A program made the translations under genes and the position numbers. The notes beneath the pieces were generated by a model. The model had not been told where the DNA came from and ran no database searches. It saw only the letters and a program-made list of their open reading frames with translations. From Methylocystis sp. Sn-Cys (lineage in GTDB: Bacteria; Pseudomonadota; Alphaproteobacteria; Rhizobiales; Beijerinckiaceae), in the NCBI RefSeq assembly GCF_016745395.1, contig NZ_JAERVJ010000005.1, positions 124,001 to 188,000 on the forward strand: a DNA stretch of 64,000 nucleotides, given 5' to 3'. Below are positions 1-64,000 of this stretch, piece after piece; within the stretch, counting starts at the first letter, position 1; every line of letters starts with the position of its first letter.

Positions 1-210
1 CAGGAGAATTTCGACAGTTACGAGTCGATGCGCCTCAAGGACATGCCGAAGGTCGAATGCATTGTCATGCCGAGCGGCGGCTTCTGGGGCGGCGTCGGCG
101 AGCCGACCATATGCGTCGCGGCGCCCGCTGTGCTGAACGCCTATTTCGCGGCGACGGGCAAGCGCATTCGCTCGGTCCCGCTCAAGAACGCGAATATCGG
201 CTTCGTGTAA
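1..210 (+). CDS. Molybdopterin-binding dehydrogenase large subunit, C-terminal fragment
   Basis: This is the 3' end of a gene that starts before the window; the frame is open from base 1 to the TAA at 208-210. The 69 visible residues carry GGVGEPTICVAAPAVLNAYF and ATGKRIRSVPL, the closing segment of the xanthine dehydrogenase/isoquinoline 1-oxidoreductase beta-subunit family, where GxGE contributes the glutamate near the molybdenum. The substrate cannot be told from the tail. The convergent gene on the other strand is a molybdenum-cofactor nucleotidyltransferase followed by XdhC, the usual maturation partners, which supports a molybdo-enzyme. The two genes overlap by 29 bases at their 3' ends. 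Confidence 0.85.
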   Translation, partial: QENFDSYESMRLKDMPKVECIVMPSGGFWGGVGEPTICVAAPAVLNAYFAATGKRIRSVPLKNANIGFV

Positions 211-796
211 GCCTGACGAGGTCGGCGGGCGTGTCCACATCGGCCAATATGCCGGGGTCGTCGATCGAAAGCTCGACGACGCCGTCGACCCTGCGCAGCA
301 GGCGCCGCGCGCCTTCGTCGCCTCGAAGCCGCTCCAGTTGCGGGAAGAGCGTGCGGGCGAGCAAAACTGGGTTTCCGCGCACGCCTTGGCAGACGGGGAC
401 GACGGCGGCGCAATGCGGCGCGGCTTCGAACGCCGTCATGAGCGCGTCGAGAACTGGCGCCGAGACGGCTGGCATGTCGCCGAGCAGGATCAGCGCGCCG
501 TCGGCTTGCTCGGCGGCGGCGAGGCCAATGCGAAGCGACGAGGCGAGGCCGCTCGCGTAATCCATATTGTGCGCATAGCTGACCGGCAGGCCGGCGAGCG
601 CCGCCGCGACCTCGCGCTGCTCATGTCCTGTCACGACAATGACGCGGCTTGCGCGCGAGGCCAGCGCCGTCTCGGCGACATGGCGTAACAAAGGCTGGCC
701 GTCGAGCGGCGCGAGCAGTTTATTCTCATCAGCGCTGAAACGCGCGCCGCGCCCAGCCGCGAGAATAATGGCGGCGACGACCGGCGCGCTGCACAT
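182..796 (-). CDS. MobA/MocA-like molybdenum cofactor nucleotidyltransferase
   Basis: A 204-residue NTP-transferase-fold protein. Near the N-terminus it has the nucleotide-binding loop ILAAGRGARF and a downstream lysine (ENKLLAPLDG); further on are LLGDMPAV, the metal-binding aspartate motif, and GNPVLL. This is the MocA/MobA pattern for adding CMP or GMP to molybdopterin. The start at 796 was chosen because its ATG overlaps the stop of xdhC (ATGA), implying translational coupling; a longer upstream reading lies inside xdhC. The partner is probably the molybdo-enzyme whose tail is at 1-210. CMP specificity is inferred from the XdhC/xanthine-oxidase-family context and not seen directly. Confidence 0.85.
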   Translation of the reverse strand: MCSAPVVAAIILAAGRGARFSADENKLLAPLDGQPLLRHVAETALASRASRVIVVTGHEQREVAAALAGLPVSYAHNMDYASGLASSLRIGLAAAEQADGALILLGDMPAVSAPVLDALMTAFEAAPHCAAVVPVCQGVRGNPVLLARTLFPQLERLRGDEGARRLLRRVDGVVELSIDDPGILADVDTPADLVRLTRSRYSRS

Positions 797-1854
797 CAGC
801 CTACGACGCAGCTTGTCGAAGAAGCGTCCTGCACCAGCCGGCGCAGGGGCTTCTGGCCCCGGGCAAGAATGATTTCCGCCAGGATCGACACGGCGATCTC
901 GGCCGGGCTGATGGCGGCGATGTCGAGGCCGATTGGCGCATGCAGGCGCTCCAGCGCGAAGGGCGTTACGCCGCTCGCCTTCAGCCGCTCGACACGCCGC
1001 GCATGCGTGGCGCGCGAGCCCAGTGCGCCGACATAGAAGCAATCCGACGCGAGCGCGAGGCGCAGGGCCGGGTCGTCGATCTTCTGGTCGTGCGTGAGAA
1101 CGGCGACCGCCGTGGCGGCGTCGAGGCCGGTCTCCGGCAGCGCTTCGTCGGGCCAGCGCATATCGAGCCGGGCCTGCGGGAAGCGCTCAGGCGACGCATA
1201 GGCGCCGCGCGGATCGATGATGGTCACATCGAAACCGGCAAGCGTCGCCATCGCCGCCAGCGCCTGCGCGACATGCACCGCGCCGATGAGGAGGAGACGC
1301 GGCCCCGGTCGATAGTGATTGACGAAAAGCCGCCGCCCGTCGTGCAAGACGAGCCCGCTTTTGTCATCGAGGTTCAGCGCGGTCGGCGCCGTCGCAAAAT
1401 CATCCGCGCGAAGCAATTGCGCCGCGCCGCCGTCCAGCGGCGTGATAATGGCGCAGGGACGCCGGGCGGCGATTTCGCGGTTCAAGGCGGAAAGCAGGAC
1501 GAGGCGATCCGCGTCGATTCTTTCGATGTGAACGGCAATGCGCCCGCCGCAGGAGAGACCGACGCGCCAGGCGACCTCGTCGGCGACGCCGAACTCCAGA
1601 AATCGCGGCGCACCGTCGGCGATGGCGTCCTGCGCCGCGGTGATCACCTCTCCCTCGACGCAACCTGCCGAAACCGAGCCGCAGAAGGCTCCCGCTTCGT
1701 CGACCGCAAGATGGGAGCCGACCGGACGCGGCGCCGATCCGAAAGTTTTGACCACCGTCGCGAGAGCGACGCCTCGTCCCATCCGACGCCAGCTTTCGGC
1801 CTGACGCAACACGCCGGCGTCGTCGACGGGAGCGGAAAGACTGGTCTCGTTCAC
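796..1854 (-). CDS. XdhC family molybdenum cofactor insertion/sulfuration chaperone
   Basis: An XdhC/CoxI-type protein of about 352 residues. The N-terminal part has VVKTFGSAPRPVGSHLAV and SVSAGCVEGEV, including the cysteine of the XdhC_CoxI domain. The C-terminal Rossmann part has LLIGAVHVAQALA, TIIDPRGAY, VLTHDQKIDDPAL and GALGSRATHARR. XdhC proteins bind sulfurated molybdenum cofactor and load it into xanthine-dehydrogenase-family enzymes. I prefer the GTG at 1854 because GGAGG lies 8 bases upstream; an ATG at 1872 in frame is the alternative but has no good ribosome site. A consensus extended -10 box lies just upstream, so xdhC-mocA may be transcribed separately from the RiPP genes that precede it. 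Confidence 0.88.
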   Translation of the reverse strand: MNETSLSAPVDDAGVLRQAESWRRMGRGVALATVVKTFGSAPRPVGSHLAVDEAGAFCGSVSAGCVEGEVITAAQDAIADGAPRFLEFGVADEVAWRVGLSCGGRIAVHIERIDADRLVLLSALNREIAARRPCAIITPLDGGAAQLLRADDFATAPTALNLDDKSGLVLHDGRRLFVNHYRPGPRLLLIGAVHVAQALAAMATLAGFDVTIIDPRGAYASPERFPQARLDMRWPDEALPETGLDAATAVAVLTHDQKIDDPALRLALASDCFYVGALGSRATHARRVERLKASGVTPFALERLHAPIGLDIAAISPAEIAVSILAEIILARGQKPLRRLVQDASSTSCVVG

Positions 1855-1900
1855 GCGCGCGGCCTCCGCCATCCAGCGGACGGGTCGCCCGCTCGTCTTA

Positions 1901-1909
1901 ATTATAGCA
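1901..1909 (-). promoter_or_regulatory. Extended -10 promoter for xdhC-mocA
   Basis: On the minus strand the gap between the DUF2063 gene and xdhC reads TTGCTATAAT, a perfect TATAAT with the TGn extension. No good -35 is seen at 16-18 bases, which is typical of extended -10 promoters. The expected start is about 40 bases before the GTG of xdhC. It is the most consensus-like -10 noticed in the window. Confidence 0.5.
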
Positions 1910-1929
1910 AAAGCGTAGGATTTGAAGCC

Positions 1930-2760
1930 TCAATCGCGCAGCGACACGCCGACGACCATGCCGTCCTCGAACCAGCTCGCGAGAAATTGCGCAAGCCGCT
2001 CGGGTTCGATGTCGCCGGATTGCTGAAAGGCCGCCATTTGGCAGATGTCGCCGAAGGCGCGGCCGGCCCTGGCCTCGCAGAGCGCGACATATTCGGCGGG
2101 CTCCAGCTCGCGATAGGCCGTCTCTTCATTGCAGCGCCAGACCGCGACGGCTTCGGTCTCCTCTGTGCTCTGAGGCTCGGCGTCCCCTCCGTCCGCCTCC
2201 GCCTCCTCCGGCTCCTCGTCATCCTCCGCCGCCGCGGCCTGATAAGCCGCCAGAACGCCCGCCGGCTGCTCCAGCAGAATGAGGCTTGGATGGAAGTCGA
2301 AAACGAAGCGCGGCGAATCCTCGGGCGCAAAGCCCGCGAGCGCCTGTATCGTCAGTGGCTCGGCGTTCGGCGCGTCGAAAGCGTCGACCATGGCGCGTTC
2401 CAGAAAGGCCATGGCGATCGCGCGCGCATCGTCGCGCCAGGAGGCATGTTCGCGCATATAGTCCGGCAGGCCGGTCGTGTACCACCGGGCGTTGCGGCAC
2501 TGCGGCGGGTTGGCGGCCACATAGCCGCCGACCAGCGTCTCGAAGGCCTCGTCCCCGATCAGCGCGCGCAGGCCGGGGTAATCTTCATAGAGGAAGCTCT
2601 CCAGGCGAATGCGGTAGCCCGACTGATAGACATGCAGAAGCTCAGCCCGCTCGGCGCCGCGCTGCGACTCGCGCAGCTCCTTCAAAAGCGGCGCATCCGC
2701 GTCCCCTGGACCGCCGAGTATGCGCGCCTGAAACAGCGCCTGAAAGTCGGCGAGCTTCAT
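1930..2760 (-). CDS. DUF2063 protein, HvfC/BufC/MbnC-like partner of the RiPP enzyme
   Basis: A 276-residue protein. The N-terminal domain (roughly 5-100) has LADFQALFQARIL, LLHVYQSGYRIRLESFLYEDYPGL and FETLVGGYVAANPP, the DUF2063 signature. The C-terminal half has an acidic insert rich in E, D and A (about 178-205). In characterised systems (MbnC, BufC, HvfC) this protein forms a heterodimer with the DUF692 enzyme and helps present the precursor cysteine. Its ATG overlaps the stop of the DUF692 gene (ATGA), so the two are translationally coupled. It is the last gene of the four-gene RiPP set. Confidence 0.85.
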   Translation of the reverse strand: MKLADFQALFQARILGGPGDADAPLLKELRESQRGAERAELLHVYQSGYRIRLESFLYEDYPGLRALIGDEAFETLVGGYVAANPPQCRNARWYTTGLPDYMREHASWRDDARAIAMAFLERAMVDAFDAPNAEPLTIQALAGFAPEDSPRFVFDFHPSLILLEQPAGVLAAYQAAAAEDDEEPEEAEADGGDAEPQSTEETEAVAVWRCNEETAYRELEPAEYVALCEARAGRAFGDICQMAAFQQSGDIEPERLAQFLASWFEDGMVVGVSLRD

Positions 2761-3602
2761 GCCGCGCTCAACGCCTTTTCCGCGGCGATGCGCGCGTCGA
2801 TGTCGCGCATGCGCTGCAATTCTTCCAGAAGCTCCGAGAAGGGCGGGAAATTGTCGTCGCGTTCGATCATCGCCGAAACGTCACCGAAGCGGCGGCGGGC
2901 ATGTTCGTAGAGCGCCCAGACTTCCTCGCAGATCGGCTGGTCGTGGGTATCGACGCGATGCGTCTCGTGATTCGTGTGGCCCGCCATGTGGAATTGCACC
3001 ACGCGCTCGACCGGGACGGCGTCGATGAAGGCCACCGGATCATAGCCGTGATTGAAGCAGGACACGAAGACATTGTTGACGTCGAGCAGCAACAAACAGT
3101 CGGCGCGCTCGGCCATCTCCTTCACGAATTCCTGCTCGCTCATATCGGACGACACGAAAGAAACATAGGTCGATGCGTTTTCGACGACGAGCTGGCGCTT
3201 GAGATAGTCCTGCACCCGGCAGATGCGCTCGACGATGTGGTCGAGCGACTCTTTTGTATAGGGAATCGGCAGAAGGTCGTGCAACGAGAGGCCGTGGACG
3301 CCGGTCCAGGCGACATGGTCCGAGACCCAGGCCGGCTGCACGCGCTCGATCAGCGATTTCAATTCCGCAAGATAATCGAAATCCAGCGGATCGGTCGAGG
3401 CGAGCGACATGGCGACGCCGTGCATCACGATCGGATAATCGGCGCGAATGGCGTCCAGCATGGAGAGCGGGCGTCCGCCCGCGACCATGTAATTTTCGGA
3501 GATGATCTCGAACCAGTCGACGGGCGGCCGGTTCGACATGATCTCATCGTAATAGATCGGGCGGAGGCCAAGACCATAGCCGAGCGGGGCTGGCTTCTGC
3601 AT
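2757..3602 (-). CDS. DUF692 multinuclear iron enzyme, MbnB/BufB/HvfB-like
   Basis: A 281-residue TIM-barrel-type DUF692 protein. Visible candidate metal ligands match the family: HGVAMSL, SDHVAW, VVENASTYV, LLDVNNVF with FNHGYD, QFHMAGHTNHE, DTHDQPI and AMIERDDNFP. DUF692 enzymes use a di- or tri-iron centre and O2 to turn peptide cysteines into oxazolone/thioamide or thiooxazole groups that bind copper. The ATG at 3602 has AGGGGA about 8 bases upstream. Two small Cys-containing secreted peptides lie directly upstream and DUF2063 overlaps downstream, so the family role fits well. The exact modification made here is inferred. Confidence 0.9.
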   Translation of the reverse strand: MQKPAPLGYGLGLRPIYYDEIMSNRPPVDWFEIISENYMVAGGRPLSMLDAIRADYPIVMHGVAMSLASTDPLDFDYLAELKSLIERVQPAWVSDHVAWTGVHGLSLHDLLPIPYTKESLDHIVERICRVQDYLKRQLVVENASTYVSFVSSDMSEQEFVKEMAERADCLLLLDVNNVFVSCFNHGYDPVAFIDAVPVERVVQFHMAGHTNHETHRVDTHDQPICEEVWALYEHARRRFGDVSAMIERDDNFPPFSELLEELQRMRDIDARIAAEKALSAA

Positions 3603-3625
3603 GCGAACGTCCCCTGCCTAAAATG

Positions 3626-3652
3626 GGCGCCGGCCCCGAGGGAGCCGGCGCC
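3626..3652 (-). promoter_or_regulatory. GC-rich hairpin between precursor gene and DUF692 gene
   Basis: A 12-base-pair stem (3626-3637 with 3641-3652, one G-U pair) closed by a 3-base loop. It is followed on the minus strand by CATTTTAGG, so it has only a weak T tract. It sits 6 bases after the stop of the Cys-rich precursor and 23 bases before the enzyme start. A partial terminator or mRNA 3'-end stabiliser here would keep peptide expression above enzyme expression, as is common in RiPP operons. The function is inferred from position. Confidence 0.6.
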
Positions 3653-3658
3653 AAAACC

Positions 3659-3940
3659 TTACTTCGTGTGGCACTTGCTCTTCATGTTGCAAGCGCCCTT
3701 GCTGTGGTGGCAGGACGACTTGTGATGGCAGCCATGACGGCAGGAAGCCTTGCTCTTACCCACGTTGTGTTTGCAGACGCCGGTCTTGGTCATGCAGGCG
3801 GTCTTGCCGCCGCACTGGCCCTTGGACATGTTGCACAGATGCGAACCATGGGCGGCGGCGGGGGTGACGACGGCGCCGCTCAGCGCCAAGCCGACAGCCG
3901 CCGCGGCGAGCGCCGCGCCGGAAACGATTTTCGTCTTCAT
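3659..3940 (-). CDS. Cys/His-rich secreted peptide, bufferin-like RiPP precursor
   Basis: 93 residues. Residues 1-30 form a Sec-type signal peptide ending in TPAAA. The remaining 63 residues hold nine cysteines (36, 43, 49, 56, 67, 71, 77, 84, 90), nine histidines and many lysines, with almost no acidic residues. It starts with a near-perfect ribosome site (AAAGGAGG, 7 bases before ATG), consistent with high expression. Position before DUF692 and DUF2063 genes marks it as the likely substrate. In bufferins such exported, thiol-modified peptides sequester copper in the periplasm. The core is not the classic DUF2282 sequence, so family membership is inferred from architecture and context. Confidence 0.8.
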   Translation of the reverse strand: MKTKIVSGAALAAAAVGLALSGAVVTPAAAHGSHLCNMSKGQCGGKTACMTKTGVCKHNVGKSKASCRHGCHHKSSCHHSKGACNMKSKCHTK

Positions 3941-4016
3941 ACACTATCCTCCTTTGAAAACCCCCAATGGGGGGCGATAATCGGCGCGCGAATTGGCCTC
4001 ATGCGCCGAAACCGAA

Positions 4017-4250
4017 TTACTTGCCCTCAACTGGCTTGCCCTCGGCCGGCTTAGCTTCGCCCGCCGGCGCTTCCTTGCTCTCGGCCTTGGCCGGGCAGCC
4101 GTTCTTGTTGCTGCATTTGTTCTTCTCGACCGCCGCCTTGGGAGCGCGCTGGTGAGCCTTGTGCTTGGCCAGGGCAGGACCCGCGCCAGCAATTGCGATG
4201 GACAGCGCGGCGGCGGAAAGGGCAGCGCCGGAAAGGATATTCCGCTTCAT
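4017..4250 (-). CDS. Second small secreted peptide with a two-Cys core, candidate RiPP precursor
   Basis: 77 residues from the ATG at 4250, which has GGAG about 10 bases upstream; an upstream in-frame ATG lacks support. The signal peptide (1-28) closely resembles that of the Cys-rich peptide next door: both have SGAALxAAA. The mature part has a basic stretch, only two cysteines in NKCSNKNGC (46 and 52), and a K/E/P/A-rich tail with imperfect repeats (AGEAKPAEGKPVEGK). Two Cys six apart resemble the short copper-binding cores of modified peptides. It is probably the first gene of the operon and a second substrate. Alternatively it is an unmodified companion. Confidence 0.7.
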   Translation of the reverse strand: MKRNILSGAALSAAALSIAIAGAGPALAKHKAHQRAPKAAVEKNKCSNKNGCPAKAESKEAPAGEAKPAEGKPVEGK

Positions 4251-4444
4251 AAGCTTCGATCTCCAACTGGCCTCGCGCCCCGTCGCTCGCCCCGCAAGCA
4301 TAGACGTGAATATTGACCTCCTGCCTAGCTAGCAGGAATCGGCCCAGATTGCGACAGTGCGTGAGAACTTGCTCATACAACGCCGCCGCCGCCGGTCTTG
4401 ACGCAGCGCATCAACTCTCTCCGCGAGCGCGCGCATGGCGGCGC
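4251..4444. other. Divergent intergenic region between RiPP operon and rpsA
   Basis: No gene was found here. The minus strand must hold the RiPP operon promoter, but no convincing sigma-70 pair is seen, so an alternative (for example ECF-type) sigma factor is possible. A short inverted repeat, CCTGC-(7)-GCAGG, lies at 4320-4336 and could be an operator or a leader hairpin for the minus-strand operon. Confidence 0.4.
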
Positions 4445-4473
4445 TTGCGGGGGCGACGGCGCGCTGTTAAATA
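4445..4473 (+). promoter_or_regulatory. Probable rpsA promoter
   Basis: TTGCGG at 4445-4450 and TAAATA at 4468-4473 are separated by 17 bases, the ideal sigma-70 spacing. The start would fall near 4480, giving a leader of about 190 bases before the rpsA ATG. A long leader is compatible with autogenous control of S1, but no structure was established. Confidence 0.5.
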
Positions 4474-4673
4474 GACCCTCGCGCGTCGAACCTTTCGCTC
4501 GGCGCGCGTGTCACTCGGTTTTCGTCCATCGGGCCGCGCCGGCCAGTTCGTTGCTACGAACTTTTCGTCTTCGAGGAGCGTTTTGCCGCGCCCGAGACGT
4601 TCCGATTGTCGGAAACCCTCCGCAACGCCAAACCCAAGCCGGCGCCGCCCGACCAGGGCCCTCAGGAGAACAA

Positions 4674-6401
4674 ATGTCCGCCACGACCGATCGCGCCCCC
4701 ACGCGCGAAGACTTTGCCGCCCTGCTCGAGCAGAGCTACGGCGATAACGAGGCTTTCGAAGGTTCCGTCATCAAGGGGCGCGTCGTCGCCATCGAGAAGG
4801 ACGTCGCCGTCATCGACATCGGTCTGAAGACCGAAGGCCGCGTCGCTCTCAAGGAATTCACCGGCTACGGCCGCGACCCCGCCCCCGCCGTCGGCGAAGA
4901 GGTCGAGGTCTATCTGGAGCGCGTCGAGAACGCTCTGGGCGAAGCCGTCATCTCGCGCGACAAAGCGCGCCGCGAGGAGAGCTGGGTCAAGCTCGAAAAG
5001 GCCTTCGAGACCAATGAGAAGGTCGAGGGCGTCATCTTCAATCAGGTCAAGGGCGGCTTCACGGTCGATCTCGACGGCGCCGTGGCCTTCCTGCCGCGCT
5101 CGCAGGTCGACATCCGTCCGATCCGCGACGTCGGCCCGCTGATGAACGTGCCGCAGCCGTTCCACATCCTGAAGATGGACCGCCGCCGCGGCAATATCGT
5201 CGTCTCGCGCCGCACGGTGCTGGAGGAGAGCCGCGCCGAGCAGCGTCACGAGATCGTCGCCAACCTCGAAGAGGGGCAGGTGATCGACGGCGTCGTGAAG
5301 AACATCACGGATTACGGCGCCTTCGTGGATCTGGGCGGCATCGACGGCCTGCTGCATGTCACCGACATCGCCTGGCGCCGCGTCAACCATCCGTCCGAGG
5401 TGCTGACCATCGGTCAGACCGTCAAGGTGAAGATCATCAAGATCAATCACGAGACGCACCGCATCTCGCTCGGCATGAAGCAGCTCCTCGAGGATCCGTG
5501 GCAGGGCATCGAGGCCAAGTATCCGATCGGCGCGAAGTTCCATGGCCGCGTGACCAACATCACCGACTACGGCGCCTTCGTGGAGCTGGAGCCGGGCATC
5601 GAGGGCCTGGTCCACGTCTCCGAAATGAGCTGGACCAAGAAGAACGTGCATCCCGGCAAGATCGTCTCGACGAGCCAGGAAGTCGACGTTCAGGTGCTCG
5701 AGGTCGATCCGGTCAAGCGCCGCATCTCGCTCGGCCTCAAGCAGACCCTGCAGAATCCGTGGGAAGCCTTCGCCGAGAAGCACCCGGTCGGCTCTGAAGT
5801 CGAAGGCGAGGTCAAGAACAAGACCGAGTTCGGTCTCTTCATCGGCCTCGACGGCGATGTGGACGGCATGGTCCATCTCTCCGACCTCGACTGGAACCGT
5901 CCGGGCGAGCAGGTCATCGAAGAGTATAAGAAGGGCGACGTCATCAAGGCCCAGGTTCTCGACGTCGACGTCGAGAAGGAGCGCATCTCGCTCGGCGTCA
6001 AGCAGCTTGCGGGCGATCCCTTCGCCACCGTGGGCGGCGGCGAGGACGGCGGCGAGGTCAAGAAGGGCGCCGTGGTCACCTGCGAGGTGATCGAGGTCAA
6101 GGACTCCGGCATCGACGTCAAGATCACCGGCACGGATCTCACGACCTTCATCAAGCGCGGCGAGCTGGCGCGCGATCGCGCCGACCAGCGCCCCGAGCGC
6201 TTCGCCGTCGGCGAGAAGGTCGACGCCCGCGTCACCCTGTTCGACCGCAAGGCCCGCAAGGTCGCCGTCTCGATCAAGGCGCTGGAAGTCGCCGAAGAGA
6301 AGGAGGCGATCGCCCAATACGGCTCGGCCGACTCGGGCGCGTCGCTCGGCGACATCCTCGGCGCGGCTCTGAAGGCCCGCGAAGAGGGGCCGAAGAAGTA
6401 A
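4674..6401 (+). CDS. rpsA: 30S ribosomal protein S1
   Basis: 575 residues made of six S1 OB-fold repeats, visible as recurring KGRVVAIEKDVAVIDIG, ITDYGAFVDLGGIDGLLHVTDI and ITDYGAFVELEPGIEGLVHVSEM. S1 binds mRNA and the 30S subunit and helps unfold leaders during initiation. The ATG at 4674 follows AGGAGAACAA and gives the family-standard N-terminus; the longer open frame upstream is the untranslated leader. Gene length is normal for alphaproteobacteria. It ends before a clear intrinsic terminator and appears to be monocistronic. Confidence 0.98.
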   Translation: MSATTDRAPTREDFAALLEQSYGDNEAFEGSVIKGRVVAIEKDVAVIDIGLKTEGRVALKEFTGYGRDPAPAVGEEVEVYLERVENALGEAVISRDKARREESWVKLEKAFETNEKVEGVIFNQVKGGFTVDLDGAVAFLPRSQVDIRPIRDVGPLMNVPQPFHILKMDRRRGNIVVSRRTVLEESRAEQRHEIVANLEEGQVIDGVVKNITDYGAFVDLGGIDGLLHVTDIAWRRVNHPSEVLTIGQTVKVKIIKINHETHRISLGMKQLLEDPWQGIEAKYPIGAKFHGRVTNITDYGAFVELEPGIEGLVHVSEMSWTKKNVHPGKIVSTSQEVDVQVLEVDPVKRRISLGLKQTLQNPWEAFAEKHPVGSEVEGEVKNKTEFGLFIGLDGDVDGMVHLSDLDWNRPGEQVIEEYKKGDVIKAQVLDVDVEKERISLGVKQLAGDPFATVGGGEDGGEVKKGAVVTCEVIEVKDSGIDVKITGTDLTTFIKRGELARDRADQRPERFAVGEKVDARVTLFDRKARKVAVSIKALEVAEEKEAIAQYGSADSGASLGDILGAALKAREEGPKK

Positions 6402-6434
6402 TCTTCGGAACGATCCGAGGTTCGAAAAAATCGG

Positions 6435-6468
6435 AAGGCCTGCGCGATTCGTTCGTGCAGGCCTTTTT
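6435..6468 (+). terminator. rpsA intrinsic terminator
   Basis: A 9-base-pair stem AAGGCCTGC / GCAGGCCTT (6435-6443 with 6457-6465), 13-base loop, followed by further Ts to 6468. Confidence 0.85.
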
Positions 6469-6619
6469 CGTTGGATCGACTTTCGTTCAACCGCCGATTT
6501 ACCGCCCATTAACCATGCCGGCAGGCGCTATCGTCCCGTTAACCTTAGTTTTTCCTAGATTTGCGCAACATGCGGCAAATGTTGACGCGCCTTGAGCGCG
6601 CGAGCGCCGGAGTTGAGTG

Positions 6620-7579
6620 ATGCGTGCGACCTCTTTCGACCGTGACCCTGCCGAAACCGCCTATCGCGGCCCGCTACGCGCGCGGCCGGAGGGCGTCCAA
6701 GCCGCTCTGGGGATGGGCGTTGTCTCCTCGGTTATCCTCGCCGGCGCCGCGCTGCTGATTCGCCTGCCTGCTCCGGCCCCCGAGATTGCGGATGCAGCCC
6801 CTGTCGCCATCGAGATTCCGGCGAAGATCACAGCCAAGGCGGCGACGGCGGTCGATAACCCGGCCGCCGCGGCGCTCGATATCGCCTCGCCGGAATTCAA
6901 GCACGAGAAGAAAATTGTCGCGGTCGGAGAGAAGAAAGACGGGACGCCGCGCGTCGATAGTCTGACGATCGGCCAGTTCGTCGCCGGCGCCACATTCCTG
7001 CGCATCGACGTCCACCCGAATCTCGATCCCCGGGCGACCAACGCCGATTTCTATCTGGACATGAAGAATCACGCCGCGGCGGCCGGCCTCACCGCCGCAA
7101 AGATCGCCCAGCGCTCGATGGTCCCGACCCGCTTCGGCGCCTTCGAGACGGCGGATATCCGCCTCTCCCAGACGGGCGGCGAAGGCCCCGAGGCCAGCGA
7201 ACGCGCCTGCCTCGCCACGCGCCTCGTCGAACCCAAAGCCTCGCTCGAAATCGCCGGCATCGCCTGCGGCGCGGCGGGCAAGCCGATGGACCGCGTCGCC
7301 CTCGCCTGCGCGCTGGACAAATTGAGCTATTCGGCTGGCGCCGACAACAAGGCGCTCAACGACTTCTTCCTCAACGCAGAGCTCGCGCGCGGCCCGGGCT
7401 GCCCCAATGTCTCGCGCGACGATCTCACGGCCTCCATCCCGCCGCAAAAGAACGCCCACGCCAAGCCGACCACCGGCAAGCCGAGCGTCGTCAAGCCGGT
7501 CGTCAAAGCGAAGAAAAAAACCCATGTGGCGGCGCAACCGGCGGCCGTCGTGCAGCAGGCGGGCGAAACGGAACAATAG
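6620..7579 (+). CDS. Membrane-anchored hypothetical protein
   Basis: 319 residues, family not recognised. About 30 cytoplasmic residues precede a single membrane segment (about 31-48), then a proline/alanine-rich linker and a periplasmic domain (about 90-265) with four cysteines (in RACLATRL, IACGAAG, ALACALDK, GPGCPNVS) that could form disulfides. The tail (about 275-310) is rich in K, P and A. The ATG at 6620 follows GGAG by 7 bases; a GTG three bases earlier is possible. It resembles small anchored proteins with a single C-terminal domain seen in Hyphomicrobiales. No function is claimed. Confidence 0.7.
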   Translation: MRATSFDRDPAETAYRGPLRARPEGVQAALGMGVVSSVILAGAALLIRLPAPAPEIADAAPVAIEIPAKITAKAATAVDNPAAAALDIASPEFKHEKKIVAVGEKKDGTPRVDSLTIGQFVAGATFLRIDVHPNLDPRATNADFYLDMKNHAAAAGLTAAKIAQRSMVPTRFGAFETADIRLSQTGGEGPEASERACLATRLVEPKASLEIAGIACGAAGKPMDRVALACALDKLSYSAGADNKALNDFFLNAELARGPGCPNVSRDDLTASIPPQKNAHAKPTTGKPSVVKPVVKAKKKTHVAAQPAAVVQQAGETEQ

Positions 7580-7653
7580 GTCAGCTTCGTCTCGCTTTTG
7601 CGGTGCGATACTATATATGATGTAGCCGAAGCGTCGAGCTCAAGAGGTTGGAG

Positions 7654-8010
7654 ATGCGCAAAGGACTGAATTTCTCGGTGGGCCTCGCCTGCCTGATTGC
7701 GATCGCCGCGGGCGGCGACGCCCTCGCCAAATCGCATCGCCGGCCCGCCTACGCCATTTCGCAGAACCAGCTCGCCGACAATGGCCGCGCGCCGGTCGAG
7801 GTCGAGCGCCGAAGCTGGCTCGATCCGGGCACCAAAGTGCCGGTCGGCAGCACCAACCGCTACATGCTGCAGCAGACCTATTTCAATCGCGACCCGATCG
7901 AGTCCAATCAGCGTAGCTGGTATATGCAGGAGACCGCCCCGCAGCGGCCGCCCTACAACACGGACATGATCGTGCCTTATGACGAGGGCCTGCCGTTCGA
8001 CTGGCCGTAA
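7654..8010 (+). CDS. Small exported hypothetical protein
   Basis: 118 residues with a signal peptide (1-25, ending DALA) and a mature part rich in R, P, Y and N: RRSWLDPGTKVPVGSTNRY, YFNRDP and LPFDWP. The pattern of short polar repeats with conserved W, Y and P is typical of small secreted rhizobial proteins of unknown role. The ATG at 7654 is preceded by AGAGG; a TTG at 7648 is the alternative. The gene stands alone, with a hairpin 26 bases after its stop. Confidence 0.65.
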   Translation: MRKGLNFSVGLACLIAIAAGGDALAKSHRRPAYAISQNQLADNGRAPVEVERRSWLDPGTKVPVGSTNRYMLQQTYFNRDPIESNQRSWYMQETAPQRPPYNTDMIVPYDEGLPFDWP

Positions 8011-8035
8011 CGCTGTCGCGAAAGCGACTTGACTC

Positions 8036-8060
8036 GGGGAGCGACTTTCTTTAGCTCCCC
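8036..8060 (+). terminator. Hairpin downstream of the exported protein gene
   Basis: GGGGAGC / GCTCCCC (8036-8042 with 8054-8060) around an 11-base T-containing loop. There is no run of Ts after it, so it may be a weak terminator or a 3' stabiliser. The rest of 8061-8295 is the rpsD leader and shows no gene; it holds short GC-rich inverted repeats only. Confidence 0.5.
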
Positions 8061-8295
8061 ATGATCCTGAGGCGGGAACGCCGCTTCAGGCCAGCACCCG
8101 TGGCGTTCGATCGAACGCCTGTCGGCCGGTGATCTTCCGGCAGAGGAGGGCGCGTTCTTCATCCCCGGCGCCGCCGGGCGCGTGTGAAGAGGCGCGGTTT
8201 TGAAGGCGTTGCGCCCCGGGCGATCGGCTCCGGGCGGTTTATCGTCTTTTTCGCCTCTCGCATGTTGGACGCGACCATGAGAGGACGAAAGTAAA

Positions 8296-8913
8296 GTGAC
8301 GAAGCGCGCAGAAGCCAAGTATAAGCTCGATCGCCGCCTGGGCCAGAACATCTGGGGCCGCCCGAAGAGCCCCGTGAACCGCCGCGAATATGGCCCCGGC
8401 CAGCATGGTCAGCGCCGCAAGGGCAAGCTCTCCGACTACGGCACGCAGCTCAAGGCGAAGCAGAAGCTCAAGGGCTATTACGGCAACATCTCCGAGAAGC
8501 AGTTCCGTAAGTATTACGCCGAAGCCATCCGCATGAAGGGCGACTCGGGCGACAATCTGATCGGCCTGCTGGAGCGCCGTCTCGACGCGGTCGTTTATCG
8601 CGCCAAATTCGTGCCGACGGTCTTCGCCGCGCGCCAGTTCGTCAACCATGGCCATATCCGGGTCAACGGCCGCCGCGTGAACATCCCGTCCTATCTCGTG
8701 AAGGTCGGCGATGTAATCGAGGTGAAGGAATCCTCGAAGCAGGCCGTGACGGTTCTGGAAGCGGTCGGCCTCGCCGAGCGTGACGTGCCGGAATATTACG
8801 ACGTCGATCACTCCAAGATGACCGCCAAGCTCTCGCGCGTCCCGCACGCGACCGAAGTACCCTACCCGGTCCAGATGGAGCCGAACCTCGTCATCGAATT
8901 CTATTCGCGCTGA
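8296..8913 (+). CDS. rpsD: 30S ribosomal protein S4
   Basis: 205 residues, the standard length. It begins [20 protein letters not shown] and carries the S4 RNA-binding domain ([34 protein letters not shown]). S4 nucleates 30S assembly on 16S rRNA and also joins antitermination complexes. The start is GTG at 8296 with GAGGACGAAAG upstream. It is monocistronic with a strong terminator behind it, as is usual in alphaproteobacteria, where rpsD lies outside the main ribosomal clusters. Confidence 0.98.
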
Positions 8914-8948
8914 TCGACGCGCGACATACGCCTGCGGGCGACATATTT

Positions 8949-8980
8949 GCGGGCCCGTTTCGGGGCCCGCTTTTTTTTTT
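8949..8980 (+). terminator. rpsD intrinsic terminator
   Basis: GCGGGCCC / GGGCCCGC (8949-8956 with 8963-8970), 6-base loop, then ten Ts. It is the strongest intrinsic terminator in the window. Confidence 0.95.
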
Positions 8981-9077
8981 GCAGGGCACGGACGATGGGG
9001 CGTTGGCGCTCGTTTTCGACCGCCTTGCATCTCTCTGCCTAGGCCTACCGCGCACACATCTTTATGTGGCGGCCCTC

Positions 9078-9268
9078 GTCATGGCCGGGCTTGTCCCGGC
9101 CATCCACGCCACGCAAATCACAGCTAATGGTGGGCATCATCCTCGGAACGTTTGCGTCGGCATGAGGAGCGAGACTTCGGACGCTCCAAAGCCCGGCATG
9201 AACTATCCGTAGCGATAACGCTTGTTGTGCCCCTGGGCGTGGGTGGCCGGGACAAGCCCGGCCATGAC
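9078..9268. repeat. Palindromic intergenic repeat, family A copy 1
   Basis: An element of about 190 bases bounded by inverted arms: GTCATGGCCGGGCTTGTCCC at the left and its near-complement GGGACAAGCCCGGCCATGAC at the right, each next to CCACGC / GCGTGG. Other copies lie at 53668-53874, 60901-61038, 57367-57425 (partial) and 63937-64000 (cut by the window edge). Homology extends a little beyond the arms (GACTCCCTTA on the right). No open frame is credible inside. Confidence 0.8.
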
Positions 9269-9298
9269 GGCCCCGAGACGGGTGACTCCCTTAGCCGC

Positions 9299-9697
9299 TC
9301 AGGCCAAGCGCTTTATCGCGTGCGCCGCAAAGGCGTAGGCGATCCATAAGAAGCCCACGGAAGACACCGTAAAGCTGAGGGCCGTGTAAACGCGCCAGAT
9401 CTTCTTGTTCCAAAAATTCGGGTCGAAAGCGGCAATCGTGAAGACCGTTGGATTAGAGAAGCCGCCCACCGCCACGCACCAGCAAGCAATCACCGGTAAA
9501 TCCACACCCGCGCCATAGAAGGCGGCGCCAAAGAGCGCCATCAACGCATAGTCGACATGGGCTCGGATCATCGTTTTGTAGTCGACGACGAAACGATCGA
9601 CTGCTTTGATCGGAAACCATTTTGCAAGTGTCATGAGCCAGGCGGTGATGATGAGGGCGGTGACGCAGGCGGACGAACCGATGAGCAAGACTTCCAA
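9299..9697 (-). CDS. Four-helix integral membrane protein, unknown
   Basis: 132 residues with about four hydrophobic segments (roughly 3-24, 47-66, 68-88, 107-127). Motifs include RAHVDYALMALFGAAFYG and GGFSNPTVF. The RAHxDY and GGFxNP patterns are vaguely like small heme-binding membrane isomerases of the styrene-oxide-isomerase type, but that is only an impression. The start is a TTG at 9697, supported by AGGGAG 8-9 bases upstream. It stands alone, divergent from the sensor kinase to its right. Confidence 0.65.
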   Translation of the reverse strand: MEVLLIGSSACVTALIITAWLMTLAKWFPIKAVDRFVVDYKTMIRAHVDYALMALFGAAFYGAGVDLPVIACWCVAVGGFSNPTVFTIAAFDPNFWNKKIWRVYTALSFTVSSVGFLWIAYAFAAHAIKRLA

Positions 9698-9895
9698 GAC
9701 GCTCTCCCTTTGAGTTTCGATCTTTCATTGATCGACGCCCACTCATCGCGCGCGCTTGGGCAGATTTCTTGGGAAGCGGACCTTGGCCGCTTTGGGAAAT
9801 TTGCCCGACGTCGCGTAGACACGCCGCCGCCTCGTTGAAGGCGGCTGGAGCGTCGGCTACTTTTCGCGGGCGCCCGCTTTCTTGGTCCGGAGCCT

Positions 9896-11302
9896 ATGAT
9901 GCAACTGATGTTTCGTCTCATCCTGCGCCTCATCGGGGTCGTTCTGCTGTGCCTCGCGGTCACGGCGGGCTGGGTGATGGCCGACGCCCACCACAGGATC
10001 GGCGCGGAGACGGCGGCCTCGGCCGAACGCGCCTCGAAAGGCCTGGAAAATCTGTTCTGGCGCGAGATCCTCTGGCGCAGGAGCCTGCGCGACGATCGGC
10101 TGCTTTTGCCCCCGACCGAATGGGAGACGCTGGAGACCCTCAAGCTGATCGCGCCGGGCGTTTGCATCTCTTTCCGCTCCGGCGCCAATCAGGAGCCGCG
10201 CCGACTCTGCAGCCAGATCGACAGCGTGGGAACCCCCGCGCCGAAATGGTTCGCCGCCGCCTATGAAAGCCTTTTCGGCGGGCAGGCGCCGGTCTCGCGT
10301 CGCGTTTCCGTTCGTGATCCCGGCGCTCTCGTCGTCGCGACGGCCGATCCCGGAGCGGCCGTTCGTCAGGCGTGGAGCCAGATTTCGGTGGTCCTGACGG
10401 TCGCAGCGGCGATGGCCGTCGGCATTTGTCTCCTGGCCGCCTTTGTCATCGCCCATGCCCTGGCGCCGACCGGGCGGATCGTGGACGGCCTGCACGATTT
10501 GGAGGCGGGAAACTATCGGCGCCGCATCGACGTCGAGGGCGCCGGCGAATTCGGTCTGATCGCCCGCGCCGTGAACGATCTGGCGGCGCGTCTGGCGCAA
10601 ATCACCGCCGAGCGCATGGCCCTGACGAAACGCCTGTTCGAAGTTCAGGAGGATGAGCGGCGCGCGCTCGCCCGCGACCTTCACGATGAGTTCGGCCAAT
10701 GTCTGACCGCGACCATCGCCTTCGCCGCGGCGATCGAGGCCGGCGCGCCCGATCGCCCGGACCTCGCGCAAGATGCGCGCGCCATCGGCCGAACGGCCAA
10801 GCGCATGATGGCCACGCTGCGTCAAACCCTCGCGCGGCTTCGCTCCCAGGATCTCGAGGAATTGGGCCTCGAAGCCTGCCTCATCCAGCTCGTGGCGGGC
10901 TGGAACGCGCAGACATCGCCCAAGGCCGTTGTTCATCTGGACGTGTTGGGGAACCTCGCCGCCGTTCCCGCCGCTGTTTCGACGAGCCTGTATCGCATCG
11001 CGCAGGAGTGCCTGACGAACGCCATGCGCCATGGCGATCCCCACGACGTCTATCTGCGCGTCGAGCGCCTCGCCGCCAATGACGGACTCGTCGCGCTGAC
11101 GGTCGAAGACGATGGCGGCGGCGATCCGGCCAGTCTCGACCAGTCGACCGGGCATGGGGTTTTGGGCATGCGCGAGCGCGTCGCCGCATTTGGCGGAAGG
11201 CTGACGGTCGGCCAGGCCGCGAGAGGCGTCAAAGTCGCGGCGCAAATCCCCCTTGCCGCTTTGAGCGCGCCTGCCCCGATGGAGCTGCCGAGCGCAGCGT
11301 GA
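9896..11302 (+). CDS. NarL-class (HisKA_3) sensor histidine kinase with HAMP domain
   Basis: 468 residues: a membrane segment at about 5-28, a periplasmic sensor of about 130 residues, a second membrane segment at 163-187, HAMP (about 190-240), then the HisKA_3 dimerisation box EDERRALARDLHDEFGQCL with phospho-acceptor His263, and an ATP-binding domain with ECLTNAMRHGDP and TVEDDGGGD. It closes with GVLGMRERV, typical of UhpB/NarX-type kinases. The N-terminal half resembles the LapD/MoxY type, so it could be a MoxY-like kinase; this is weak. No LuxR-type response regulator lies beside it, so the partner is elsewhere. Start ATG 9896, with CCGGAG upstream. Confidence 0.85.
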   Translation: MMQLMFRLILRLIGVVLLCLAVTAGWVMADAHHRIGAETAASAERASKGLENLFWREILWRRSLRDDRLLLPPTEWETLETLKLIAPGVCISFRSGANQEPRRLCSQIDSVGTPAPKWFAAAYESLFGGQAPVSRRVSVRDPGALVVATADPGAAVRQAWSQISVVLTVAAAMAVGICLLAAFVIAHALAPTGRIVDGLHDLEAGNYRRRIDVEGAGEFGLIARAVNDLAARLAQITAERMALTKRLFEVQEDERRALARDLHDEFGQCLTATIAFAAAIEAGAPDRPDLAQDARAIGRTAKRMMATLRQTLARLRSQDLEELGLEACLIQLVAGWNAQTSPKAVVHLDVLGNLAAVPAAVSTSLYRIAQECLTNAMRHGDPHDVYLRVERLAANDGLVALTVEDDGGGDPASLDQSTGHGVLGMRERVAAFGGRLTVGQAARGVKVAAQIPLAALSAPAPMELPSAA

Positions 11303-11425
11303 TCGAAAAGGCGGAAGCCTGATTGGAGCGCGAGCGGAGCCCTAAGCGGCCCGCTCCCTCCTTCCGCCCCCAGCCCGCGACGCTGTATGCTCCCCCCAAA
11401 AAATCTCACAAAGGGGGAAACGACA

Positions 11426-11644
11426 ATGTCTCAATTTCAAAACCGCCCGCAGCCCAAGGAAGAGCGCAGCCAGACGCCATTGTGGTTCGCCATCGCAGGC
11501 CTTCTCATCAGCGTCGCGAGCTTCAGCATGAAAGACCTGATGATCGGCGACGTCGTCTTTTGGGCGGGCGGCGTCTTCGCGGCGATCTCGCTCGTCTATT
11601 ATTTCTTCCGCCCCACCCACGGCATTCCGACCAAGCGCAAATAG
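11426..11644 (+). CDS. Small two-helix membrane protein
   Basis: 72 residues beginning SQFQNRPQPKEERSQTPLWF, with two hydrophobic segments (about 19-34 and 43-60) and a basic end (IPTKRK). The start at 11426 was chosen over an upstream in-frame ATG because AAGGGGGAAA precedes it. The family is not recognised. It lies between the sensor kinase and the DsbA-like gene in the same direction, with gaps of 123 and 85 bases, so shared transcription is possible but not shown. Confidence 0.6.
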   Translation: MSQFQNRPQPKEERSQTPLWFAIAGLLISVASFSMKDLMIGDVVFWAGGVFAAISLVYYFFRPTHGIPTKRK

Positions 11645-11729
11645 CGCGCTCCCCTTCCGCCAAAGAATCTTTGCCCGAAGCAGCGGAGCGATTATGTTCG
11701 CTGCGCCCTCTCCCAAGGAACAGGCCAAC

Positions 11730-12383
11730 ATGTCCTTTTCGTTTTTCTCGCTTTCCCGCCGCCGCCTCATTGTCGCCGCCGGCGCGATGCTCCTCGCCGG
11801 TCCGGCGCTGGCCGACAAAGCCCCGGCCGGCAAGGTTTCGGTCGAGGAGCTGATGGCGCCGAACGCCCTGCCCGACATTGTCGAGGGCGACGCCAATGCG
11901 CCGGTGACCATCGTCGAATACGCCTCCATGACCTGCAGCCATTGCGCGGCCTTCCACCACGAGGTCTATCCGGCGCTCAAGAAGAATTACATCGACACGG
12001 GCAAGGCGAAATTCATTCTGCGCGAATTCCCGCTCGATCCGCTCGCCACCGCCGCTTTCATGCTGGCGCGCGAGCTGGGCGACAAGCGCGACGCCGTAGT
12101 CGATCTGCTCTTCGCGCAGCAGAAGAATTGGGCTTTCGTCGACAAGCCGCTGGATGGTCTCGCCAGCGTGCTCAAGCAGGCCGGTCTCAGCCAGGATAAG
12201 TTCGAAGCGGTCCTGAAGGATCAGGCGCTTTACGAGAAGGTGAACGCCGTGCGCACCCGCGCCAATGAGAAGTTCGGCGTCAACTCCACGCCGACCTTCT
12301 TCATCAACGGCGACAAATATACGGGCGAAATCACCATCGACGATTTCGGCAAGATCATCGCCGCGAAGACGCCGGCGAAGTAA
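11730..12383 (+). CDS. DsbA-like thioredoxin-fold periplasmic oxidoreductase
   Basis: 217 residues. The signal sequence contains SRRRLIVAAGAMLLAGPALA, which has a twin-arginine flavour. The thioredoxin fold has the active site SMTCSHCAAFH (CxxC = CSHC) and the cis-proline loop VNSTPTFFING. Proteins of this BdbD/DsbA family (thioredoxin_4) oxidise or isomerise cysteines in exported proteins. The start at 11730 follows AAGGAACAGG. A Cys-rich secretome (for example the peptides at 3659-4250) would be a natural client, but that link is inference. Confidence 0.9.
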   Translation: MSFSFFSLSRRRLIVAAGAMLLAGPALADKAPAGKVSVEELMAPNALPDIVEGDANAPVTIVEYASMTCSHCAAFHHEVYPALKKNYIDTGKAKFILREFPLDPLATAAFMLARELGDKRDAVVDLLFAQQKNWAFVDKPLDGLASVLKQAGLSQDKFEAVLKDQALYEKVNAVRTRANEKFGVNSTPTFFINGDKYTGEITIDDFGKIIAAKTPAK

Positions 12384-12558
12384 CGGACCGCGAGCCTTCA
12401 GGCTCGCTCAGTTTGTTGATGAATCTCCGAGGCGGCCTCGTCCTTCGAGACGCGAGCTTTGCTCGCTCCTCAGGATGAGGCCTAAGTGTTTGGCGCAGAT
12501 GAAGAAGCCCGTCATGCTGAGGAGCCTGCGCAGCAGGCGTCTCGAAGCACGAGGGGCG
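12384..12558. repeat. Repeat block, families D and E
   Basis: The 421-base gap 12384-12804 is almost entirely repeats. At 12387-12406 is an inverted repeat (GCGAGCC TTCA GGCTCGC). At 12435-12554 is a longer palindromic element whose halves share CTCGTCCTTCGAGACGC / GCGTCTCGAAGCACGAGG and GCTCCTCAGGATGAGG / GTCATGCTGAGGAGC. No gene was seen. A matching hairpin at 12782-12799 closes the block. Confidence 0.65.
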
Positions 12559-12574
12559 ATACCGCCACTCTGCC

Positions 12575-12745
12575 ATACCATTTCTGTTTGAATAGCTCGC
12601 ACGCATTGGCGCTTGTCATTCCCGACGGGCCGAAGGCCCGATCGGGAATCCAGAGCCAAAATAGCCAGCGTTGCTCTGGATTCCCGATCGCTCGCTGCGC
12701 GAGCGTCGGGAATGACACCGAACCGATCAAGCGGATCTGGTATCC
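12575..12745. repeat. Palindromic repeat, family B copy 1
   Basis: About 170 bases with three parts: a left tag starting ATACCATTTCTGTTTGAA, a palindromic core from GTCATTCCCGACGGGCC to GCGTCGGGAATGAC, and a right tag CCGAACCGATCAAGCGGATC. All three parts recur at 48399-48557. Left tag plus half the core recur at 23884-23980, and the reversed arrangement at 49337-49474. Confidence 0.8.
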
Positions 12746-12781
12746 GTAGTCTGTGCGAGCCTCAGGCTCGCTTTCCAGGCT

Positions 12782-12799
12782 GCGCGCCTGAAGGCGCGC
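12782..12799 (-). terminator. Hairpin just beyond the recR stop
   Basis: GCGCGCC TGAA GGCGCGC, a perfect 7-base-pair stem six bases beyond the recR stop codon (12805-12807). It may act as the 3' end of the dnaX-ybaB-recR transcript, though it belongs to the same repeat family as 12387-12406 and lacks a T run. Confidence 0.4.
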
Positions 12800-12804
12800 G
12801 GTCC

Positions 12805-13410
12805 TTAAAATACGGTCCGCCGCTCCAGCGCCGCCGCCAGCGTGCCTTCGTCTAGATAATCGAGTTCGCCGCCGACCGGCACGCCATGGGCGAGGCGCGT
12901 TACCTTCACGCCCGTCGGCGCCAGGAGATCGGCGATGTAATGCGCCGTCGTCTGCCCGTCGACGGTGGCGTTGACCGCGAGCACGATCTCGCGAACCTCC
13001 CCGGCGCGCGCGCGCTCGATCAGGCTCGCGATCGTCAAATCTTCCGGCCCCACGCCGTCGAGCGGCGAGAGCACGCCGCCGAGCACGTGATAGCGGGCAT
13101 TGAGCAGCCCCGCGCGCTCCAGCGCCCAGAGATCGGCGACCGTCTCGACGACGACGAGGATCGAGGGGTCGCGTCGCGCGTCGCGGCAGATGGTGCAGGG
13201 ATCGCTCGTATCGATATTGCCGCAGACCGAACAAGCGACGATCCTCTCCTGTGCGACGCGCATGGCGTCGGCAAGCGGGCTCAAAAGCTCCTCGCGCTTG
13301 CGGATGAGATGCAGCACGGCGCGCCGCGCCGAGCGCGGGCCGAGGCCCGGCAGCCGCGCGAGAAGCTGAACGAGCCTCTCGATTTCAGGACCTGCGACGC
13401 GTTCAGCCAT
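12805..13410 (-). CDS. recR: Recombination mediator protein RecR
   Basis: 201 residues, normal length. The N-terminal helix-hairpin-helix is [20 protein letters not shown] four-cysteine zinc finger follows ([16 protein letters not shown]). The Toprim domain carries [18 protein letters not shown] and [19 protein letters not shown]. RecR with RecO/RecF loads RecA on gapped DNA. It is the last gene of the dnaX-ybaB-recR set; a family C repeat sits between it and ybaB. Confidence 0.97.
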
Positions 13411-13421
13411 CGAGCGCTTCC

Positions 13422-13502
13422 GTCATTGCGAGGAGCGGCAGCGACGAAGCAATCCAGGAGCGCCATCACGGCTCTGGATTGCTTCGCTCCGCTCGCAATG
13501 AC
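13422..13502. repeat. Palindromic repeat, family C copy 1
   Basis: An inverted repeat of about 80 bases: GTCATTGCGAGGAGCGGCAG to CTCGCAATGAC, with inner arms GAAGCAATCCAGGAG and CTCTGGATTGCTTC. It is inserted between ybaB and recR within the operon. Copies lie at 23991-24071 and 55820-55899. Confidence 0.8.
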
Positions 13503-13517
13503 GGTCCATGATTTGGC

Positions 13518-13841
13518 TCAGAACGGCAGCTTGAAGCCCGGCGGCAGTTGCAGCCCGCCGGTCATCGCCTTCATCTTCTCGGCCATAACCTCGTCGGCCT
13601 TATTGCGCGCCTGCATATGGGCGGTGAGGATCAGGTCTTCGAGGATTTCCTTCTCCTGCGGCTTCACGAGGCTCTCGTCGATGAAGATCGACTTCATCGC
13701 GCCCTTGGCCGAGAGCGTCACCCGCACCAGACCGCCGCCGGCCTCGCCCTCGACTTCGATGTTTTCGAGTTCGAGCTGCGCTTCGGCCATTTTGGCCTGC
13801 ATCTGCTGCGCCTGTTTCATCAGGCCCATGAAGTCCATCAT
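13518..13841 (-). CDS. ybaB: YbaB/EbfC family nucleoid-associated protein
   Basis: 107 residues: LMKQAQQMQAKMAEAQLELE (coiled N-terminal helix), then GLVRVTLSAKGAMKSIFIDE, the YbaB fold, and a C-terminal tail LQLPPGFKLPF, conserved in the family. It binds DNA as a dimer. The usual neighbours dnaX (upstream, 12-base gap) and recR (downstream) are present. Full length. Confidence 0.96.
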   Translation of the reverse strand: MMDFMGLMKQAQQMQAKMAEAQLELENIEVEGEAGGGLVRVTLSAKGAMKSIFIDESLVKPQEKEILEDLILTAHMQARNKADEVMAEKMKAMTGGLQLPPGFKLPF

Positions 13842-13853
13842 CGACGCTTCTCC

Positions 13854-15659
13854 TTAATCTTCTTCAGGCGGCGACATGTCGTCATATTGCACATCCGCCG
13901 CCTCCTCCGCGCCAGCGCGCGAGGCTTGATCGTCCTTGCTACGCACGGCGATAATCTGCGCGCCCGGAAAATGCGCCAGCACGCTGGCCACAACCGGATC
14001 GGCCTCCAGCCCCGAGCGGCGCTCGGCCTCTTGCGCCTCGCGCTTTTCCTTTAGCGTCGGCGCGCCGCCGGCGGCGACGATCGACACCATCCAGCGCTCA
14101 TTCGTCCAGAGCTGCAATTTCTGCATGAGCGCGGACGCAAGCTCGCGCGAGCCGCCCGGCGCGAGCTCGAACTCGATACGCCCCTGCTCGAAGCGCACCA
14201 GCCGCACGTCGGATTCGAGCGAAATCTTCAGCCGAATCTCGCGTTTTTCCTCGGCGAGGGCGACGAGCGCCTCGAAGCTCGCGATGGCCACTCCGGGCGC
14301 GGCGGGCGCAGGCTGCGCCACGGCGGGTCTGGCGGCGACGGGCCCGCGTGCGACTGGCGCCGAAACGCTCGCCGCAACGGGCGCGCCGCGCGGCGCGCTC
14401 GCGGGTGCGGCGGAGGCGGCCGCAGCGCCGGGCGCGCCATAGCCCAATTGCTTGAGCACATCGCCCGGCGTCGGCAGGTCGGCGGCGTAGGCCAGCCGCA
14501 CCAGCACCATATCGGCCGCCTGCAAGGGCCGCTGCGAGCCGCGCAGCTCGTCGACGCCCTTCATCAAAATCTGCCAGGCGCGGGTGAGCGCCGGCACGGA
14601 GAGCCGCTCGGCCGCCTCCTGCCCGCGCCGTTTTTCCTCCGGCGTCAGCGCGGCGGATTGCGCCGTCTCCGGGGCGAGCTTCAGGCGCGTCGCAAGATGG
14701 GCGAACTCCGCCATTTCCAGTAGCGCCTGCGCGGGATCGGCGCCGCCGTTATACTGGTCTTCGAGCAAAGCGATGGCCTTGGCCACGTCGCCCGCCATCA
14801 CCGCCTCGAAGAGGTCGATCACCCGCGACTTGTCGGCGACGCCGAGCATCAGCCGCAGATCGTCGGCCTTGATCGCGCCATTGGCGCTATGCGCCGAGCC
14901 ATAGGCGATCGCCTGATCGAGCAGCGAGAGCGAATCGCGGACGGACCCCTCCGCCGCGCGGGCGATCATGGCGAGTGCGTCGGGCTCGATCTCGACGCTC
15001 TCCTTCTCGCAGATTTTGCGCAAATGCTCGGCGAGAAGCCCGGCGTCGATGCGGCGCAGATCGAAGCGCTGGCAGCGCGAGCGCACGGTGACCGGCACCT
15101 TGTCGATCTCGGTCGTGGCGAAGATGAATTTCACATGCTCCGGCGGCTCTTCCAGCGTCTTCAGCAGGCCGTTGAAGGCGGCCTTGGAGAGCATGTGCAC
15201 TTCGTCGATGATATAGACCTTGGTGCGCGCCATCACCGGGCGGTAGCGGGCGTTGTCGATGATCTCGCGGACGTCGTCGATGCCGGTGTGGGAGGCGGCG
15301 TCCATCTCCAGCACGTCGACATGGCGGGAGTCGATGATCGCCTGACAATGCACGCCGAGCGCATCCATATGGATCGTCGGCTGGTTGACCGCCACGCGGC
15401 CGTCCGTGGCGGGCAGCTCGTAATTGAAGGCGCGGGCGAGAATGCGGGCGGTCGTGGTCTTGCCGACGCCGCGCACGCCGGTCAGCAGATAGGCCTGATG
15501 GATGCGGCCGAGATCGAAGGCGTTCTCGAGCGTGCGCACCATCGGCTCCTGGCCGATGAGGTCGGCGAAGCTCGAAGGCCGATATTTGCGCGCAAGGACG
15601 CGATAGGCGGCGGGAGGCGCGCCGGCGCCTTGCGGATCAGGAAACAGCGCGTCGTCCAT
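13854..15659 (-). CDS. dnaX: DNA polymerase III subunit gamma/tau
   Basis: 601 residues. The AAA+ clamp-loader motor has Walker A GVRGVGKT (61-68), Walker B IIDEVHML (151-158) and the sensor/arginine region FIFATTEIDKVPVTVRSRCQRF. The zinc-module segment shows only one of the usual cysteines (GVHCQAI), as is common in alphaproteobacteria. An A/P-rich linker (about 405-460) precedes the C-terminal tau region that contacts the polymerase and DnaB. No slippery AAAAAAG frameshift site was noticed. The small SRP RNA upstream and ybaB-recR downstream are the standard arrangement. Confidence 0.97.
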   Translation of the reverse strand: MDDALFPDPQGAGAPPAAYRVLARKYRPSSFADLIGQEPMVRTLENAFDLGRIHQAYLLTGVRGVGKTTTARILARAFNYELPATDGRVAVNQPTIHMDALGVHCQAIIDSRHVDVLEMDAASHTGIDDVREIIDNARYRPVMARTKVYIIDEVHMLSKAAFNGLLKTLEEPPEHVKFIFATTEIDKVPVTVRSRCQRFDLRRIDAGLLAEHLRKICEKESVEIEPDALAMIARAAEGSVRDSLSLLDQAIAYGSAHSANGAIKADDLRLMLGVADKSRVIDLFEAVMAGDVAKAIALLEDQYNGGADPAQALLEMAEFAHLATRLKLAPETAQSAALTPEEKRRGQEAAERLSVPALTRAWQILMKGVDELRGSQRPLQAADMVLVRLAYAADLPTPGDVLKQLGYGAPGAAAASAAPASAPRGAPVAASVSAPVARGPVAARPAVAQPAPAAPGVAIASFEALVALAEEKREIRLKISLESDVRLVRFEQGRIEFELAPGGSRELASALMQKLQLWTNERWMVSIVAAGGAPTLKEKREAQEAERRSGLEADPVVASVLAHFPGAQIIAVRSKDDQASRAGAEEAADVQYDDMSPPEED

Positions 15660-15712
15660 GACGAAGTACTAAAGGCTTGCGAACGCCTTTTCTACCGTCC
15701 TGCGGCAAAAAT

Positions 15713-16069
15713 CTACCGGCTTCGCCCATCGTAATGCGCCGATTTCAGCGCCCGAGGGTCGACGCCGTCGAGGCAATTGACGTTCACCGCGACCGTCGCC
15801 GCGCCGTCCGGCGTCTCGCCATAAGCGAAAGGCTCGATCCCGCAGATTTTGCAGAACTGGTGACCGATCTTCTTCGTGTTGAAGCGATACTCGGTCAGCG
15901 CCTCGGCGCCCTTTTGCAGATGGAATTTTTCTGAGGGCGCGAAGCTCAACACGGAGCCCAGCCTCTGGCAGCGGGAGCAATTGCAGGTGATGGTGTGGTC
16001 GAGGTCGAGCGTCGCATCGAAGACGATGGCCTGACACTGGCAGGAGCCGCGGTAAGACGCCTCGCTCAT
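15713..16069 (-). CDS. GFA/CENP-V domain protein
   Basis: 118 residues with the zinc-binding cysteines of the GFA family: GSCQCQAI, CNCSRCQRLG and FCKICGIEPF. Related proteins include the glutathione-dependent formaldehyde-activating enzyme, but most members have unknown substrates. The ATG at 16069 follows GGAG by 7 bases; a GTG 12 bases further up is less likely. The gene lies between the SRP RNA and dnaX, where it interrupts the usual adjacency. Confidence 0.88.
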   Translation of the reverse strand: MSEASYRGSCQCQAIVFDATLDLDHTITCNCSRCQRLGSVLSFAPSEKFHLQKGAEALTEYRFNTKKIGHQFCKICGIEPFAYGETPDGAATVAVNVNCLDGVDPRALKSAHYDGRSR

Positions 16070-16096
16070 CAGCAGCTCCACGCGCGGACCAAAGGT

Positions 16097-16191
16097 AGGA
16101 GGCTGGACGAAGACCCGCTCAAGCTCGTTAGGGCTGCTTCCTTCCGGATCTGACCCGGTTGGCGAGTGAAACGTCCAACGCCAACCTCCCG
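16097..16191 (-). ncRNA. ffs: 4.5S signal recognition particle RNA (small bacterial type)
   Basis: The minus strand carries the invariant SRP RNA apical loop and internal loop, GGTCAGATCCGGAAGGAAG followed by CAGCCC. The ends pair: GGAGGTTGG near 16189-16181 with CCAGCCTCC near 16106-16098, giving a hairpin RNA of about 95 bases, the right size for the small SRP class. It binds Ffh for co-translational targeting. Exact ends are estimated from pairing. Position upstream of dnaX is conserved in alphaproteobacteria. Confidence 0.93.
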
Positions 16192-16246
16192 GGCCCTATG
16201 TGGCAGAGGTCGCGCGGCGATGCAAGGGGGCTAATTCTATCGCGCA

Positions 16247-17821
16247 TCAATGACACGCCGCCGTGATCACCTTTCTCAAAGCATCGGCGCTCACGGGCTT
16301 CGTCAGATGCTGGTCGAAACCCGCCTCCAAGGCTCGCTGTCGATCTTCGTCTCGCCCCCAGCCGCTCAAAGCAATCATGCAGACGCCCGCGCCTTCGCGT
16401 GTGGCGCGTATCCGCCGCGCAGCTTCGTAGCCGTCGATCGCCGGCATCCCAATGTCGAGGAAAGCGACATCGGGCTTGAATTCGACCACGCAGGAAAGCG
16501 CCTCGATCCCGCTGAAGACGACCCGAACCTCGGCTCCCAGAGATTCGAGCAACAGACCCAGGCTCTCCGCGACGTCGACCTCGTCGTCGACAACCAGGAC
16601 CCGTCGGTGGAGCCGCATGGGCGCGGCGCCATCGAAGGTTTCGCAATCGTCGCTCTGCGTGGCCGCCAAAGGCAGGCTCACCACAAATTCGCTGCCCCGG
16701 TCGGCGCCGCCGCTGTAAGCGACGACGCTACCGCCGTGCATTTCGACTAGGCTCTTCACAAGCGCGAGCCCAATGCCGAGGCCCCCCTGCATGCGGCCTG
16801 CGGTCCCGTCGGATTGCGAGAAGAGACCGAAGATGTGGGACAGCATTCCTTGGGGAATGCCAATCCCGTCGTCCGCCACGCGGACAATCGCAAGCGCCCC
16901 ATCGCGCTCGAGCGTGACCTGGATACGGCCGCCGGGCGGCGTGTATTTCGCGGCGTTATTGAGGAGATTTGCGAAGATTTGCGTGAGGCGCACCGGATCG
17001 CCGTCGACGACCAGCGGCTCTTCATCCAGCGAGATGCTCAATTTGTGGCGCCCGCTGGCGATCAGAGGCTCGCTGATCTCGGATGCCCGATGGATTGTTT
17101 CGGCAAGAGAGACAGGGCGTCGCTTGAGCGCGATCTTGCCGGTCGTGATGCGGGACGCCTCCAAAAGATCGTCGACGAGCTGGACGAGATGGTCCGTTTG
17201 CCGTTCGATCATCGCGAGCAATCGGCTTGCCTTGTCCTTAGACGCCTCGTCGTCGTCCAACCGTCTCAAGACATGAACCGCGCTCCGGATGGGCGCCAGC
17301 GGGTTACGCAACTCATGCGACAGCGTGGCGATAAACTCGTCCTTCTTGCGATTGGCCGCTTTCTGCTCATCGAGCGCGTCGCGGATTTGATACTGTAGGC
17401 GGCGCGCCTCTATGGCGGAGCGAAGCGCGCTGATCAGCGTGCGCCTCGGGACGGGCCGCTCCAGGAAGCTGACATTGGGTCGAATTTCGAGCGCACGCAG
17501 CAACGGGAAATTATGGGAGGAGGCGCCTCTCCCCAGCGGGACGACAATCGGCATGGAAGACCAAGGGGGCTCCGCCCCAAACAGCGAACCCCACTCACCC
17601 GGGTGAGCGCGCGGCAGCGCCTCCTCCGAAACCATTACCGCGCCCGCTCCGCCGGCAATCTCCAGGCAGAGTTGCTTCAGATCGCAACAGACGCAGCTCG
17701 GCAGGCCCGTGCGGCTGAGTGTCTGCTGGGCGAGAACAGCGTCGCGGCCATGCGGCGTGAGGATCAGAACCCGAAAATCCTTCCCGTCGCCGCCGGCTCC
17801 GCAGGAGTCGCGCCAACCCAT
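16247..17821 (-). CDS. Hybrid histidine kinase (degenerate REC, HisKA, HATPase, REC)
   Basis: 524 residues. Residues 16-135 look like a receiver-like fold without the phospho-Asp (FRVLILTPHGRDAVL). Then come a linker helix, the HisKA box FIATLSHELRNPLAPIR (His169), and a HATPase with NLLNNAAKYTPPG, RVADDGIGIP and GGLGIGLALVKSLVEMHGG. A C-terminal receiver has VLVVDDEVD, AFLDIGMP (Asp456) and HLTKPV. No membrane segment, so it is cytoplasmic. The start codon immediately follows the stop of the KaiC-like gene, which means tight coupling. The output partner is unknown because the receiver has no DNA-binding domain. Confidence 0.93.
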   Translation of the reverse strand: MGWRDSCGAGGDGKDFRVLILTPHGRDAVLAQQTLSRTGLPSCVCCDLKQLCLEIAGGAGAVMVSEEALPRAHPGEWGSLFGAEPPWSSMPIVVPLGRGASSHNFPLLRALEIRPNVSFLERPVPRRTLISALRSAIEARRLQYQIRDALDEQKAANRKKDEFIATLSHELRNPLAPIRSAVHVLRRLDDDEASKDKASRLLAMIERQTDHLVQLVDDLLEASRITTGKIALKRRPVSLAETIHRASEISEPLIASGRHKLSISLDEEPLVVDGDPVRLTQIFANLLNNAAKYTPPGGRIQVTLERDGALAIVRVADDGIGIPQGMLSHIFGLFSQSDGTAGRMQGGLGIGLALVKSLVEMHGGSVVAYSGGADRGSEFVVSLPLAATQSDDCETFDGAAPMRLHRRVLVVDDEVDVAESLGLLLESLGAEVRVVFSGIEALSCVVEFKPDVAFLDIGMPAIDGYEAARRIRATREGAGVCMIALSGWGRDEDRQRALEAGFDQHLTKPVSADALRKVITAACH

Positions 17822-19351
17822 TCACATCCCCTTCGAGCTGGCCTCACCCGCGAAAACAGGCGTGCCGGTGAGCACCCCACTAAACCCCTCGAGAGGTTCG
17901 CTGACTTCTATGCGACCATGCCCCACCACGAGTTCACGGATTGTGTGTTCGTGCCCCCCGGTCCGCTTTTTGACGACCGACAGAGCCTTATGAAGCGCGC
18001 CCTTCATCTCGAAGTAACGCAGCAAGAAGACATTATCTGCAAGGAAGCTGAGATCGATCGGCGTCGCCATCTCCGGGCCGAGAATGCCGTGCTGGGTCAG
18101 CGTCAGCAGGGTCACGACCTGGCGGCGGCTCAAATAGGAGATGAGCTCTCTTATGTGTAGGAACACGCTCGGCTCCTCCATCGCAGACTGAAGGTAACCG
18201 TTTAGAGTGTCGATGACCACCACCTTCGCGCCATTCGCTTCGACGTGGCGGATGAGAAGGCTGGCGACCTGGCCCGCGCTGAGCTCCGCCGGATCGAGAT
18301 GTATGACGCTGACAAGCCCTGCCTCTTTTGCGGCCTGGACTTTGAGTCCCAGGCCCTCGCTTCGCGCTATATAGGTGGGGACGTTCTCGTCGAAGAGAAG
18401 CACGCAACTTTTTTCGCCGCGCGCCGCCGCCGCCATCACGTAAAGCGTCGATATTGTGGACTTGCCGATACCGGCGGGCCCAACGACGAGCGTGCTGGAG
18501 CCGCGCGGAACGCCGCCGCCAGTCAGTGCGTCGATCTCCGGAACGGCGCTTTCGAGCGGCTCAAAACTCGGCGTGGCCGCATAGCTCTGTGCGACGAGGC
18601 GGGGATAGACCTCGAGTCCCCCGGTCGTGATCGTGAAATCATGCGCGCCACTGAGATATCGGCAACCCCGAAGCTTTCGAATTCTGAGGCGACGCCGATC
18701 GGCGCCATAATGGAAATCGACTTGCTGCAGCTCGATAAGGCCGTCGGAAAGCGTTTGGCTGCGTAGATCCTTTTCGGTCATCGAGGCTTCGTCCAGCATC
18801 ACTGTGGTGCAGCCGCGCGCGGCCATGAAATCCCGAATGCGCTTGAGCTGGCGCCGATGGAAGGCTGGCGTGGGCGCAACAACCCTCAGGCTGGAAATCG
18901 TGTCGAGGACCAACAGCGTCGGTTTTAGTCTTTCGACTTCCGAGAAGAGGTGCTGGAGGGTTTCGTCGATCTCCACCTCTGCTTCTGGAAAGAGGGTGTA
19001 ATCCGACGTTGAAAGTTCCTCTCCGCCGCTCGCCTCCGACAAGGAGGTCATATGAACGCCTTCCAGGCTCCAGCCGTGGGATGCGACGATGCGTTCGAGC
19101 TGTTCGGGCGTCTCGGCGTTGGACGCCAGCAGACAGCTCTCGCCCCTCTGGGCGGCGGCAAGCAGAAACTGCAATGCGACGGTCGTCTTCCCGCTGCCGG
19201 GAGGCCCTTCGACCAAGATCAGCGCGCCGCGTGGAAGCCCTCCCTGCAAGACCTCGTCGAGGCCCGGAACGCCAGTCGGAAAGCGGGGCATTTCGATCAT
19301 CGTTTGGGGCATCGCTGCGAAGAACCCTGCTTTCGGGAAACTGAGGACCAA
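17822..19351 (-). CDS. KaiC-like double RecA-domain ATPase
   Basis: 509 residues with two tandem KaiC/RadA domains. The first has Walker A GPPGSGKTT (49-57) and TLLVLDTISSL; the second has GPAGIGKST (291-299) and VVVIDTLNGY. The paired catalytic glutamates of cyanobacterial KaiC appear as AE (NAETPEQL) in domain 1 and DE (LFDENVP) in domain 2, so activity may differ. No kaiA or kaiB is nearby; a hybrid histidine kinase follows directly, as in many non-cyanobacterial KaiC signalling operons. The TTG start at 19351 has AGGAG 8 bases upstream and is preferred over the in-frame ATG at 19312, which has no clear site. Confidence 0.88.
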   Translation of the reverse strand: MVLSFPKAGFFAAMPQTMIEMPRFPTGVPGLDEVLQGGLPRGALILVEGPPGSGKTTVALQFLLAAAQRGESCLLASNAETPEQLERIVASHGWSLEGVHMTSLSEASGGEELSTSDYTLFPEAEVEIDETLQHLFSEVERLKPTLLVLDTISSLRVVAPTPAFHRRQLKRIRDFMAARGCTTVMLDEASMTEKDLRSQTLSDGLIELQQVDFHYGADRRRLRIRKLRGCRYLSGAHDFTITTGGLEVYPRLVAQSYAATPSFEPLESAVPEIDALTGGGVPRGSSTLVVGPAGIGKSTISTLYVMAAAARGEKSCVLLFDENVPTYIARSEGLGLKVQAAKEAGLVSVIHLDPAELSAGQVASLLIRHVEANGAKVVVIDTLNGYLQSAMEEPSVFLHIRELISYLSRRQVVTLLTLTQHGILGPEMATPIDLSFLADNVFLLRYFEMKGALHKALSVVKKRTGGHEHTIRELVVGHGRIEVSEPLEGFSGVLTGTPVFAGEASSKGM

Positions 19352-19468
19352 TCAAACCACTCCTGCAGCCCGCCAACAAGCGGACTACGGCCGCCCTTTT
19401 TCAGCGGCTTGCCGTTCGGCGCCCGCCATCTTACCCAAGAGGCCAGGTTTTCGGCTCGGGAGGGGATC

Positions 19469-20245
19469 GTGGAGAACGTGACGTTTATTCACTGGTGGAT
19501 GTCCCAAACGACCACAGTCATGGCGCTGACGCTGAGCGGGACCATGATCGCGCTGGCGCTCTTCCTCTGCTGGTTGAGCTTCGCCTCCCCTTTGTCGGCG
19601 CGTATGCATAATTGGAAAGGCGTCGTTCCGCCCTTCGTCGGCGTGCCGGCGACGCTCTTCGGTCTCCTTATGACCTTTCTCTCGCAGGACGTCTGGGACG
19701 CCAACCGCCGCGCCTATAGCGCCCTCGCGTTGGAGCGCGAGGAATTGATGACCCTCATGACCCTGAGTGGCAATGGCGTCGGCGCCGACGATCTGCCGGC
19801 AGCCCTCCGCAACTACATCGAGTCCGTGGTCGCCCTCGAATGGAAGGCCATGGAAAACGGCGAGCCCGCCCCCGAGGCGGAAGCGGCGCTCAATGCGCTG
19901 ACGCGGGTCGTGAGCGCCGCGAAGGTCGAGCCCGCCTTCCAGCGCGCGCTGATCGACACGGTGATGAAGCTGCGCTCGGCGCGCGAGCAGCGCCTCGCCA
20001 TCGCCGGCGCCTATCCGGACGACCGCAAATGGGCGGCGGTGATCATCATCGCCTTCATCACGCAGATCGCCCTCGCCGTCGTGCATCTGGAGCGCGCCGG
20101 GTCGCAGTTGCTGGCGCAGGCGATTTTCAGCGCGGCGGCCATCGTCGCCCTCTCCCTCGTCGCCTCCGTGGAAGAACCTTTCGCGCCGCCTAAGGGAGTG
20201 AGCTCGCAGCCGCTGGAGCAACTGCTGGAGCGCGCGGGAAAATGA
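19469..20245 (+). CDS. DUF4239-like (bestrophin-like) membrane protein
   Basis: 258 residues with two hydrophobic segments near the N-terminus (about 16-35 and 48-65), a soluble central part (about 70-185), and two more segments (about 190-230). This 2 + loop + 2 layout and PFVGVPATLFGLLMTFLS resemble DUF4239 proteins, which are distantly related to bestrophin channels. The GTG at 19469 is preferred (GGGAGGGG five bases upstream); an ATG at 19499 is the next candidate. It is divergent from the KaiC-like gene. Function unknown. Confidence 0.7.
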   Translation: MENVTFIHWWMSQTTTVMALTLSGTMIALALFLCWLSFASPLSARMHNWKGVVPPFVGVPATLFGLLMTFLSQDVWDANRRAYSALALEREELMTLMTLSGNGVGADDLPAALRNYIESVVALEWKAMENGEPAPEAEAALNALTRVVSAAKVEPAFQRALIDTVMKLRSAREQRLAIAGAYPDDRKWAAVIIIAFITQIALAVVHLERAGSQLLAQAIFSAAAIVALSLVASVEEPFAPPKGVSSQPLEQLLERAGK

Positions 20246-20314
20246 CGTTGGCCCGGGGCTGCCGCTCAATTCGCAGCGAAGCCGCCCTGCCCGCAAGCCC
20301 ATATCTTGGCGAGA

Positions 20315-20512
20315 TCAGCTTCCCCGTCTCTGTCCGGCAGAGTCGGAGCGGCTGGCTAATAGCTTTCTCCCGCGGGTAATGATGTTTTCGAGATCAAAAT
20401 CCTTGGTTCTCCCGGCTGCAACGTCAGCCAAGCCTTCTTCAATATCGCCTTTGACGGCCACAAGCTCCTGAGACTGCGGCAGGGTGACGGTGAGCCGTTC
20501 ATGGTCCGCCAT
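20315..20512 (-). pseudogene. Degenerate ParD-type antitoxin, internally deleted
   Basis: 65 residues. The N-terminal strand ERLTVTLPQ matches the ribbon of ParD (CC2985-type) antitoxins, and the C-terminal part LVAVKGDIEEGLADVAAGR then FDLENIITRGRKLL matches the toxin-binding tail. The helix-turn-helix middle (about 35 residues) is missing. GGAG six bases before the ATG at 20512 means it could still be translated. No ParE toxin follows. Read as a decayed toxin-antitoxin remnant; a genuine short antitoxin-like protein is the alternative. Confidence 0.55.
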
Positions 20513-20680
20513 TTCGCTCTCCAATTTTGCCCAGCATACCGGGGCGGCGCGCGCCAAGAAAGCCATTGCGCCCGCGCCCCGCCCCGCCGCCGCTCAATTG
20601 GAACAGCCCAAGCACGCTCCGCGTTACGCGCTTCGAACGGCTGAAAGGGGCGTTTCAGTCAAGCGCGTCGAGGAAAACCC

Positions 20681-21598
20681 ATGGCGAAGCAGATGGACGA
20701 ATGGGACGAAAAGGGTTCCGGGAAGGGAATGCAGGAGAAAACCAGCGGAAACGGCGAAAGGCAGAAAGCCGACGCCATCGAGATGCTGAAGGCGGACCAC
20801 CGCCGCGTCGAGGGGCTCTTCGACAAATTTGAGCAGGCGAAGCGGCGCGCCGAGAAATCGAAGCTCGCACAGCAGATCTGCCTCGAGCTCACCATCCATG
20901 CGGAGCTGGAGGAGGAAATCTTCTACCCGGCCTGCCGCGAGCATGTCGACGACCCGCTGCTCGATGAGGCCCAGGTCGAGCATGACACCGCGAAAATCCT
21001 GACTGCCGAGATCGCCATGGGCACGCCGCAGAGCGACCCGTTCTTCGACGCGAAGGTGACGGTGCTCGGGGAATATGTGCGCCGGCATATCCAGGAGGAG
21101 GAAAAGAGCCCCGAAAGCATCTTCGCCAAAGCACAGGAGGGCGGCGTCGATACGGCGGCGCTCGGCAAGCGGATGATGGCGCGGCGCGACGAGCTGATGG
21201 AGCAGTTCTCCGAGGAGCTGCTGCTGCCGCAACCTAAGACCCTGCATATTCAGTTGGCGCAGGAGGAGGAAGTCTGGGCCGAGCCGCCCGGCCGGGAAGC
21301 GCCGCGCGGCGGTCGCGGGCGCGAAAGCTGGGAAGGCCGGCGCGGCGAGGAAGGACGCGGCTGGGAGGAAGAAGAGCGCCCGTCGCCCTGGGGCGGCCGC
21401 GAGGAGGAAGGCCGCCGGCGGGGAGAGGAGGAGCCTCGCGGGGCCCGCGGCGGCTGGGAGGAGCGCCGGGGCGGGCAGGCGCAGGCGCGCGGCCGCGAAG
21501 AAGAACGCGGCGGCCAATCTTCTCAGCATCGAGGCTGGCACGGCGATCCCAAACGCCATTCCGAGGCGTCGCGCAGGGGCTGGGAGCATCGGCGCTGA
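20681..21598 (+). CDS. Hemerythrin (HHE) domain protein with a charged low-complexity tail
   Basis: 305 residues. The HHE domain (about 30-185) has the di-iron ligands in LKADHRRVEGLF, TIHAELEEEIFYPA, VEHDTAKILTAEI and GEYVRRHIQEEE. Such domains bind O2, NO or iron. Residues about 200-305 are an unusual low-complexity tail of R, E, G and W (for example GRGRESWEGRRGEEGRGWE), resembling RGG-type RNA-binding or phase-separating segments. The tail is purine-rich on the plus strand but keeps an uninterrupted frame. Start ATG 20681 with GAGGAAAACCC upstream. A hairpin terminator follows. Confidence 0.88.
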   Translation: MAKQMDEWDEKGSGKGMQEKTSGNGERQKADAIEMLKADHRRVEGLFDKFEQAKRRAEKSKLAQQICLELTIHAELEEEIFYPACREHVDDPLLDEAQVEHDTAKILTAEIAMGTPQSDPFFDAKVTVLGEYVRRHIQEEEKSPESIFAKAQEGGVDTAALGKRMMARRDELMEQFSEELLLPQPKTLHIQLAQEEEVWAEPPGREAPRGGRGRESWEGRRGEEGRGWEEEERPSPWGGREEEGRRRGEEEPRGARGGWEERRGGQAQARGREEERGGQSSQHRGWHGDPKRHSEASRRGWEHRR

Positions 21599-21628
21599 GC
21601 TTATCCCGTCACATTCAGATCGTAATCG

Positions 21629-21656
21629 AGCTGCGGCCCTCCCCGCGGCTCTTTCT
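21629..21656 (+). terminator. Probable terminator of the hemerythrin gene
   Basis: AGCTGCGG / CCGCGGCT (21629-21636 with 21643-21650, one G-T pair), 6-base loop, followed by CTTTCTTT. Confidence 0.55.
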
Positions 21657-21752
21657 TTGGATTGGGCCACATTCACCTTTCGCGCCGAAAGCGGGTGCGC
21701 GCAGGCGGGGCAATTGCTAAAGAAAACGCGAAATAGAGAGGAAAATTCCCGC

Positions 21753-22916
21753 GTGACCGCCGATAAAGCCCCCGACCGCCAAGCCCCGGAGAGAATCGCC
21801 GCCGACAGGCTCGCGGCCATTCTTGCGCATTTCGAACGGGCCGGCTTCACGCGCCACGAGCCCCGGCTTCTGCAGCCCGCTGGCGTTTTTCTCGATCGGT
21901 CGGGCGAAGATTTTCGCGGTCATCTCTATCTGACGACCAACGCCTCCGGCGCCGAGCTCTGCCTGCGGCCCGAATATACGATCCCCGTCTGCCTCGATTA
22001 TCTGGCGACGTCGCAAGCGGGAGAGGCCGCCGCCTTCGCCTATGGCGGCTCGATCTTCCGCGCGCCTTTGCATGGGGCGTCGGGCGAAGGAGAATTTCTG
22101 CAAGCCGGCATAGAGAGCTTCGGCCGCGACGATCGCGAGGCTGCCGACGCCGAAATTCTCGGCGCCGCGCTGGACGCCGCCGCCGCTGGCGGAGCCAAAG
22201 GGCTTTCGGTGCGCATCGGCGACGCGGGGCTGGTGTCGGCCTTTCTCGACGGGCTCGACCTGCCGCCCGTGTGGCGCCGACGCGTCGAATCGGGCCATGC
22301 CCGCGCCCAGTCGATCGCCGAAATTTTCACGCCGCCCAACCGCCGCGGCGCCGAGCAGTCGGGCGTGCTCGCCGCGCTCGCCAAGGTCGACCCTGCCGAC
22401 GCCCGCCGGCTGGTGGAAGACCTCCTCGCCATCGCCGGCATCACGCCGGTCGGCGGCCGCAGCGCCGCGGAGATCGCCGAGCGCTTCCTAGATCAGGCGA
22501 CGCTCACCGAGGGCGCCGGCGTCTCCGCCGAGAAGCGCGCTTTGGCGGAGGCCTTCTTCGCCATAGAGGGCGCGCCGGACATCGCTTCCGCGGCCCTGCG
22601 CAAGCTTGCCGAGGACGCGAAACTGGACCTCACGGCGGCGCTCGATTCCTTTGACACCCGTGCGAGCTTCATCGCCGCCCGCGGCTTGAACCTCGACGAC
22701 ATGGTCTTCTCCGCGAGCTTCGCCCGTCACCTCGACTATTACTCGGGCTTCGTTTTCGAAGCGCGACGCGAGGACGAGAGCGCGCCCGTCATTGGCGGCG
22801 GCCGCTACGACCGGCTTTTGAAGACGCTCGGCGCCAAGGCCGATATTCCGGCCGTGGGCGCCGCCATCTGGATCGATAGAATAGCCGGCGCCGCGCGCGC
22901 GGGAGACGCGGCATGA
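21753..22916 (+). CDS. hisZ: ATP phosphoribosyltransferase regulatory subunit
   Basis: 387 residues, a class II tRNA-synthetase-like paralogue: [43 protein letters not shown] (motif 2 region), and [24 protein letters not shown] (motif 3 region). HisZ activates the HisG catalytic subunit in the first step of histidine synthesis. The GTG at 21753 gives the family N-terminus ([19 protein letters not shown]). Its stop overlaps the hisG start, so the pair is translationally coupled. HisZ is normally paired with short-form HisG, yet the downstream HisG is of intermediate length. Confidence 0.93.
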
Positions 22917-23872
22917 CGCAGAAGCTCATCGTGGCGACGCCCTCCAAGGGCCGCCTGCAGGAAAACGCCAACGCCTTCTTCGCCCGCGCCGGCCTGGAAC
23001 TGACGCAGGGACGCGGCGCCCGCGATTATCGCGGCGCCATCGCCGGCCTCGACGGCGTCGAGGTGGCTTATCTCTCGGCCTCCGAGATCACCGGCCGCCT
23101 CGCGCGCGGCGACGTCCATTTCGGCATTACCGGCGAAGACCTCGTGCGCGAGGAGATTGCCGATCCCGACAGCAAAGTGGAGCTGCTGGCGCCGCTGGGC
23201 TTCGGCCACGCCAATGTCGTCGTCGCGGTTCCGCAGGCCTGGATCGACGTGCGCGCCACGGCCGATCTCGCGGACATCGCCGACAGCTTCCGCGCGCGCC
23301 ATGGCCGCGGCCTGCGCGTCGCGACGAAATATCTCAACACCACGCGCCGCTTCTTCGCCCAGCATAGCGTCGGCGACTATCGCATCGTGGAAAGCTCCGG
23401 CGCCACTGAAGGCGCCCCCGCCGCCGGCTCGGCCGATCTCATCGTGGACATCACCACCACCGGCGCGACGCTCGCCGCCAATGCGCTGAAGATTCTCGAC
23501 GACGGCGTGATCCTGCGCTCGCAGGCCAATCTCGTGGCGTCGCTCTCGGCGCCCTGGAGCGAAACGGCGAAGGAGGCCGCGCGCGTCATTCTCTCGCGCA
23601 TTGCGGCGGAAGAGGAAGCGCGGACGACGCGTGAGGTGCGGGCGGCGGTCGCGCTCAACGATGCGGCTTTGAGCGAGGCGCAGGCCAGTTTCGGCGCCAC
23701 GCTGCGCGAGCGTAATGGCGACACGGCGACCTTCGCCTGTCCGACGAAGCAGGTCGCGGCCCTCGCGGACTGGCTGATCGGCAAGGGCGCCCAGAGCGTG
23801 ACGAGCGCCAAGCTCGATTATGTCTTCAAAGCCGGCAATGCGCTGTGGGGAAGACTGGCTGGTCGACTGTAG
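22913..23872 (+). CDS. hisG: ATP phosphoribosyltransferase catalytic subunit
   Basis: 319 residues catalysing ATP + PRPP to phosphoribosyl-ATP. Motifs: [38 protein letters not shown], and the PRPP loop [18 protein letters not shown]. It is longer than minimal short-form HisG by a C-terminal extension (about 225-319) carrying [11 protein letters not shown] and [17 protein letters not shown], as in rhizobial homologues. ATGA overlap with hisZ. Repeats begin directly after its stop and no terminator was seen. Confidence 0.95.
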
Positions 23873-23883
23873 GACGGGCGGTC

Positions 23884-24071
23884 ATACCATTTCCGTTTGA
23901 ACAGCTCGCATGGGGACTTGTCATTCCCGGCGGGCTGAAAGCCCGACCGGGAATCCAGAGCCACAAAAGCGCTGGTTCTGCCCAGAGCCCGTCATTGCGA
24001 GCGAAGCGAAGCAATCCAGGGCGGCGATGCGGTCCTGGATCGCTTCGTCGGCTCCGCCTCCTTGCAATGAC
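23884..24071. repeat. Truncated family B repeat fused to a family C repeat
   Basis: Bases 23884-23980 carry the family B left tag (ATACCATTTCCGTTTGAACA) and the first half of its core (GTCATTCCCGGCGGGCTGAA to CCGACCGGGAATCC). At 23991 it is replaced by a complete family C palindrome, GTCATTGCGAGCGAAGCGAA to TTGCAATGAC. This nested or adjacent arrangement suggests independent mobility of the two families. Confidence 0.75.
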
Positions 24072-24122
24072 GGCGCTGAGTGGGCGAGGGAGGGGATAAG
24101 ATTGTGATAGCCGGACCTACCG

Positions 24123-24566
24123 CTATCCGTCGGCCAGCTCGATTCCGTTGAACTCGCACCACGCCCGCAGAGCGTTTTCTTCCGCTTTCGCTTCGAACGC
24201 ATACCATTGATCGAGCGCGCCCCGTCGCTCCAACAGTCCCTTGAAGCGAGCGTAAGCGCCCTTTTTGCCGAAAAACTGTCGGACATCCTCGAAATCATCG
24301 GCCAGGAATTCGCGAGCGAAGTCCAATACGAGGGGCTTGCCGAGATCGAGTTCCCGCTTGTCCGGTATCTGGAGGAACTTTTCGCTGTCGCCAACATCGT
24401 CTGGCAATTCGTCCAGATCATCGACGAGCTCGGAGTGGAAATAAATTTTGCCGCTCTTCTTACATAAAAATGCTTCGTGTTCACCTGCCCCAACGGACAC
24501 GAATTCGAAGGCGTCCTGTAAGTCTCTAAAGCTGACGCGCAAAGCTTCCTCTCGTATCCAGCGCAC
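24123..24566 (-). CDS. UPF0158 family protein
   Basis: 147 residues. RVSFRDLQDAFEFVSVGAGEHEAFL opens the UPF0158 fold, followed by acidic DLDELPDDVGDSEKFLQIPDKRELD and a helical end RFKGLLERRGALDQWYAFEAKAEENALRAW, conserved in the family. Function unknown. The start is taken as GTG at 24566; the domain itself begins about 11 residues later, so a shorter start is possible. It lies alone between repeats and the WecG-like gene. Confidence 0.75.
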   Translation of the reverse strand: MRWIREEALRVSFRDLQDAFEFVSVGAGEHEAFLCKKSGKIYFHSELVDDLDELPDDVGDSEKFLQIPDKRELDLGKPLVLDFAREFLADDFEDVRQFFGKKGAYARFKGLLERRGALDQWYAFEAKAEENALRAWCEFNGIELADG

Positions 24567-24622
24567 CCACCGTACCGTTGTTTAAGCTCGTGGGCAATTC
24601 TCAACTGGCGGGATTGATCAGC

Positions 24623-25387
24623 CTAATGCGTCTGCGTCAACAGCAAATAAGCCGCGACCGGATTGGTCGTCAGATAGCGCTTGAACAGCCGCCGCGGCTC
24701 TAGCTTCAGCCGAAACGCCCATTCGAGGCCGATGAGCTGCATCCATTTCGGCGCGCGCTTCTTGGCGCCGGCGACAAAGTCGAACAGGCCGCCGGAGGTC
24801 TTGATCATCTTCACATTTTTCAGCCGATGCGCGTAGTCGCGCACGAATTGCTGTTCGAGCGGCACGCCCATGGCCAGCCAGAGAATATCCGGCGCGAGCG
24901 CGTTGATCTCGTCGAGCTTGGCTTCGAGCGCCGCGCCTTTCAGGAACCCATGCGATCTGCCGACGATATTGAGGCGCGGCGCGATGCGCCTGGTCGCTTC
25001 ATAGGCGGCGCGATTGACCTCCTCGGACGCGCCGAGGAGATAGAAGCTCGCGCCGGTATCCTGCGCCAGGCGCGCGACGAGCGGATAGAGGTCCGTCGTG
25101 GCGACGCGCTCCGGCAACGGCTTCTTCTGTGAAAAGAGCTTGGAGGCCACGACGAGCGGCTGGCCGTCGGCGGCGATCGAGTCGGCGCAGTCGATCAACT
25201 TCGCAAATTCCCGGTCGAAGAAGCGGCGCGCAAGCACTTCGCCGTTGACGGAGGTCAAGTAATAAGGACCTTCCTTGCGGGCGGGCGCGCGTGCGAGGTC
25301 CAACATCAATTGCGCTGTCGCCATGAGATCCAGGCAAGCCACCGAACAGCCGCCCACAACCGTCGCACCGATGTTCTGGATACCCAC
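24623..25387 (-). CDS. WecG/TagA/CpsF family glycosyltransferase
   Basis: 254 residues. Family motifs: YLTSVNGEVLARRF (the TSVNGE site), IAADGQPLVVASKL, FYLLGASEEVNRAA, IVGRSHGFLKG, PDILWLAMGVPLEQQFV and SGGLFDFVAGAKKRAPKWMQLIGLEWAFRL. Members transfer N-acetylmannosaminuronate or a similar sugar to a lipid-linked intermediate of surface polysaccharide. The GTG start at 25387 has GAGGA upstream. No other polysaccharide genes are in the window, so its pathway cannot be placed. The 165-base gap upstream holds nothing recognised. Confidence 0.92.
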   Translation of the reverse strand: MGIQNIGATVVGGCSVACLDLMATAQLMLDLARAPARKEGPYYLTSVNGEVLARRFFDREFAKLIDCADSIAADGQPLVVASKLFSQKKPLPERVATTDLYPLVARLAQDTGASFYLLGASEEVNRAAYEATRRIAPRLNIVGRSHGFLKGAALEAKLDEINALAPDILWLAMGVPLEQQFVRDYAHRLKNVKMIKTSGGLFDFVAGAKKRAPKWMQLIGLEWAFRLKLEPRRLFKRYLTTNPVAAYLLLTQTH

Positions 25388-25552
25388 GGAACAATCCTCG
25401 TTTCGCGTCTCGACTTTAGAAACCTACGCGAAGTCCGAGGAAAATCAGCAAGTAGCTGGGAACGCCCTGAACTGGATGCTTATGCGATGCTCGAAATTCA
25501 ATTAACGAACGCTAACGATTTTGGATAAGCCAGTGAAAGCCAAGACTTGGCG

Positions 25553-26149
25553 TTATACAGGCTTGCCGGGCGGGATGGGGTCCGTCTCCAGAAGCGCGAA
25601 CAGCAGATGGTCGCGCCACTGGCCGTTGATGTTCAGATAGGACCGGGCGTAGCCCTCATGTTTGAAGCCGACGCGCTCCAGGAGCCGCTTGGAGGGCTCA
25701 TTCGTCGGCAAGCACGCGGCCTCGATGCGATGCAGGCCCTGTTTCTCGAAAATATAGGCGCAGGAGGCGCGCACGGCGCGAGTCATATAGCCCTTGCCGG
25801 CGTAGGGCTCGCCCATCCAATAGCCGAGCGTCGCCGCCTGAGAGACACCGCGTCGCACATGGCCGAAGGAGAGCCCGCCCAGCAAAACGTCGTCCTCCTC
25901 GCGGAAAACAAAAAAGGAATAGGCCTCGTCGCGGGCCATCTCCTCCGCATGGCGGCGGACCCGATAGCGAAAGCTCGCGCGCGTGAGATCGTCGACGGGC
26001 CAGATCGGCTCCCAGGGCGTGAGGAAGGTGCGGCTCCGCTCACGCAGCGACGACCACTCCAGATAGTCGCGCATCTCGGAAGGCCGCAGATAGACCCCCT
26101 CGCCTCTGATGGGCATGTCGCGACGGCCAAGAACGCCAAAAAGAGCCAT
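25553..26149 (-). CDS. RimJ/RimL-type GNAT N-acetyltransferase
   Basis: 198 residues with the GNAT core: RGEGVYLRPSEMRDYLEW, TFLTPWEPIWPVDDLTR, LGYWMGEPYAGKGYMTRAV (acetyl-CoA loop) and AACLPTNEPSKRLLERVGFKHEGYAR. This matches RimJ-like acetyltransferases that sit at the end of the thrC cluster in Hyphomicrobiales, where an M16 peptidase gene usually lies between them; it is absent here. The start is taken at the ATG 26149, five bases after the thrC stop; a TTG at 26158 would overlap thrC. Confidence 0.88.
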   Translation of the reverse strand: MALFGVLGRRDMPIRGEGVYLRPSEMRDYLEWSSLRERSRTFLTPWEPIWPVDDLTRASFRYRVRRHAEEMARDEAYSFFVFREEDDVLLGGLSFGHVRRGVSQAATLGYWMGEPYAGKGYMTRAVRASCAYIFEKQGLHRIEAACLPTNEPSKRLLERVGFKHEGYARSYLNINGQWRDHLLFALLETDPIPPGKPV

Positions 26150-26154
26150 GGAGG

Positions 26155-27573
26155 TCAAGCTCGCGCCGCGCGGGCGCGCTCCGCAATGAAGCTGGCAATG
26201 CGCGCTTCGTCATTTTCCAGGATGGTGAAGCGCTCGGGTCCTTCGAGCCGCGCGGCAATCGATTCGGGGAGAAGCGGGCGCTTGCCGATGGCGCGTTCGA
26301 TCGCCTCGGGAAATTTCGCCGGATGAGCAGTCGAGAGTGCGATGACGGGCGTCGCAGGGTCTTGCGCCAGCCGCGCCCGCGCAGCCCGCACGCCGGTCGC
26401 CGTATGTGGATCGAGCACATAGCCGGCGTCCCGCCAGCTCCGCGCGATCTCATCGGTCGTCTCGGCTTCGCCGACGGACGTCGCGTCGAACTCGGCGCGA
26501 ATGGCGGCGAGCGCGGCGGCGGGGATGTCGAAAGCGCCGGATTGCTCGAGCGAGGCGAAGGCGGCGCGAATGGCCGCGTGGTCGCGCCCGGTGGCGTCGA
26601 ACAGCAGACGCTCGAAATTCGACGAGACTTGAATGTCCATCGAGGGCGATTGCGTCGGGGTCACGCCGCGCGGCTCATAGCGCCCGGTCGCAATCGCGCG
26701 GGCGAGAATGTCGTTGGCGTTGGTGGCGACGATCAGGCGCTCGATCGGCAGGCCCATATGTTTGGCGATATAGCCCGCGAGCACGTCGCCGAAATTTCCC
26801 GTCGGAACGGCGAAGGAAACACGCCGATGCGGCGCGCCGATGGAGACGGCGCTGGTGAAATAGTAGACCATCTGCGCGACGACGCGCGCCCAATTGATGG
26901 AGTTCACGCCGGCGAGGCTGACGCGTTCACGAAACGGCTGGTTGCGGAAAAGACGCTTGAGAATGTTCTGCGCGTCGTCGAACGTGCCCTCCAGCGCGAT
27001 CGTGTGAATATTTTCATCCGCGACGCAGGTCATCTGCTTGCGCTGCACGTCCGAGACGCGGCCGTGCGGATAGAGGATGAAAACATCGACGCGCGGCAGG
27101 CCGCGAAAAGCTTCAATCGCCGCAGCGCCCGTATCGCCCGAGGTGGCGCCGACGATTGTGGCGCGCAGATTTCGTTTCTCCAGCACGTCATTCATCATGC
27201 GGCCGAGAAGCTGCATGGCCAGATCCTTGAACGCGAGGGTCGGGCCGTGGAAAAGCTCCAGCACGAATAGATTGTCGGCAATCTGGGTCAGCGGCGCGAT
27301 GGCGCGATGCCGGAAGGTGGCGTAGGCCGCCTTTGTCTGCTCGCGGAGCGCTTCGCGCGCTGCTTCCTCCGTCAGAAACGGCGCGATCAATTGGGCTGCG
27401 GTGTCGGCGTAGGATTGCCCCGCAAGCGCCGCAATGTCCTTGGGCGCGACATGCGGATAGGCCAATGGCGTGTAGAGGCCGCCGTCCGTTGCGAGGCCGG
27501 CGAGCAAAACGTCGTCGAAAGCAAGCTGCGCGGCTTCACCACGCGTCGAAAGGTAGCGCAATTTCAGATCCAT
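26155..27573 (-). CDS. thrC: Threonine synthase
   Basis: 472 residues catalysing phosphohomoserine to threonine with PLP. Motifs: LKLRYLSTRG, ATDGGLYTP, ELFHGPTLAFKDLAMQLLGRM (PLP lysine in FKD), GATSGDTGAAA and VPTGNFGDVLAGYIAKHMGLP. The ATG at 27573 gives the normal N-terminus; an upstream GTG at 27597 adds eight unlikely residues. It follows surf1 after 78 bases, the usual Hyphomicrobiales order. Confidence 0.96.
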   Translation of the reverse strand: MDLKLRYLSTRGEAAQLAFDDVLLAGLATDGGLYTPLAYPHVAPKDIAALAGQSYADTAAQLIAPFLTEEAAREALREQTKAAYATFRHRAIAPLTQIADNLFVLELFHGPTLAFKDLAMQLLGRMMNDVLEKRNLRATIVGATSGDTGAAAIEAFRGLPRVDVFILYPHGRVSDVQRKQMTCVADENIHTIALEGTFDDAQNILKRLFRNQPFRERVSLAGVNSINWARVVAQMVYYFTSAVSIGAPHRRVSFAVPTGNFGDVLAGYIAKHMGLPIERLIVATNANDILARAIATGRYEPRGVTPTQSPSMDIQVSSNFERLLFDATGRDHAAIRAAFASLEQSGAFDIPAAALAAIRAEFDATSVGEAETTDEIARSWRDAGYVLDPHTATGVRAARARLAQDPATPVIALSTAHPAKFPEAIERAIGKRPLLPESIAARLEGPERFTILENDEARIASFIAERARAARA

Positions 27574-27651
27574 TCCGCAGGCGACGCGACGCGTCACGCA
27601 TCAACGCCTTTTCATACCATATCCACGCGGGCCGCAAGGCTCGTCGCCTCT

Positions 27652-28389
27652 TTAAGCGGCGCCGCGCAGCCGCCCGCGCGCATATAGGACGAAAATGATC
27701 AGCAGCGCGGCGGCGAGTGAGAACCAGGTAAAGGCGTAGGAGAGGTGATTATTCACGAATTCTGGCGCGGCCGCGACGAGGCGCGGGAAGCCGTTCGGGC
27801 CGGCGCTCTGCGGGCTGGTCAGGGCCAGCGTGAAGGGAGCCGCGCCGCCGACGCCGAGCGCGGCGGCGATCGCCGCCGGGTCGCGCGTATACCAGATCGC
27901 GCGGCTGGGGGCGTCCGCCGGGGTGAAGGGGTTTCGCGTTTGCGGCGCCCGCAGCAGACCGGCAATCTCAGTCTCGCCCGCGGGCGGCGCGCGACCTTCG
28001 GCGTCTTCGATCTTGGAGGCGGGGGTAAATCCGCGCTCGATAAGAACAACGCCGCCCGCCGAGATCGCGAAGGGCGTCACGACCATATAGCCGGGCTCGA
28101 GGCCAAAGCCCTCGGGCGGCTTCATGAAGATCAAGGCGTCGCGGCCAGCGAGGTAATGTCCGCGCGCAAGCGCATGGGTGAATTCATAATCGGCGGGCGA
28201 CAATGTCGCCCAGGCCCCCTGCGGTGGAAGCGCCTTGGGGGCGAGATGCGCACGCGTCTCCACACGCGCGATCAGCGCCTCTTTTTCCCCAAGGCGCCGG
28301 ACCTGCCAGACGCCGAGGCTGGCGAGCAGCGCACAGGCCAGCGCTGTTGCGACTGCGGGCCAGAGCAGCGCCCGCGCGCCCGCTGTCAT
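27652..28389 (-). CDS. surf1: SURF1 family cytochrome oxidase assembly protein
   Basis: 245 residues with two terminal membrane helices (about 8-26 and 215-235) and a periplasmic domain holding family motifs GVWQVRRLGEKEALIARV, YEFTHALARGHYL, GYMVVTPFAISAGGVVLIERGF and NNHLSYAFTWFSLAAALLIIFVLY. SURF1 delivers or retains heme a during assembly of subunit I. The ATG at 28389 overlaps the DUF983 stop (ATGA). Confidence 0.95.
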   Translation of the reverse strand: MTAGARALLWPAVATALACALLASLGVWQVRRLGEKEALIARVETRAHLAPKALPPQGAWATLSPADYEFTHALARGHYLAGRDALIFMKPPEGFGLEPGYMVVTPFAISAGGVVLIERGFTPASKIEDAEGRAPPAGETEIAGLLRAPQTRNPFTPADAPSRAIWYTRDPAAIAAALGVGGAAPFTLALTSPQSAGPNGFPRLVAAAPEFVNNHLSYAFTWFSLAAALLIIFVLYARGRLRGAA

Positions 28390-28769
28390 GATTCGCGCTG
28401 ACCCTCTTCGGCCTTGTTGAAATATTGGAGCGCGATCAACAGGCCCTTTGCCGGCCGCAGCAGGCCGATACAAACAATTGCCGAGAACGGCAGGAAGATC
28501 AGCGCATGCACCCAATAGGGCGGCTGATAAACGACTTCGATGTACCAGGCGAGGCCGACGATGAGAAAGCCTGCGATCATCATCACGAAAATGGCCGGTC
28601 CGTCGCCGGTGTCGGCGAAGGAGAAATCGAGCCCGCAGACCTCGCATTTGGGCGCGACCTGCAGCAGACCTTTGATCATATGGCCCTTGCTGCAGCGGGG
28701 GCACCTGCCGAGCAGACCGTCGATATAGACTCGCGCCGGCGGGTAAATCTGCTCTTCAGCCATTTTCAT
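28386..28769 (-). CDS. DUF983 membrane protein of the cytochrome oxidase cluster
   Basis: 127 residues. An N-terminal rubredoxin-like knuckle has GRCPRCSKGHMIKGLL and KCEVCGLDFSFADTGDG (two CxxC), then two membrane helices (about 56-76 and 84-104). DUF983 proteins consistently sit between ctaE and surf1 in alphaproteobacteria and are presumed assembly factors. The start at 28769 (GGAAG five bases upstream) was chosen over the ATG six bases later. Confidence 0.9.
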   Translation of the reverse strand: MKMAEEQIYPPARVYIDGLLGRCPRCSKGHMIKGLLQVAPKCEVCGLDFSFADTGDGPAIFVMMIAGFLIVGLAWYIEVVYQPPYWVHALIFLPFSAIVCIGLLRPAKGLLIALQYFNKAEEGQRES

Positions 28770-28853
28770 CTCGCTTCCATAAGAAAACGGCCACGGCGGC
28801 GCCGTGACCGTCAATTTCAGCAATGAGGCGGGCGCGGGATACGCGCCGCGCGA

Positions 28854-29744
28854 TTACTCCATCGCGCCGCCCCAGTTCCCCCACACATATATGCAGCAGA
28901 ACAGGAACAACCAGACCACGTCGACGAAGTGCCAATACCAGGCGGCGAACTCGAAGCCGAGGTGCTGACCCGACGTGAAATGCCCCTTGAAAGCGCGCGC
29001 CAGGCAGACAGTCAGGAAGATCGTGCCGACGATGACGTGGAAACCATGGAAGCCGGTCGCCATGAAGAAGGTCGAGCCGTAATTGGTCGCCGCCGGATGC
29101 GCCGGATCGAAGGAGAAGGCGAATGGGGCGTGCGCATATTCGTAGCCCTGGATCAGGCTGAAGAGCAGGCCCAGGCCGATCGTCGCCATCAAGCCCTTCT
29201 TGAGCTGATCGCGGTTGTCGTGCAGCAGGCCGTGATGCGCCCAGGTCAGCGTCACGCCGGAGGTCAGCAGGATGACCGTGTTGAGCAGCGGCAGCTTCCA
29301 GGGGCTCAGCACTTCGACGCCTTGCGGCGGCCAAACGCCATGGAACAACTCGGTGCGCGTCACCTGCCAGATGTCGCCGGGGAAGATGCTGGAATTGAAG
29401 AAGGCCCAGAACCAGGCGACGAAGAACATCACCTCGGAGAGGATGAACAGGATCATCCCGTAGCGGTGATGAAGCTGGACGACCGGCGTGTGATGGCCTT
29501 CGACCTGCGCTTCGCGAACAACGTCGCTCCACCAGGCGTACATGACAGCGAGAATCAGCGCGAAGCCGATGAAGAAGAGCACGCCGCCCCAGGTCTGGCC
29601 GTAGATCGGCGCGCCCTTGTGCTGCGCCATCCACATGATGGCGCCGATGGCCGTGAAGAGCGCTGAAAACGCGCCGGCGATCGGCCACGGACTCGGATCG
29701 ACAAGATGATAGTCATGCTGCGGTTTGGCGTGTCCGTCGGCCAT
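28854..29744 (-). CDS. ctaE: Cytochrome c oxidase subunit III
   Basis: 296 residues, seven membrane helices. Motifs: HDYHLVDPSPWPIAGAFSA, YGMILFILSEVMFFVAWFWAFF (the conserved glutamate near the proton channel), GVTLTWAHHGLL, THGFHVIVGTIFL-like GFHGFHVIVG and AAWYWHFVDVVWLFLFC. Standard aa3-type subunit III. Separated from ctaG by 72 bases. Confidence 0.97.
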   Translation of the reverse strand: MADGHAKPQHDYHLVDPSPWPIAGAFSALFTAIGAIMWMAQHKGAPIYGQTWGGVLFFIGFALILAVMYAWWSDVVREAQVEGHHTPVVQLHHRYGMILFILSEVMFFVAWFWAFFNSSIFPGDIWQVTRTELFHGVWPPQGVEVLSPWKLPLLNTVILLTSGVTLTWAHHGLLHDNRDQLKKGLMATIGLGLLFSLIQGYEYAHAPFAFSFDPAHPAATNYGSTFFMATGFHGFHVIVGTIFLTVCLARAFKGHFTSGQHLGFEFAAWYWHFVDVVWLFLFCCIYVWGNWGGAME

Positions 29745-29816
29745 TTCTTCTTTTCCTCGTCATTCGCCGGTCGCCCGGCGTGTTCCAGGTTGAAATCCCC
29801 CCGGCGCCGCCGGCGG

Positions 29817-30410
29817 TCAGGACTTGGGCTTCTGCCCGGCTTCGGCGCTGGTTTTGGGTGTCGCCGGCGCTTTGGTCGGGAAGAAGGAATAGGAAAGCGT
29901 GATCTCCTCGACGCGGCGCATCGTCTCTTCCTTCTCGAGCGCGGGGTCGAGATAGAAGACGACGGGCCACTCGGCGGTCTCGCCGGGGCCGAGCCTTTGT
30001 TCGTCGAAGCAGAAACAGGCGACCTTCACGAAGAATGCGCCGGCCTGATCGGGACTGACGTTATAGGCCGCCTGTCCACGCGTCTCCTTATCGGAGAGGT
30101 TCGTGGCCTTGTAATAGACGGTCGTTGTCTCGCCGGTGCGCAGCGAAATTTTGGGGACCTCAGGCTCGAAACGCCAGGGTAGCTCGCGGGACACATTGGC
30201 GTCGAAGCGGACGGCCAGCGAACGGCTACCCTGCTCCGTCGAATTCGCTTTGGCGACCTGCGGCGTGCCGCCGAATCCGGTCGCGGCGCAGAAGGCCCGA
30301 TAGAGCGGGACGGAAGCGAACGACAGCCCAAGCATGCCCAAAGAGCCGACGACAAGCGCCGCGGCGATCGCGCCGGGTCTTTTGGGCGTCTTGTGGGCGG
30401 GCTCGGACAT
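29817..30410 (-). CDS. ctaG: Cytochrome c oxidase assembly protein CtaG/Cox11
   Basis: 197 residues: one N-terminal membrane anchor (about 14-36) and a periplasmic immunoglobulin-like domain with the copper-binding motif VACFCFDEQRLGPGE. Cox11 inserts CuB into subunit I. Also present: VPLYRAFCAATGFGGTPQ and NVSPDQAGAFFVKVACF. It lies directly after coxF (one-base gap). Confidence 0.96.
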   Translation of the reverse strand: MSEPAHKTPKRPGAIAAALVVGSLGMLGLSFASVPLYRAFCAATGFGGTPQVAKANSTEQGSRSLAVRFDANVSRELPWRFEPEVPKISLRTGETTTVYYKATNLSDKETRGQAAYNVSPDQAGAFFVKVACFCFDEQRLGPGETAEWPVVFYLDPALEKEETMRRVEEITLSYSFFPTKAPATPKTSAEAGQKPKS

Positions 30411-30411
30411 G

Positions 30412-30588
30412 TCAGATATGCCGATTGGCGACGGCGCCGCCGAGCTTGACGAGGGTCAGCGCGTAGAACAGCACCGCCAGCAAGGCGACAGTCACGGCGA
30501 TGGCGATATTGCGGGCGCGACGGCTACGCGCCTGCTCCGGGGTGAGGACGACGCCCTCTTCGATATTCGGGTTGTGCTCGACGTTCAT
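30412..30588 (-). CDS. coxF: CoxF small membrane protein
   Basis: 58 residues: NVEHNPNIEEGVVLTPEQAR, a basic RSRRARN patch, then one membrane helix (about 29-48). Small CoxF proteins with this layout sit between ctaB and ctaG in alphaproteobacteria. Starts at ATG 30588 with AAGGGAGACGAG just before it. Role in oxidase assembly is presumed from position only. Confidence 0.85.
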   Translation of the reverse strand: MNVEHNPNIEEGVVLTPEQARSRRARNIAIAVTVALLAVLFYALTLVKLGGAVANRHI

Positions 30589-30599
30589 CTCGTCTCCCT

Positions 30600-31544
30600 T
30601 CAGATAATGCCGGCGATCGTCAGCAGGCGCTCGCCGACGATGATCAGGAACAGCAGGAAGAGATAGGAGATCGAGAAAAAGAACAGCTTCATCGCGGCCC
30701 GGCGGGCAATGTCGCCCTCGCGCCTGCGATAGACCTGAACAGCGAGCCAAGCGAGATAGAGGCCCGCTGCAATCGCAACGGCGCCATAGACAGCGCCGGC
30801 GAAGCCCAGCGCCCAGGGGACGGCGCCCAAGGGCGCCAGCACGAGCGAATAGACGAGGATCTCGAGACGCGTGCGATCGGCGCCGAGCGCATTCGGCATC
30901 ATCGGCACGCCGGCGCGGCTGTAATCGTCATGCTTCACCAGCGCCAACGCCCAGAAGTGAGGGGGCGTCCAGACGAAGATGACGGCGAAGAGGACGATGC
31001 TGGCGAGGCTGATGTCGCCCGTTGCGGCGGCGTAGCCGACGATGGGCGGCAGGGCGCCCGCAGCGCCCCCAATCACGATGTTCTGCGGCGTCGAACGCTT
31101 CAGCCACATCGTATAGATGACGACATAGAAAAAGATGGTGAAGGCCAGAAGCGAGGCGGCGAGCCAGTTCGTCGCAAACCCCAGCGTGAACACCGACAGC
31201 ATCGACAGCACGAGGCCGAAGGCCAGGGCCGATTCGGGCTCCATGCGGCCCGCGGGAATCGGGCGGCGCGCCGTGCGCGTCATGATCGCGTCGATGTCGG
31301 CGTCGTACCACATATTGAGCGCCCCGGAGGCGCCGGCCCCCACGGCGATGGAGAGAAGCGCAGCGAAAGCGACGAGCGGATGCGGCGGAACTGGCGCGAT
31401 GAGAATGCCGGCGAGCGCGGTCAGCACAACGAGCGACATGACGCGCGGCTTCAGGAGCTGGAAATAATCCGAAGGCGCGGCGACCGGAAGTTGCGGAACG
31501 CTGCGCGCCGCTTCGGCGCCGTCGAGATAAGAAGCGTCGCTCAT
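30600..31544 (-). CDS. ctaB: Protoheme IX farnesyltransferase (heme O synthase)
   Basis: 314 residues, UbiA superfamily, about nine membrane helices. The two Asp-rich prenyl-diphosphate sites are visible: [23 protein letters not shown] and the later region with [26 protein letters not shown]. It adds farnesyl to heme b to make heme O, the precursor of heme A. Follows ctaD with a 93-base gap containing a hairpin. Confidence 0.97.
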
Positions 31545-31598
31545 CGCTTGGTTCGCTCTTGATCGGATAAAACGCGAGCTAGGTCGTCTCTTGGGATA

Positions 31599-31626
31599 AC
31601 TGGCGCGGCCGAAGAGCCGCGCCAGT
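31599..31626 (-). promoter_or_regulatory. Intercistronic hairpin between ctaD and ctaB
   Basis: ACTGGCGCGGC / GCCGCGCCAGT, an 11-base-pair perfect stem with a 6-base loop, 12 bases past the ctaD stop on the minus strand and without a T run. It probably protects the 3' end of the highly expressed ctaC-ctaD message or partly attenuates downstream genes. Confidence 0.6.
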
Positions 31627-31637
31627 CTAGTGGTGGA

Positions 31638-33299
31638 TTACTGGTGGCCCGGGCCGGAGATGCGCGGCAGGACCTCGAACTGATGGAACGGCGGCGGCGA
31701 CGGCAGCGTCCACTCCAGCGTCGTGGCGCCCACGCCCCACGGATTGGCGCCCGCTTCACGCTTCTTCGCAAAGGCCTCGTAGACCGCATAGAAGAAGATC
31801 AGCATGCTCAGACCGCCGATGAACGCGCCCACCGAGGAGATGTAGTTCCAGAGCGCGAAAGCGTCCGGATAGTCGATGTAGCGGCGCGGCATGCCGGCGA
31901 GGCCGAGGAAATGCTGCGGGAAGAAGGTCATGTTGATGCCGATGAAGAGCACGATGAAGTGCGCCTTCGAGAGCGTCTCATTGTAGAGATAGCCCGTCAT
32001 CTTCGGGAACCAGTAATAGAAGCCCGCGAAGACGGCGAACACCGCGCCCAGCGACATGGTGTAGTGGAAGTGCGCCACCACGAAATAGGTCTCGTGGAGC
32101 TGGCGGTCGGCCGAGGCGTTCGCGAGAACGACGCCGGTGACGCCGCCCATGGTGAACACGAAGATGAAGCCGATGGCCCAGATCATCGGCGCGCGGAAGC
32201 TGATCGAGCCGCCCCACATCGTCGCGATCCAGGAGAAGATCTTGATGCCGGTCGGCACCGCGATCACCATCGTGGCGAAGACGAAGTAACGCTGGGCGTT
32301 CAGCGACAGGCCGACCGTATACATGTGGTGCGCCCACACGATGCAGCCGAGGAAGCCGATGGCGACCATGGCGTAGGCCATGCCGAGATAACCGAAGACC
32401 GGCTTCTTGGAGAAGGTCGACACGATGTGGCTGATGAGACCGAAGGCCGGCAGGATCAGCACATAGACTTCCGGATGGCCGAAGAACCAGAACAGATGCT
32501 GGAACAGCAGCGGATCGCCGCCGCCGGCCGGATCGTAGAACATGGTGCCGAAGTTGCGGTCCGTCAGCAACATGGTGATCGCGCCGGCGAGAACCGGGAG
32601 CGTGAGCACCAGCAGGAAGGCCGTGACCAGCATGGCCCAGGCGAACAGCGGCATCTTGTGCAGCGTCATGCCGGGCGCGCGCATGTTGAAGATCGTGGTG
32701 ATGAAGTTGATCGAGCCCAGGATCGACGACGCGCCCGCAAGATGCAGCGACAGGATGACGAAATCCATCGCCGGACCGGGATGGCCGGTGTTCGACGAGA
32801 GCGGCGGATAGAACACCCAGCCGCCGCCGAAGCCGAGCATGCCCGGCGCGCCTTCGACGAACATCGAGAGCACCAGAAGGATCAGCGAAACGGCGAGGAA
32901 CCAGAAGGAGATGTTGTTGAGGCGCGGGAACGCCATATCCGGCGCGCCAATCATGATCGGCACGAACCAGTTGGCGTAGCCGCCCATCAGCGCCGGCATG
33001 ACCATGAAGAAGATCATGAGCACGCCATGGGCGGTGATGAACACATTGTAGAGGTTCTTCGCCGGATCGAGGCCCATCGACGGATCGGCGCCATTGATCA
33101 GCTTGGCGAGGCCCGGGAACACATTGATGCCCGGATACATCAGCTCGGCGCGAATGCCCATCGACATGAGCAGACCCACGAGCCCGCCGATGACGGCGAG
33201 GATCAGATAGAGGGTGCCAATGTCTTTGTGGTTGGTGGAGAAGAGAAAGCGGCGCAGGCCTCTCGGATGGTCATGCGCTCCGGCAGTCGAACTCGCCAT
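31638..33299 (-). CDS. ctaD: Cytochrome c oxidase subunit I
   Basis: 553 residues, twelve membrane helices. Heme a, a3 and CuB ligands are in [14 protein letters not shown] (the His-Tyr crosslink region), AHHMYTVGL and VAHFHYTMS. The D-channel start is in [25 protein letters not shown]. Closing residues resemble rhizobial aa3 subunits. It transfers electrons to O2 and pumps protons. Between ctaC (39-base gap) and ctaB. Confidence 0.98.
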
Positions 33300-33338
33300 C
33301 GTTTGTTCCTCGATGTCTTATGTTGTCTTGCGTCTGAT

Positions 33339-34208
33339 TCAGCGAGCCTGCTCGCTCGAGGCGATGCGGGTGCGCGACTCGGCCGCCGCGAATTTCTTCT
33401 TGGCCTCGACCAGCCACTCCTCGTACTTCTCGCGGCTGACGACGCGGATCGCCATCGGCATGAAGGCGTGGTCCTTGCCGCAAATCTTCGAGCACTGGCC
33501 GTAATAGACGCCTTCCTTCTCGGCCCGGAACCAAGTCTCGTTGAGACGGCCCGGCACCGCGTCCATGCGAACGCCGAACGCCGGAATAACGAAGGAATGA
33601 ATGACGTCCGCCGCGGTGATCTGCAGCTTCACGACCTCATTGACAGGAACATAGGCTTCATTGTCCACGGCGAGGAGGCGCGGCTCGCCTTCCTTCAGCT
33701 CGTTCTCCGGCTTCATGAGCTGGTCGAAACCGAAGCCGCCGCCCTGATCCTCGGGATATTTGTAGGACCAGTACCACTGATTGCCAGTCACCTTTATGGT
33801 GATCTTCGACTCGGGGATTTCGACCTGATGCGCGAGAATGCGGAAGGACGGAATGGCGATGAAGACCAGAATGAGGATCGGCAGCAGCGTCCAGGCGATC
33901 TCGAGGCCCGTGTGATGGGTCAGCTTCGACGGCACCGGGTTCGCCTGCTCGTTGTAGCGCCAGGAGACGTAAAGCAGCAGACCGAGCACCGCGAGGGCGA
34001 TGAAGGTGATGACCGGCAGAAGGATGCCGTTATAGAAAAACTGCGTCTCGTGACCGACGTCGGTAACCGTCGCCGGGAGGCCGATGCCGCCCGGCGTGGG
34101 CTGCCCCTCGACTTGAGCATAGGCGAAGCCTGCAAAGAGGACGACCGGAAGCGCAACTAGCGCAGCGAGCGCTCCCCCAGACATGAATTTTCGATTGCCC
34201 TTGGACAT
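33339..34208 (-). CDS. ctaC: Cytochrome c oxidase subunit II
   Basis: 289 residues. Signal peptide to about residue 31, two membrane helices (about 58-80 and 100-120), then the cupredoxin domain with the CuA site YYGQCSKICGKDHAFMP (two Cys, His, Met) and the aromatic electron-entry patch NQWYWSYKYP. The ATG at 34208 was chosen from the normal N-terminus; the longer frame upstream is leader. First gene of the oxidase cluster. The 318-base region up to 34526 is a divergent promoter region without genes. Confidence 0.97.
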   Translation of the reverse strand: MSKGNRKFMSGGALAALVALPVVLFAGFAYAQVEGQPTPGGIGLPATVTDVGHETQFFYNGILLPVITFIALAVLGLLLYVSWRYNEQANPVPSKLTHHTGLEIAWTLLPILILVFIAIPSFRILAHQVEIPESKITIKVTGNQWYWSYKYPEDQGGGFGFDQLMKPENELKEGEPRLLAVDNEAYVPVNEVVKLQITAADVIHSFVIPAFGVRMDAVPGRLNETWFRAEKEGVYYGQCSKICGKDHAFMPMAIRVVSREKYEEWLVEAKKKFAAAESRTRIASSEQAR

Positions 34209-34411
34209 GCAGGTCGCCTTTCGCACCTTATTCGTCAGCCAGATTCGATGTTTTTCATGCAATTTTCGGACGCGCTTCCGCCGCCAGAAGCTCTCGCCCG
34301 ACCCGGCCCGGTTCAACCACAAACGGCAGCCTCGCGCAATTACTGCGACGCCACATTTTAAATGACAAAACGTCGCGCTAACCGCAAAAGCCGCGAGGAT
34401 TTCGCGTCTGC

Positions 34412-34439
34412 TTGACAGGACGGGTCCATTTGCTAGGCA
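34412..34439 (+). promoter_or_regulatory. Probable promoter of the ialB-like gene
   Basis: A perfect TTGACA at 34412-34417, 16 bases, then TAGGCA at 34434-34439. The start would be about 80 bases before the ATG at 34527. No equally good promoter was found for ctaC on the other strand. Confidence 0.5.
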
Positions 34440-34526
34440 ACGGCGGCTCTCATCGCGGTTCGCCGCTATGCGGCCGAGATTGGATCCCAGGATCGGCGAA
34501 GAAGAGCAATTGCTGCTGGAGCCACC

Positions 34527-35072
34527 ATGAATCCTTTGCGCGCCGCGTCACACATGGCCCCATATCTGACCCCGTTGCGACAATCAGTCGCAGGTCTTGC
34601 CGGAATTCTCCTGACAATCGGCTGTGTCGACGCGGCGCAAGCGCAAGGCGTCGTGAAATCCAAATTCGGCGATTGGGAGATTCGGTGCGAGACGCCCGTG
34701 GGCGCCGCCTCCGAGCAGTGCGCCTTGATTCAGAGCGTCGTCGCCGAGGACAAAAGCAACGTCAATCTGGTCGTCATCGTCCTGAAAACCAGCGACGGAA
34801 AGAGTCGTTTGCTGAGAGTGATCGCGCCGCTCGGGGTTCTGCTGCCGAATGGCCTCGGTCTCAAAATCGACGAAACCGACATCGGTCGCGCCGGATTTGT
34901 CAAATGTCTGCCAACGGGTTGCGTCGCAGAAGTCGTCATGGACGACAAGCTGATCGATCAGCTCAAAAATGGTAAGACTGCGACCTTCATCATCCATCAG
35001 GTTCCAGAAGAGGGAATCGGGCTTCCGCTGACGCTCCAGGGCTTCAAAGAAGGCTTCGCAAAGCTTCCATAG
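34527..35072 (+). CDS. Invasion-associated locus B (IalB) family protein
   Basis: 181 residues. A signal peptide ends at about residue 40 (DAAQAQ). The mature IalB domain begins FGDWEIRCETP and holds two cysteine pairs (C in IRCETP/EQCALIQ, and VKCLPTGCVAEV), with LLRVIAPLGVLLPNGLGLKID typical of the family. These are small periplasmic proteins of unknown biochemical role, common in Hyphomicrobiales. Followed after 15 bases by another exported protein gene, so the two are probably co-transcribed. Confidence 0.9.
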   Translation: MNPLRAASHMAPYLTPLRQSVAGLAGILLTIGCVDAAQAQGVVKSKFGDWEIRCETPVGAASEQCALIQSVVAEDKSNVNLVVIVLKTSDGKSRLLRVIAPLGVLLPNGLGLKIDETDIGRAGFVKCLPTGCVAEVVMDDKLIDQLKNGKTATFIIHQVPEEGIGLPLTLQGFKEGFAKLP

Positions 35073-35087
35073 GGATGGGCGCGTTAT

Positions 35088-35684
35088 ATGAAAGCTGGCT
35101 TTACGGGTTTCGGAGCGCTGGCCGTCGCCGCGGGGCTCTCCACATTTGGCGCGGCGGCATTTGATCTTCCCAAGGTTGGCGTCCCCGAGTGGTTCGGGGG
35201 CGGCGCGAATGGCGAGTCCCTGGCCCCGGGGGCCACGGCCGATTGTCCTGTCATCGTCAATGAGGATGGATCGCAGATGATTCGTTCGCCTGCCGGCGCC
35301 GATTCGGCGGCCGTGCATCATCAGCTATCAATCAAATCGACCGCGCGGGAATGCATCGTCGAAGGCGATCATCTGACGATCAGGGTTGGGGTCGAGGGCG
35401 ACGCTATGCTGGGCCCTGTCGGCGCCGCTGGTTCTTATGGCGGCGTGGTCCGCGTGGCGCTGCGCCGAACCAAGGACGATTCGGTCGTATCGTCGAAGAC
35501 CTACCGGGTGAACGCAACCATTCCATCGGGCGCAGCGCGCGCAGATTTCCGATTTCTTGCCGATCCGCTCATCGCGCCGACGGTCGCGAAGGCGCAGGAG
35601 GATTACGAAATCCTCGTCGGCTTCACAGACGGCGCCGCCGCCGGCGAGGCCCCGGCCCATAAAAAGAAAAAGGGCCGGCGCTAA
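35088..35684 (+). CDS. Exported hypothetical protein
   Basis: 198 residues. Signal peptide ends near residue 24 (GAAAF). The mature part has two cysteines (TADCPVIV and ARECIVEG), a beta-rich middle with LTIRVGVEGDAMLGPVG and VRVALRRTKDDSVVSSKTYRV, and a basic end (HKKKKGRR). It looks like a small periplasmic or outer-membrane-associated protein found with IalB in rhizobia. Its stop codon lies inside the loop of the bidirectional terminator. Confidence 0.75.
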   Translation: MKAGFTGFGALAVAAGLSTFGAAAFDLPKVGVPEWFGGGANGESLAPGATADCPVIVNEDGSQMIRSPAGADSAAVHHQLSIKSTARECIVEGDHLTIRVGVEGDAMLGPVGAAGSYGGVVRVALRRTKDDSVVSSKTYRVNATIPSGAARADFRFLADPLIAPTVAKAQEDYEILVGFTDGAAAGEAPAHKKKKGRR

Positions 35685-35698
35685 AAGCGCCGGCCCTT
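35670..35698. terminator. Bidirectional intrinsic terminator
   Basis: A 12-base-pair stem AAGGGCCGGCGC / GCGCCGGCCCTT (35670-35681 with 35687-35698), loop TAAAA containing the stop codon of the plus-strand gene. It separates that gene from the convergent atp operon. A-rich and T-rich flanks allow termination in both directions. Confidence 0.85.
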
Positions 35699-35732
35699 CA
35701 AAAAACTTTTTCTTCTCTTGTAGAGCGCTCGA

Positions 35733-36230
35733 TCAGTTCGAAACGTAGCGCGCTGGCTCGGCGAGCGACTTCACGTCATTGATGCCCGCCATGACGAAGT
35801 CCTTGCCAGCGGCGCCGCTGGCGAGGACGCGCTCGGCGACCTTCACGGCGGCGTCAGCGGCGGCGGCGCGCACTTCGGCGGCGGCCTGCGCTTCCGCCTG
35901 AGCGATCTTCTGCTCGACCTGCTTCACGCTGCGCGCCGTGAATTCTTCGATGCGGCGCTTGCCTTCGGCGGCGATCAGCTCGGCTTCTTCCTTCGCCGCC
36001 GCGACGATCGCCTTGGCTTCGGCCTCAGCTTCCTCGCGCTTCTTTTCGAAGGACGCCAGCAGCGTCTCGGCCTCCGAGCGCAGACGCTCGGCCTCGGCGA
36101 GCTCAGCCTTGATGCGGTTGATGCGCGCGTCGATCAGCGCGGCGAATTTCGAATGAGCGCCGACCCAGAGCAGCACGAGCACGAAGATCGTGAAGCCGAC
36201 GGCGACGTAGAATTCCGCGTCGAAATGCAT
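35733..36230 (-). CDS. atpF: F0F1 ATP synthase subunit b
   Basis: 165 residues: an N-terminal membrane helix (about 8-25, FYVAVGFTIFVLVLLWVG) and a long A/E/K-rich coiled coil forming the peripheral stalk. Last gene of the F0 operon; the F1 genes are elsewhere, as normal for alphaproteobacteria. Confidence 0.96.
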   Translation of the reverse strand: MHFDAEFYVAVGFTIFVLVLLWVGAHSKFAALIDARINRIKAELAEAERLRSEAETLLASFEKKREEAEAEAKAIVAAAKEEAELIAAEGKRRIEEFTARSVKQVEQKIAQAEAQAAAEVRAAAADAAVKVAERVLASGAAGKDFVMAGINDVKSLAEPARYVSN

Positions 36231-36243
36231 GGAACGCGTCTCC

Positions 36244-36834
36244 TCAGTTCACGGATTTGTATTCGGCGGCAAGGCGGGCGCGATCCGCCGGCGCGCCGGT
36301 CAGCTTCTCGACGATCGAAGCGGCGGCGTCGAGCGCGATGGCTTCGACATTGGCGAGCGCGGCAGATTTGGCGGCGGCGATACGCTCCTCGGCGGCGCGA
36401 ATCTTTTCGCCGGCGTCCGATTCGGCGCGCGTGCGCTGCGCAGCCGTCTCATTGGCGATCTTCTGCTGGGCTTCGCGGCCGATGGCCTGGGCCTCTTCGC
36501 GACGCAGGCGCAGATTTTCGTCATTGGCGGCGGCGGCGGCCTGCGCCCTGGCCTGCATCTCGCGCGAGGCGTCGAGATCGGAGACGATCTTCTGCTCGCG
36601 ATTCTCGATGATGCCGCCGACGCGCGGCAGCGCGATGCGCGACATGAGAATGTAGAGGAAGCCGAAGATCAGGACGAGCCAAACGAGCTGCGGCGCGAAA
36701 TTCTCGGTCTGGAAGGGCGGAAAGCCGCCTTCGTGATGGGCTTCGCCGCCCGTCGCGCCCACCGACTCATGCGTCGCGTGGGTTTCCTGCTCGGCCTCGG
36801 CGGCGTGGGCGGAAGAGATGATCGCCATGGACAT
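36244..36834 (-). CDS. atpG: F0F1 ATP synthase subunit b'
   Basis: 196 residues: short N-terminal extension with AHAAEAEQETHATHES, one membrane helix with LVWLVLIFGFLYILMSRIALPRV, then a long coiled coil. Subunit b' pairs with b in the stalk of photosynthetic and alpha-type ATP synthases. The start at 36834 (or 36828) is uncertain by two codons. Thirteen bases separate it from atpF. Confidence 0.95.
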   Translation of the reverse strand: MSMAIISSAHAAEAEQETHATHESVGATGGEAHHEGGFPPFQTENFAPQLVWLVLIFGFLYILMSRIALPRVGGIIENREQKIVSDLDASREMQARAQAAAAANDENLRLRREEAQAIGREAQQKIANETAAQRTRAESDAGEKIRAAEERIAAAKSAALANVEAIALDAAASIVEKLTGAPADRARLAAEYKSVN

Positions 36835-36943
36835 GATCCAAAGTCTTCGACGCGGCGCGCGCTTTGGACGCGGTGCGCCTCTACGGGGCGTAAGACGCGA
36901 GGCGCGCAATGAGAGCGCGCCTCGCAAAGAGATCAGGAAAGCC

Positions 36944-37168
36944 TTAGGCCTTCAGATACAGCAGCAGCGCGATAACGAAGGCGAAGATGCCCAGGCCTTC
37001 TGCGAGCGCCGCGCCGATGATGGCGTTGGTGAACTGGGAAGCGGCCGCCGACGGATTGCGCAGAGCGCCGTTGACGAAATTGCCGAAGATGATGCCGACG
37101 CCGATCGCCGCAGCGCCGGTGCCGATCGCGGCGAGACCCGCGCCAACCAGTTGCATTTCGGTAGCCAT
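36944..37168 (-). CDS. atpE: F0F1 ATP synthase subunit c
   Basis: 74 residues, two membrane helices forming the rotor ring hairpin: [25 protein letters not shown], loop ALRNPSA, then [27 protein letters not shown] with the proton-binding glutamate in ALAEGLG. Standard length for the alpha class. Confidence 0.98.
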
Positions 37169-37214
37169 AATACTCTCCTGTTTCTATGGACCAGCGTTTA
37201 TTGTTGGATGTTTA

Positions 37215-37982
37215 TCAGTGGCCCGGATGGATCGCGTCGTTGAGATAGACGCAAGTGAGGACGCTGAAGACGAAGGCCTGCAGACAGGCGACAAGCAGCT
37301 CCAGCGCATAGAGCGCGACGATGGCGAGCAGCGGCACCGGCGCGAGCGCCTGATAGACGCCGCCGGCCGCAAGCAGCAGCACGACAAAGCCGCCGAACAC
37401 CGCGAGCGTCACGTGGCCCGCGAGGATGTTGGCGAAAAGACGAATGGAGAGCGACACCGGGCGCGACAGGAAGGAGATCACCTCGATCGGCACGAGGATG
37501 ACCAGAACCGGCAGCGGCACGCCATGCGGCACGAAGAGGTTCAGGAAGCCGAAGCCGTGGCGATAGAAGCCGTAGGCGGTCACCAGCGAGATGACCAGTA
37601 GCGCGAAGGCGCCCGTCACGACGATCTGGCTCGTCACCGAATAGGTGTAGGGGATGAGCCCGATCAAATTGGAGATGAGGATGAAGGAAAAGAGCGAGAA
37701 GACGAAGGGGAAGAACTTCATCCCCTCCTTGCCCGCCGTCGAGCGCACCGTGTTGGCGACGAACTCATAGAGCATCTCCGCCAGCGCCTGGAAGCGGCCC
37801 GGCACGATCGCCTTGCGCGAGGTGGCGAGGAGCATCAGGAACACCACGCCGAGCGCGGCGAGCAGCATGTAGAGCGAGGCGTTGGTGAAGGAGGTTTCGA
37901 CGCCCGCCATCTGATGCGGGAAGTAGCGGTGCAGTTCGAATTGTTCGATCGGATTCGGCGCGGCCGCTGCTTCTGTGCTCAT
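37215..37982 (-). CDS. atpB: F0F1 ATP synthase subunit a
   Basis: 255 residues, five to six membrane helices. The proton half-channel arginine is in SLSIRLFANILAGHVTL; also LIGLIPYTYSVTSQIVVT. The ATG at 37982 gives the conserved N-terminus (IEQFELHRYFP); longer readings run into the atpI gap. Between atpI (83-base gap) and atpE (46-base gap). Confidence 0.97.
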   Translation of the reverse strand: MSTEAAAAPNPIEQFELHRYFPHQMAGVETSFTNASLYMLLAALGVVFLMLLATSRKAIVPGRFQALAEMLYEFVANTVRSTAGKEGMKFFPFVFSLFSFILISNLIGLIPYTYSVTSQIVVTGAFALLVISLVTAYGFYRHGFGFLNLFVPHGVPLPVLVILVPIEVISFLSRPVSLSIRLFANILAGHVTLAVFGGFVVLLLAAGGVYQALAPVPLLAIVALYALELLVACLQAFVFSVLTCVYLNDAIHPGH

Positions 37983-38065
37983 CGTCTCTGCCCGGGCGTC
38001 TCCGCCCGGCCCTCGATTGATCGCGCGACAACCGCGCCCTAGGTCTCGTCCCGATCGCGACGGCG

Positions 38066-38389
38066 TTAAGCCTGCGGCTTCGCCACGCGATAAATGTTCC
38101 AAAAGCCAGCCGCTATGCCGAGACCGAGTAAGACGATCATCAGCCAGGGCTTGGTCCCGAGCCATTCGTCGACTTTCCAGCCGACCAGCCCGCCAACCAG
38201 TACTGCCCCCACGAATTCGGAAAACGCATTGAGCCCGACGCTCAACGCCCGCGACAGGCCCCTTCTCTCGGGCGGCGGCGCCTCTTTGGCGAGCTGCTCT
38301 TCCTCGCGCTGACGCAGCGCCGCGTTGAGCTTCTCGAGCCGCGCGTTGAGCGCGTCCATTTCGGCGTCCCGCTTGTCGTCTTCGTTCAT
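38066..38389 (-). CDS. atpI: AtpI/AtpZ accessory protein of F0F1 ATP synthase
   Basis: 107 residues: charged N-terminal helix (ALNARLEKLNAALRQREEEQ), then two membrane helices (about 60-80 and 84-102) with FVGAVLVGGLVGWKVDEWLGTKPW, the AtpZ/AtpI signature. Presumed role in c-ring assembly or Mg2+/Ca2+ transport. First gene of the operon. Confidence 0.93.
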   Translation of the reverse strand: MNEDDKRDAEMDALNARLEKLNAALRQREEEQLAKEAPPPERRGLSRALSVGLNAFSEFVGAVLVGGLVGWKVDEWLGTKPWLMIVLLGLGIAAGFWNIYRVAKPQA

Positions 38390-38529
38390 CGGCTCTCTCC
38401 GTCGCGCCGCAATGGCGCGCAAAATTGAACCATGGCCGAGGGCGGCTTGTTCGGGGGAATTATCCGGTTCCGGGAGCGGCTTGATCGAAAAAGCCCGGCC
38501 TTTCGGCCGTCCCCTTTCGAGCCGCGCGC

Positions 38530-38558
38530 AACATATTGACGGGCCACGGTGAAGTCAA
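38530..38558 (-). promoter_or_regulatory. Promoter of the atp operon
   Basis: On the minus strand TTGACT, 17 bases, TATGTT: close to consensus at ideal spacing, about 140 bases before the atpI ATG. The remainder of 38390-38722 holds no gene; 38640-38700 is the region downstream of parE, with only a weak stem followed by a short T tract. Confidence 0.65.
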
Positions 38559-38722
38559 GGCGGCGCGGATTTACCCAAGTAGATTGAAACAAAAGGGAAA
38601 ACACCGGAATAAGACAATTCGCCCCGGCTGAAAGTTTGTGCATTTGCGAAGGGAAAAAGGGGGCCTGAGAGTTGGAGGCGCTCTCGGAGCATTCGCAGCC
38701 AACGTCGGCGGCAGGCCAGATG

Positions 38723-39028
38723 TCATTCGAAGGCGGTCTCGAAATCCTGCCCGCCGTAAAATACGCCTTCGATGAGCAGGGCGTCCTCGCCAACAACAAA
38801 GGCGACCGTCACGCGTCGCTCGAAGCCAATCGTGCGTAACCCGGGCAGGAGGTCATCGCGCTTACGACCGCGTTGCGGAAAAGTCGCGAGTCCAAGGCAG
38901 TAATTGACGAGCCGCTCGGCATAGGCGTCTGCTGTTTTTTCGCCGGCAGCCTCGCAAATCCAGGCATGTAGGGAATCGAGTTGGCGCTCTGCGAGAGGCG
39001 TAAAAATAACCGGCGCGTCGCGCTTCAT
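38723..39028 (-). CDS. parE: RelE/ParE-type toxin
   Basis: 101 residues of the ParE fold: VIFTPLAERQLDSLHAWICEAAGEKTADAYAERLV, LATFPQRGRKRDDLLPGLRTIGFERRVTVAFVV, LLIEGVFYGGQDFE. ParE toxins usually poison DNA gyrase; RelE members cut mRNA. The basic and aromatic residues fit ParE better. Its ATG overlaps the antitoxin stop (ATGA). Confidence 0.9.
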   Translation of the reverse strand: MKRDAPVIFTPLAERQLDSLHAWICEAAGEKTADAYAERLVNYCLGLATFPQRGRKRDDLLPGLRTIGFERRVTVAFVVGEDALLIEGVFYGGQDFETAFE

Positions 39029-39294
39029 TTCACAGCGGCGCGGCGAGCCTTGATCCTCTCCAGCACAGCTTGCGCCGGGACGCCTTTCGAGGGGTCGGAA
39101 AGATATTCCTCATGGCCCCTGACCACCTCGTCGCGCAGCCATTTTTCAAGCGCGGCCTCACGCTCCAAGAGCGCAACGACGCCTTCGCGCATCACCTCGC
39201 TTGCCGAAGCGTAAGCTCCCGACTTCACTTTTGCGTCCACGAAATCCGCCAACTCCTGCGGAAGCGAGACGCTGAACAATTGCGCGCTTCTCAT
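39025..39294 (-). CDS. parD: ParD-type antitoxin
   Basis: 89 residues: ribbon-helix-helix start QLFSVSLPQELADFVDAKVKSGAYASASEVMREGV, then a toxin-binding tail with EYLSDPSKGVPAQAVLERIKAR. The antitoxin-first order with overlap is standard; ParD dimers normally repress their own promoter, which would lie just above 39294. Compare the decayed copy at 20315-20512. Confidence 0.92.
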   Translation of the reverse strand: MRSAQLFSVSLPQELADFVDAKVKSGAYASASEVMREGVVALLEREAALEKWLRDEVVRGHEEYLSDPSKGVPAQAVLERIKARRAAVK

Positions 39295-39370
39295 TGGCCT
39301 GCGTCCGATGCCTAAGGGTCAAATATAGCAAGTCGCGAGCTCAATTCCTATGGAGTCTGAAGCCGTGGCT

Positions 39371-42300
39371 TCAGCTCGCCAGCGCGAACTTCTCCGCCTG
39401 CTCCAGATCCACCGACACGAGCTGCGAAATGCCGCGCTCGGCCTGGGTCACGCCGAACAACCGATCCATACGGGCCATGGTGATCGGGTTGTGGGTGATC
39501 GTCACGAAGCGCGTGTCTGTCTTCTTGCGCATTTCGTCGATGAGGTCGCAGAAACGCTCGACGTTATAATCATCGAGCGGCGCGTCGACTTCGTCGAGCA
39601 CGCAGATCGGCGACGGGTTGGTCAGGAACACCGCGAAGATCAACGACATAGCGGTCAACGCCTGCTCGCCGCCGGAGAGCAGCGACATGGCCGCAGGCTT
39701 CTTGCCCGGCGGGCGGGCAAGAATGTCGAGGCCGGCCTCCAGCGGATCGTCGCTCTCGACGAGCTGCAGCTCCGCCGAGCCGCCGCCGAAGAGGATCGTG
39801 AACAGTTCCTTGAAATGCGCATTGACCTTGTCGAAGGCGGCGAGCAGGCGCTCGCGGCCTTCCTTGTTGAGGCTCGCGATGGCGGCGCGCAGCTTCTTGA
39901 TGGCTTCCGCGAGGTCATCGCGTTCGGCGATCATCTTCTCGCGGGTCGAATCGATCTCGGAAAGTTCTTCCTCCGCGCGCAGGTTGACGGCCCCGAGCCG
40001 CTCGCGATCGGCGCGCAGAATTTCGAGCCGCTTTTCGACCTCGGCAATCTCCGGGAGCTCGTCGCCCTCCTTCACCTCGGCAAGGCCTGCCAGCGCGGCG
40101 GGGGTCGTTTCGAGATCATGTTGTATCGCGCGCTCTATGTCGGCGGCGCGCTGTTTGGCGGCCTCCAATTGCGCTTCGCTGCGCGCCTTGGCCTCGCGGG
40201 CGGCGCTCATCGCGTCGAGCGCGGCGCGGGCGGCGCGGTCCGATTCGGCGAGCCGGGTTTCGGCCTCGGCGCGCGCGTCCGAGGCGGCGCGGCGGGCGGC
40301 CTCGGCCTCTTCCAGCGCGTTCATCAGCGCGCGGCGCTGTTCGAGGAAGGCGTCGGGCGATTCGGCGAGGCGCTCCTGCTCCTCGCGCGCCGATTCGAGC
40401 CGCTCCTCCAATTCGCCGAGGCGGTCCTGGGCGCGGTCGCGCCGCTCGGCCCAGGAGGCGATCTCGCGGAGGATAGCGTTGATGCGGGAGGCGCGGGCGC
40501 TCGCTTCGTTACGCAGGCTCGTCAGCGCGGCGCGGGCCTCGCCCGCCTGGGCGCGCTCGACCATGGCGCGAGCGCGCAGGCTCTCCAGCATGCCGGCGAG
40601 CGACGCGGGCTCCTCCAGCGCGTCGAGCTGGGCCGACAGCGTGTCACGCTTTTGCGCGGCTTCATCCCGATTGGCGAGCGTCTGGGCCTTGGCCTCCTCC
40701 AGCGCGGAGAGGCGCTGGCCGATCTGCGCGAGGCGCCGCTCCGCCGCGCTGTGACGTTCGCGCGCCTCCTCCAGCTGAGCGCGGGAACGACGCTGGGCGT
40801 CACGAGCCTGGGCGTCGGCCATGGCGGCGAGCCGCGTGGCCTCGCGCGCGGCGTCGAGCTCCTCGGCGAGGGCGTCGGCCTGGGCGCGGGCGCGTTCGGC
40901 CTCGGTGCGCAGATCTTCGAGACGGTTCTTTTCGGCGAGGCGACGGGCGGCCGGCGTCGGGGCCTCGGCGGCCTGGGTGAAACCGTCCCAGCGCCACAGA
41001 TCGCCCTCCTTGGAGACGAGCCGCTGGCCGGGCTTCAACAGCTTGCGCAGGCTTTCGCCCTCGGCGCGCAGAACGACGCCGATCTGCGCCAGCCGACGGC
41101 GCAGCGCCGGCGGCGCCTCGACCATCTCGCCGAGCGAGCGGACCCCGGGCGGCAGCGCCGGATCCCCGGCGTCGGGCGTGACTGCCCAATGGGCGGGCGC
41201 GGAGGTTTCGGCGGAGGCGTCGAGATCGTCGCCGAGCGCCGCGCCGAGCGCGGTCTCATAGCCCTTCTCGACAGTCATGCTCTCGACCACCGGGGCCCAG
41301 AGCCCGCCCGAGCCCGACTGCAGCAGATTTTCGAGCGTGCGGACTTCCGTCTCCAGCCGCTGCGCCTTCAGCGCCGCCTGCTCAACGGGCTGGCGGGCGG
41401 CGGCCTCGGCGTCGCGCGCCGCGCGCTGGGCCTCTTCCGCCATTTGGGCGGCCTCGTCGGCGGCATTGGCCGCTTCGACCGCCATCTCGAAGGCTTCGGC
41501 GAGCCGTTCAGCCTCCTCGGCGCCGCCGCCCTGGCCGGCGATAAGGGCGAATTCCGTATCGAGGCGCGTCAGCTCCGCCTCGAAGCGGGCCACGCGCTGG
41601 TTTTCATCGCGCAAGGCCGTTTCGATCGCGGCGCGGCGGGCGTTGACCCCGGCGAGCTGCTGCTGGGCGTCGGAGAGTTCTGATTCGGTCTCGGCCAGCG
41701 CCGCCTCGATCTCCGCAAGGCGCGCCTTGGCTTCGGGCTCGCGCTCGCCGTCGAAAGTGTCGGCGCCGAGCAGCTCGGCGCGCTCCTCCTCCAGCCGCTC
41801 GGCGACCTCGGCGGCGTCCTCGATCAACGCGCGCTCGCGTTCGAGGTCGCGCATGAATTGCTCGATCTGGCGGGCAAGCTCCGAGATGCGCTGCTTGGCG
41901 CGCTCTTCATCAGCCTCCAGAGACTGGCGCGCGGCGACGAGACGGTGCAAGGCGGCGCCGGCTTCCGCCTCCTTCTCGCGCAGCTTCGGCAGCTCATGCG
42001 CCGCAATGGCTTGAAACTTCGCGCTCTCCGCCTGCTCCAGCGTGCGTTGCTGGACATTGGCGATGTCGGCTTCGAGCTTCGCTGCGGCGTCGCGCAGGCT
42101 GTCGGCGGCAATCTGATAGGAAACCAAAGCGACGAGCGCCTCGTTCTGGCGGATTTTGGCGGCGATCTCACGGTAGCGGGCGGCCTGGCGCGCCTGACGG
42201 CGCAGGCTGTCGCCCTGGCTCTCGACCTGTTTCAGGACGTCCTCAAGACGCGTGAGATTTTCGGACGCCGCATTGAGCCGCAGCTCGGCCTCGTGGCGGC

Positions 42301-42826
42301 GCGTATGGAGACCGGCGACGCCGGCGGCGTCCTCCAGAATGCGGCGGCGGGCCTGCGGCTTGGCGGAAATGATCTCGCCGATCTGGCCCTGGCGCACGAG
42401 CGAGGGCGAGCGCGCGCCGGTGGCGGCGTCGGCGAAGAGGAGCTGCACGTCGCGGGCGCGAACTTCCTTGCCGTTGACGCGATAGGTCGAGCCCTGCTCG
42501 CGCTCGATGCGGCGGGTAACCTCGATCGTGTCGGCATCGTTGAAGGCCGCGGGCGCAAGGCGGGCGGTATTGTCGAGGACGAGGCCCACTTCGGCGAAAT
42601 TGCGCGCGGGGCGCGAGCCGCCTCCCGAGAAGATCACGTCGTCCATGCCGGACGCGCGCATGTTTTTATAGGAGTTTTCGCCCATGACCCAGCGCAGGGC
42701 CTCGACGAGATTCGACTTGCCGCAACCGTTCGGCCCGACCACGCCGGTGAGGCCCGGCTGGATCAGGAAGTCGGTCGACTCGCAGAAGCTCTTGAAGCCA
42801 AGAAGTCTGAGGCGCTCGAATTTCAT
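39371..42826 (-). CDS. smc: Chromosome segregation protein SMC
   Basis: 1151 residues. N-terminal ATPase half: KFERLRLLGFKSF, Walker A VVGPNGCGKSN. Two long coiled coils flank a hinge (about 500-620, GLWAPVVESM and GVRSLGEM). C-terminal half: signature LSGGEQALTAMSLIFAVF and Walker B ICVLDEVDAPLDD. SMC with ScpA/ScpB condenses and aligns chromosome arms. The ATG at 42826 gives the family N-terminus. Very alanine- and glutamate-rich coils explain the long antisense open frames opposite it. Confidence 0.98.
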   Translation of the reverse strand: MKFERLRLLGFKSFCESTDFLIQPGLTGVVGPNGCGKSNLVEALRWVMGENSYKNMRASGMDDVIFSGGGSRPARNFAEVGLVLDNTARLAPAAFNDADTIEVTRRIEREQGSTYRVNGKEVRARDVQLLFADAATGARSPSLVRQGQIGEIISAKPQARRRILEDAAGVAGLHTRRHEAELRLNAASENLTRLEDVLKQVESQGDSLRRQARQAARYREIAAKIRQNEALVALVSYQIAADSLRDAAAKLEADIANVQQRTLEQAESAKFQAIAAHELPKLREKEAEAGAALHRLVAARQSLEADEERAKQRISELARQIEQFMRDLERERALIEDAAEVAERLEEERAELLGADTFDGEREPEAKARLAEIEAALAETESELSDAQQQLAGVNARRAAIETALRDENQRVARFEAELTRLDTEFALIAGQGGGAEEAERLAEAFEMAVEAANAADEAAQMAEEAQRAARDAEAAARQPVEQAALKAQRLETEVRTLENLLQSGSGGLWAPVVESMTVEKGYETALGAALGDDLDASAETSAPAHWAVTPDAGDPALPPGVRSLGEMVEAPPALRRRLAQIGVVLRAEGESLRKLLKPGQRLVSKEGDLWRWDGFTQAAEAPTPAARRLAEKNRLEDLRTEAERARAQADALAEELDAAREATRLAAMADAQARDAQRRSRAQLEEARERHSAAERRLAQIGQRLSALEEAKAQTLANRDEAAQKRDTLSAQLDALEEPASLAGMLESLRARAMVERAQAGEARAALTSLRNEASARASRINAILREIASWAERRDRAQDRLGELEERLESAREEQERLAESPDAFLEQRRALMNALEEAEAARRAASDARAEAETRLAESDRAARAALDAMSAAREAKARSEAQLEAAKQRAADIERAIQHDLETTPAALAGLAEVKEGDELPEIAEVEKRLEILRADRERLGAVNLRAEEELSEIDSTREKMIAERDDLAEAIKKLRAAIASLNKEGRERLLAAFDKVNAHFKELFTILFGGGSAELQLVESDDPLEAGLDILARPPGKKPAAMSLLSGGEQALTAMSLIFAVFLTNPSPICVLDEVDAPLDDYNVERFCDLIDEMRKKTDTRFVTITHNPITMARMDRLFGVTQAERGISQLVSVDLEQAEKFALAS

Positions 42827-43019
42827 AGGCAAAAATGCGCCACAAAAGAATGACGAATGCAAGGAAGCGCCCGCAATATCTTGTGGGAAGAACGGCGCGC
42901 GACGACAGCGCCGAATCGGGAGCTTCCCTATTTTCCTATTGCGCTGGAGGGATTCAGCCGAAAAGATGGGACCGAACGGTGAATCGCGACGGCCTTCCGG
43001 CCTTAACTCTCGTTCGAGG

Positions 43020-43619
43020 ATGAGCTTGGCGGCGACGGTATCCTGCAGGGACGATCTTTGGGTTTTCGGCTATGGCTCGCTGATGTGGCGTCCGGGCTTC
43101 GACTATGTCGAAAGCGCGCTCGCCTGGGTCCATGGCTACCACCGCTCTCTCTGCATTTTCTCCCATGTGCATCGGGGCACGCCGGAGCGTCCTGGTCTCG
43201 TGCTCGGCCTCGACAAGGGCGGCTCCTGCCAGGGGGTGGCCTTTCGCGTGGCGGCGAAAGAGCGTGAAAAAACCGTTCAATATTTGCGTGAGCGGGAGCT
43301 CGTGACCGCCGTCTATCTCGAAAAGACGGTGGGGGTCCGCTTCGCCGAGGGCGGGTGCGCCAACGCTTTGGCCTATGTGGTCGACCGTAGTCACTGCCAA
43401 TATGCGGGCCGTCTCCCCTATGATGAGATGACAAAGCTCATTGCCGAAGGGTGCGGGCTTGCCGGCGACAATCCGGCCTATGTCCGCAACACATATGAAC
43501 ATTTGCTCCAGCTCGACATTCACGACGCCGAGCTGGCGGAGGTCGTCCGGCGGTTGGACCAATGCTCCTGCCGCGCGGCGCCCGCACAAAAAAAGGCCGG
43601 GGCGAACCCCGGCCATTGA
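43020..43619 (+). CDS. ChaC-like gamma-glutamylcyclotransferase
   Basis: 199 residues. The substrate loop WVFGYGSLMWRPGF, HRGTPERPGLVLGL, and the catalytic glutamate region AVYLEKTVGVRF match ChaC proteins, which split glutathione into 5-oxoproline and Cys-Gly. NTYEHLLQLDIHD is the C-terminal helix of the family. The ATG at 43020 is chosen by homology; the ribosome site is weak. The last codons (KKAGANPGH) run through a GC hairpin that serves as a terminator for the opposite strand. Confidence 0.9.
   Translation: MSLAATVSCRDDLWVFGYGSLMWRPGFDYVESALAWVHGYHRSLCIFSHVHRGTPERPGLVLGLDKGGSCQGVAFRVAAKEREKTVQYLRERELVTAVYLEKTVGVRFAEGGCANALAYVVDRSHCQYAGRLPYDEMTKLIAEGCGLAGDNPAYVRNTYEHLLQLDIHDAELAEVVRRLDQCSCRAAPAQKKAGANPGH
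43588..43614 (-). terminator. Intrinsic terminator of the 43731-44111 gene, inside chaC
   Basis: GGCCGGGG / CCCCGGCC (43595-43602 with 43607-43614), stable four-base loop. On the minus strand it is followed by seven Ts (43594-43588). It lies within the last codons of the convergent ChaC gene. Confidence 0.75.
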
Positions 43620-43730
43620 GGAAACACGAAGTTACGCCGACTGGGCGCGCTTACGAACAGCAGCACGAACGCTCACGCAACGCCTCATTACGGCCAAGCA
43701 CGCGACAAACGCCACCAACGCCACACGCAC

Positions 43731-44111
43731 TCAATTCAGCAGCGACCCGGCCAGATCGCGAACCGCCTCTATGTCCGGGCAGAAATGCACATGCCATTCG
43801 ACGACGGCGAGTTCACGCCCGACCTTGCGCAGCGCATCGCGGGAGCGGCGCTCCGCAGCAGCAAAGACGCAGACCGGCCGCAGGACGCCGCCGTCGGATG
43901 CGACGCCGATGACGGCGCCCCTCTCCACGTCGGAGACAAAGCCCTCCTCGCCGCGCTGGAAGACGGAACAGACAAAACGCCGCCCACTCGCGCCCCGCCA
44001 GGAGAAGAAACGGCCGCGCAGCGCCTCCGAATCCGCAAGAGAATCGAGTTCCTGCCCGCGCGGCGTAAAAGCGCGGATCGAGCGGGACCTGGGGGAAGCG
44101 AAGCGTTGCAT
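43731..44111 (-). CDS. Hypothetical protein
   Basis: 126 residues, family not recognised. It opens QRFASPRSRSIRAFTPRGQELDSLADSEALRGRFFSW, then short beta-rich segments (RRFVCSVFQRGEEGFVSDVERGAVIGVASD, RPVCVFAAAERRSRDAL, RELAVVEWHVHFCPDIEAVRDLAGSLL). This could be a small alpha/beta protein acting inside the cell; no signal or membrane segment. The start at 44111 has CAGGG upstream. A good terminator follows. Coding is supported by terminator placement and even codon use. Confidence 0.6.
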   Translation of the reverse strand: MQRFASPRSRSIRAFTPRGQELDSLADSEALRGRFFSWRGASGRRFVCSVFQRGEEGFVSDVERGAVIGVASDGGVLRPVCVFAAAERRSRDALRKVGRELAVVEWHVHFCPDIEAVRDLAGSLLN

Positions 44112-44455
44112 GACGACCCTGCCAAAAGCGGGAGCAGAACAAGAACACAACTAGAACAAACACTGCACGCTGTCAAGGCGCGCGACCGCCGAAACCTCGG
44201 GTTCCTGAACAAGGCCCGGCGGGCGCGCGCCGCGTTGCGCCGACCGCACAACGCAAGACGGCAACCCGTCTCGCCGCGTTTATGCCCCGCTCAGCATCGC
44301 CCGGATGTGCGCCAGCGCGCATGGCGAAAAGCGTCTTGTCGTGAAAATGGGGAGGCCAAGCTTCTGTTTCAAGCTGAGACAGAAGCGCACGAACACGCAG
44401 GAGAGCGCGTTGGAAATCCTGGCGCAAGCGCCGCGCTGGCTGCTCCCCCGCGGCC
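44112..44455. other. Gap between the hypothetical gene and glyQ with nothing recognised
   Basis: 344 bases. No open frame on either strand shows family motifs, and no repeat of families A-E occurs. It must contain the promoter of the hypothetical gene and the 3' end of glyQ. No convincing promoter pair or terminator was picked out by eye. Confidence 0.4.
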
Positions 44456-45430
44456 TTAAGCGTTGGCCCCGCCCCCGGCGGTCTTCAGCCAAGCCGCGCC
44501 GCAGGCCTTGGCCAGCTCGCGCACGCGCAGAATGTAGCTCTGACGCTCGGTGACCGAGATCACGCCGCGCGCATCGAGCAGGTTGAAGGCGTGGCTCGCC
44601 TTGATGCACTGGTCATAGGCGGGCAGCGCCATGCGGTGCATCTCGTCGCCCGAGCCTGCGCCGAAATCGAGGAGGCGCCGGCACTCGGCCTCGGCGTCCT
44701 TGAAATCCTCGAACAGCTTCGCCGTGTCGGCGGCTTCGAAATTATGGCGGGAATATTCCTGCTCCGCCTGCAGAAAGACGTCGCGATAGGTGACCTGCTC
44801 ATCGCCGTCGCGGCCGTTGAAATTCAGCTCCATAATGCTGTCCACGCCCTGCAGATAGCAGGCGAGACGCTCGAGCCCATAGGTCAATTCGCCCGCGACC
44901 GGCGCGCATTCGAAGCCGGCGACTTGCTGGAAATAGGTGAATTGCGAGACTTCCATGCCGTCGCACCAGCATTCCCAGCCGAGGCCCCAGGCGCCGAGCG
45001 TCGGGCTCTCCCAGTCATCCTCGACGAAACGAATGTCATGCAGCCGGGCGTCGAGGCCGATGGCGGCGAGCGAGCCGAGATACAGCTCCTGGAGATTGGG
45101 CGGCGACGGCTTCAGGATCACCTGGAACTGATAATAATGCTGCACCCGGTTGGGGTTCTCGCCATAGCGCCCATCCTTGGGCCGCCGGCATGGCTGCGCA
45201 TAAGCGGCGCGCCAGGGCTTGGGGCCGAGCGCGCGCAGCGTCGTCCCCGGATGAAAGGTCGCCGCGCCCATCTCCATGTCGTAGGGCTGCAAAATGACGC
45301 ACCCCTGCGCCGCCCAGTAATTCTGCAGCGTGAGAATCAAGCCCTGGAAGGAGCGCGTGGGGGAGAGATAGTCGACAGCCCCGCGCGACGCATTGGCGGC
45401 AACCGCTTCCTTGCTTTGATCGACGCTCAT
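44456..45430 (-). CDS. glyQ: Glycine--tRNA ligase subunit alpha
   Basis: 324 residues, class II synthetase alpha chain: [93 protein letters not shown] and [11 protein letters not shown]. The tetrameric alpha2-beta2 enzyme needs glyS, which normally follows; it is not in the window. ATG at 45430 from the standard N-terminus. Confidence 0.97.
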
Positions 45431-45607
45431 ATCTCGAACCCCTGGCCGCGCCTTCGCGGATCTTGCGACGAAGCAGTTACGGTTGTCGCGCCGCGCGGTC
45501 AATGGGGCGCGTCCGCCTCAGAAGTCGTCTCAATTTAAGCCAAATACGCCGCTCGGCGGAAAGGGCTTGGCAACCATTCCGAAAGCACCCCGCGCTAGCG
45601 TCGAACC

Positions 45608-46699
45608 ATGCGTAACATGGTTCTGTATCCTCGCGTTTTTTCATCCCGAGAGCTTCGCCGGATCATTCCGGCGCTCGGGGCGATGAGCATCTGCCTCTTG
45701 ACAGGCGCCTTGCTCTTCCCGCGCTCGCCCCTCGACCCGGCGCCCGACGCCGAGGCCGCGGGCGTCAAGGACCTTGGCCTGCGCGGCTCTTATCTCTCCG
45801 ATATCGGCCCCCATGCGGCGAGCGCCTTTGCGCCGCGCGAAGCGCGCGCGAAACCGCCGTTCCGTTTTGTGGCGGAGGCCGAGGCGGCGACGCCCGCGCG
45901 GCTGGCGAAGGCTCCCGAACCGCCGGCGCCTCCAACGCGCCCGGTCGAATTGCGCAGCGTCAGCGCCGCTCTCGTCGAGCCGCCCCACGTCACGGCGGAT
46001 GCGCCCACTCCGCCGCGCCGGCCCGCCGAGCTCTCGGCCGCGCTGCGGCCCGAGCCGCCAAAAGAGCTGCCGCTCGCCGCGCGGCAGGAACCGGCGCCGC
46101 GCCGGATATCCCGCCTCGAGGGCGCCACCGCCGTTCCGGCGACCCCGTCCGACAATCCCGGCTTCTTCGAGCGGCTGTTCGGCGGCGCGCCCCAGGCCGC
46201 CGCGCCGCGGGCGGCCCACCGTCAGGAAGCCATGGCCTACGCCAACCCTTCCGATCCAGTCGGGCTTTTCGGCGGGCTGCACAGCGCCGTGGCGCCGGCG
46301 AATCCGAGCGCGCGCTTCGACCGCTACACGGCGGTCTACGACATCTCCGCCCGCACGGTTTACATGCCGAACGGCCAGCGGCTGGAAGCCCACTCCGGCC
46401 TGCGCGAGCATCTCGACGACCCGCGCTATGTGCATTTGCGCATGCGGGGTCCGACCCCGCCGCATGTTTACGATCTGAGGCCGCGTGAGGCGCTGTTCCA
46501 CGGCGTCGAGGCGCTGCGGCTCAATCCTGTCGGCGGCGGCGGGGCGATCTATAATCGCGCGGGGTTGCTGGCGCATACTTATATGCTCGGCCCCAACGGC
46601 GACTCGAACGGATGCGTCTCCTTCCGCGACTACGACGCCTTCCTCAACGCCTATAAGAGAGGCGAAATCCGGCGCCTCGCGGTGGTTTCCCACCTGTAA
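45608..46699 (+). CDS. DUF2778 (Tlde1-like) cell-wall protein, copy 1
   Basis: 363 residues: an N-terminal signal anchor (about 22-38), a long proline/alanine-rich linker (about 45-190), a FFERLFGG motif, then a C-terminal catalytic domain (about 240-363) with TAVYDISARTVYMPNGQRLEAHSGL, PREALFHGVEALRL and the Cys motif HTYMLGPNGDSNGCVSFRDY. DUF2778 is related to L,D-transpeptidase/carboxypeptidase domains (Tlde1) and probably acts on peptidoglycan in the periplasm. ATG at 45608; a second ATG nine bases on is possible. Confidence 0.85.
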   Translation: MRNMVLYPRVFSSRELRRIIPALGAMSICLLTGALLFPRSPLDPAPDAEAAGVKDLGLRGSYLSDIGPHAASAFAPREARAKPPFRFVAEAEAATPARLAKAPEPPAPPTRPVELRSVSAALVEPPHVTADAPTPPRRPAELSAALRPEPPKELPLAARQEPAPRRISRLEGATAVPATPSDNPGFFERLFGGAPQAAAPRAAHRQEAMAYANPSDPVGLFGGLHSAVAPANPSARFDRYTAVYDISARTVYMPNGQRLEAHSGLREHLDDPRYVHLRMRGPTPPHVYDLRPREALFHGVEALRLNPVGGGGAIYNRAGLLAHTYMLGPNGDSNGCVSFRDYDAFLNAYKRGEIRRLAVVSHL

Positions 46700-46926
46700 A
46701 CGACTGAGCAGGCAGGACCTTCCCGCCCTGCCTGCTCCGCCGCCGTTCCCCGAAGCGCCTGTTTACAGCCAAGAATTCGCCCGAATTGAGCCCAAGCAAG
46801 GCCGTGATGCTTTTCCAGAGTGTTGCCGTGACGCTATTGCGCGCGCCAGTCCGGGTCCGGAGCATCGATTCGTCGAAGCCCTAAGCCACAAGTGGCGCGC
46901 CCCAGCGATGCTTTCGGGGGCGGACG

Positions 46927-48012
46927 TTGAAGAAAACCCATCTACACGGCTTATTGTCGCGCGATCACGGCCGGCCGCTTGCCTATGCCGTGCTGGGCGC
47001 GGGCGTATTGTCCTTGGGCTTGCTGGCCGCTTGGCAAGGGCTTCATCAGCGCCCGGCGCCGGCCCCAGTCCTCGCCGGGGCCGCGCAGCCGACCCAGGGC
47101 CCACATCCCTATGGGCCGATGGTCGTCGGGCTCGGCCCCTGGGCGCGCAGCGCCGTCACGACGGCGCCTGCCCCTCAACAGAGCGCCGCGCTGGAGGCCA
47201 GGGTCGAGTCGGCGACGCCAAACGACAGCGTCGAACCGACCCCTTCCGACGTTGCCGAGGAGGCCGGCGCGCCATTGCCGCCGCATCGCCCGGCCGAGCT
47301 GAAAAACTCCATGAGCCGCGCGCCTGAGGCGGCGCCCATGCGCCAGGCGGCGCTGCCAAGCGAGCCGGCGCCGGCGCCGGCGGACAACCGCGGTTTCTTC
47401 GAGAAGATTTTCGGCGGCGCCGGCGAGCAGCAGCCAGGGCAGCAACAGGCCGGCCAGCAGCCTCAGCCCACCCCCCTCGGCCGCGGCCGCCGACAGCAGC
47501 AGGCGGTCGCGACTCAGGGCCAAACCCAGGCCTTGGCTTATGCGCCGCAGGAATCGACCGGCGGCCTCTTTGGCGGCCTGACCAGCGCGGTCGCGCCTTC
47601 CGTCCCCGCTCAATCGACCGCAACCGCCCGCGCTGGCGCCGGCACGGCCGTCTACGACATCTCCGCCCATACGGTTTACATGCCGGACGGAACGAGGCTC
47701 GAGGCGCATTCCGGCCTCGGCCCGCATCTCGACGATCCACGTTTCGTCCATGTCCGGATGAAGGGCCCGACCCCGCCGACCGTCTATGCGCTTACGCCGC
47801 GCGAGGCGCTGTTCCATGGCGTGGAGGCGCTTCGGCTCACGCCCATCGGCGGAGACAATATCTACGGGCGCGCCGGTCTCCTCGCCCATACGTTCATGCT
47901 GGGCCCGAACGGGGATTCCAACGGCTGCGTCTCTTTCCGAAACTATAGCGCCTTCCTGCAAGCCTATAAGCGCGGCGAGGTGCGGCGGCTGGTCGTCGTC
48001 GCGCGGATGTAA
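46927..48012 (+). CDS. DUF2778 (Tlde1-like) cell-wall protein, copy 2
   Basis: 361 residues with the same architecture as the preceding gene: signal anchor (about 17-36), a P/A/Q-rich linker, FFEKIFGGAG, and the domain with TAVYDISAHTVYMPDGTRLEAHSGL and HTFMLGPNGDSNGCVSFRNY. The catalytic domains are about 75 percent alike by eye; the linkers differ, here with glutamine runs. The start is read as TTG at 46927 because it precedes a plausible anchor; GGGGGCGG lies upstream. A tandem duplication with 227 bases between copies; a strong terminator follows the second. Confidence 0.83.
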   Translation: MKKTHLHGLLSRDHGRPLAYAVLGAGVLSLGLLAAWQGLHQRPAPAPVLAGAAQPTQGPHPYGPMVVGLGPWARSAVTTAPAPQQSAALEARVESATPNDSVEPTPSDVAEEAGAPLPPHRPAELKNSMSRAPEAAPMRQAALPSEPAPAPADNRGFFEKIFGGAGEQQPGQQQAGQQPQPTPLGRGRRQQQAVATQGQTQALAYAPQESTGGLFGGLTSAVAPSVPAQSTATARAGAGTAVYDISAHTVYMPDGTRLEAHSGLGPHLDDPRFVHVRMKGPTPPTVYALTPREALFHGVEALRLTPIGGDNIYGRAGLLAHTFMLGPNGDSNGCVSFRNYSAFLQAYKRGEVRRLVVVARM

Positions 48013-48023
48013 CGGCTCATAAA

Positions 48024-48058
48024 AAACGCCGCCGAGGGCGCGTCCCTCGGCGGCGTTT
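48024..48058 (+). terminator. Intrinsic terminator after the second DUF2778 gene
   Basis: A perfect 15-base-pair stem AAACGCCGCCGAGGG / CCCTCGGCGGCGTTT with a 5-base loop. The A-rich left side also makes it usable for the convergent DUF5132 gene. Confidence 0.88.
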
Positions 48059-48076
48059 GTATTGCGCAGCTTACTA

Positions 48077-48367
48077 TTAGGTGGGCGCGTGCGCGTGACC
48101 GTGTGTCCCTCCGCGCTCCGGCCCCGCGACTCGATGCGACTCGCTTTCAAGCTCTGAGCGCGCCTCGGCGACGAGATCGCCCGTCGCTTCGGCGATGGTG
48201 GCGACGGTTCTCTCATAGACGGAGATACCGGTCTTGATCGCCCCCTTGGCTACCGGCCGCAGCGCGCGCCCAACCGAGGGGAACAACGCCGGAACGACAA
48301 GAAGCGCCCCGATGCCGATCGCCACGGGTCCCAATGCTTCTTCCATGAGGTCTTCGAACAGCGCCAT
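48077..48367 (-). CDS. DUF5132 small membrane protein, PacL-like
   Basis: 96 residues: ALFEDLMEEALGPVAIGIGALLVVPALFPSVG (membrane helix), then VAKGAIKTGISVYERTVATIAEATGDLVAEARSEL and a histidine-rich end ESHRVAGPERGGTHGHAHAP. The helix + YE..AE + LVAEAR + His-tail layout recalls DUF1490/PacL proteins, which scaffold metal P-type ATPases. AAGGAG seven bases before the ATG is excellent. It lies near two HMA_2-like genes on the same strand. Confidence 0.78.
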   Translation of the reverse strand: MALFEDLMEEALGPVAIGIGALLVVPALFPSVGRALRPVAKGAIKTGISVYERTVATIAEATGDLVAEARSELESESHRVAGPERGGTHGHAHAPT

Positions 48368-48398
48368 TGCCGTGCTCCTTCAGGATGTGATCGAACGA

Positions 48399-48557
48399 TC
48401 CCTTTCCGGTTGAATGGCTCGCACTGGGGGATGTCATTCCCGGCGGGCTGAAAGCCCGACCGGGAATCCAGAGCCGCAGAAGCGCTGGTTTTGCTCTGGA
48501 TTCCCGATCGCTCGCTATGCGAGCGTCGGGAATGACGCCGAACCAATCAACGGATCT
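48399..48557. repeat. Palindromic repeat, family B copy 2
   Basis: Full-length copy: left tag CCCTTTCCGGTTGAATGGCT, core GTCATTCCCGGCGGGCTGAA to GCGTCGGGAATGAC, right tag CCGAACCAATCAACGGATCT. It lies in the 299-base gap between the DUF5132 and first HMA_2-like genes. The rest of the gap (48558-48666) is AT-richer and shows nothing. Confidence 0.8.
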
Positions 48558-48666
48558 CACACCAGTCATGTGCGCATCCGCGTTGCGCCTTCAAGGCGCG
48601 TCAGCGCCTAAAACATTTTAAAAATCTTTTAGTTAGGCAGAGCTGCGCACAGCCGACGACGCGATT

Positions 48667-49203
48667 TCACCTGCCGCCGGAGGGCGGTAGAAACTGCTGC
48701 AAGGGCAAGCCCGCGCGCTGCCCCTCCTGATAGGAAACCCACCAGCGTTGCGCCGCCCGGCCGCCATAGAGCAGGACCATGGCCGCCGCGGCCACACTAT
48801 TGCCGCGCGCCAGCTTGAGTGCGACGCTGGCGCCCACAACAGCGAAGACGGAAATCCGCGCCATATTGACCCGGCCGGGGCTCCGGCGCTGGAGATGCGC
48901 CTGGGGCTTGGCGCTCGGCTGTTTCGGCTGGGGCGCTTCGTTCCTCTCGTCGCGCATGGAGGCTTCCATGGCCCGCAGCATGCCGCTCGATTCCAGCAGA
49001 TCGAGAATGGCTCCGGCGTCGGGAGCATGAATCACGACGCTCGTGGAAAGCGGATTGACGTCGACGCGCTCGACGTCCGGCCATTGGGACAACTGGTCTT
49101 GCACAGACCTAAAAAATTCACGGTCACCGCGTTTGTGCGGCGCTTGGAGTCGCAGCCGCCGAGGCGTGGCGTGCGCAACGTGGAATCCATGATGTCTCGT
49201 CAT
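48667..49203 (-). CDS. HMA_2-like domain membrane protein
   Basis: 178 residues from the ATG at 49203 (an ATG at 49266 adds 21 residues; neither has a strong ribosome site). The N-terminal ferredoxin-like domain has HVAHATPRRLRLQAP and WPDVERVDVNPLSTSVVIHAP, the HMA_2 pattern without a CxxC metal site. A Q/P/K-rich linker follows, then one or two membrane segments (about 112-145, ARISVFAVVGASVALKLAR). It probably assists a metal-transporting ATPase that is not in the window. Confidence 0.7.
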   Translation of the reverse strand: MTRHHGFHVAHATPRRLRLQAPHKRGDREFFRSVQDQLSQWPDVERVDVNPLSTSVVIHAPDAGAILDLLESSGMLRAMEASMRDERNEAPQPKQPSAKPQAHLQRRSPGRVNMARISVFAVVGASVALKLARGNSVAAAAMVLLYGGRAAQRWWVSYQEGQRAGLPLQQFLPPSGGR

Positions 49204-49336
49204 CGGGCTGTTTCCCGCATAGGGGCCGGGCTCTTTGACGAAACGATAGTTCCAGGGAAAGCGCATTCAAGCGCGCGTGACCGCGTGACGCGCGAATAGT
49301 CTTGAGGATCGGACCCATCATACGAGGTTCGACGTC

Positions 49337-49474
49337 GTTCCCGCCGCTCGCGCAGAGAGGGGTCGGGAATCCCGAGCCAAACCGGCGCTTTTGTGGCTCT
49401 GGATTCTCGATCGGGCCTTCGGCCCGTCGGGAATGACAAGCGCCCAATGCGCGCTGTTCAAACGGAAACGGTAT
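49337..49474. repeat. Palindromic repeat, family B copy 3, reversed
   Basis: The core runs from GTTCCCGCCGCTCGCGCAGA to GCCCGTCGGGAATGACAAGC, then the reversed left tag GCTGTTCAAACGGAAACGGTAT. The last base touches the stop codon of the neighbouring HMA_2-like gene, so the element marks that gene's 3' end. Confidence 0.75.
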
Positions 49475-49848
49475 CAGGTCAGCAATTTGACCAGGGAAAG
49501 CGCCGAGCGGTCGAACAGGCTCTTCACCAGCGCCGAAGCCAGGGCCTGGCCAAGCCCGGAAGCCGCACTCGTCGCAACAGAGTCGGCGCTGTGTGACGGG
49601 GCGGGCTCGCCGGCCTGATCGCTGAGGCAGCCCTGCCGCCGCAGCGTCGCCCAGAAGGCCTCCAAATCGAAGTCGGCCCGGTGATAGAGCACCGTGACGC
49701 TGCCCGTGTGGGCGTTGATCGAGGCTGATCTCACGCCGGGCACGGAAAGCAGCGCCGAATGGAGGGGGATAATCGCGCGCGAGTGGCCGACGAGATTTGC
49801 GAGGCAGACCCGCAGTCGCCCGGGAACATGGTGCAGGTGAAGGACCAT
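49474..49848 (-). CDS. HMA_2-like small protein
   Basis: 124 residues from the ATG at 49848, which begins VLHLHHVPGRLRVCLAN; later VPGVRSASINAHTGSVTVLYH and FDLEAFWATLRRQGC complete the HMA_2-like fold without CxxC. The C-terminal helix ASALVKSLFDRSALSLVKLL is amphipathic and could insert in the membrane. The frame also opens from an ATG at 49914, which would add a Cys-rich stretch (SCSCNSIRLSSC); that extension has no ribosome site and is doubtful. Forms a small group with the HMA_2-like and DUF5132 genes downstream. Confidence 0.68.
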   Translation of the reverse strand: MVLHLHHVPGRLRVCLANLVGHSRAIIPLHSALLSVPGVRSASINAHTGSVTVLYHRADFDLEAFWATLRRQGCLSDQAGEPAPSHSADSVATSAASGLGQALASALVKSLFDRSALSLVKLLT

Positions 49849-49948
49849 CTGACAGCCGACGTTAGTGTTGCTGGTACAACTACTTAGCCTGATCGAGTTA
49901 CAACTGCATGACATTTCTGGGGCGTCGCGCGCCCGCTTTCACAAACGA

Positions 49949-50731
49949 TCAGGCCGCCGCCTGCGCCTGTCCCGAGGACGGGATATAGCGCAAGCAAAGG
50001 CCCGGCAGCGGATTGGCGAGGCCCGAAACGACGCTGACGTCGCGCCAGCGCGGATAGGCCGGAGGAAGAAGTTCCAGCACCAGGCCCACGCCGGCGAGGA
50101 AAGCGCCCTCATCGGCGAAATCCTGCGGCCCGAAATCACGGGAGGCGTCGGCTCCGCTATCGGCGCCGTCGAGCAGCGTCTCGAGCATCGGAAACGCCCA
50201 GGGCGCCTGCTCCACGATGCGGCGCACGTCCGCTGGATCGGGCCGCGACACCCGCCAGCGGAGCGGCGGCTCGCTCAGCCGCGCGGCCGCGTCTTCGCTC
50301 GCAAGATCAGGCAGCGCCCGCAGATCATGCGCGGCGATGGAGAGGCAGCCCGCTGGGTTGCGCCGGAAGGCCTCGAAGGCGCCGACCAGGATCGCCGACT
50401 GCTGATGCAGGCGCCCGTCGCCGCGCTCGCCATCCTCGGGCCGGAATCGGGCGCGCATGAAAATGATGCTGTCGCCGACAGCCCGCGCAATCAGGCAACC
50501 GGCGCTGCGCGCCCCGACCGCAATGGCGTCCGGCTCGAACCGGCGCAGGCCCGCGAGGCGCAGGGGCGAAAGATAAGGGTCCCAGGCGCGATCGAGGCCC
50601 GCGGAACGGCGCGTGACGGCATAACCCGCCGAGGCGGGCACGCGCCGCTCGGCGCCCTCGCCGAGCTTGCCGTAATGCAGGCGGTGAAAGGTGATGATCT
50701 CGTCGCCGCCAGACGACGCGCCGCTCGCCAT
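49949..50731 (-). CDS. GAP1-N-like protein partnered with a GTPase
   Basis: 260 residues. The N-terminus, ITFHRLHYGKLGEGAERRVPASAGYAVTRRS in part, resembles the GAP1-N domains of GTPase-associated systems (xLHY followed by GYxVxxRSxGL). It then has ARSAGCLIARAVGDSIIFMRARF and a C-terminal LVLELLPPAYPRWRDVSVVSGL. The ATG at 50731 with AGGGGCGG just upstream is preferred over GTG 50746. The gene follows the GTPase gene with a 53-base gap on the same strand. The domain call is by motif only. Confidence 0.6.
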   Translation of the reverse strand: MASGASSGGDEIITFHRLHYGKLGEGAERRVPASAGYAVTRRSAGLDRAWDPYLSPLRLAGLRRFEPDAIAVGARSAGCLIARAVGDSIIFMRARFRPEDGERGDGRLHQQSAILVGAFEAFRRNPAGCLSIAAHDLRALPDLASEDAAARLSEPPLRWRVSRPDPADVRRIVEQAPWAFPMLETLLDGADSGADASRDFGPQDFADEGAFLAGVGLVLELLPPAYPRWRDVSVVSGLANPLPGLCLRYIPSSGQAQAAA

Positions 50732-50784
50732 AAACCCGCCCCTCACTATGTCTTTCGCGCTTTACGACAAATAGGAAGGTTTCA

Positions 50785-51774
50785 TTAAGCAAGAATTGCT
50801 GTCGCCGGAATTTCTTCTTCCAGCGCGTCGATCTGCGCGTGGGAGAATGTGAAGGCGCTGTCGAGCCCCAAAGCGGCGTAGAGAATGGGCTCGGCGGTCA
50901 GAAACGGCCGCCAATATTCGCTGTGGACGCGAGCGCCCTCGAGCCCGGCGCGGCGGAAGCGGCGCTCGCCCGGCTGATGCGGGTCCATATTCGGATTCTG
51001 AAAGCGTTTGACGAAGCCATAGGCCGAGCAGACGGTATAGCGCACCGAGACGCCGACGGCGTCCAGCGCCCTGAGCCGCGAGAGCCATTGCGCCGAGCGC
51101 AGCGACTTGCGCAAGACATGCAACGCCACGGCCGGATCGCAGGCATAGGTGAAGGCGCTCGGCCCCAGGCGCGTGAACAGCCGCTCATATTGTGAGAAGA
51201 CCACGACGAGGCGCTTGATCTTCTTTTCGCGCGCAAGCGCAAGGCGGTCGATGAGCCGCGCCAGCGCGCCCATCCAGGCCGAGTCGTCGAGCCGCACCAG
51301 CGGCAGCACCATCACCAACGCATCCGCCTCCAGCATCTGGCGCGCGAGCTTGGCTTTCACGTCGTTGAGGATCGCGACCTCCGCGCCATCCGGCGGCGCG
51401 GCGATTTCGCCCGCCGAGTCGACGATCTCCAGCAGCCAGGGCCCGCGCGTCACGATTTCGGGCGGCGCCTCGCCATTCACCGAGAGGCGGAAATAATATT
51501 CGTAAGTGTTGAGCGTGTCGGTGGCGACGCCGCCGTCCGAGAATTCCTGTTTCAGGCGCTCATAGTCGCCCTTCTCGGCCGCGAAGAAATCGGCGCGGCG
51601 CAAATCCGCCGGCCCGGCGGCGAACTCGGCCTGCGAGATCGGCTGCAGCGCCGGCCGCAAGCGGGGCGAATAGCCGAAGGCGCTGTGCGCGACGCAATCG
51701 ACGAGCGACGCCAGAAGCGAGGACTTGCCGCCCTTCTTGGGCCCAACGAGACAAACCGTTAGTTTTTCGGTCAT
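50785..51774 (-). CDS. P-loop GTPase of a GTPase-associated pair
   Basis: 329 residues. Walker A is VGPKKGGKSSLL (11-19), the Walker B/switch II region is LEIVDSAGEIA (Asp119), and VVFSQYERLF replaces a normal NKxD base-recognition motif. So nucleotide specificity is uncertain. There is no membrane segment. The start has GGGAGCGGAA directly before the ATG. Together with the GAP1-like gene it forms a compact two-gene unit of the kind Aravind and colleagues placed among predicted conflict or signalling GTPases. Confidence 0.75.
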   Translation of the reverse strand: MTEKLTVCLVGPKKGGKSSLLASLVDCVAHSAFGYSPRLRPALQPISQAEFAAGPADLRRADFFAAEKGDYERLKQEFSDGGVATDTLNTYEYYFRLSVNGEAPPEIVTRGPWLLEIVDSAGEIAAPPDGAEVAILNDVKAKLARQMLEADALVMVLPLVRLDDSAWMGALARLIDRLALAREKKIKRLVVVFSQYERLFTRLGPSAFTYACDPAVALHVLRKSLRSAQWLSRLRALDAVGVSVRYTVCSAYGFVKRFQNPNMDPHQPGERRFRRAGLEGARVHSEYWRPFLTAEPILYAALGLDSAFTFSHAQIDALEEEIPATAILA

Positions 51775-51908
51775 TTCCGCTCCCTTACGAGCGCGACCAT
51801 ACAGGGCGAGAGCGATGCGGGAAAGGAGGGTGAGCGCGGCGTTTCACGACCCGTCGGCAGGTGCTTCTTAAGCGGGAGTAAGTGTATTGGGGCGTGTATA
51901 GCGAAGCT

Positions 51909-52136
51909 TTACAGACCGTGCTTCGCCCAGATCGCGCGGATCTGCTCGTCAGTGGCAAATTCGCCGGACGCCGCCTGGGCGTAGGACTCGTCGAAAGACG
52001 CTTCCTCCTCGGCCGTCAATTGAACGACGGACGTAACCTCGCCCGTCATCGCCATGATGGCGCGCGCCAAATCATCCTGCATCGCGGGAGGAAGGTTGCG
52101 CGCGGCCTTGAAAGCCCGATCGAGAAGCTCCGTCAT
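51909..52136 (-). CDS. Small antitoxin-like protein, orphan
   Basis: 75 residues: TELLDRAFKAARNLPPAMQDDLARAIMAM, acidic middle (AEEEASFDESYAQAASGEFA) and TDEQIRAIWAKHGL. The helical start and the IRAIWAKHG end resemble antitoxins that pair with RelE toxins (toxin normally downstream). No toxin frame follows: 51775-51908 has none. GGGGAGGG lies about 13 bases before the ATG. A stand-alone regulator is the other possibility. Confidence 0.65.
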   Translation of the reverse strand: MTELLDRAFKAARNLPPAMQDDLARAIMAMTGEVTSVVQLTAEEEASFDESYAQAASGEFATDEQIRAIWAKHGL

Positions 52137-52226
52137 GCGCGAATAATAGCCCTCCCCTGGCAATACCGAAACCCATCGTCGCCCTAAATGGTGACGCGCC
52201 CCGGGTCGCCGTGCTAAGCGCGCCTT

Positions 52227-53129
52227 ATGCTCGAAGGCCTTCCCCCCAATGGCGCCAGCCATGTGCTGCGCCTCTCCACGGACGAGCGGCGCGCCCGCGC
52301 CGTCGCGGACATCATCGTCGAGACGTTCGACCCCACCGAGACCGCCGCCGGCGCCTTCGAGGTCGACGACGGCCCGGTCTGGGCAGTGGAGGTCTATTTC
52401 GCCGAGGCGCCCGACGAAGATGACATCCGCACGCTGATCGAGGTGGTGACCGACGCCGAGACCGCCGCCCGCGCCGAATTCTCCGAGATCGCCAAGGAAG
52501 ACTGGGTTCAGAAGTCGCTCGCGGGGCTCGAGCCGGTGCGGGCCGGCCGCGTGCTGGTGCATGGCTCGCACGATCGCGACCGGGTGAGGACGAACGACAT
52601 CGGCGTCGAGATCGAGGCGGCGCTCGCCTTCGGCACCGGCCATCACGGCACGACGCTCGGGTGCCTCCGCGCCCTCGATCGCGTCTTGAAACGCCGGCGC
52701 CCCCGCCGCGTGCTCGACGTCGGCACGGGAACGGGCGTGCTGGCGATCGCGGCGGCGAAGCTCCTCCATCAGCCTGTGGCCTGCGGCGACATCGACCCCG
52801 TCGCGGTCGAAACCGCCCGCGCCAACGCCGTGGCCAATGACGCCGGCGCCTATGTGCGGCCGGTCGTGGCCGTGGGGCTGCGCCATGAAGCCATTGTCGG
52901 CAAATACGATCTCATCCTTGCGAATATTTTGGCGAAGCCCTTGCGTTTGCTCGCGCCCTCCATCGCCGCAGCCGCCGGGCCGGAGGCGGAGCTGGTGCTC
53001 TCGGGCCTCCTCGCCCGGGACGTGGCGGGCGTTCTCTCGGCCTATCGCGCCCAGGGATTTTCGCTGGCCGAGCGCGGCGACATCGACGGCTGGGCGACGC
53101 TGGTGTTGAGACGCGGCGGCGCGCGGTGA
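52227..53129 (+). CDS. prmA: Ribosomal protein L11 methyltransferase
   Basis: 300 residues. SAM-binding motif VLDVGTGTGVLAIAAAKLLH, the substrate region AFGTGHHGTTLGCLRALDR, CGDIDPVAVETARANAVAN and YDLILANILAKPLRLLAPSI (the NPP-like NILA motif). PrmA trimethylates lysines of L11. It overlaps the following GNAT gene by four bases (GTGA). Confidence 0.95.
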   Translation: MLEGLPPNGASHVLRLSTDERRARAVADIIVETFDPTETAAGAFEVDDGPVWAVEVYFAEAPDEDDIRTLIEVVTDAETAARAEFSEIAKEDWVQKSLAGLEPVRAGRVLVHGSHDRDRVRTNDIGVEIEAALAFGTGHHGTTLGCLRALDRVLKRRRPRRVLDVGTGTGVLAIAAAKLLHQPVACGDIDPVAVETARANAVANDAGAYVRPVVAVGLRHEAIVGKYDLILANILAKPLRLLAPSIAAAAGPEAELVLSGLLARDVAGVLSAYRAQGFSLAERGDIDGWATLVLRRGGAR

Positions 53130-53617
53130 CGATCCGCCGCCTCCTCGCTGCGGATGCGGAGGCGTTCCATTATCTGCGGCTGGAGGCCTTCCGCCTCGAG
53201 CCGCGTTGCTTTCGCTATGCGCCGCAGGACGAGGCGGGCGTCGGCGCTGCGGAGAAGGCGGCTCGGCTGGAGCGTGATTTCGTCGTCGGCTACTTTGCCG
53301 GTGACGCGCTTGCGGGCGCCGCCGGGCTCGCCTTTTTTTCGGGCGCGAAGCTGGGCCACAAGGCGCTGCTCTGGGGCATGTATCTGCGCGCCGCGCATCG
53401 CGGCTCTGGCGCCGCCGACCGGCTGATGGACGCGCTGCTCGAACAGGCCCGCCTTCGGGTGGAGATCGTCACGCTGACCGTCGTCGACGAGAACGCACGG
53501 GCGAAGCGCTTTTACGAACGCTGGGGTTTTGCAACCTATGGCGTCGAGCCCCATGCGGCGAAGCTCGGCGACGGCGATTATCTCGATGAGGCGCTGATGA
53601 CGCTGCGGTTGCGATAG
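53126..53617 (+). CDS. GNAT family N-acetyltransferase
   Basis: 163 residues, starting GTG at 53126 inside the prmA stop. GNAT core: YFAGDALAGAAGLAFFSGAKLGHKALLWGMYLRAAHRGSGAADRLMDALLEQA and the closing VDENARAKRFYERWGFATYG. Substrate unknown. Coupling with prmA suggests co-expression, not necessarily a ribosomal substrate. Confidence 0.88.
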   Translation: MTIRRLLAADAEAFHYLRLEAFRLEPRCFRYAPQDEAGVGAAEKAARLERDFVVGYFAGDALAGAAGLAFFSGAKLGHKALLWGMYLRAAHRGSGAADRLMDALLEQARLRVEIVTLTVVDENARAKRFYERWGFATYGVEPHAAKLGDGDYLDEALMTLRLR

Positions 53618-53667
53618 TCCCCGCTTATCGTGCTCTCGCAGGCATACATCTTCACCTCGCCGCCCTC

Positions 53668-53874
53668 GTCATGGCCGGGCTTGTCCCGGCCATCCACGCC
53701 CCGCAAACCAAAGCAGACGCTGGGCGTTCGTCGCCATTCGGAATGTTTGCGTCGACGTGAGGTAACAGGACACGGAGATCGCAAAGCCCTGCAGGGAACT
53801 TTATCCATAGCGACGACGCGCCCAGTTCGGCTGTACCCCTCGGCGTGGGTGGCCGGGACAAGCCCGGCCATGAC
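53668..53874. repeat. Palindromic intergenic repeat, family A copy 2
   Basis: About 207 bases with the same inverted ends as 9078-9268 (GTCATGGCCGGGCTTGTCCC / GGGACAAGCCCGGCCATGAC) and matching interior segments (GGAATGTTTGCGTCGACGTG against GGAACGTTTGCGTCGGCATG). The tail GTGTGACTCCCTTA is shared. It fills most of the 372-base gap between the GNAT and pepP genes; the rest shows nothing. Confidence 0.85.
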
Positions 53875-53989
53875 GCCCCCGGGGATGTGTGACTCCCTTA
53901 AGGCTTATCGCGGGGGAGGGACAGAGAGGGGGCGCTTGCGGCGGCGACAAACCATTGCTCATCATCTCTTCCCGAACTAGCTTTGCTTC

Positions 53990-55804
53990 ATGTTCGAAGC
54001 AAAATTCCAATCCTTCGCCGACGCCTCCTCCTCCCACGACAGCGCCACGCGGATCGCCGCGCTGCGCGAGGAGCTCGCGCGCCAGAACCTCGACGGCTTT
54101 CTCGTTCCGCGCGCCGATGCGCATCAGAACGAATATGTGCCCAAAAGCGCCGAGCGCCTCGCCTGGCTGACGGGCTTCACCGGCTCCGCCGGCTTCGCCG
54201 TGGTTCTCGCGCAGGAAGCCGCGATCTTCGTCGACGGGCGCTATGTGATCCAGGTGCGCCAGGAGATCGACGGCAACATCCTCACGCCGATCGACATCTC
54301 CGAAACCGCGCCCTCGAAATGGCTTGCGGAGCATGCGCGTGAGGGCGCGCGCATCGGATATGACCCCTGGGTCCATACGAGCGGCCAGATCGAACGCTTC
54401 GCCAAGGCGGTCGAGGGCAAGAAGATCGCGCTCGTTCCGCTCGACGCCAATCCGATCGACGCGCTTTGGGCTGATCGCCCGAGCGAGCCCATGGGGCCCG
54501 TCGCCATCCATCCTGCCCGCTACGCTGGCGAGACCGCCGCCTCCAAGATCAAGAAGCTGCGCGAGGCGCTGAAAGACGCCGACGCAGCGTTGATGTCCGA
54601 CCCGCACGCCATCTGCTGGGCCTTCAACATCCGTGGCGCCGATGTGGCGCATACGCCGATCGTTCTCGCCTTTGCGCTTCTGCCCAAGGAAGGCGCGCCG
54701 ACGCTTTATGTCGACGACGCCAAGCTCGACGCGAAGACGCGCGCGGCGTTAGAGAAATTCCTCACGCTACGCGCCCCCGCCGAGTTGATTGGCGATCTGA
54801 CCGAAGCCGGCAAGCGTGGCGAGACGGTGATGTTCGACGCCGCCACCGCGCCCGTAAAGCTCGTCGAGACGCTACGCGCCGCCGGCGGCAAGCCGCGCGT
54901 CACCGAAGACCCCGCGGCGCTGCCCAAGGCCATCAAGAACAAGGCCGAGCTGGCCGGCGCGCGCGAAGCGCATATCCGCGACGGCGCCGCGCTGACGCGC
55001 TTTCTCGCCTGGTTCGCTGAAGCGGCGCCCAAGGGCGCGCTCACCGAAATCACAGCCGCCGAAGCCGCGGAGACCTTCCGCCGCGAGAGTGGCGATCTGC
55101 GCGACATTTCCTTCCCGACCATCTCCGCCTTCGGCGAGCATGCGGCGATCCCGCATTATCGCGTGACCGAGAAAAGCAATCTCAAGATCGGCAAGGGCGT
55201 CTATCTGATCGACAGCGGCGCGCAATATCTCGACGGCACGACGGATGTGACGCGCACAGTTGTTGTCGGGCGCGCCTCGAAACAATTGAAGGATCATTTC
55301 ACGCGCGTGCTCAAGGGCCATATCGCCATTGCGCGGGCGGTGTTCCCCAAAGGCGTCACCGGCGCCCAGCTGGACGCTTTCGCGCGGCGTTATTTATGGG
55401 AGGCGGGGCTCGATTTCGACCATGGCGTCGGCCATGGCGTCGGCTCTTATCTTTCCGTGCATGAAGGACCGCAGCGCATTTCCAAGATGGGCGCGACGCC
55501 CTTGCAGCCGGGCATGATCCTCTCGAACGAGCCCGGCTATTACCGCGCTGGCGAATATGGAATCAGGCTCGAAAACCTCATCATCGTGGAAAAGCGCGAG
55601 ATCGCCGGCGCCGAACGCGAAATGTATGGCTTCGAGAGCATCACGCTTGCGCCTTTCGATTTGAACTGCGTCGAACCCAAGTTGATGAACGCCGAGGAGA
55701 CGGCATGGCTCAACGCCTATCACGCTCATGTGCGCAAGACGCTCTCGCCGCTCGTAGACGCGAAAACGCGGAAGTGGCTGCGCGAGGCGACGCAGGCGAT
55801 TTGA
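53990..55804 (+). CDS. Aminopeptidase P family (M24) protein
   Basis: 604 residues: two creatinase-type N-terminal domains (about 15-310) and a C-terminal pita-bread M24 domain. Metal-ligand and catalytic motifs: LIDSGAQYLDGTTDVTRT, GHGVGSYLSVHEGPQ, ILSNEPGYYRAGEYGIRLENL. It removes N-terminal residues before proline. The long two-N-domain form is the eukaryote-like APP1 type common in alphaproteobacteria. ATG at 53990; no strong ribosome site noticed. Confidence 0.95.
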   Translation: MFEAKFQSFADASSSHDSATRIAALREELARQNLDGFLVPRADAHQNEYVPKSAERLAWLTGFTGSAGFAVVLAQEAAIFVDGRYVIQVRQEIDGNILTPIDISETAPSKWLAEHAREGARIGYDPWVHTSGQIERFAKAVEGKKIALVPLDANPIDALWADRPSEPMGPVAIHPARYAGETAASKIKKLREALKDADAALMSDPHAICWAFNIRGADVAHTPIVLAFALLPKEGAPTLYVDDAKLDAKTRAALEKFLTLRAPAELIGDLTEAGKRGETVMFDAATAPVKLVETLRAAGGKPRVTEDPAALPKAIKNKAELAGAREAHIRDGAALTRFLAWFAEAAPKGALTEITAAEAAETFRRESGDLRDISFPTISAFGEHAAIPHYRVTEKSNLKIGKGVYLIDSGAQYLDGTTDVTRTVVVGRASKQLKDHFTRVLKGHIAIARAVFPKGVTGAQLDAFARRYLWEAGLDFDHGVGHGVGSYLSVHEGPQRISKMGATPLQPGMILSNEPGYYRAGEYGIRLENLIIVEKREIAGAEREMYGFESITLAPFDLNCVEPKLMNAEETAWLNAYHAHVRKTLSPLVDAKTRKWLREATQAI

Positions 55805-55819
55805 GCTGAGCCACCAACC

Positions 55820-55899
55820 GTCATTGCGAGCGTAGCGAAGCAATCCAGAGCCACATCACGGCCCTGGATTGCTTCGTCGCTTTCGCTCCTCGCAATGAC
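55820..55899. repeat. Palindromic repeat, family C copy 3
   Basis: GTCATTGCGAGCGTAGCGAA to CTCGCAATGAC with inner arms GAAGCAATCCAGAG and CCTGGATTGCTTC, directly after pepP. The rest of 55900-56022 has a run of short direct repeats around CGTCACGCAA / CGTCGCGAAAACGCAG and no gene. Confidence 0.8.
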
Positions 55900-56022
55900 G
55901 GCGTGATACGGCCACGCTGTCACTGAACCATCACGTCGCCGTCACGCAAGCTCAATCCAACCGTCACGCAAACGCAGTCGCAACGTCGCGAAAACGCAGC
56001 GCAATATCCCTAGCCTTGCGTT

Positions 56023-56628
56023 ATGGCGTTTACGACGGACCTGGCGGCGAAGCTGACGCGCGACGCGTCAACCCTCCCGCAAACCGGCCTCTCCGGCCAA
56101 TGGCTGCAACGTCTTCTCGACGCTGATCTTGCCGCGGTTCACCTCTTCTCCCGCTCGGCGCGGCCCAAGGCCATCCGCTTCCTCGCCATTGGCGTGAGCA
56201 AGCTCGGCAATGGCTGGATCTATCCGATCCTCCTGACCATCGTCTTCCTCGGGCTGGGCTGGCGGGGCTGGCATGTCGTGCTGCTCGCCGCCGCCAATGC
56301 GGCGCTGCTGCACATCCTCTATCCGATCATCAAGCGCCGCTTCTGCCGCAAGCGCCCCTTCCACGTCGATCAGCGCCTGCCCTCGCTGCTCAAGACGCTG
56401 GACGAGCACTCCTTCCCGAGCGGCCACGCCATGACGCTGACCGGCGTGCTGGCGCCGATCGTTCTTGCATGGCCGGCGATGAGCCTCTCCGCCGTGCTCC
56501 TCGTGATCTCCATGGCCTGGTCGCGAATCGCCACGGCGCATCACTATCCGAGCGACGTCATCGCCGGCGTTGCGCTCGGCCTCGGCCTCGCCTTCCCGCT
56601 CTCGACTTACGCGCTCGCGCTTTTCTAG
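56023..56628 (+). CDS. PAP2 family membrane phosphatase
   Basis: 201 residues, about five membrane helices. The three phosphatase motifs are present: KRRFCRKRP (C1), PSGHAMT (C2) and SRIATAHHYPSDVIAG (C3). Members dephosphorylate undecaprenyl pyrophosphate, phosphatidic acid or lipid A precursors; substrate not set by sequence. Its stop overlaps the stop of the convergent GNAT gene by four bases. Confidence 0.92.
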   Translation: MAFTTDLAAKLTRDASTLPQTGLSGQWLQRLLDADLAAVHLFSRSARPKAIRFLAIGVSKLGNGWIYPILLTIVFLGLGWRGWHVVLLAAANAALLHILYPIIKRRFCRKRPFHVDQRLPSLLKTLDEHSFPSGHAMTLTGVLAPIVLAWPAMSLSAVLLVISMAWSRIATAHHYPSDVIAGVALGLGLAFPLSTYALALF

Positions 56629-57218
56629 GCCGCGCGCGCCAGCGCCAGCGGCGCCTCGGCAGGCGCCGCGCTCACGCGGCCCTTCGCCCCTTCGAGCGCG
56701 CCCGCGACGAGCTCCAGCCCCAGAAAGCGCGCGCGCTCCACCGGGCCGGGCAGCGACAGATTCTCGGTGAAACGGCGCTCGAAGCCGAATCGGCGATAAT
56801 AGGGTTCGTCGCCGACGAGCAGCACCGCGCCATGGCCGAGCGCCGTCGCGCGATCCAGAGACGCGCGCATCATCTGCGCGCCGAGCCCCAGCGAACGGGC
56901 GTGCTCGGCGACCGCCAGCGGACCCAGCAGCAGCGCCGGACGGCGCCCGCCGGCGAAGACCGGCCACAAGCGAATCGTCGCGAGCAGCTCGCCCTCGTCG
57001 TCCTTGGCGACGAGCGCCAGACCCTCTGCGGGCACATGGCCCTCGCGCAGCCTTTCGCAGGTCTTGAGGAAACGCGCGGGTCCGAAAGCGGCGTCCAGCA
57101 GCGCCTCGCGCGCGGAGACATCGGCGGGAGTCTCTTCGCGAATCGCAAAGGAAGCGCGCGGCAGCGGCGCGGGGGCTGCGAGGGGCGCGAAAAGGTCGGT
57201 GTGAAGTTCAAAGGCCAT
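56625..57218 (-). CDS. YhbS-like GNAT N-acetyltransferase
   Basis: 197 residues. FAIREETPADVSAREALLDAAFGPAR, LLGPLAVAEHARSLGLGAQMMRASLDRA (acetyl-CoA loop) and VLLVGDEPYYRRFGFERR are typical of the YhbS-type GNAT group. AAGGAGGAACAG precedes the ATG. Convergent with the PAP2 gene. Substrate unknown. Confidence 0.9.
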   Translation of the reverse strand: MAFELHTDLFAPLAAPAPLPRASFAIREETPADVSAREALLDAAFGPARFLKTCERLREGHVPAEGLALVAKDDEGELLATIRLWPVFAGGRRPALLLGPLAVAEHARSLGLGAQMMRASLDRATALGHGAVLLVGDEPYYRRFGFERRFTENLSLPGPVERARFLGLELVAGALEGAKGRVSAAPAEAPLALARAA

Positions 57219-57366
57219 CTGTTCCTCCTTCAGAGGACAAGCGACCCTCGCGCCTGGCGCGTATAAGCGCCCGCCGGACGGGACTGGTTTACTGGGATTT
57301 TGCTCTCACGCCGCCGGCGCCTGCCGGAGGGGATCAACTTTTATCGAAGGTTCATACCCGCGCGCA

Positions 57367-57425
57367 CCATCCACGCGATGCGAGATCGCGCTGGCTTGGA
57401 TGGCCGGGACGCGCCCGGCCATGAC
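57367..57425. repeat. Partial family A repeat
   Basis: CCATCCACGC at the left and GGATGGCCGGGACGCGCCCG then GCCATGACG at the right: the two arms with nearly all of the interior lost. The remainder of 57219-57449 shows nothing. Confidence 0.65.
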
Positions 57426-57449
57426 GTTGCGAGTCGAGCGGTGAATCGC

Positions 57450-58595
57450 TCAGATGATGAAGGTCTCGAGCGGCGGGAAGCCATTGAAGCCGACCGCCGA
57501 ATAGGTGGTCGTATAGGCTCCCGTTCCCTCGATCAGCACCTTCGTGCCGATCTCGAGCGAAATCGGCAGCGCATAGGGCGCCTTCTCATAGAGCACGTCC
57601 ACCGAATCGCAGCTCGGGCCCGCGATGACGCAAGGCTCGGTCGGCGCGCCGTCCGCTTCCGTGCGAATCGGATAGCGGATCATCTCGTCGATCGTCTCGG
57701 CAAGGCCGTTGAACTTGCCGATGTCGAGATAGACCCAGCGCAGCTCGCCCTCGGCTTCCGACTTCTTCGAGATTAGCACGACTTCCGCCTCGATGATCCC
57801 GGCGTTGCCGACCATGCCGCGGCCCGGCTCGATGATCGTCTCCGGAATGCGGTTGCCGAAATGCTTCGACAGCGCGCGGAAGATCGCATTGCCATACTGC
57901 TTCACGGCCGGCACGTTCTTCAGATATTTCGTCGGGAAACCGCCGCCGAGATTGACCATCTGAAGATTGATGCCGCGCTCCGCGAGGTCGCGGAAGATGT
58001 CGGCCGCCGACTTCAGCGCGCCGTCCCACTTGCGCGGGTCGGTCTGCTGCGAGCCGACATGGAAGGAGACGCCATAGGCCTGCAGGCCCAGACGATGCGC
58101 ATGCTCCAGCACGCGCGTCGCCATCTCCGGGACGCAGCCGAATTTGCGCGACAGCGGCCATTCGGCGCCCGAGCCGTCGCAGAGGATGCGGCAGAACACT
58201 TTCGAGCCCGGCGCGGCGCGCGCGATCTTCTCGACTTCCTCGACGCAATCGACCGCAAAGAGGCGGATGCCGAACTCGAAGGCGCGCGCAATGTCGCGCT
58301 CCTTCTTGATCGTGTTGCCGAAGGAGATGCGATCAGGCGTGGCGCCGGCGGCGAGCGCCTGCTCGATCTCGACGAGCGAGGCCGTGTCGAAGCAGGAGCC
58401 CAGCGACGCGAGCAGCGAGAGCACTTCCGGCGCCGGATTGGCCTTCACGGCGTAGAAGACGCGCGTGTCTGGCAGCGACTTGGCGAAGCCGAGATAGTTC
58501 TCGCGCACGACATCGAGATCGACGACGAGGCAGGGACCCGTGTCGCGGCCGGCGCGACGGCGCTCGGCGAGGAATTCTTGGATACGGTCGGTCAT
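57450..58595 (-). CDS. Ornithine/lysine decarboxylase, type III fold
   Basis: 381 residues, alanine-racemase-like barrel plus beta domain. PLP lysine in VFYAVKANPAPE; then SFGNTIKKERDI, SFHVGSQQTDP, NLGGGFPTKY (PLP phosphate loop), EPGRGMVGNAG and the cross-subunit catalytic cysteine in GPSCDSVDVLYE. It makes putrescine (and perhaps cadaverine). Length fits bacterial ODCs of this class. The ATG at 58595 was chosen over a long upstream reading that runs through the leader, because family homology starts at TDRIQEF. The leader probably regulates expression. Confidence 0.93.
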   Translation of the reverse strand: MTDRIQEFLAERRRAGRDTGPCLVVDLDVVRENYLGFAKSLPDTRVFYAVKANPAPEVLSLLASLGSCFDTASLVEIEQALAAGATPDRISFGNTIKKERDIARAFEFGIRLFAVDCVEEVEKIARAAPGSKVFCRILCDGSGAEWPLSRKFGCVPEMATRVLEHAHRLGLQAYGVSFHVGSQQTDPRKWDGALKSAADIFRDLAERGINLQMVNLGGGFPTKYLKNVPAVKQYGNAIFRALSKHFGNRIPETIIEPGRGMVGNAGIIEAEVVLISKKSEAEGELRWVYLDIGKFNGLAETIDEMIRYPIRTEADGAPTEPCVIAGPSCDSVDVLYEKAPYALPISLEIGTKVLIEGTGAYTTTYSAVGFNGFPPLETFII

Positions 58596-58782
58596 TGCGG
58601 CATCCCCTTCGAAGGGCGCGGGTCGAGCCGCGCCAGGAACCAGTTTGCTTCGGCGGATGCACGACGCCGTTCCCTCGCGCGCGTGGTGGAGACGCGACGA
58701 CGGTTGAATGCGCCAGCAATCCAGGATCGCCACGCTTGCGCGCAAACGATCCGGTGATGCGCCGTCGGCCAATCGGACAACG

Positions 58783-58804
58783 AAAAACATGCGAAGACGC
58801 ATGT
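58783..58804 (-). terminator. Attenuator-like hairpin in the decarboxylase leader
   Basis: Minus strand ACATGCG TCTT CGCATGT followed by TTTTCG: seven base pairs, four-base loop, short T tract. It lies about 190 bases before the decarboxylase start, within the leader, as expected for a transcription attenuator. Confidence 0.6.
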
Positions 58805-58813
58805 CGCTCGGTA

Positions 58814-58855
58814 TCAGAACAGCCTCGATTGGAAGGGGAAGAACCCTTTCCGCAC
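58814..58855 (-). CDS. Possible 13-residue leader peptide (uORF)
   Basis: GTG then CGG AAA GGG TTC TTC CCC TTC CAA TCG AGG CTG TTC and TGA: the peptide would be MRKGFFPFQSRLF. It ends nine bases before the attenuator stem. Arg/Phe-rich leader peptides such as enterobacterial SpeFL stall ribosomes in response to ornithine, so this is a natural candidate. There is no strong ribosome site, and the start could differ. Speculative. Confidence 0.35.
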   Translation of the reverse strand: MRKGFFPFQSRLF

Positions 58856-59287
58856 GCCCGGCAAGAAAGACAAGCCTCTTCGGTAAGCCAGCCTTTGGAG
58901 GGCTGACAGAGACCAAAAAAGCCCGGTCCGTCGTTGCTTTAAGTCGCGATCCTCCGCTGAGAGCGGAGTTCGCCGGTTCGCCTCCGGCTGCCGGTTTTTT
59001 TACGGTGGTTAACCGGCCTCTTGTCCGGATCCCCGCCGACCGACACACGACCACAGGCACGTGCGATTTGGGCAAGGCTGTAGATACGCCCTTTTCGATC
59101 CGACACAAGCCTTTTTTGACCTTTGTTGGGAATTTTTTCGGCCCTTGCGCAGCGTGGGCGCGGCGGCGCCCAAAGAGCGCCGCAAGCAGCCGCGGCTTGC
59201 GTAACCGGAGCGTTGTCGCTACAGCAGCGTCAGCCGCGCCCTGCGATGACACGAGCAGAAGACACGCGCCGCTCCGGTAATTGAGAG

Positions 59288-60850
59288 ATGATCGACATCA
59301 CCCGGCGCCAGATGATTGGCGCCTTGGCCGCGTCAGGGGCGCAGATCGCCTTTCCTGGCAATGGGCTGAGCCAGAGCCTCACGCCGAAATTCGGCTTCGA
59401 CGAAGTCGTGGCGCGCGCGCGCGATCTCGCCCGGGCGCCCTTCGAAGACGCGGCGCCGCGCCTGCCCGACCCTTTCGATGCGCTCGACTTCGACACGTGG
59501 CGCGACATCCGCTACAAGCCGGACCACGCGCTGTTTTCCAATCTCGCTGGCGGCTTCCGGCTCCATACTTTTCACCTGGGCTTCCTCTACCGCCGCGCCG
59601 TCACGATCAATACGATTCGCGACGGCATCGCCGCGCCGATTCCCTATTCGCCGGCCATGTTCGATTATGGCAGGCTGAAGCTCGATAAGGCGCCGGCCGT
59701 CAACACCGGCTTTGCCGGCTTCCGGCTGCATTTCCCGGTCAATGATCCCCATGTCCAGGACGAGGCGATCTCGTTTCTGGGCGCGAGCTATTTCCGCTTT
59801 CTGGGCCGCGATCAGCAATATGGCCTCTCGGCCCGCGCGCTCTGCGTCGAAGCGGGCACGAACCGGGAGACCTTCCCCTTCTTCCGCGAATTCTGGGTCG
59901 AGACGCCGGTTTCGGGCAACAACCACATCACGATCTACGCTTTGCTCGACGGCGAAGCAGTGACGGGGGCCTATCGTTTCGATCTGACGGTCGGACAAGA
60001 GAGCACGCTCGACGTGCAGGCGACGCTGTTTCCGCGCCGCTCGGGCGTGAAGTTCGGCCTTGCGCCGCTCACCTCCATGTATCTCACGGGCGAAAACGAC
60101 CGCCGCGTGCGCGACGGCTTCCGCGACGAGCTGCATGATTCCGACGGGCTGCTGGTTCGCACCGGCTCGGACGAGTGGCTGTGGCGCCCGCTCGGCAATC
60201 CGGCGCGCGAACGCATGTCGTCCTTTCTCGATCGCAATCCGCGCGGCTTCGGCCTGCTGCAACGCGACCGCACCTTCGAATCCTATCAGGACCTCGACCT
60301 CGCCTATCAGAACCGGCCGAGCTATTTCGTCGAACCCGTCGGCGATTGGGGCGAGGGCCGCGTCGAGCTCATCGAGCTGCCGACCCCGGACGAAACCAAC
60401 GACAATATCGTGGCGAGCTGGGCGCCCGCGACGCCGCCCGAGCCCGACAAGCCTTTCTCCTTCGCTTACCGCGTCAACGCGGGGCTCGACATGCCGCGCC
60501 TCGCGCCGAACGGCCGCGTTGTCCATACGTTCGAAGCGCCGGCGCGGGCGCTGGGCTCGTCCGAGCCGAACAATCCGGGCGCGCGCCGCTTCCTCGTGGA
60601 TTTTGCCGGCGGCGACCTCAGCTACTATGTTTCCGATCCGGCGCAGGTCGAAGCGATCGCTTCCACCTCTTCCGGCCGTGTGCTGCGCGCGAGCGTGACG
60701 GCCAATCAACATATCGACGGGCTGCGAGCGCTGTTCGACGTCTCGGTGAAGCCCGGCGACACCGCCGATCTGCGGCTCTTTCTGCGCGCCAATGGGCGCA
60801 CGCTGACAGAGACCTGGACCTACCCCTGGACGGCGCCGTCAGGAACCTGA
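59288..60850 (+). CDS. Periplasmic glucan biosynthesis protein, OpgG/OpgD family
   Basis: 520 residues. N-terminal ITRRQMIGALAASGAQIAF is a twin-arginine signal, pointing to OpgD rather than the Sec-exported OpgG. Then FGFDEVVARARDLARAPFEDAAPRLPDPFDALDFDTWRDIRY in part, the family start. Also FLGASYFRFLGRDQQYGLSARALCVE and TSMYLTGENDRR. It helps build or shape osmoregulated periplasmic glucans. No opgH is nearby. Confidence 0.92.
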   Translation: MIDITRRQMIGALAASGAQIAFPGNGLSQSLTPKFGFDEVVARARDLARAPFEDAAPRLPDPFDALDFDTWRDIRYKPDHALFSNLAGGFRLHTFHLGFLYRRAVTINTIRDGIAAPIPYSPAMFDYGRLKLDKAPAVNTGFAGFRLHFPVNDPHVQDEAISFLGASYFRFLGRDQQYGLSARALCVEAGTNRETFPFFREFWVETPVSGNNHITIYALLDGEAVTGAYRFDLTVGQESTLDVQATLFPRRSGVKFGLAPLTSMYLTGENDRRVRDGFRDELHDSDGLLVRTGSDEWLWRPLGNPARERMSSFLDRNPRGFGLLQRDRTFESYQDLDLAYQNRPSYFVEPVGDWGEGRVELIELPTPDETNDNIVASWAPATPPEPDKPFSFAYRVNAGLDMPRLAPNGRVVHTFEAPARALGSSEPNNPGARRFLVDFAGGDLSYYVSDPAQVEAIASTSSGRVLRASVTANQHIDGLRALFDVSVKPGDTADLRLFLRANGRTLTETWTYPWTAPSGT

Positions 60851-60900
60851 GGCGCCGGCAGGCCAACGCTCCGAATTCAGGTTAACAAACACGCAGCCGC

Positions 60901-61038
60901 GTCATGCCCGCGCTTGTCGCTGGCATCCACGCCAGGACATTGCGACACGCGGGGAGAAGAAGCGGCGTTCTTCCGCTCATGTTCCCAGCTTTTTCGTGTC
61001 GGCGCGGCGTGGATGGCCGCGACAAGCGCGGCCATGAC
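60901..61038. repeat. Divergent family A repeat
   Basis: GTCATGCCCGCGCTTGTCGC at the left and GCGACAAGCGCGGCCATGAC at the right, about 138 bases with a shorter interior than the copies at 9078 and 53668. It fills most of the gap between the glucan gene and the MscS gene (60851-61097). Confidence 0.7.
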
Positions 61039-61097
61039 GGTGTTCGCCCGAATTCGAAGCCCCGGCTGGCGGACGCCCCGAACGCCGCCCCCTCAAC

Positions 61098-63818
61098 TTA
61101 GCCAAGCTCGAAAGCGCCGACCGGCTTCATCGCGCCGTCGTCGTTGAGCGTCGGCGTTTTCTTTTCGGGGCGGCCCGTTCTACCCCAAGCGAATTCGATG
61201 TCATGCGCGACAAAGGCGGCTTGAATCGCCGCGAGCAAGGCGCTTTTCGCAGGTGCGTCGCTCTTCAACCCGAAGTGGACGTAGAAGCGCAGGATATATT
61301 GGATCTGGCCTTCCTTGCTGTCGTAGACGTCGACGCGGGGCGCTCTCTCACGGCTGATGTTGTCGATATGGGGAAGCGCGGCTGCGATCGCCTCGTCCAG
61401 CGCCTTGCGAACATCCGCGGTCGGAACGCCGGCGAAAGTCGAGATAATAATCGTCGATTCCGACCAGGAGGCCGGACGGGAGCGATTGACGATCGTCGCC
61501 CCGGCGAGCACCGAGTTGGGCACCATCACATAGTCCGGCGCGGTCGTGCGAATCGTGGTGGTGCGCCAAGTCATCTCCGTGACCATGCCGCGAATCTCCC
61601 CTCTCGAGATTTCGATCCAGTCGCCGAGCACGAAAGGCTTCTCCATGCCGATCATGACGCCGGCGAAGAAGTCGAGAATGAGTTTCTGGATCGCGAGACC
61701 AACCACGATCCCGACGACCCCGGAGGTAAGCCCCACGCCTTGCAGATCCAGGCCGAACAAAAAGTGGCCCGCCCAGAGAAGGGCCACGCCATAGATCAGA
61801 AAGGAAACGATCGACCGCAGGATCGCCGGCGCGCGCTGCGGATCGGCGGCGTCGGCGACCTGTTTCCAGACATGGCCCTCGAGCCAGGAATTGAACGTAT
61901 AGGCGCAAGAAAAGGCGATCCAGGCGACGATGCTCGGCCAGACCGCCTTCTCGACGCCGAGCCCTGTCGACCGCACCAGCGTTTCGATGTCGGGCGCGAG
62001 ATAAGCCAGAATATTGCCGCCGGCGACAGCCGCTAATCCGACCAGGACGCGCAAGCTCGCCTCTGGCCACCGCGCGAAGACGAACAGCAACCCGCCGGCG
62101 GATGCGAAGGCGAAGGGGATCGCCAGCGCCCAGATCAGCCAGCGGCGGTCGGCGCCGCCCGACCAGCCCTCGAACGGAACGGCGGCGATGTCGATTTGCG
62201 CGCCCGGCAGGCGCACTGCCGTGACCAGCGCGTCCGATCCCTCGTCGAAGAGCTTCTGATCGCCCTGGAAAGCCGGTTGCGGCGTTCCGTCCTGCTCCAA
62301 GCGCATGGCGAAGCGGTATTTCTGCGAATCTGCGCAAACGCCCAGATGGCAGACGAGCGCCTTGCGGTCGATCAGCACCGTGGAGAAGCCCCAGAAATTG
62401 TCGGCGGACGGCCGCTGATCTCCCAGAAACACGGGCCGCCGATAGAGGAACGCCTGATCGCCATTGGGCATGTTCACCGGGCCGGAGAACACGGGGATTC
62501 CCGTCTCTATGGCGCGCTGATTGGCGGCGGCGTCGGCGGCGGAATGCGCCAGATCGTGGCCGATCAGCGCCTGGTCGATCGAGTCCGCGGGTTCGACCTG
62601 GCTGATCTTGCCGCCGCGCGCCAGACGAATCGACATGAGGTCGGGGTTCGCGCGCCGGAGCCGCTGGGCGAACTGGCGGAACTCGGCCTCGGAGAAATCC
62701 GGATGCGCCGAGACAAAGGCCGACAGATTGCTGCTGACCGACAATTCTTCCGTCACGTCGCGGGTGGCGCGGCTGGTGACGAGCGCGAGCTCCTTCTGCA
62801 TGGCGTCGCGCGAGGCGCCGGCTGCGCGACTCACTTCCAGCCGATCGAGGATCGTGGCGAGCCCGAGGAGAACCAGAAAGACGGAAGCAGACGCCCCGAA
62901 GGCCCAAAGGCGGCTGCCGAGCGGCAAGCCCGTCGCGCCGCGCAGCCAGACGAACGCGACCGTTCCGCAAAACAGGGAAAGAAGAAGCGCGAGCCCACGG
63001 ATCATCCAGCGATTGGGCGAGTCCTGGCTCCAGCCGTCCGACGGCAGCGCGGCAACCTCGATCCGCACGCCGGGGAAACGTATGGCGCCGAGCGCCGGCT
63101 GCGCGGCGGCGTCGAAGAGGCTCGGATCGCCGCGCAACATCCCGCGATATTGCTGATCGACGAAAATCTTCATCGCCATGCGGTATTTCGGGCGAGGCTC
63201 GCACAGCCCGAGCTTGCATTCGATGTTGGGGCCCGCTTCGACGGTCAAGCCGACGAAAGCGGGCTTGGCGCCGGGGCCCGGCGCTCCTTCCGTAAAAACC
63301 GGCCGCGTATAAAGCAGGCCCGGCTCGCCGTCGCGCAGCGCGAAGGGACCAACCAGCGCCGGCGCCCCCTTCTCGATCGCCCGCGCGATGGCGGGTTCGG
63401 AGGCTAGAATATGCGTCTCGATGCGATCGATCGCCGCGCGGTTTTCGGTATAGGGCTCGATCCGCGCCACTTTCCCGTTCTTCACCAGGAACACCCGGCG
63501 CAGATCGGGATTCTCGCGGATGAACGGGCGGATGTAATTGGCGAAGGCTTGCTGGTCGATATTCGGATTAGCGCCGACCAATGCGCTGAGGCCCTGCACG
63601 ACGGCGACCTTTTGCGTGAGGTCGCGCGTCGCCCCGCTGCTCATCGCCTCCAGCTCGACGACCGCATCCTCGCGCTGTTTTTCCAGCCAATTATTGCGGT
63701 CGATCCGTTCGGCGACGACCGCCGCGACGATCACCGCCAGCGCCACCGCCAGAGCCGCTAACGCCGGCTGCCAGAGCGAAGTCGTCCGGGATTGCCGAAC
63801 GACGTTTTGTTTATCCAT
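61098..63818 (-). CDS. Mechanosensitive channel (MscS) with two tandem CHASE-type sensor modules
   Basis: 906 residues. An N-terminal helix (about 18-36) leads into a periplasmic CHASE-like domain (about 60-265) with NPDLRRVFLVKNGKV, then two helices (about 275-325), a second CHASE-like domain (about 350-545) with ANPDLMSIRLARGGKIS, further helices (about 555-690), and the MscS channel: TSGVVGIVVGLAIQKLILDFFAGVMIG (pore) and LGDWIEI, VPNSVLAGATIVNRSRP (beta domain). The two sensors share CxLGxC, KYRxAM and WSxD/GG patterns, so the whole module was duplicated. AGGGAAAA precedes the ATG. Full-length and uninterrupted. Confidence 0.87.
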   Translation of the reverse strand: MDKQNVVRQSRTTSLWQPALAALAVALAVIVAAVVAERIDRNNWLEKQREDAVVELEAMSSGATRDLTQKVAVVQGLSALVGANPNIDQQAFANYIRPFIRENPDLRRVFLVKNGKVARIEPYTENRAAIDRIETHILASEPAIARAIEKGAPALVGPFALRDGEPGLLYTRPVFTEGAPGPGAKPAFVGLTVEAGPNIECKLGLCEPRPKYRMAMKIFVDQQYRGMLRGDPSLFDAAAQPALGAIRFPGVRIEVAALPSDGWSQDSPNRWMIRGLALLLSLFCGTVAFVWLRGATGLPLGSRLWAFGASASVFLVLLGLATILDRLEVSRAAGASRDAMQKELALVTSRATRDVTEELSVSSNLSAFVSAHPDFSEAEFRQFAQRLRRANPDLMSIRLARGGKISQVEPADSIDQALIGHDLAHSAADAAANQRAIETGIPVFSGPVNMPNGDQAFLYRRPVFLGDQRPSADNFWGFSTVLIDRKALVCHLGVCADSQKYRFAMRLEQDGTPQPAFQGDQKLFDEGSDALVTAVRLPGAQIDIAAVPFEGWSGGADRRWLIWALAIPFAFASAGGLLFVFARWPEASLRVLVGLAAVAGGNILAYLAPDIETLVRSTGLGVEKAVWPSIVAWIAFSCAYTFNSWLEGHVWKQVADAADPQRAPAILRSIVSFLIYGVALLWAGHFLFGLDLQGVGLTSGVVGIVVGLAIQKLILDFFAGVMIGMEKPFVLGDWIEISRGEIRGMVTEMTWRTTTIRTTAPDYVMVPNSVLAGATIVNRSRPASWSESTIIISTFAGVPTADVRKALDEAIAAALPHIDNISRERAPRVDVYDSKEGQIQYILRFYVHFGLKSDAPAKSALLAAIQAAFVAHDIEFAWGRTGRPEKKTPTLNDDGAMKPVGAFELG

Positions 63819-63936
63819 TTTTCCCTCGTCGGGCCAAACTTAGGCTTTGGCCTAGCTTAGGAGACTCTAAAGCTCAAGTAGCTCAACTGATGTGCGGCAC
63901 GGCGCTTTCCAGTTAGAGCCACACATCTCGGGGACC

Positions 63937-64000
63937 GTCATGGCCGGGCTCGTCCCGGCCACCCACGCCGAGGGGCACGGCAAAACTTGGGGTGTCGTCG
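63937..64000. repeat. Family A repeat, reversed and cut by the window edge
   Basis: GTCATGGCCGGGCTCGTCCC then CCACCCACGCCGAGGGGCAC. It matches the reverse complement of the right half of the copy at 53668-53874, including the flank CACACATC just to the left. The rest lies beyond the window. Confidence 0.75.

Follow-up and report, generated by a model that had tools for sequence, protein, structure and literature searches.

A four-gene captophorin/bufferin-type operon with a histidine-rich, Buf2-like precursor candidate in Methylocystis sp. Sn-Cys

The oxidation of methane makes methanotrophs heavy users of copper, and to our knowledge it is understood only in part how these cells keep the metal safely in their periplasm. 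A 64,000-nucleotide stretch of DNA from Methylocystis sp. Sn-Cys (referred to as the window) raises the question of what is made by a small operon in which a secreted peptide rich in both Cys and His precedes a Cys-modifying type of enzyme. The reading that we consider probable is that of a four-gene captophorin/bufferin operon whose His-rich precursor, an offshoot of Buf2 (BufA2), is modified, exported and used as a periplasmic copper buffer.

Operon layout, MNIO and partner protein

According to the open reading frames and their translations, the four genes all lie on the minus strand, in the order 77-residue peptide, 93-residue peptide, MNIO (DUF692) and DUF2063 protein. The features are:

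4320..4336, no strand assigned: near-palindrome CCTGCCTAGCTAGCAGG, lying about 70 bases ahead of the second peptide (core [TA]GCTAGC in other loci)
4017..4250, minus: second precursor candidate, 77 residues, secreted (ORF, GGAG before ATG, relatives, dN/dS)
4167..4250, minus: signal peptide of the second peptide (MKRNILSGAALSAAALS...), end from the AxA rule only
3659..3940, minus: main precursor candidate, 93 residues, His-rich, Buf2-related (ORF, relatives, profile alignment, dN/dS)
3851..3940, minus: signal peptide of the main precursor (MKTKIVSGAALAAAAVGLALSG...), of the Buf2-precursor kind, end from the AxA rule only
3626..3652, minus: G+C-rich hairpin between the precursor and MNIO genes (predicted stem)
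2757..3602, minus: MNIO, BufB-type, DUF692, 281 residues (Pfam and NCBI models, residues, tree)
1930..2760, minus: DUF2063 partner, PME-type 1 by fold, 276 residues (Pfam, ATGA overlap, predicted structure)

The preliminary description had proposed a bufferin-like operon with a signal-peptide-bearing 93-residue peptide of nine Cys and nine His, a second small secreted peptide, and DUF692 and DUF2063 genes overlapping by ATGA. Each of these elements was recovered: the main peptide at 3940-3659, the second one upstream at 4250-4017, the four-base overlap, matches to PF05114 and PF09836 above cut-off, and, adjoining the DUF2063 gene, an MNIO that scores above the cut-off of a bufferin-maturase model. 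No DoxX gene or regulator adjoining the operon was seen in the list of reading frames.

The MNIO matches PF05114 with 365 bits (cut-off 25) and passes the NCBI model NF050167, MNIO_BufB, with 374.6 bits (cut-off 310), while it stays below the cut-offs for HvfB (274.8 vs 360 bits), ApyH (100.5 vs 400), MbnB (83.6 vs 325) and ChrH (55.6 vs 600). When compared by motif with the VcMbnB residues given in PMC8888699, it keeps the iron-ligand matches H61, H96, E141, D174, N177, H205, D218 and E247, with which the alignment agrees, as well as H220 and the base D249. The catalytic base is directly followed by D250 (ERDD motif); an Asp in this position has been reported for Cys-Lys/BufB2 enzymes (PMC13097082). 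In the MNIO tree, built from 54 of the 120 representatives, the 32 rows with a His-rich precursor fall within the Buf2-type MNIOs. The His-rich label was given by a strict pattern that left 5 of the 120 representatives unlabelled and could miss other kinds, because it demands a Methylocystis-like signal peptide. The tree requires two changes to the His-rich type, and a single origin is not rejected by the AU test (p 0.259).

The partner protein scores 59.9 bits against PF09836 (cut-off 27.2). Its predicted structure (pLDDT 86.6) gave three PDB matches at E <= 0.001. One was 3dee (E 6e-5, TM 0.73 when normalised by target length), and the other two were the A chains of TglHI entries; sequence searches of the PDB, whether started from the single DUF2063 protein or from a profile, yielded nothing useful. 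By its predicted fold the partner is thus of PME-type 1, a feature of the captophorin class, as is the bufferin-maturase type of the MNIO. The same holds for the Cys-rich precursor that, judged by residue pattern, carries a Sec-type signal peptide and precedes the MNIO. The suggestion that MbnBC are a DUF692/DUF2063 pair has to be dropped for this host, the MbnC of which lacks any Pfam match at E <= 0.01 and therefore has no DUF2063 match.

The His-rich precursor and its relation to Buf2

Both small peptides were compared among five species, picked for having the nine-Cys form. The mature part of the 93-residue peptide shows dN of 0.007-0.12 and dS of 0.25-0.77, and the 77-residue peptide dN of 0.12-0.39 and dS of 0.80-1.79. 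Since dN stayed lower than dS in every one of the 10 pairs for either peptide, both are preserved beyond chance. A His-rich peptide lies directly before the MNIO in 28 of the 39 genomes of the genus Methylocystis, and Methylosinus also carries one. The precursors are thus found at other DUF692-DUF2063 loci, the absence of which had been named beforehand as a ground for refutation. The relatives hold 5-9 Cys and 5-13 His; nine Cys is not a defining trait, as had been supposed, considering that the 30 distinct relatives have 5, 6, 8 or 9. In the same 30 peptides Cys is followed by His at 74 of 196 positions and by Lys at 19, whereas Lys follows at 290 of 579 in Buf2. The Cys-Lys dyad is mostly lost, and the turnover of each Cys is therefore uncertain. 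The assumed cut of the signal peptide lies before His in 23 of the 30 and before Lys in seven, under a pattern that permitted only these two residues at the mature N-terminus.

The abundance of His invites another explanation, in which the product buffers zinc, nickel, cobalt or a broad range of metals, His having been added for borderline metals and few Cys being modified. The CHHK repeats and the 5-13 His of the relatives fit such a role, and PMC12452194 describes fusions to MerC and raises the possibility of functions with other metals. We nevertheless consider it unlikely: the lineages are methanotrophic, with PmoA-family matches in 31 of the 39 genomes of the genus, and those relatives that have been characterised either bind copper or respond to it (PMC13097082).

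The preliminary description had proposed that the product may be a new kind of metallophore or metal buffer. The peptide is not foreign to bufferins, however: the type of signal peptide, a CMTxxxxCK stretch, the MNIO tree and the locus all tie it to Buf2. With the BufA2 model, 13 of 16 His-rich members were listed at E <= 10 (best 1.2e-5), and 16 of 16 canonical ones matched. The 93-residue peptide itself reaches 6.7 bits against a cut-off of 60, which together with its nine Cys rules out BufA2 proper. A full-length profile match of the His-rich peptides to Buf2 attained 98.6%, mostly from the signal peptide. The profiles of the mature parts aligned over CGGKxxCMTKxGVCKH / CKGKSDCMTPKNSCKG with a score of 20.1, attained by 1 of 200 column permutations, and a probability of 22.6% over 18 columns, which is weak when taken alone. 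The likeness is therefore strong in the signal peptide, modest in the N-terminal Cys block and absent from the C-terminal half. Moreover, among 155 signal-like reading frames in 464 kb of DNA from the own genome, a strict signal-peptide motif was found in three, the 93-residue peptide and two Buf2 precursors, two of the stretches having been included for holding those Buf2 genes.

The genomic context points in the same direction. S1 is present in the fetched DNA of 26 of 26 Methylocystis His-rich representatives and also beside two canonical-Buf2 relatives (L035 and L077), so that the rpsA-side locus is shared with these two; as a point against, within about 4 kb of flank it was not near L079 or the Methylosinus loci L075, L076 and L078. 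In four genomes of the genus a canonical Buf2 precedes an MNIO of the operon's type. We conclude that the 93-residue precursor probably derived from canonical Buf2, or at least took its place.

Of the 28 His-rich genomes, 26 keep a canonical Buf2 gene, akin to those found before this MNIO in other species, as an orphan: the stretch of DNA fetched around it contains no MNIO. Together with the large loss of Lys after Cys, this could mean that the 93-residue peptide is an unmodified, metallothionein-like protein of the periplasm and that the MNIO pair serves only the 77-residue peptide, the orphan Buf2 or both. We judge this quite improbable, as a His-rich peptide stands directly before the MNIO in all 28 His-rich genomes, keeps a Buf2-type signal peptide and is constrained in sequence, whereas 16 of the 26 Methylocystis His-rich representatives yielded no 77-residue peptide.

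The second peptide and noncoding elements

The start of the 77-residue peptide was placed at an ATG preceded by GGAG; an earlier ATG would give 94 residues. The peptide has two Cys as C-x5-C (a C-x2-K-x2-C module), followed by a tail rich in Pro, Ala, Lys and Glu. Relatives occur in 10 of the 26 Methylocystis His-rich representative loci and in 2 of 3 canonical-Buf2 sister loci. Upstream, a near-palindrome of the CCTGCCTAGCTAGCAGG type precedes the second peptide in five loci, and of 10 loci examined, seven contain the core [TA]GCTAGC in their fetched DNA; no match of the upstream CTGCTAGC motif to a known regulator was made. The hairpin at 3626..3652 is a possible attenuator or mRNA stabiliser by its predicted stem. 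For the whole intergenic stretch, the z-score of the fold against simple shuffles was -1.9 here and between -4.6 and +0.6 elsewhere (53 loci).

Proposed role and comparison with known systems

The host encodes a PmoA-family protein and, at a separate methanobactin locus (L005), MbnB (449.9 bits, cut-off 325), MbnC (292.2, cut-off 185) and a precursor matching the MbnA model (45.4, cut-off 24); therefore copper acquisition has its own system. Of the earlier remark that copper supply would matter greatly if the host is a methanotroph, the condition is supported by the PmoA-family gene, but supply is a less likely role of the operon because of this separate locus. A chalkophore, i.e. a released, methanobactin-like peptide that scavenges copper, would suit a methanotroph whose Cys-modifying enzyme falls into the same superfamily. 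It is nevertheless highly improbable in view of the Sec signal peptide, which stands where methanobactin has its own type of leader, the distance of the MNIO from the MbnB model, the host's own methanobactin locus and the 9 of 28 His-rich genomes without MbnB over cut-off.

For the copper buffer that we favour, the precursor or precursors would be synthesised in the cytoplasm, where the MNIO-bound DUF2063 partner would recognise them, in part via the conserved signal peptide; the signal peptide of the main precursor is thus a likely recognition element. The iron-dependent MNIO would then oxidise several of the nine Cys, though perhaps not every one, most likely to 5-thiooxazoles. After export by Sec and cleavage of the signal peptide, the thiooxazoles, the leftover thiols and the CHHK-type His would bind and buffer copper in the periplasm of a cell that needs it for methane monooxygenase and fetches it by the methanobactin system. 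Recognition via the signal peptide, the thiooxazole chemistry, the choice of copper and the buffering role are inferences, in contrast to the gene content, enzyme families and selection described above. Those MNIO-PME1 products that have been characterised bear thiooxazoles and generally bind copper (PMC13097082). As a speculative extension, more doubtful than the buffer itself, a hybrid-ligand peptide may have replaced the canonical bufferin in Methylocystis and Methylosinus. It would offer mixed S/N copper sites (thiooxazole Cys plus CHHK His), perhaps with the mature N-terminal His as a histidine-brace-like Cu(II) site, as a periplasmic reservoir for particulate methane monooxygenase, and the surviving orphan Buf2 may be modified in trans by the same enzyme.

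The His-rich variant was met here only in methanotroph genera and is more common in the genus (28 of 39 genomes) than MbnB, which exceeds its cut-off in 21 of 39. This makes the variant a concrete candidate for the part of copper handling that retains the metal, next to methanobactin, which fetches it. It also provides a natural case for studying substrate choice by MNIOs, because the residue after Cys has changed and the facing Asp of the enzyme has not. Titles and abstracts brought up no publication about His-rich bufferins in methanotrophs, and DUF692, DUF2063 and DUF2282 do not occur in the main text of the copper transcriptome paper on Methylosinus trichosporium OB3b (PMC12811070). According to PMC12452194, its Table S2 contains hundreds of further secreted precursors with 1-18 Cys, among which the His-rich peptides may be included.

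Among the known systems, methanobactin (MbnABC) shares the MNIO superfamily and the methanotroph host, but differs in its leader, enzyme clade and partner; the MbnB score of the MNIO excludes membership. The oxazolin/fontiphorin captophorins likewise combine a multi-Cys secreted precursor with an MNIO and PME1. Their EGKCG repeats are absent from both peptides, however, and the MNIO has Asp instead of Phe after the catalytic base, so that, with its score below the HvfB cut-off, membership of the oxazolin/HvfA group is excluded as well. Buf1 also places a secreted Cys precursor ahead of MNIO and DUF2063-type genes. The core had correctly been described as distinct from this classic bufferin: DUF2282 is not among the Pfam matches listed up to E 10 for the operon proteins, which excludes Buf1, and a DUF2282 locus exists apart from this operon in the host genome (L003, 85.2 bits, cut-off 22.4). 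Buf2 is the closest system, having in common the BufB-type MNIO with the ERDD motif, the DUF2063 partner, the gene order, the signal peptide type and the rpsA-side locus of two of its canonical members. The Cys spacing is near (C-x6-C-x5-C-x6-C vs C-x5-C-x5-C-x6-C), and the CMTxxxxCK stretch, present in canonical six-Cys precursors, is common to one Buf2 subtype. The 93-residue peptide differs from Buf2 in having nine Cys instead of 6 or 12, in lacking the C-terminal part with CKGxGW and GG, and in its CHHK repeats with Cys rarely followed by Lys. Taken together, the operon looks like a lineage-specific offshoot of Buf2.

Architecture of the operon and its enzymes

ORF and domain searches confirm all four genes claimed by the preliminary description, each of them intact and on the minus strand. 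They are listed with two non-coding features:

4320-4336: near-palindrome CCTGCCTAGCTAGCAGG, upstream of the operon
4250-4017, minus: 77-aa secreted peptide
3940-3659, minus: 93-aa secreted peptide with 9 Cys and 9 His
3626-3652: G+C-rich hairpin between the precursor and MNIO genes
3602-2757, minus: MNIO (DUF692) protein
2760-1930, minus: DUF2063 protein, ATGA overlap with the MNIO gene

The operon is real and conserved. An AGGAGG precedes the ATG of the 93-aa peptide, and since dN was lower than dS in 10/10 pairs for each peptide (five species with the nine-Cys form), both represent real, constrained genes. The product of the divergent upstream neighbour has six S1 domains (PF00575) and is regarded as ribosomal protein S1 (rpsA), and the downstream same-strand neighbour encodes an XdhC family protein (PF13478, PF02625). 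Among 10 loci examined, 7 have the core of CCTGCCTAGCTAGCAGG in the DNA retrieved. A G+C-rich hairpin of varying sequence lies at the same place in many loci, both those with His-rich precursors (like the 93-aa peptide) and those with canonical six-Cys Buf2 (BufA2) precursors, and possibly sets the ratio of precursor to enzyme.

The MNIO scored 374.6 bits against the NCBIfam bufferin maturase model (cut-off 310) and stayed under the cut-offs of the HvfB, ApyH, MbnB and ChrH models. The motifs of the VcMbnB iron ligands, as given in the available part of PMC8888699, recur as H61, H96, E141, D174, N177, H205, D218 and E247, with H220 as a further His and D249 as the base; a phmmer alignment agrees with this motif-based assignment. 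The base is followed by Asp (ERDD), the residue that the accessible text of PMC13097082 assigns to enzymes of the Cys-Lys group (Lys after Cys), Phe being that of the Lys-Cys (EGKCG) group. Pooled over related sequences, Lys follows Cys in 19/196 cases in the His-rich peptides versus 290/579 in Buf2, and His does so in 74/196 cases in the former. Loss of the Lys with the facing Asp kept is odd and could mean an altered choice of site or partial modification. A pair of MNIO and DUF2063 proteins of the window type (76%) was also seen in L040/L145, where the filter used gave no precursor and a possible signal-peptide remnant lies upstream.

A PDB search with the sequence of the DUF2063 protein gave no useful match. 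An AlphaFold model, for which the protein was aligned with 14 of its 22 detected relatives (pLDDT 86.6; below 50 for residues 184-197), had three PDB matches at E <= 0.001: the gonococcal DUF2063 protein 3dee and, in two TglHI entries (8hi7 and 8hci), chain A. That chain is taken as the TglI partner, since the DUF692 protein is chain D in 8hci. By its fold the protein is a PME-type 1 partner as defined in PMC12452194. The protein (window 1930-2760) has an acidic low-complexity stretch around residues 180-200.

Distribution and descent of the His-rich precursors

A His-rich peptide precedes the MNIO in 28 of the 39 genus genomes, as found by searching and inspecting the loci; the genus is Methylocystis, since one of its genomes (L016) and M. 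rosea SV97 (L070) have the same MNIO sequence throughout the part compared. A shorter version occurs in Methylosinus (L041-L044, L075, L076, L078). Among thirty distinct peptides the number of Cys is 5, 6, 8 or 9 and that of His 5-13; the five-Cys form of L012 may be truncated, because the match in the genome search contained a stop, and L009 and L011 have a nine-Cys and a six-Cys form in tandem.

In the family sample the MNIO matched in 56/149 genomes, and among the loci inspected (30 retrieved) the His-rich type occurred only in Methylocystis (g1) and Methylosinus (g42). A profile of 16 of the thirty peptides matched 29 of 397 order genomes, 27 of them outside Methylocystis; 18 of these 27 were inspected as loci, of which 16 show the canonical Buf2 motif, L154 nearly so, and L153 gave no peptide by the filter used. 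At E <= 1e-4, matches were seen in 3 of 398 phylum genomes; two belong to the genus and one is a canonical Buf2. Among the loci inspected, the His-rich type therefore occurs in Methylocystis, Methylosinus and a single Methylocystaceae MAG (L074). Elsewhere, a Sphingopyxis MAG (L102) encodes, upstream of a BufB-like MNIO, a secreted peptide of 157 aa whose 12 Cys lie in KADANKCKGAAGCKGDA-like repeats, apparently an unusual repeat precursor.

Sorted by precursor, 120 distinct MNIOs comprised 71 with a canonical Buf2, 32 with a His-rich peptide, 12 with a Buf1 and 5 for which no precursor was recognised. In a tree of the 54 MNIOs nearest to that of the window, the 32 His-rich rows nest among enzymes with canonical Buf2 precursors. 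L034, L035 and L079, placed beside the Methylocystis His-rich clade (support 89/85), keep a six-Cys Buf2 before the MNIO, in which CMTPKNxCK corresponds to CMTKxGVCK of the nine-Cys and Methylosinus His-rich peptides; this stretch has been lost from the short Methylocystis forms. For L074 and for every one of the 26 Methylocystis His-rich representatives, the retrieved DNA includes the S1 gene. Two canonical loci also have it as a neighbour, L035 (85% over 106 aa) and L077 (93% over 388 aa); the compared parts of the L077 and L034 MNIOs are identical. The S1 gene was not found within about 4 kb of canonical L079 and of Methylosinus L075, L076 and L078.

Profiles of the mature parts of His-rich and Buf2 peptides align over the CMT stretch with a score reached by 1 of 200 column permutations and a probability of only 22.6%; the 77-aa peptide family scores comparably against this Cys block (20.4; 1 of 200 permutations). 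The full-length profiles match strongly (98.6%), mostly through the signal peptide. With the NCBIfam BufA2 model all 16 canonical members matched, and 13/16 His-rich ones were listed at E <= 10, the best of them at 1.2e-5. The signal peptide is among the best-conserved parts of the His-rich precursors (M1, K2, S7, G8 and others invariant), with a similar pattern in a further alignment (A2). Its strict motif occurs in 3/155 signal-like ORFs, a list including spurious frames, from 464 kb of host DNA that includes two stretches chosen for holding the Buf2 genes concerned; the three are the 93-aa peptide, the Buf2 of L002 and an orphan Buf2, and the 77-aa peptide lacks the strict form. Preliminary data mentioned in the discussion of PMC12452194 indicate that the signal peptide contributes to recognition by BufBC. 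The precursor family is a His-rich variant of the bufferins/captophorins, probably derived from Buf2, in Methylocystis and Methylosinus.

Orphan Buf2 genes

The host genome contains a canonical Buf2 gene whose retrieved surroundings (3.3 kb) lack an MNIO:

G000:C8:92460-92717: orphan Buf2 gene (L170, L191), CHSPKNACKG subtype

It scored 93.5 bits against the BufA2 model (cut-off 60). A NuoB-like protein (NF005012, 134.1 bits, cut-off 116) is encoded beside it. Over the Cys region it is 74, 68 and 66% identical to the MNIO-linked Buf2 of G014, G016 and G004, versus 51-53% to the other Buf2 of its own genome. In a survey of 30 loci across the genus, orphans were found in 26 genomes, all His-rich (three loci shortened by contig ends; that of L216 has lost one Cys). 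The remaining two His-rich genomes gave, outside these 30 loci, a partial Buf2 match (G020) and only a 53% match (G029). In four genomes without the His-rich type (G001, G004, G014, G016), a canonical Buf2 adjoins an MNIO of the window type (73-79% identical). The four Methylosinus genomes with the His-rich type likewise each carry an orphan, whose retrieved surroundings lack an MNIO; none was found in G140, a genome without a recognisable precursor.

All orphans read CH[ST]PKN and the four MNIO-linked Buf2 read CMTPKN, and thus two subtypes can be distinguished. The split speaks against a simple eviction of Buf2 by the His-rich peptide. The CH form common to both genera speaks for a single origin of the orphan, while two changes of precursor label are needed on the MNIO tree. 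Orphans and tandem pairs as such are already known, since PMC12452194, in the part available, describes tandem precursors and a sizeable share of bufferin precursors apart from MNIO genes.

MNIO loci of the host and relation to known products

The host genome encodes five MNIOs, the one of the window included, and a PmoA-family gene. The other four loci are:

L002, contig 8: BufA2 locus (87.7 bits, cut-off 60)
L003, contig 8: DUF2282 locus with DoxX
L004, G000:C3:14447-18223: TIGR04222 membrane protein (79.7 bits, cut-off 43) and an MNIO that overlaps its end
L005, G000:C17:57096-60833: MbnB (449.9, cut-off 325) and MbnC (292.2, cut-off 185)

The membrane protein of L004 has a Cys/Gly-rich tail. 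The sigma factor of L005 ends in an MbnA domain (NF040705 388.5, cut-off 350; TIGR04071 45.4, cut-off 24), and the same fusion is known from two Methylocystis strains (PMC3621798, in the section consulted). MbnB exceeds its cut-off in 21/39 genus genomes. Because 9/28 His-rich genomes have no MbnB over the cut-off, the His-rich and methanobactin systems are independent of each other. We infer the chemistry and the metal of the window peptide by analogy with the characterised MNIO-PME1 products, as far as described in the available text of PMC13097082; thiooxazole formation and periplasmic copper sequestration would then be the likeliest outcome.
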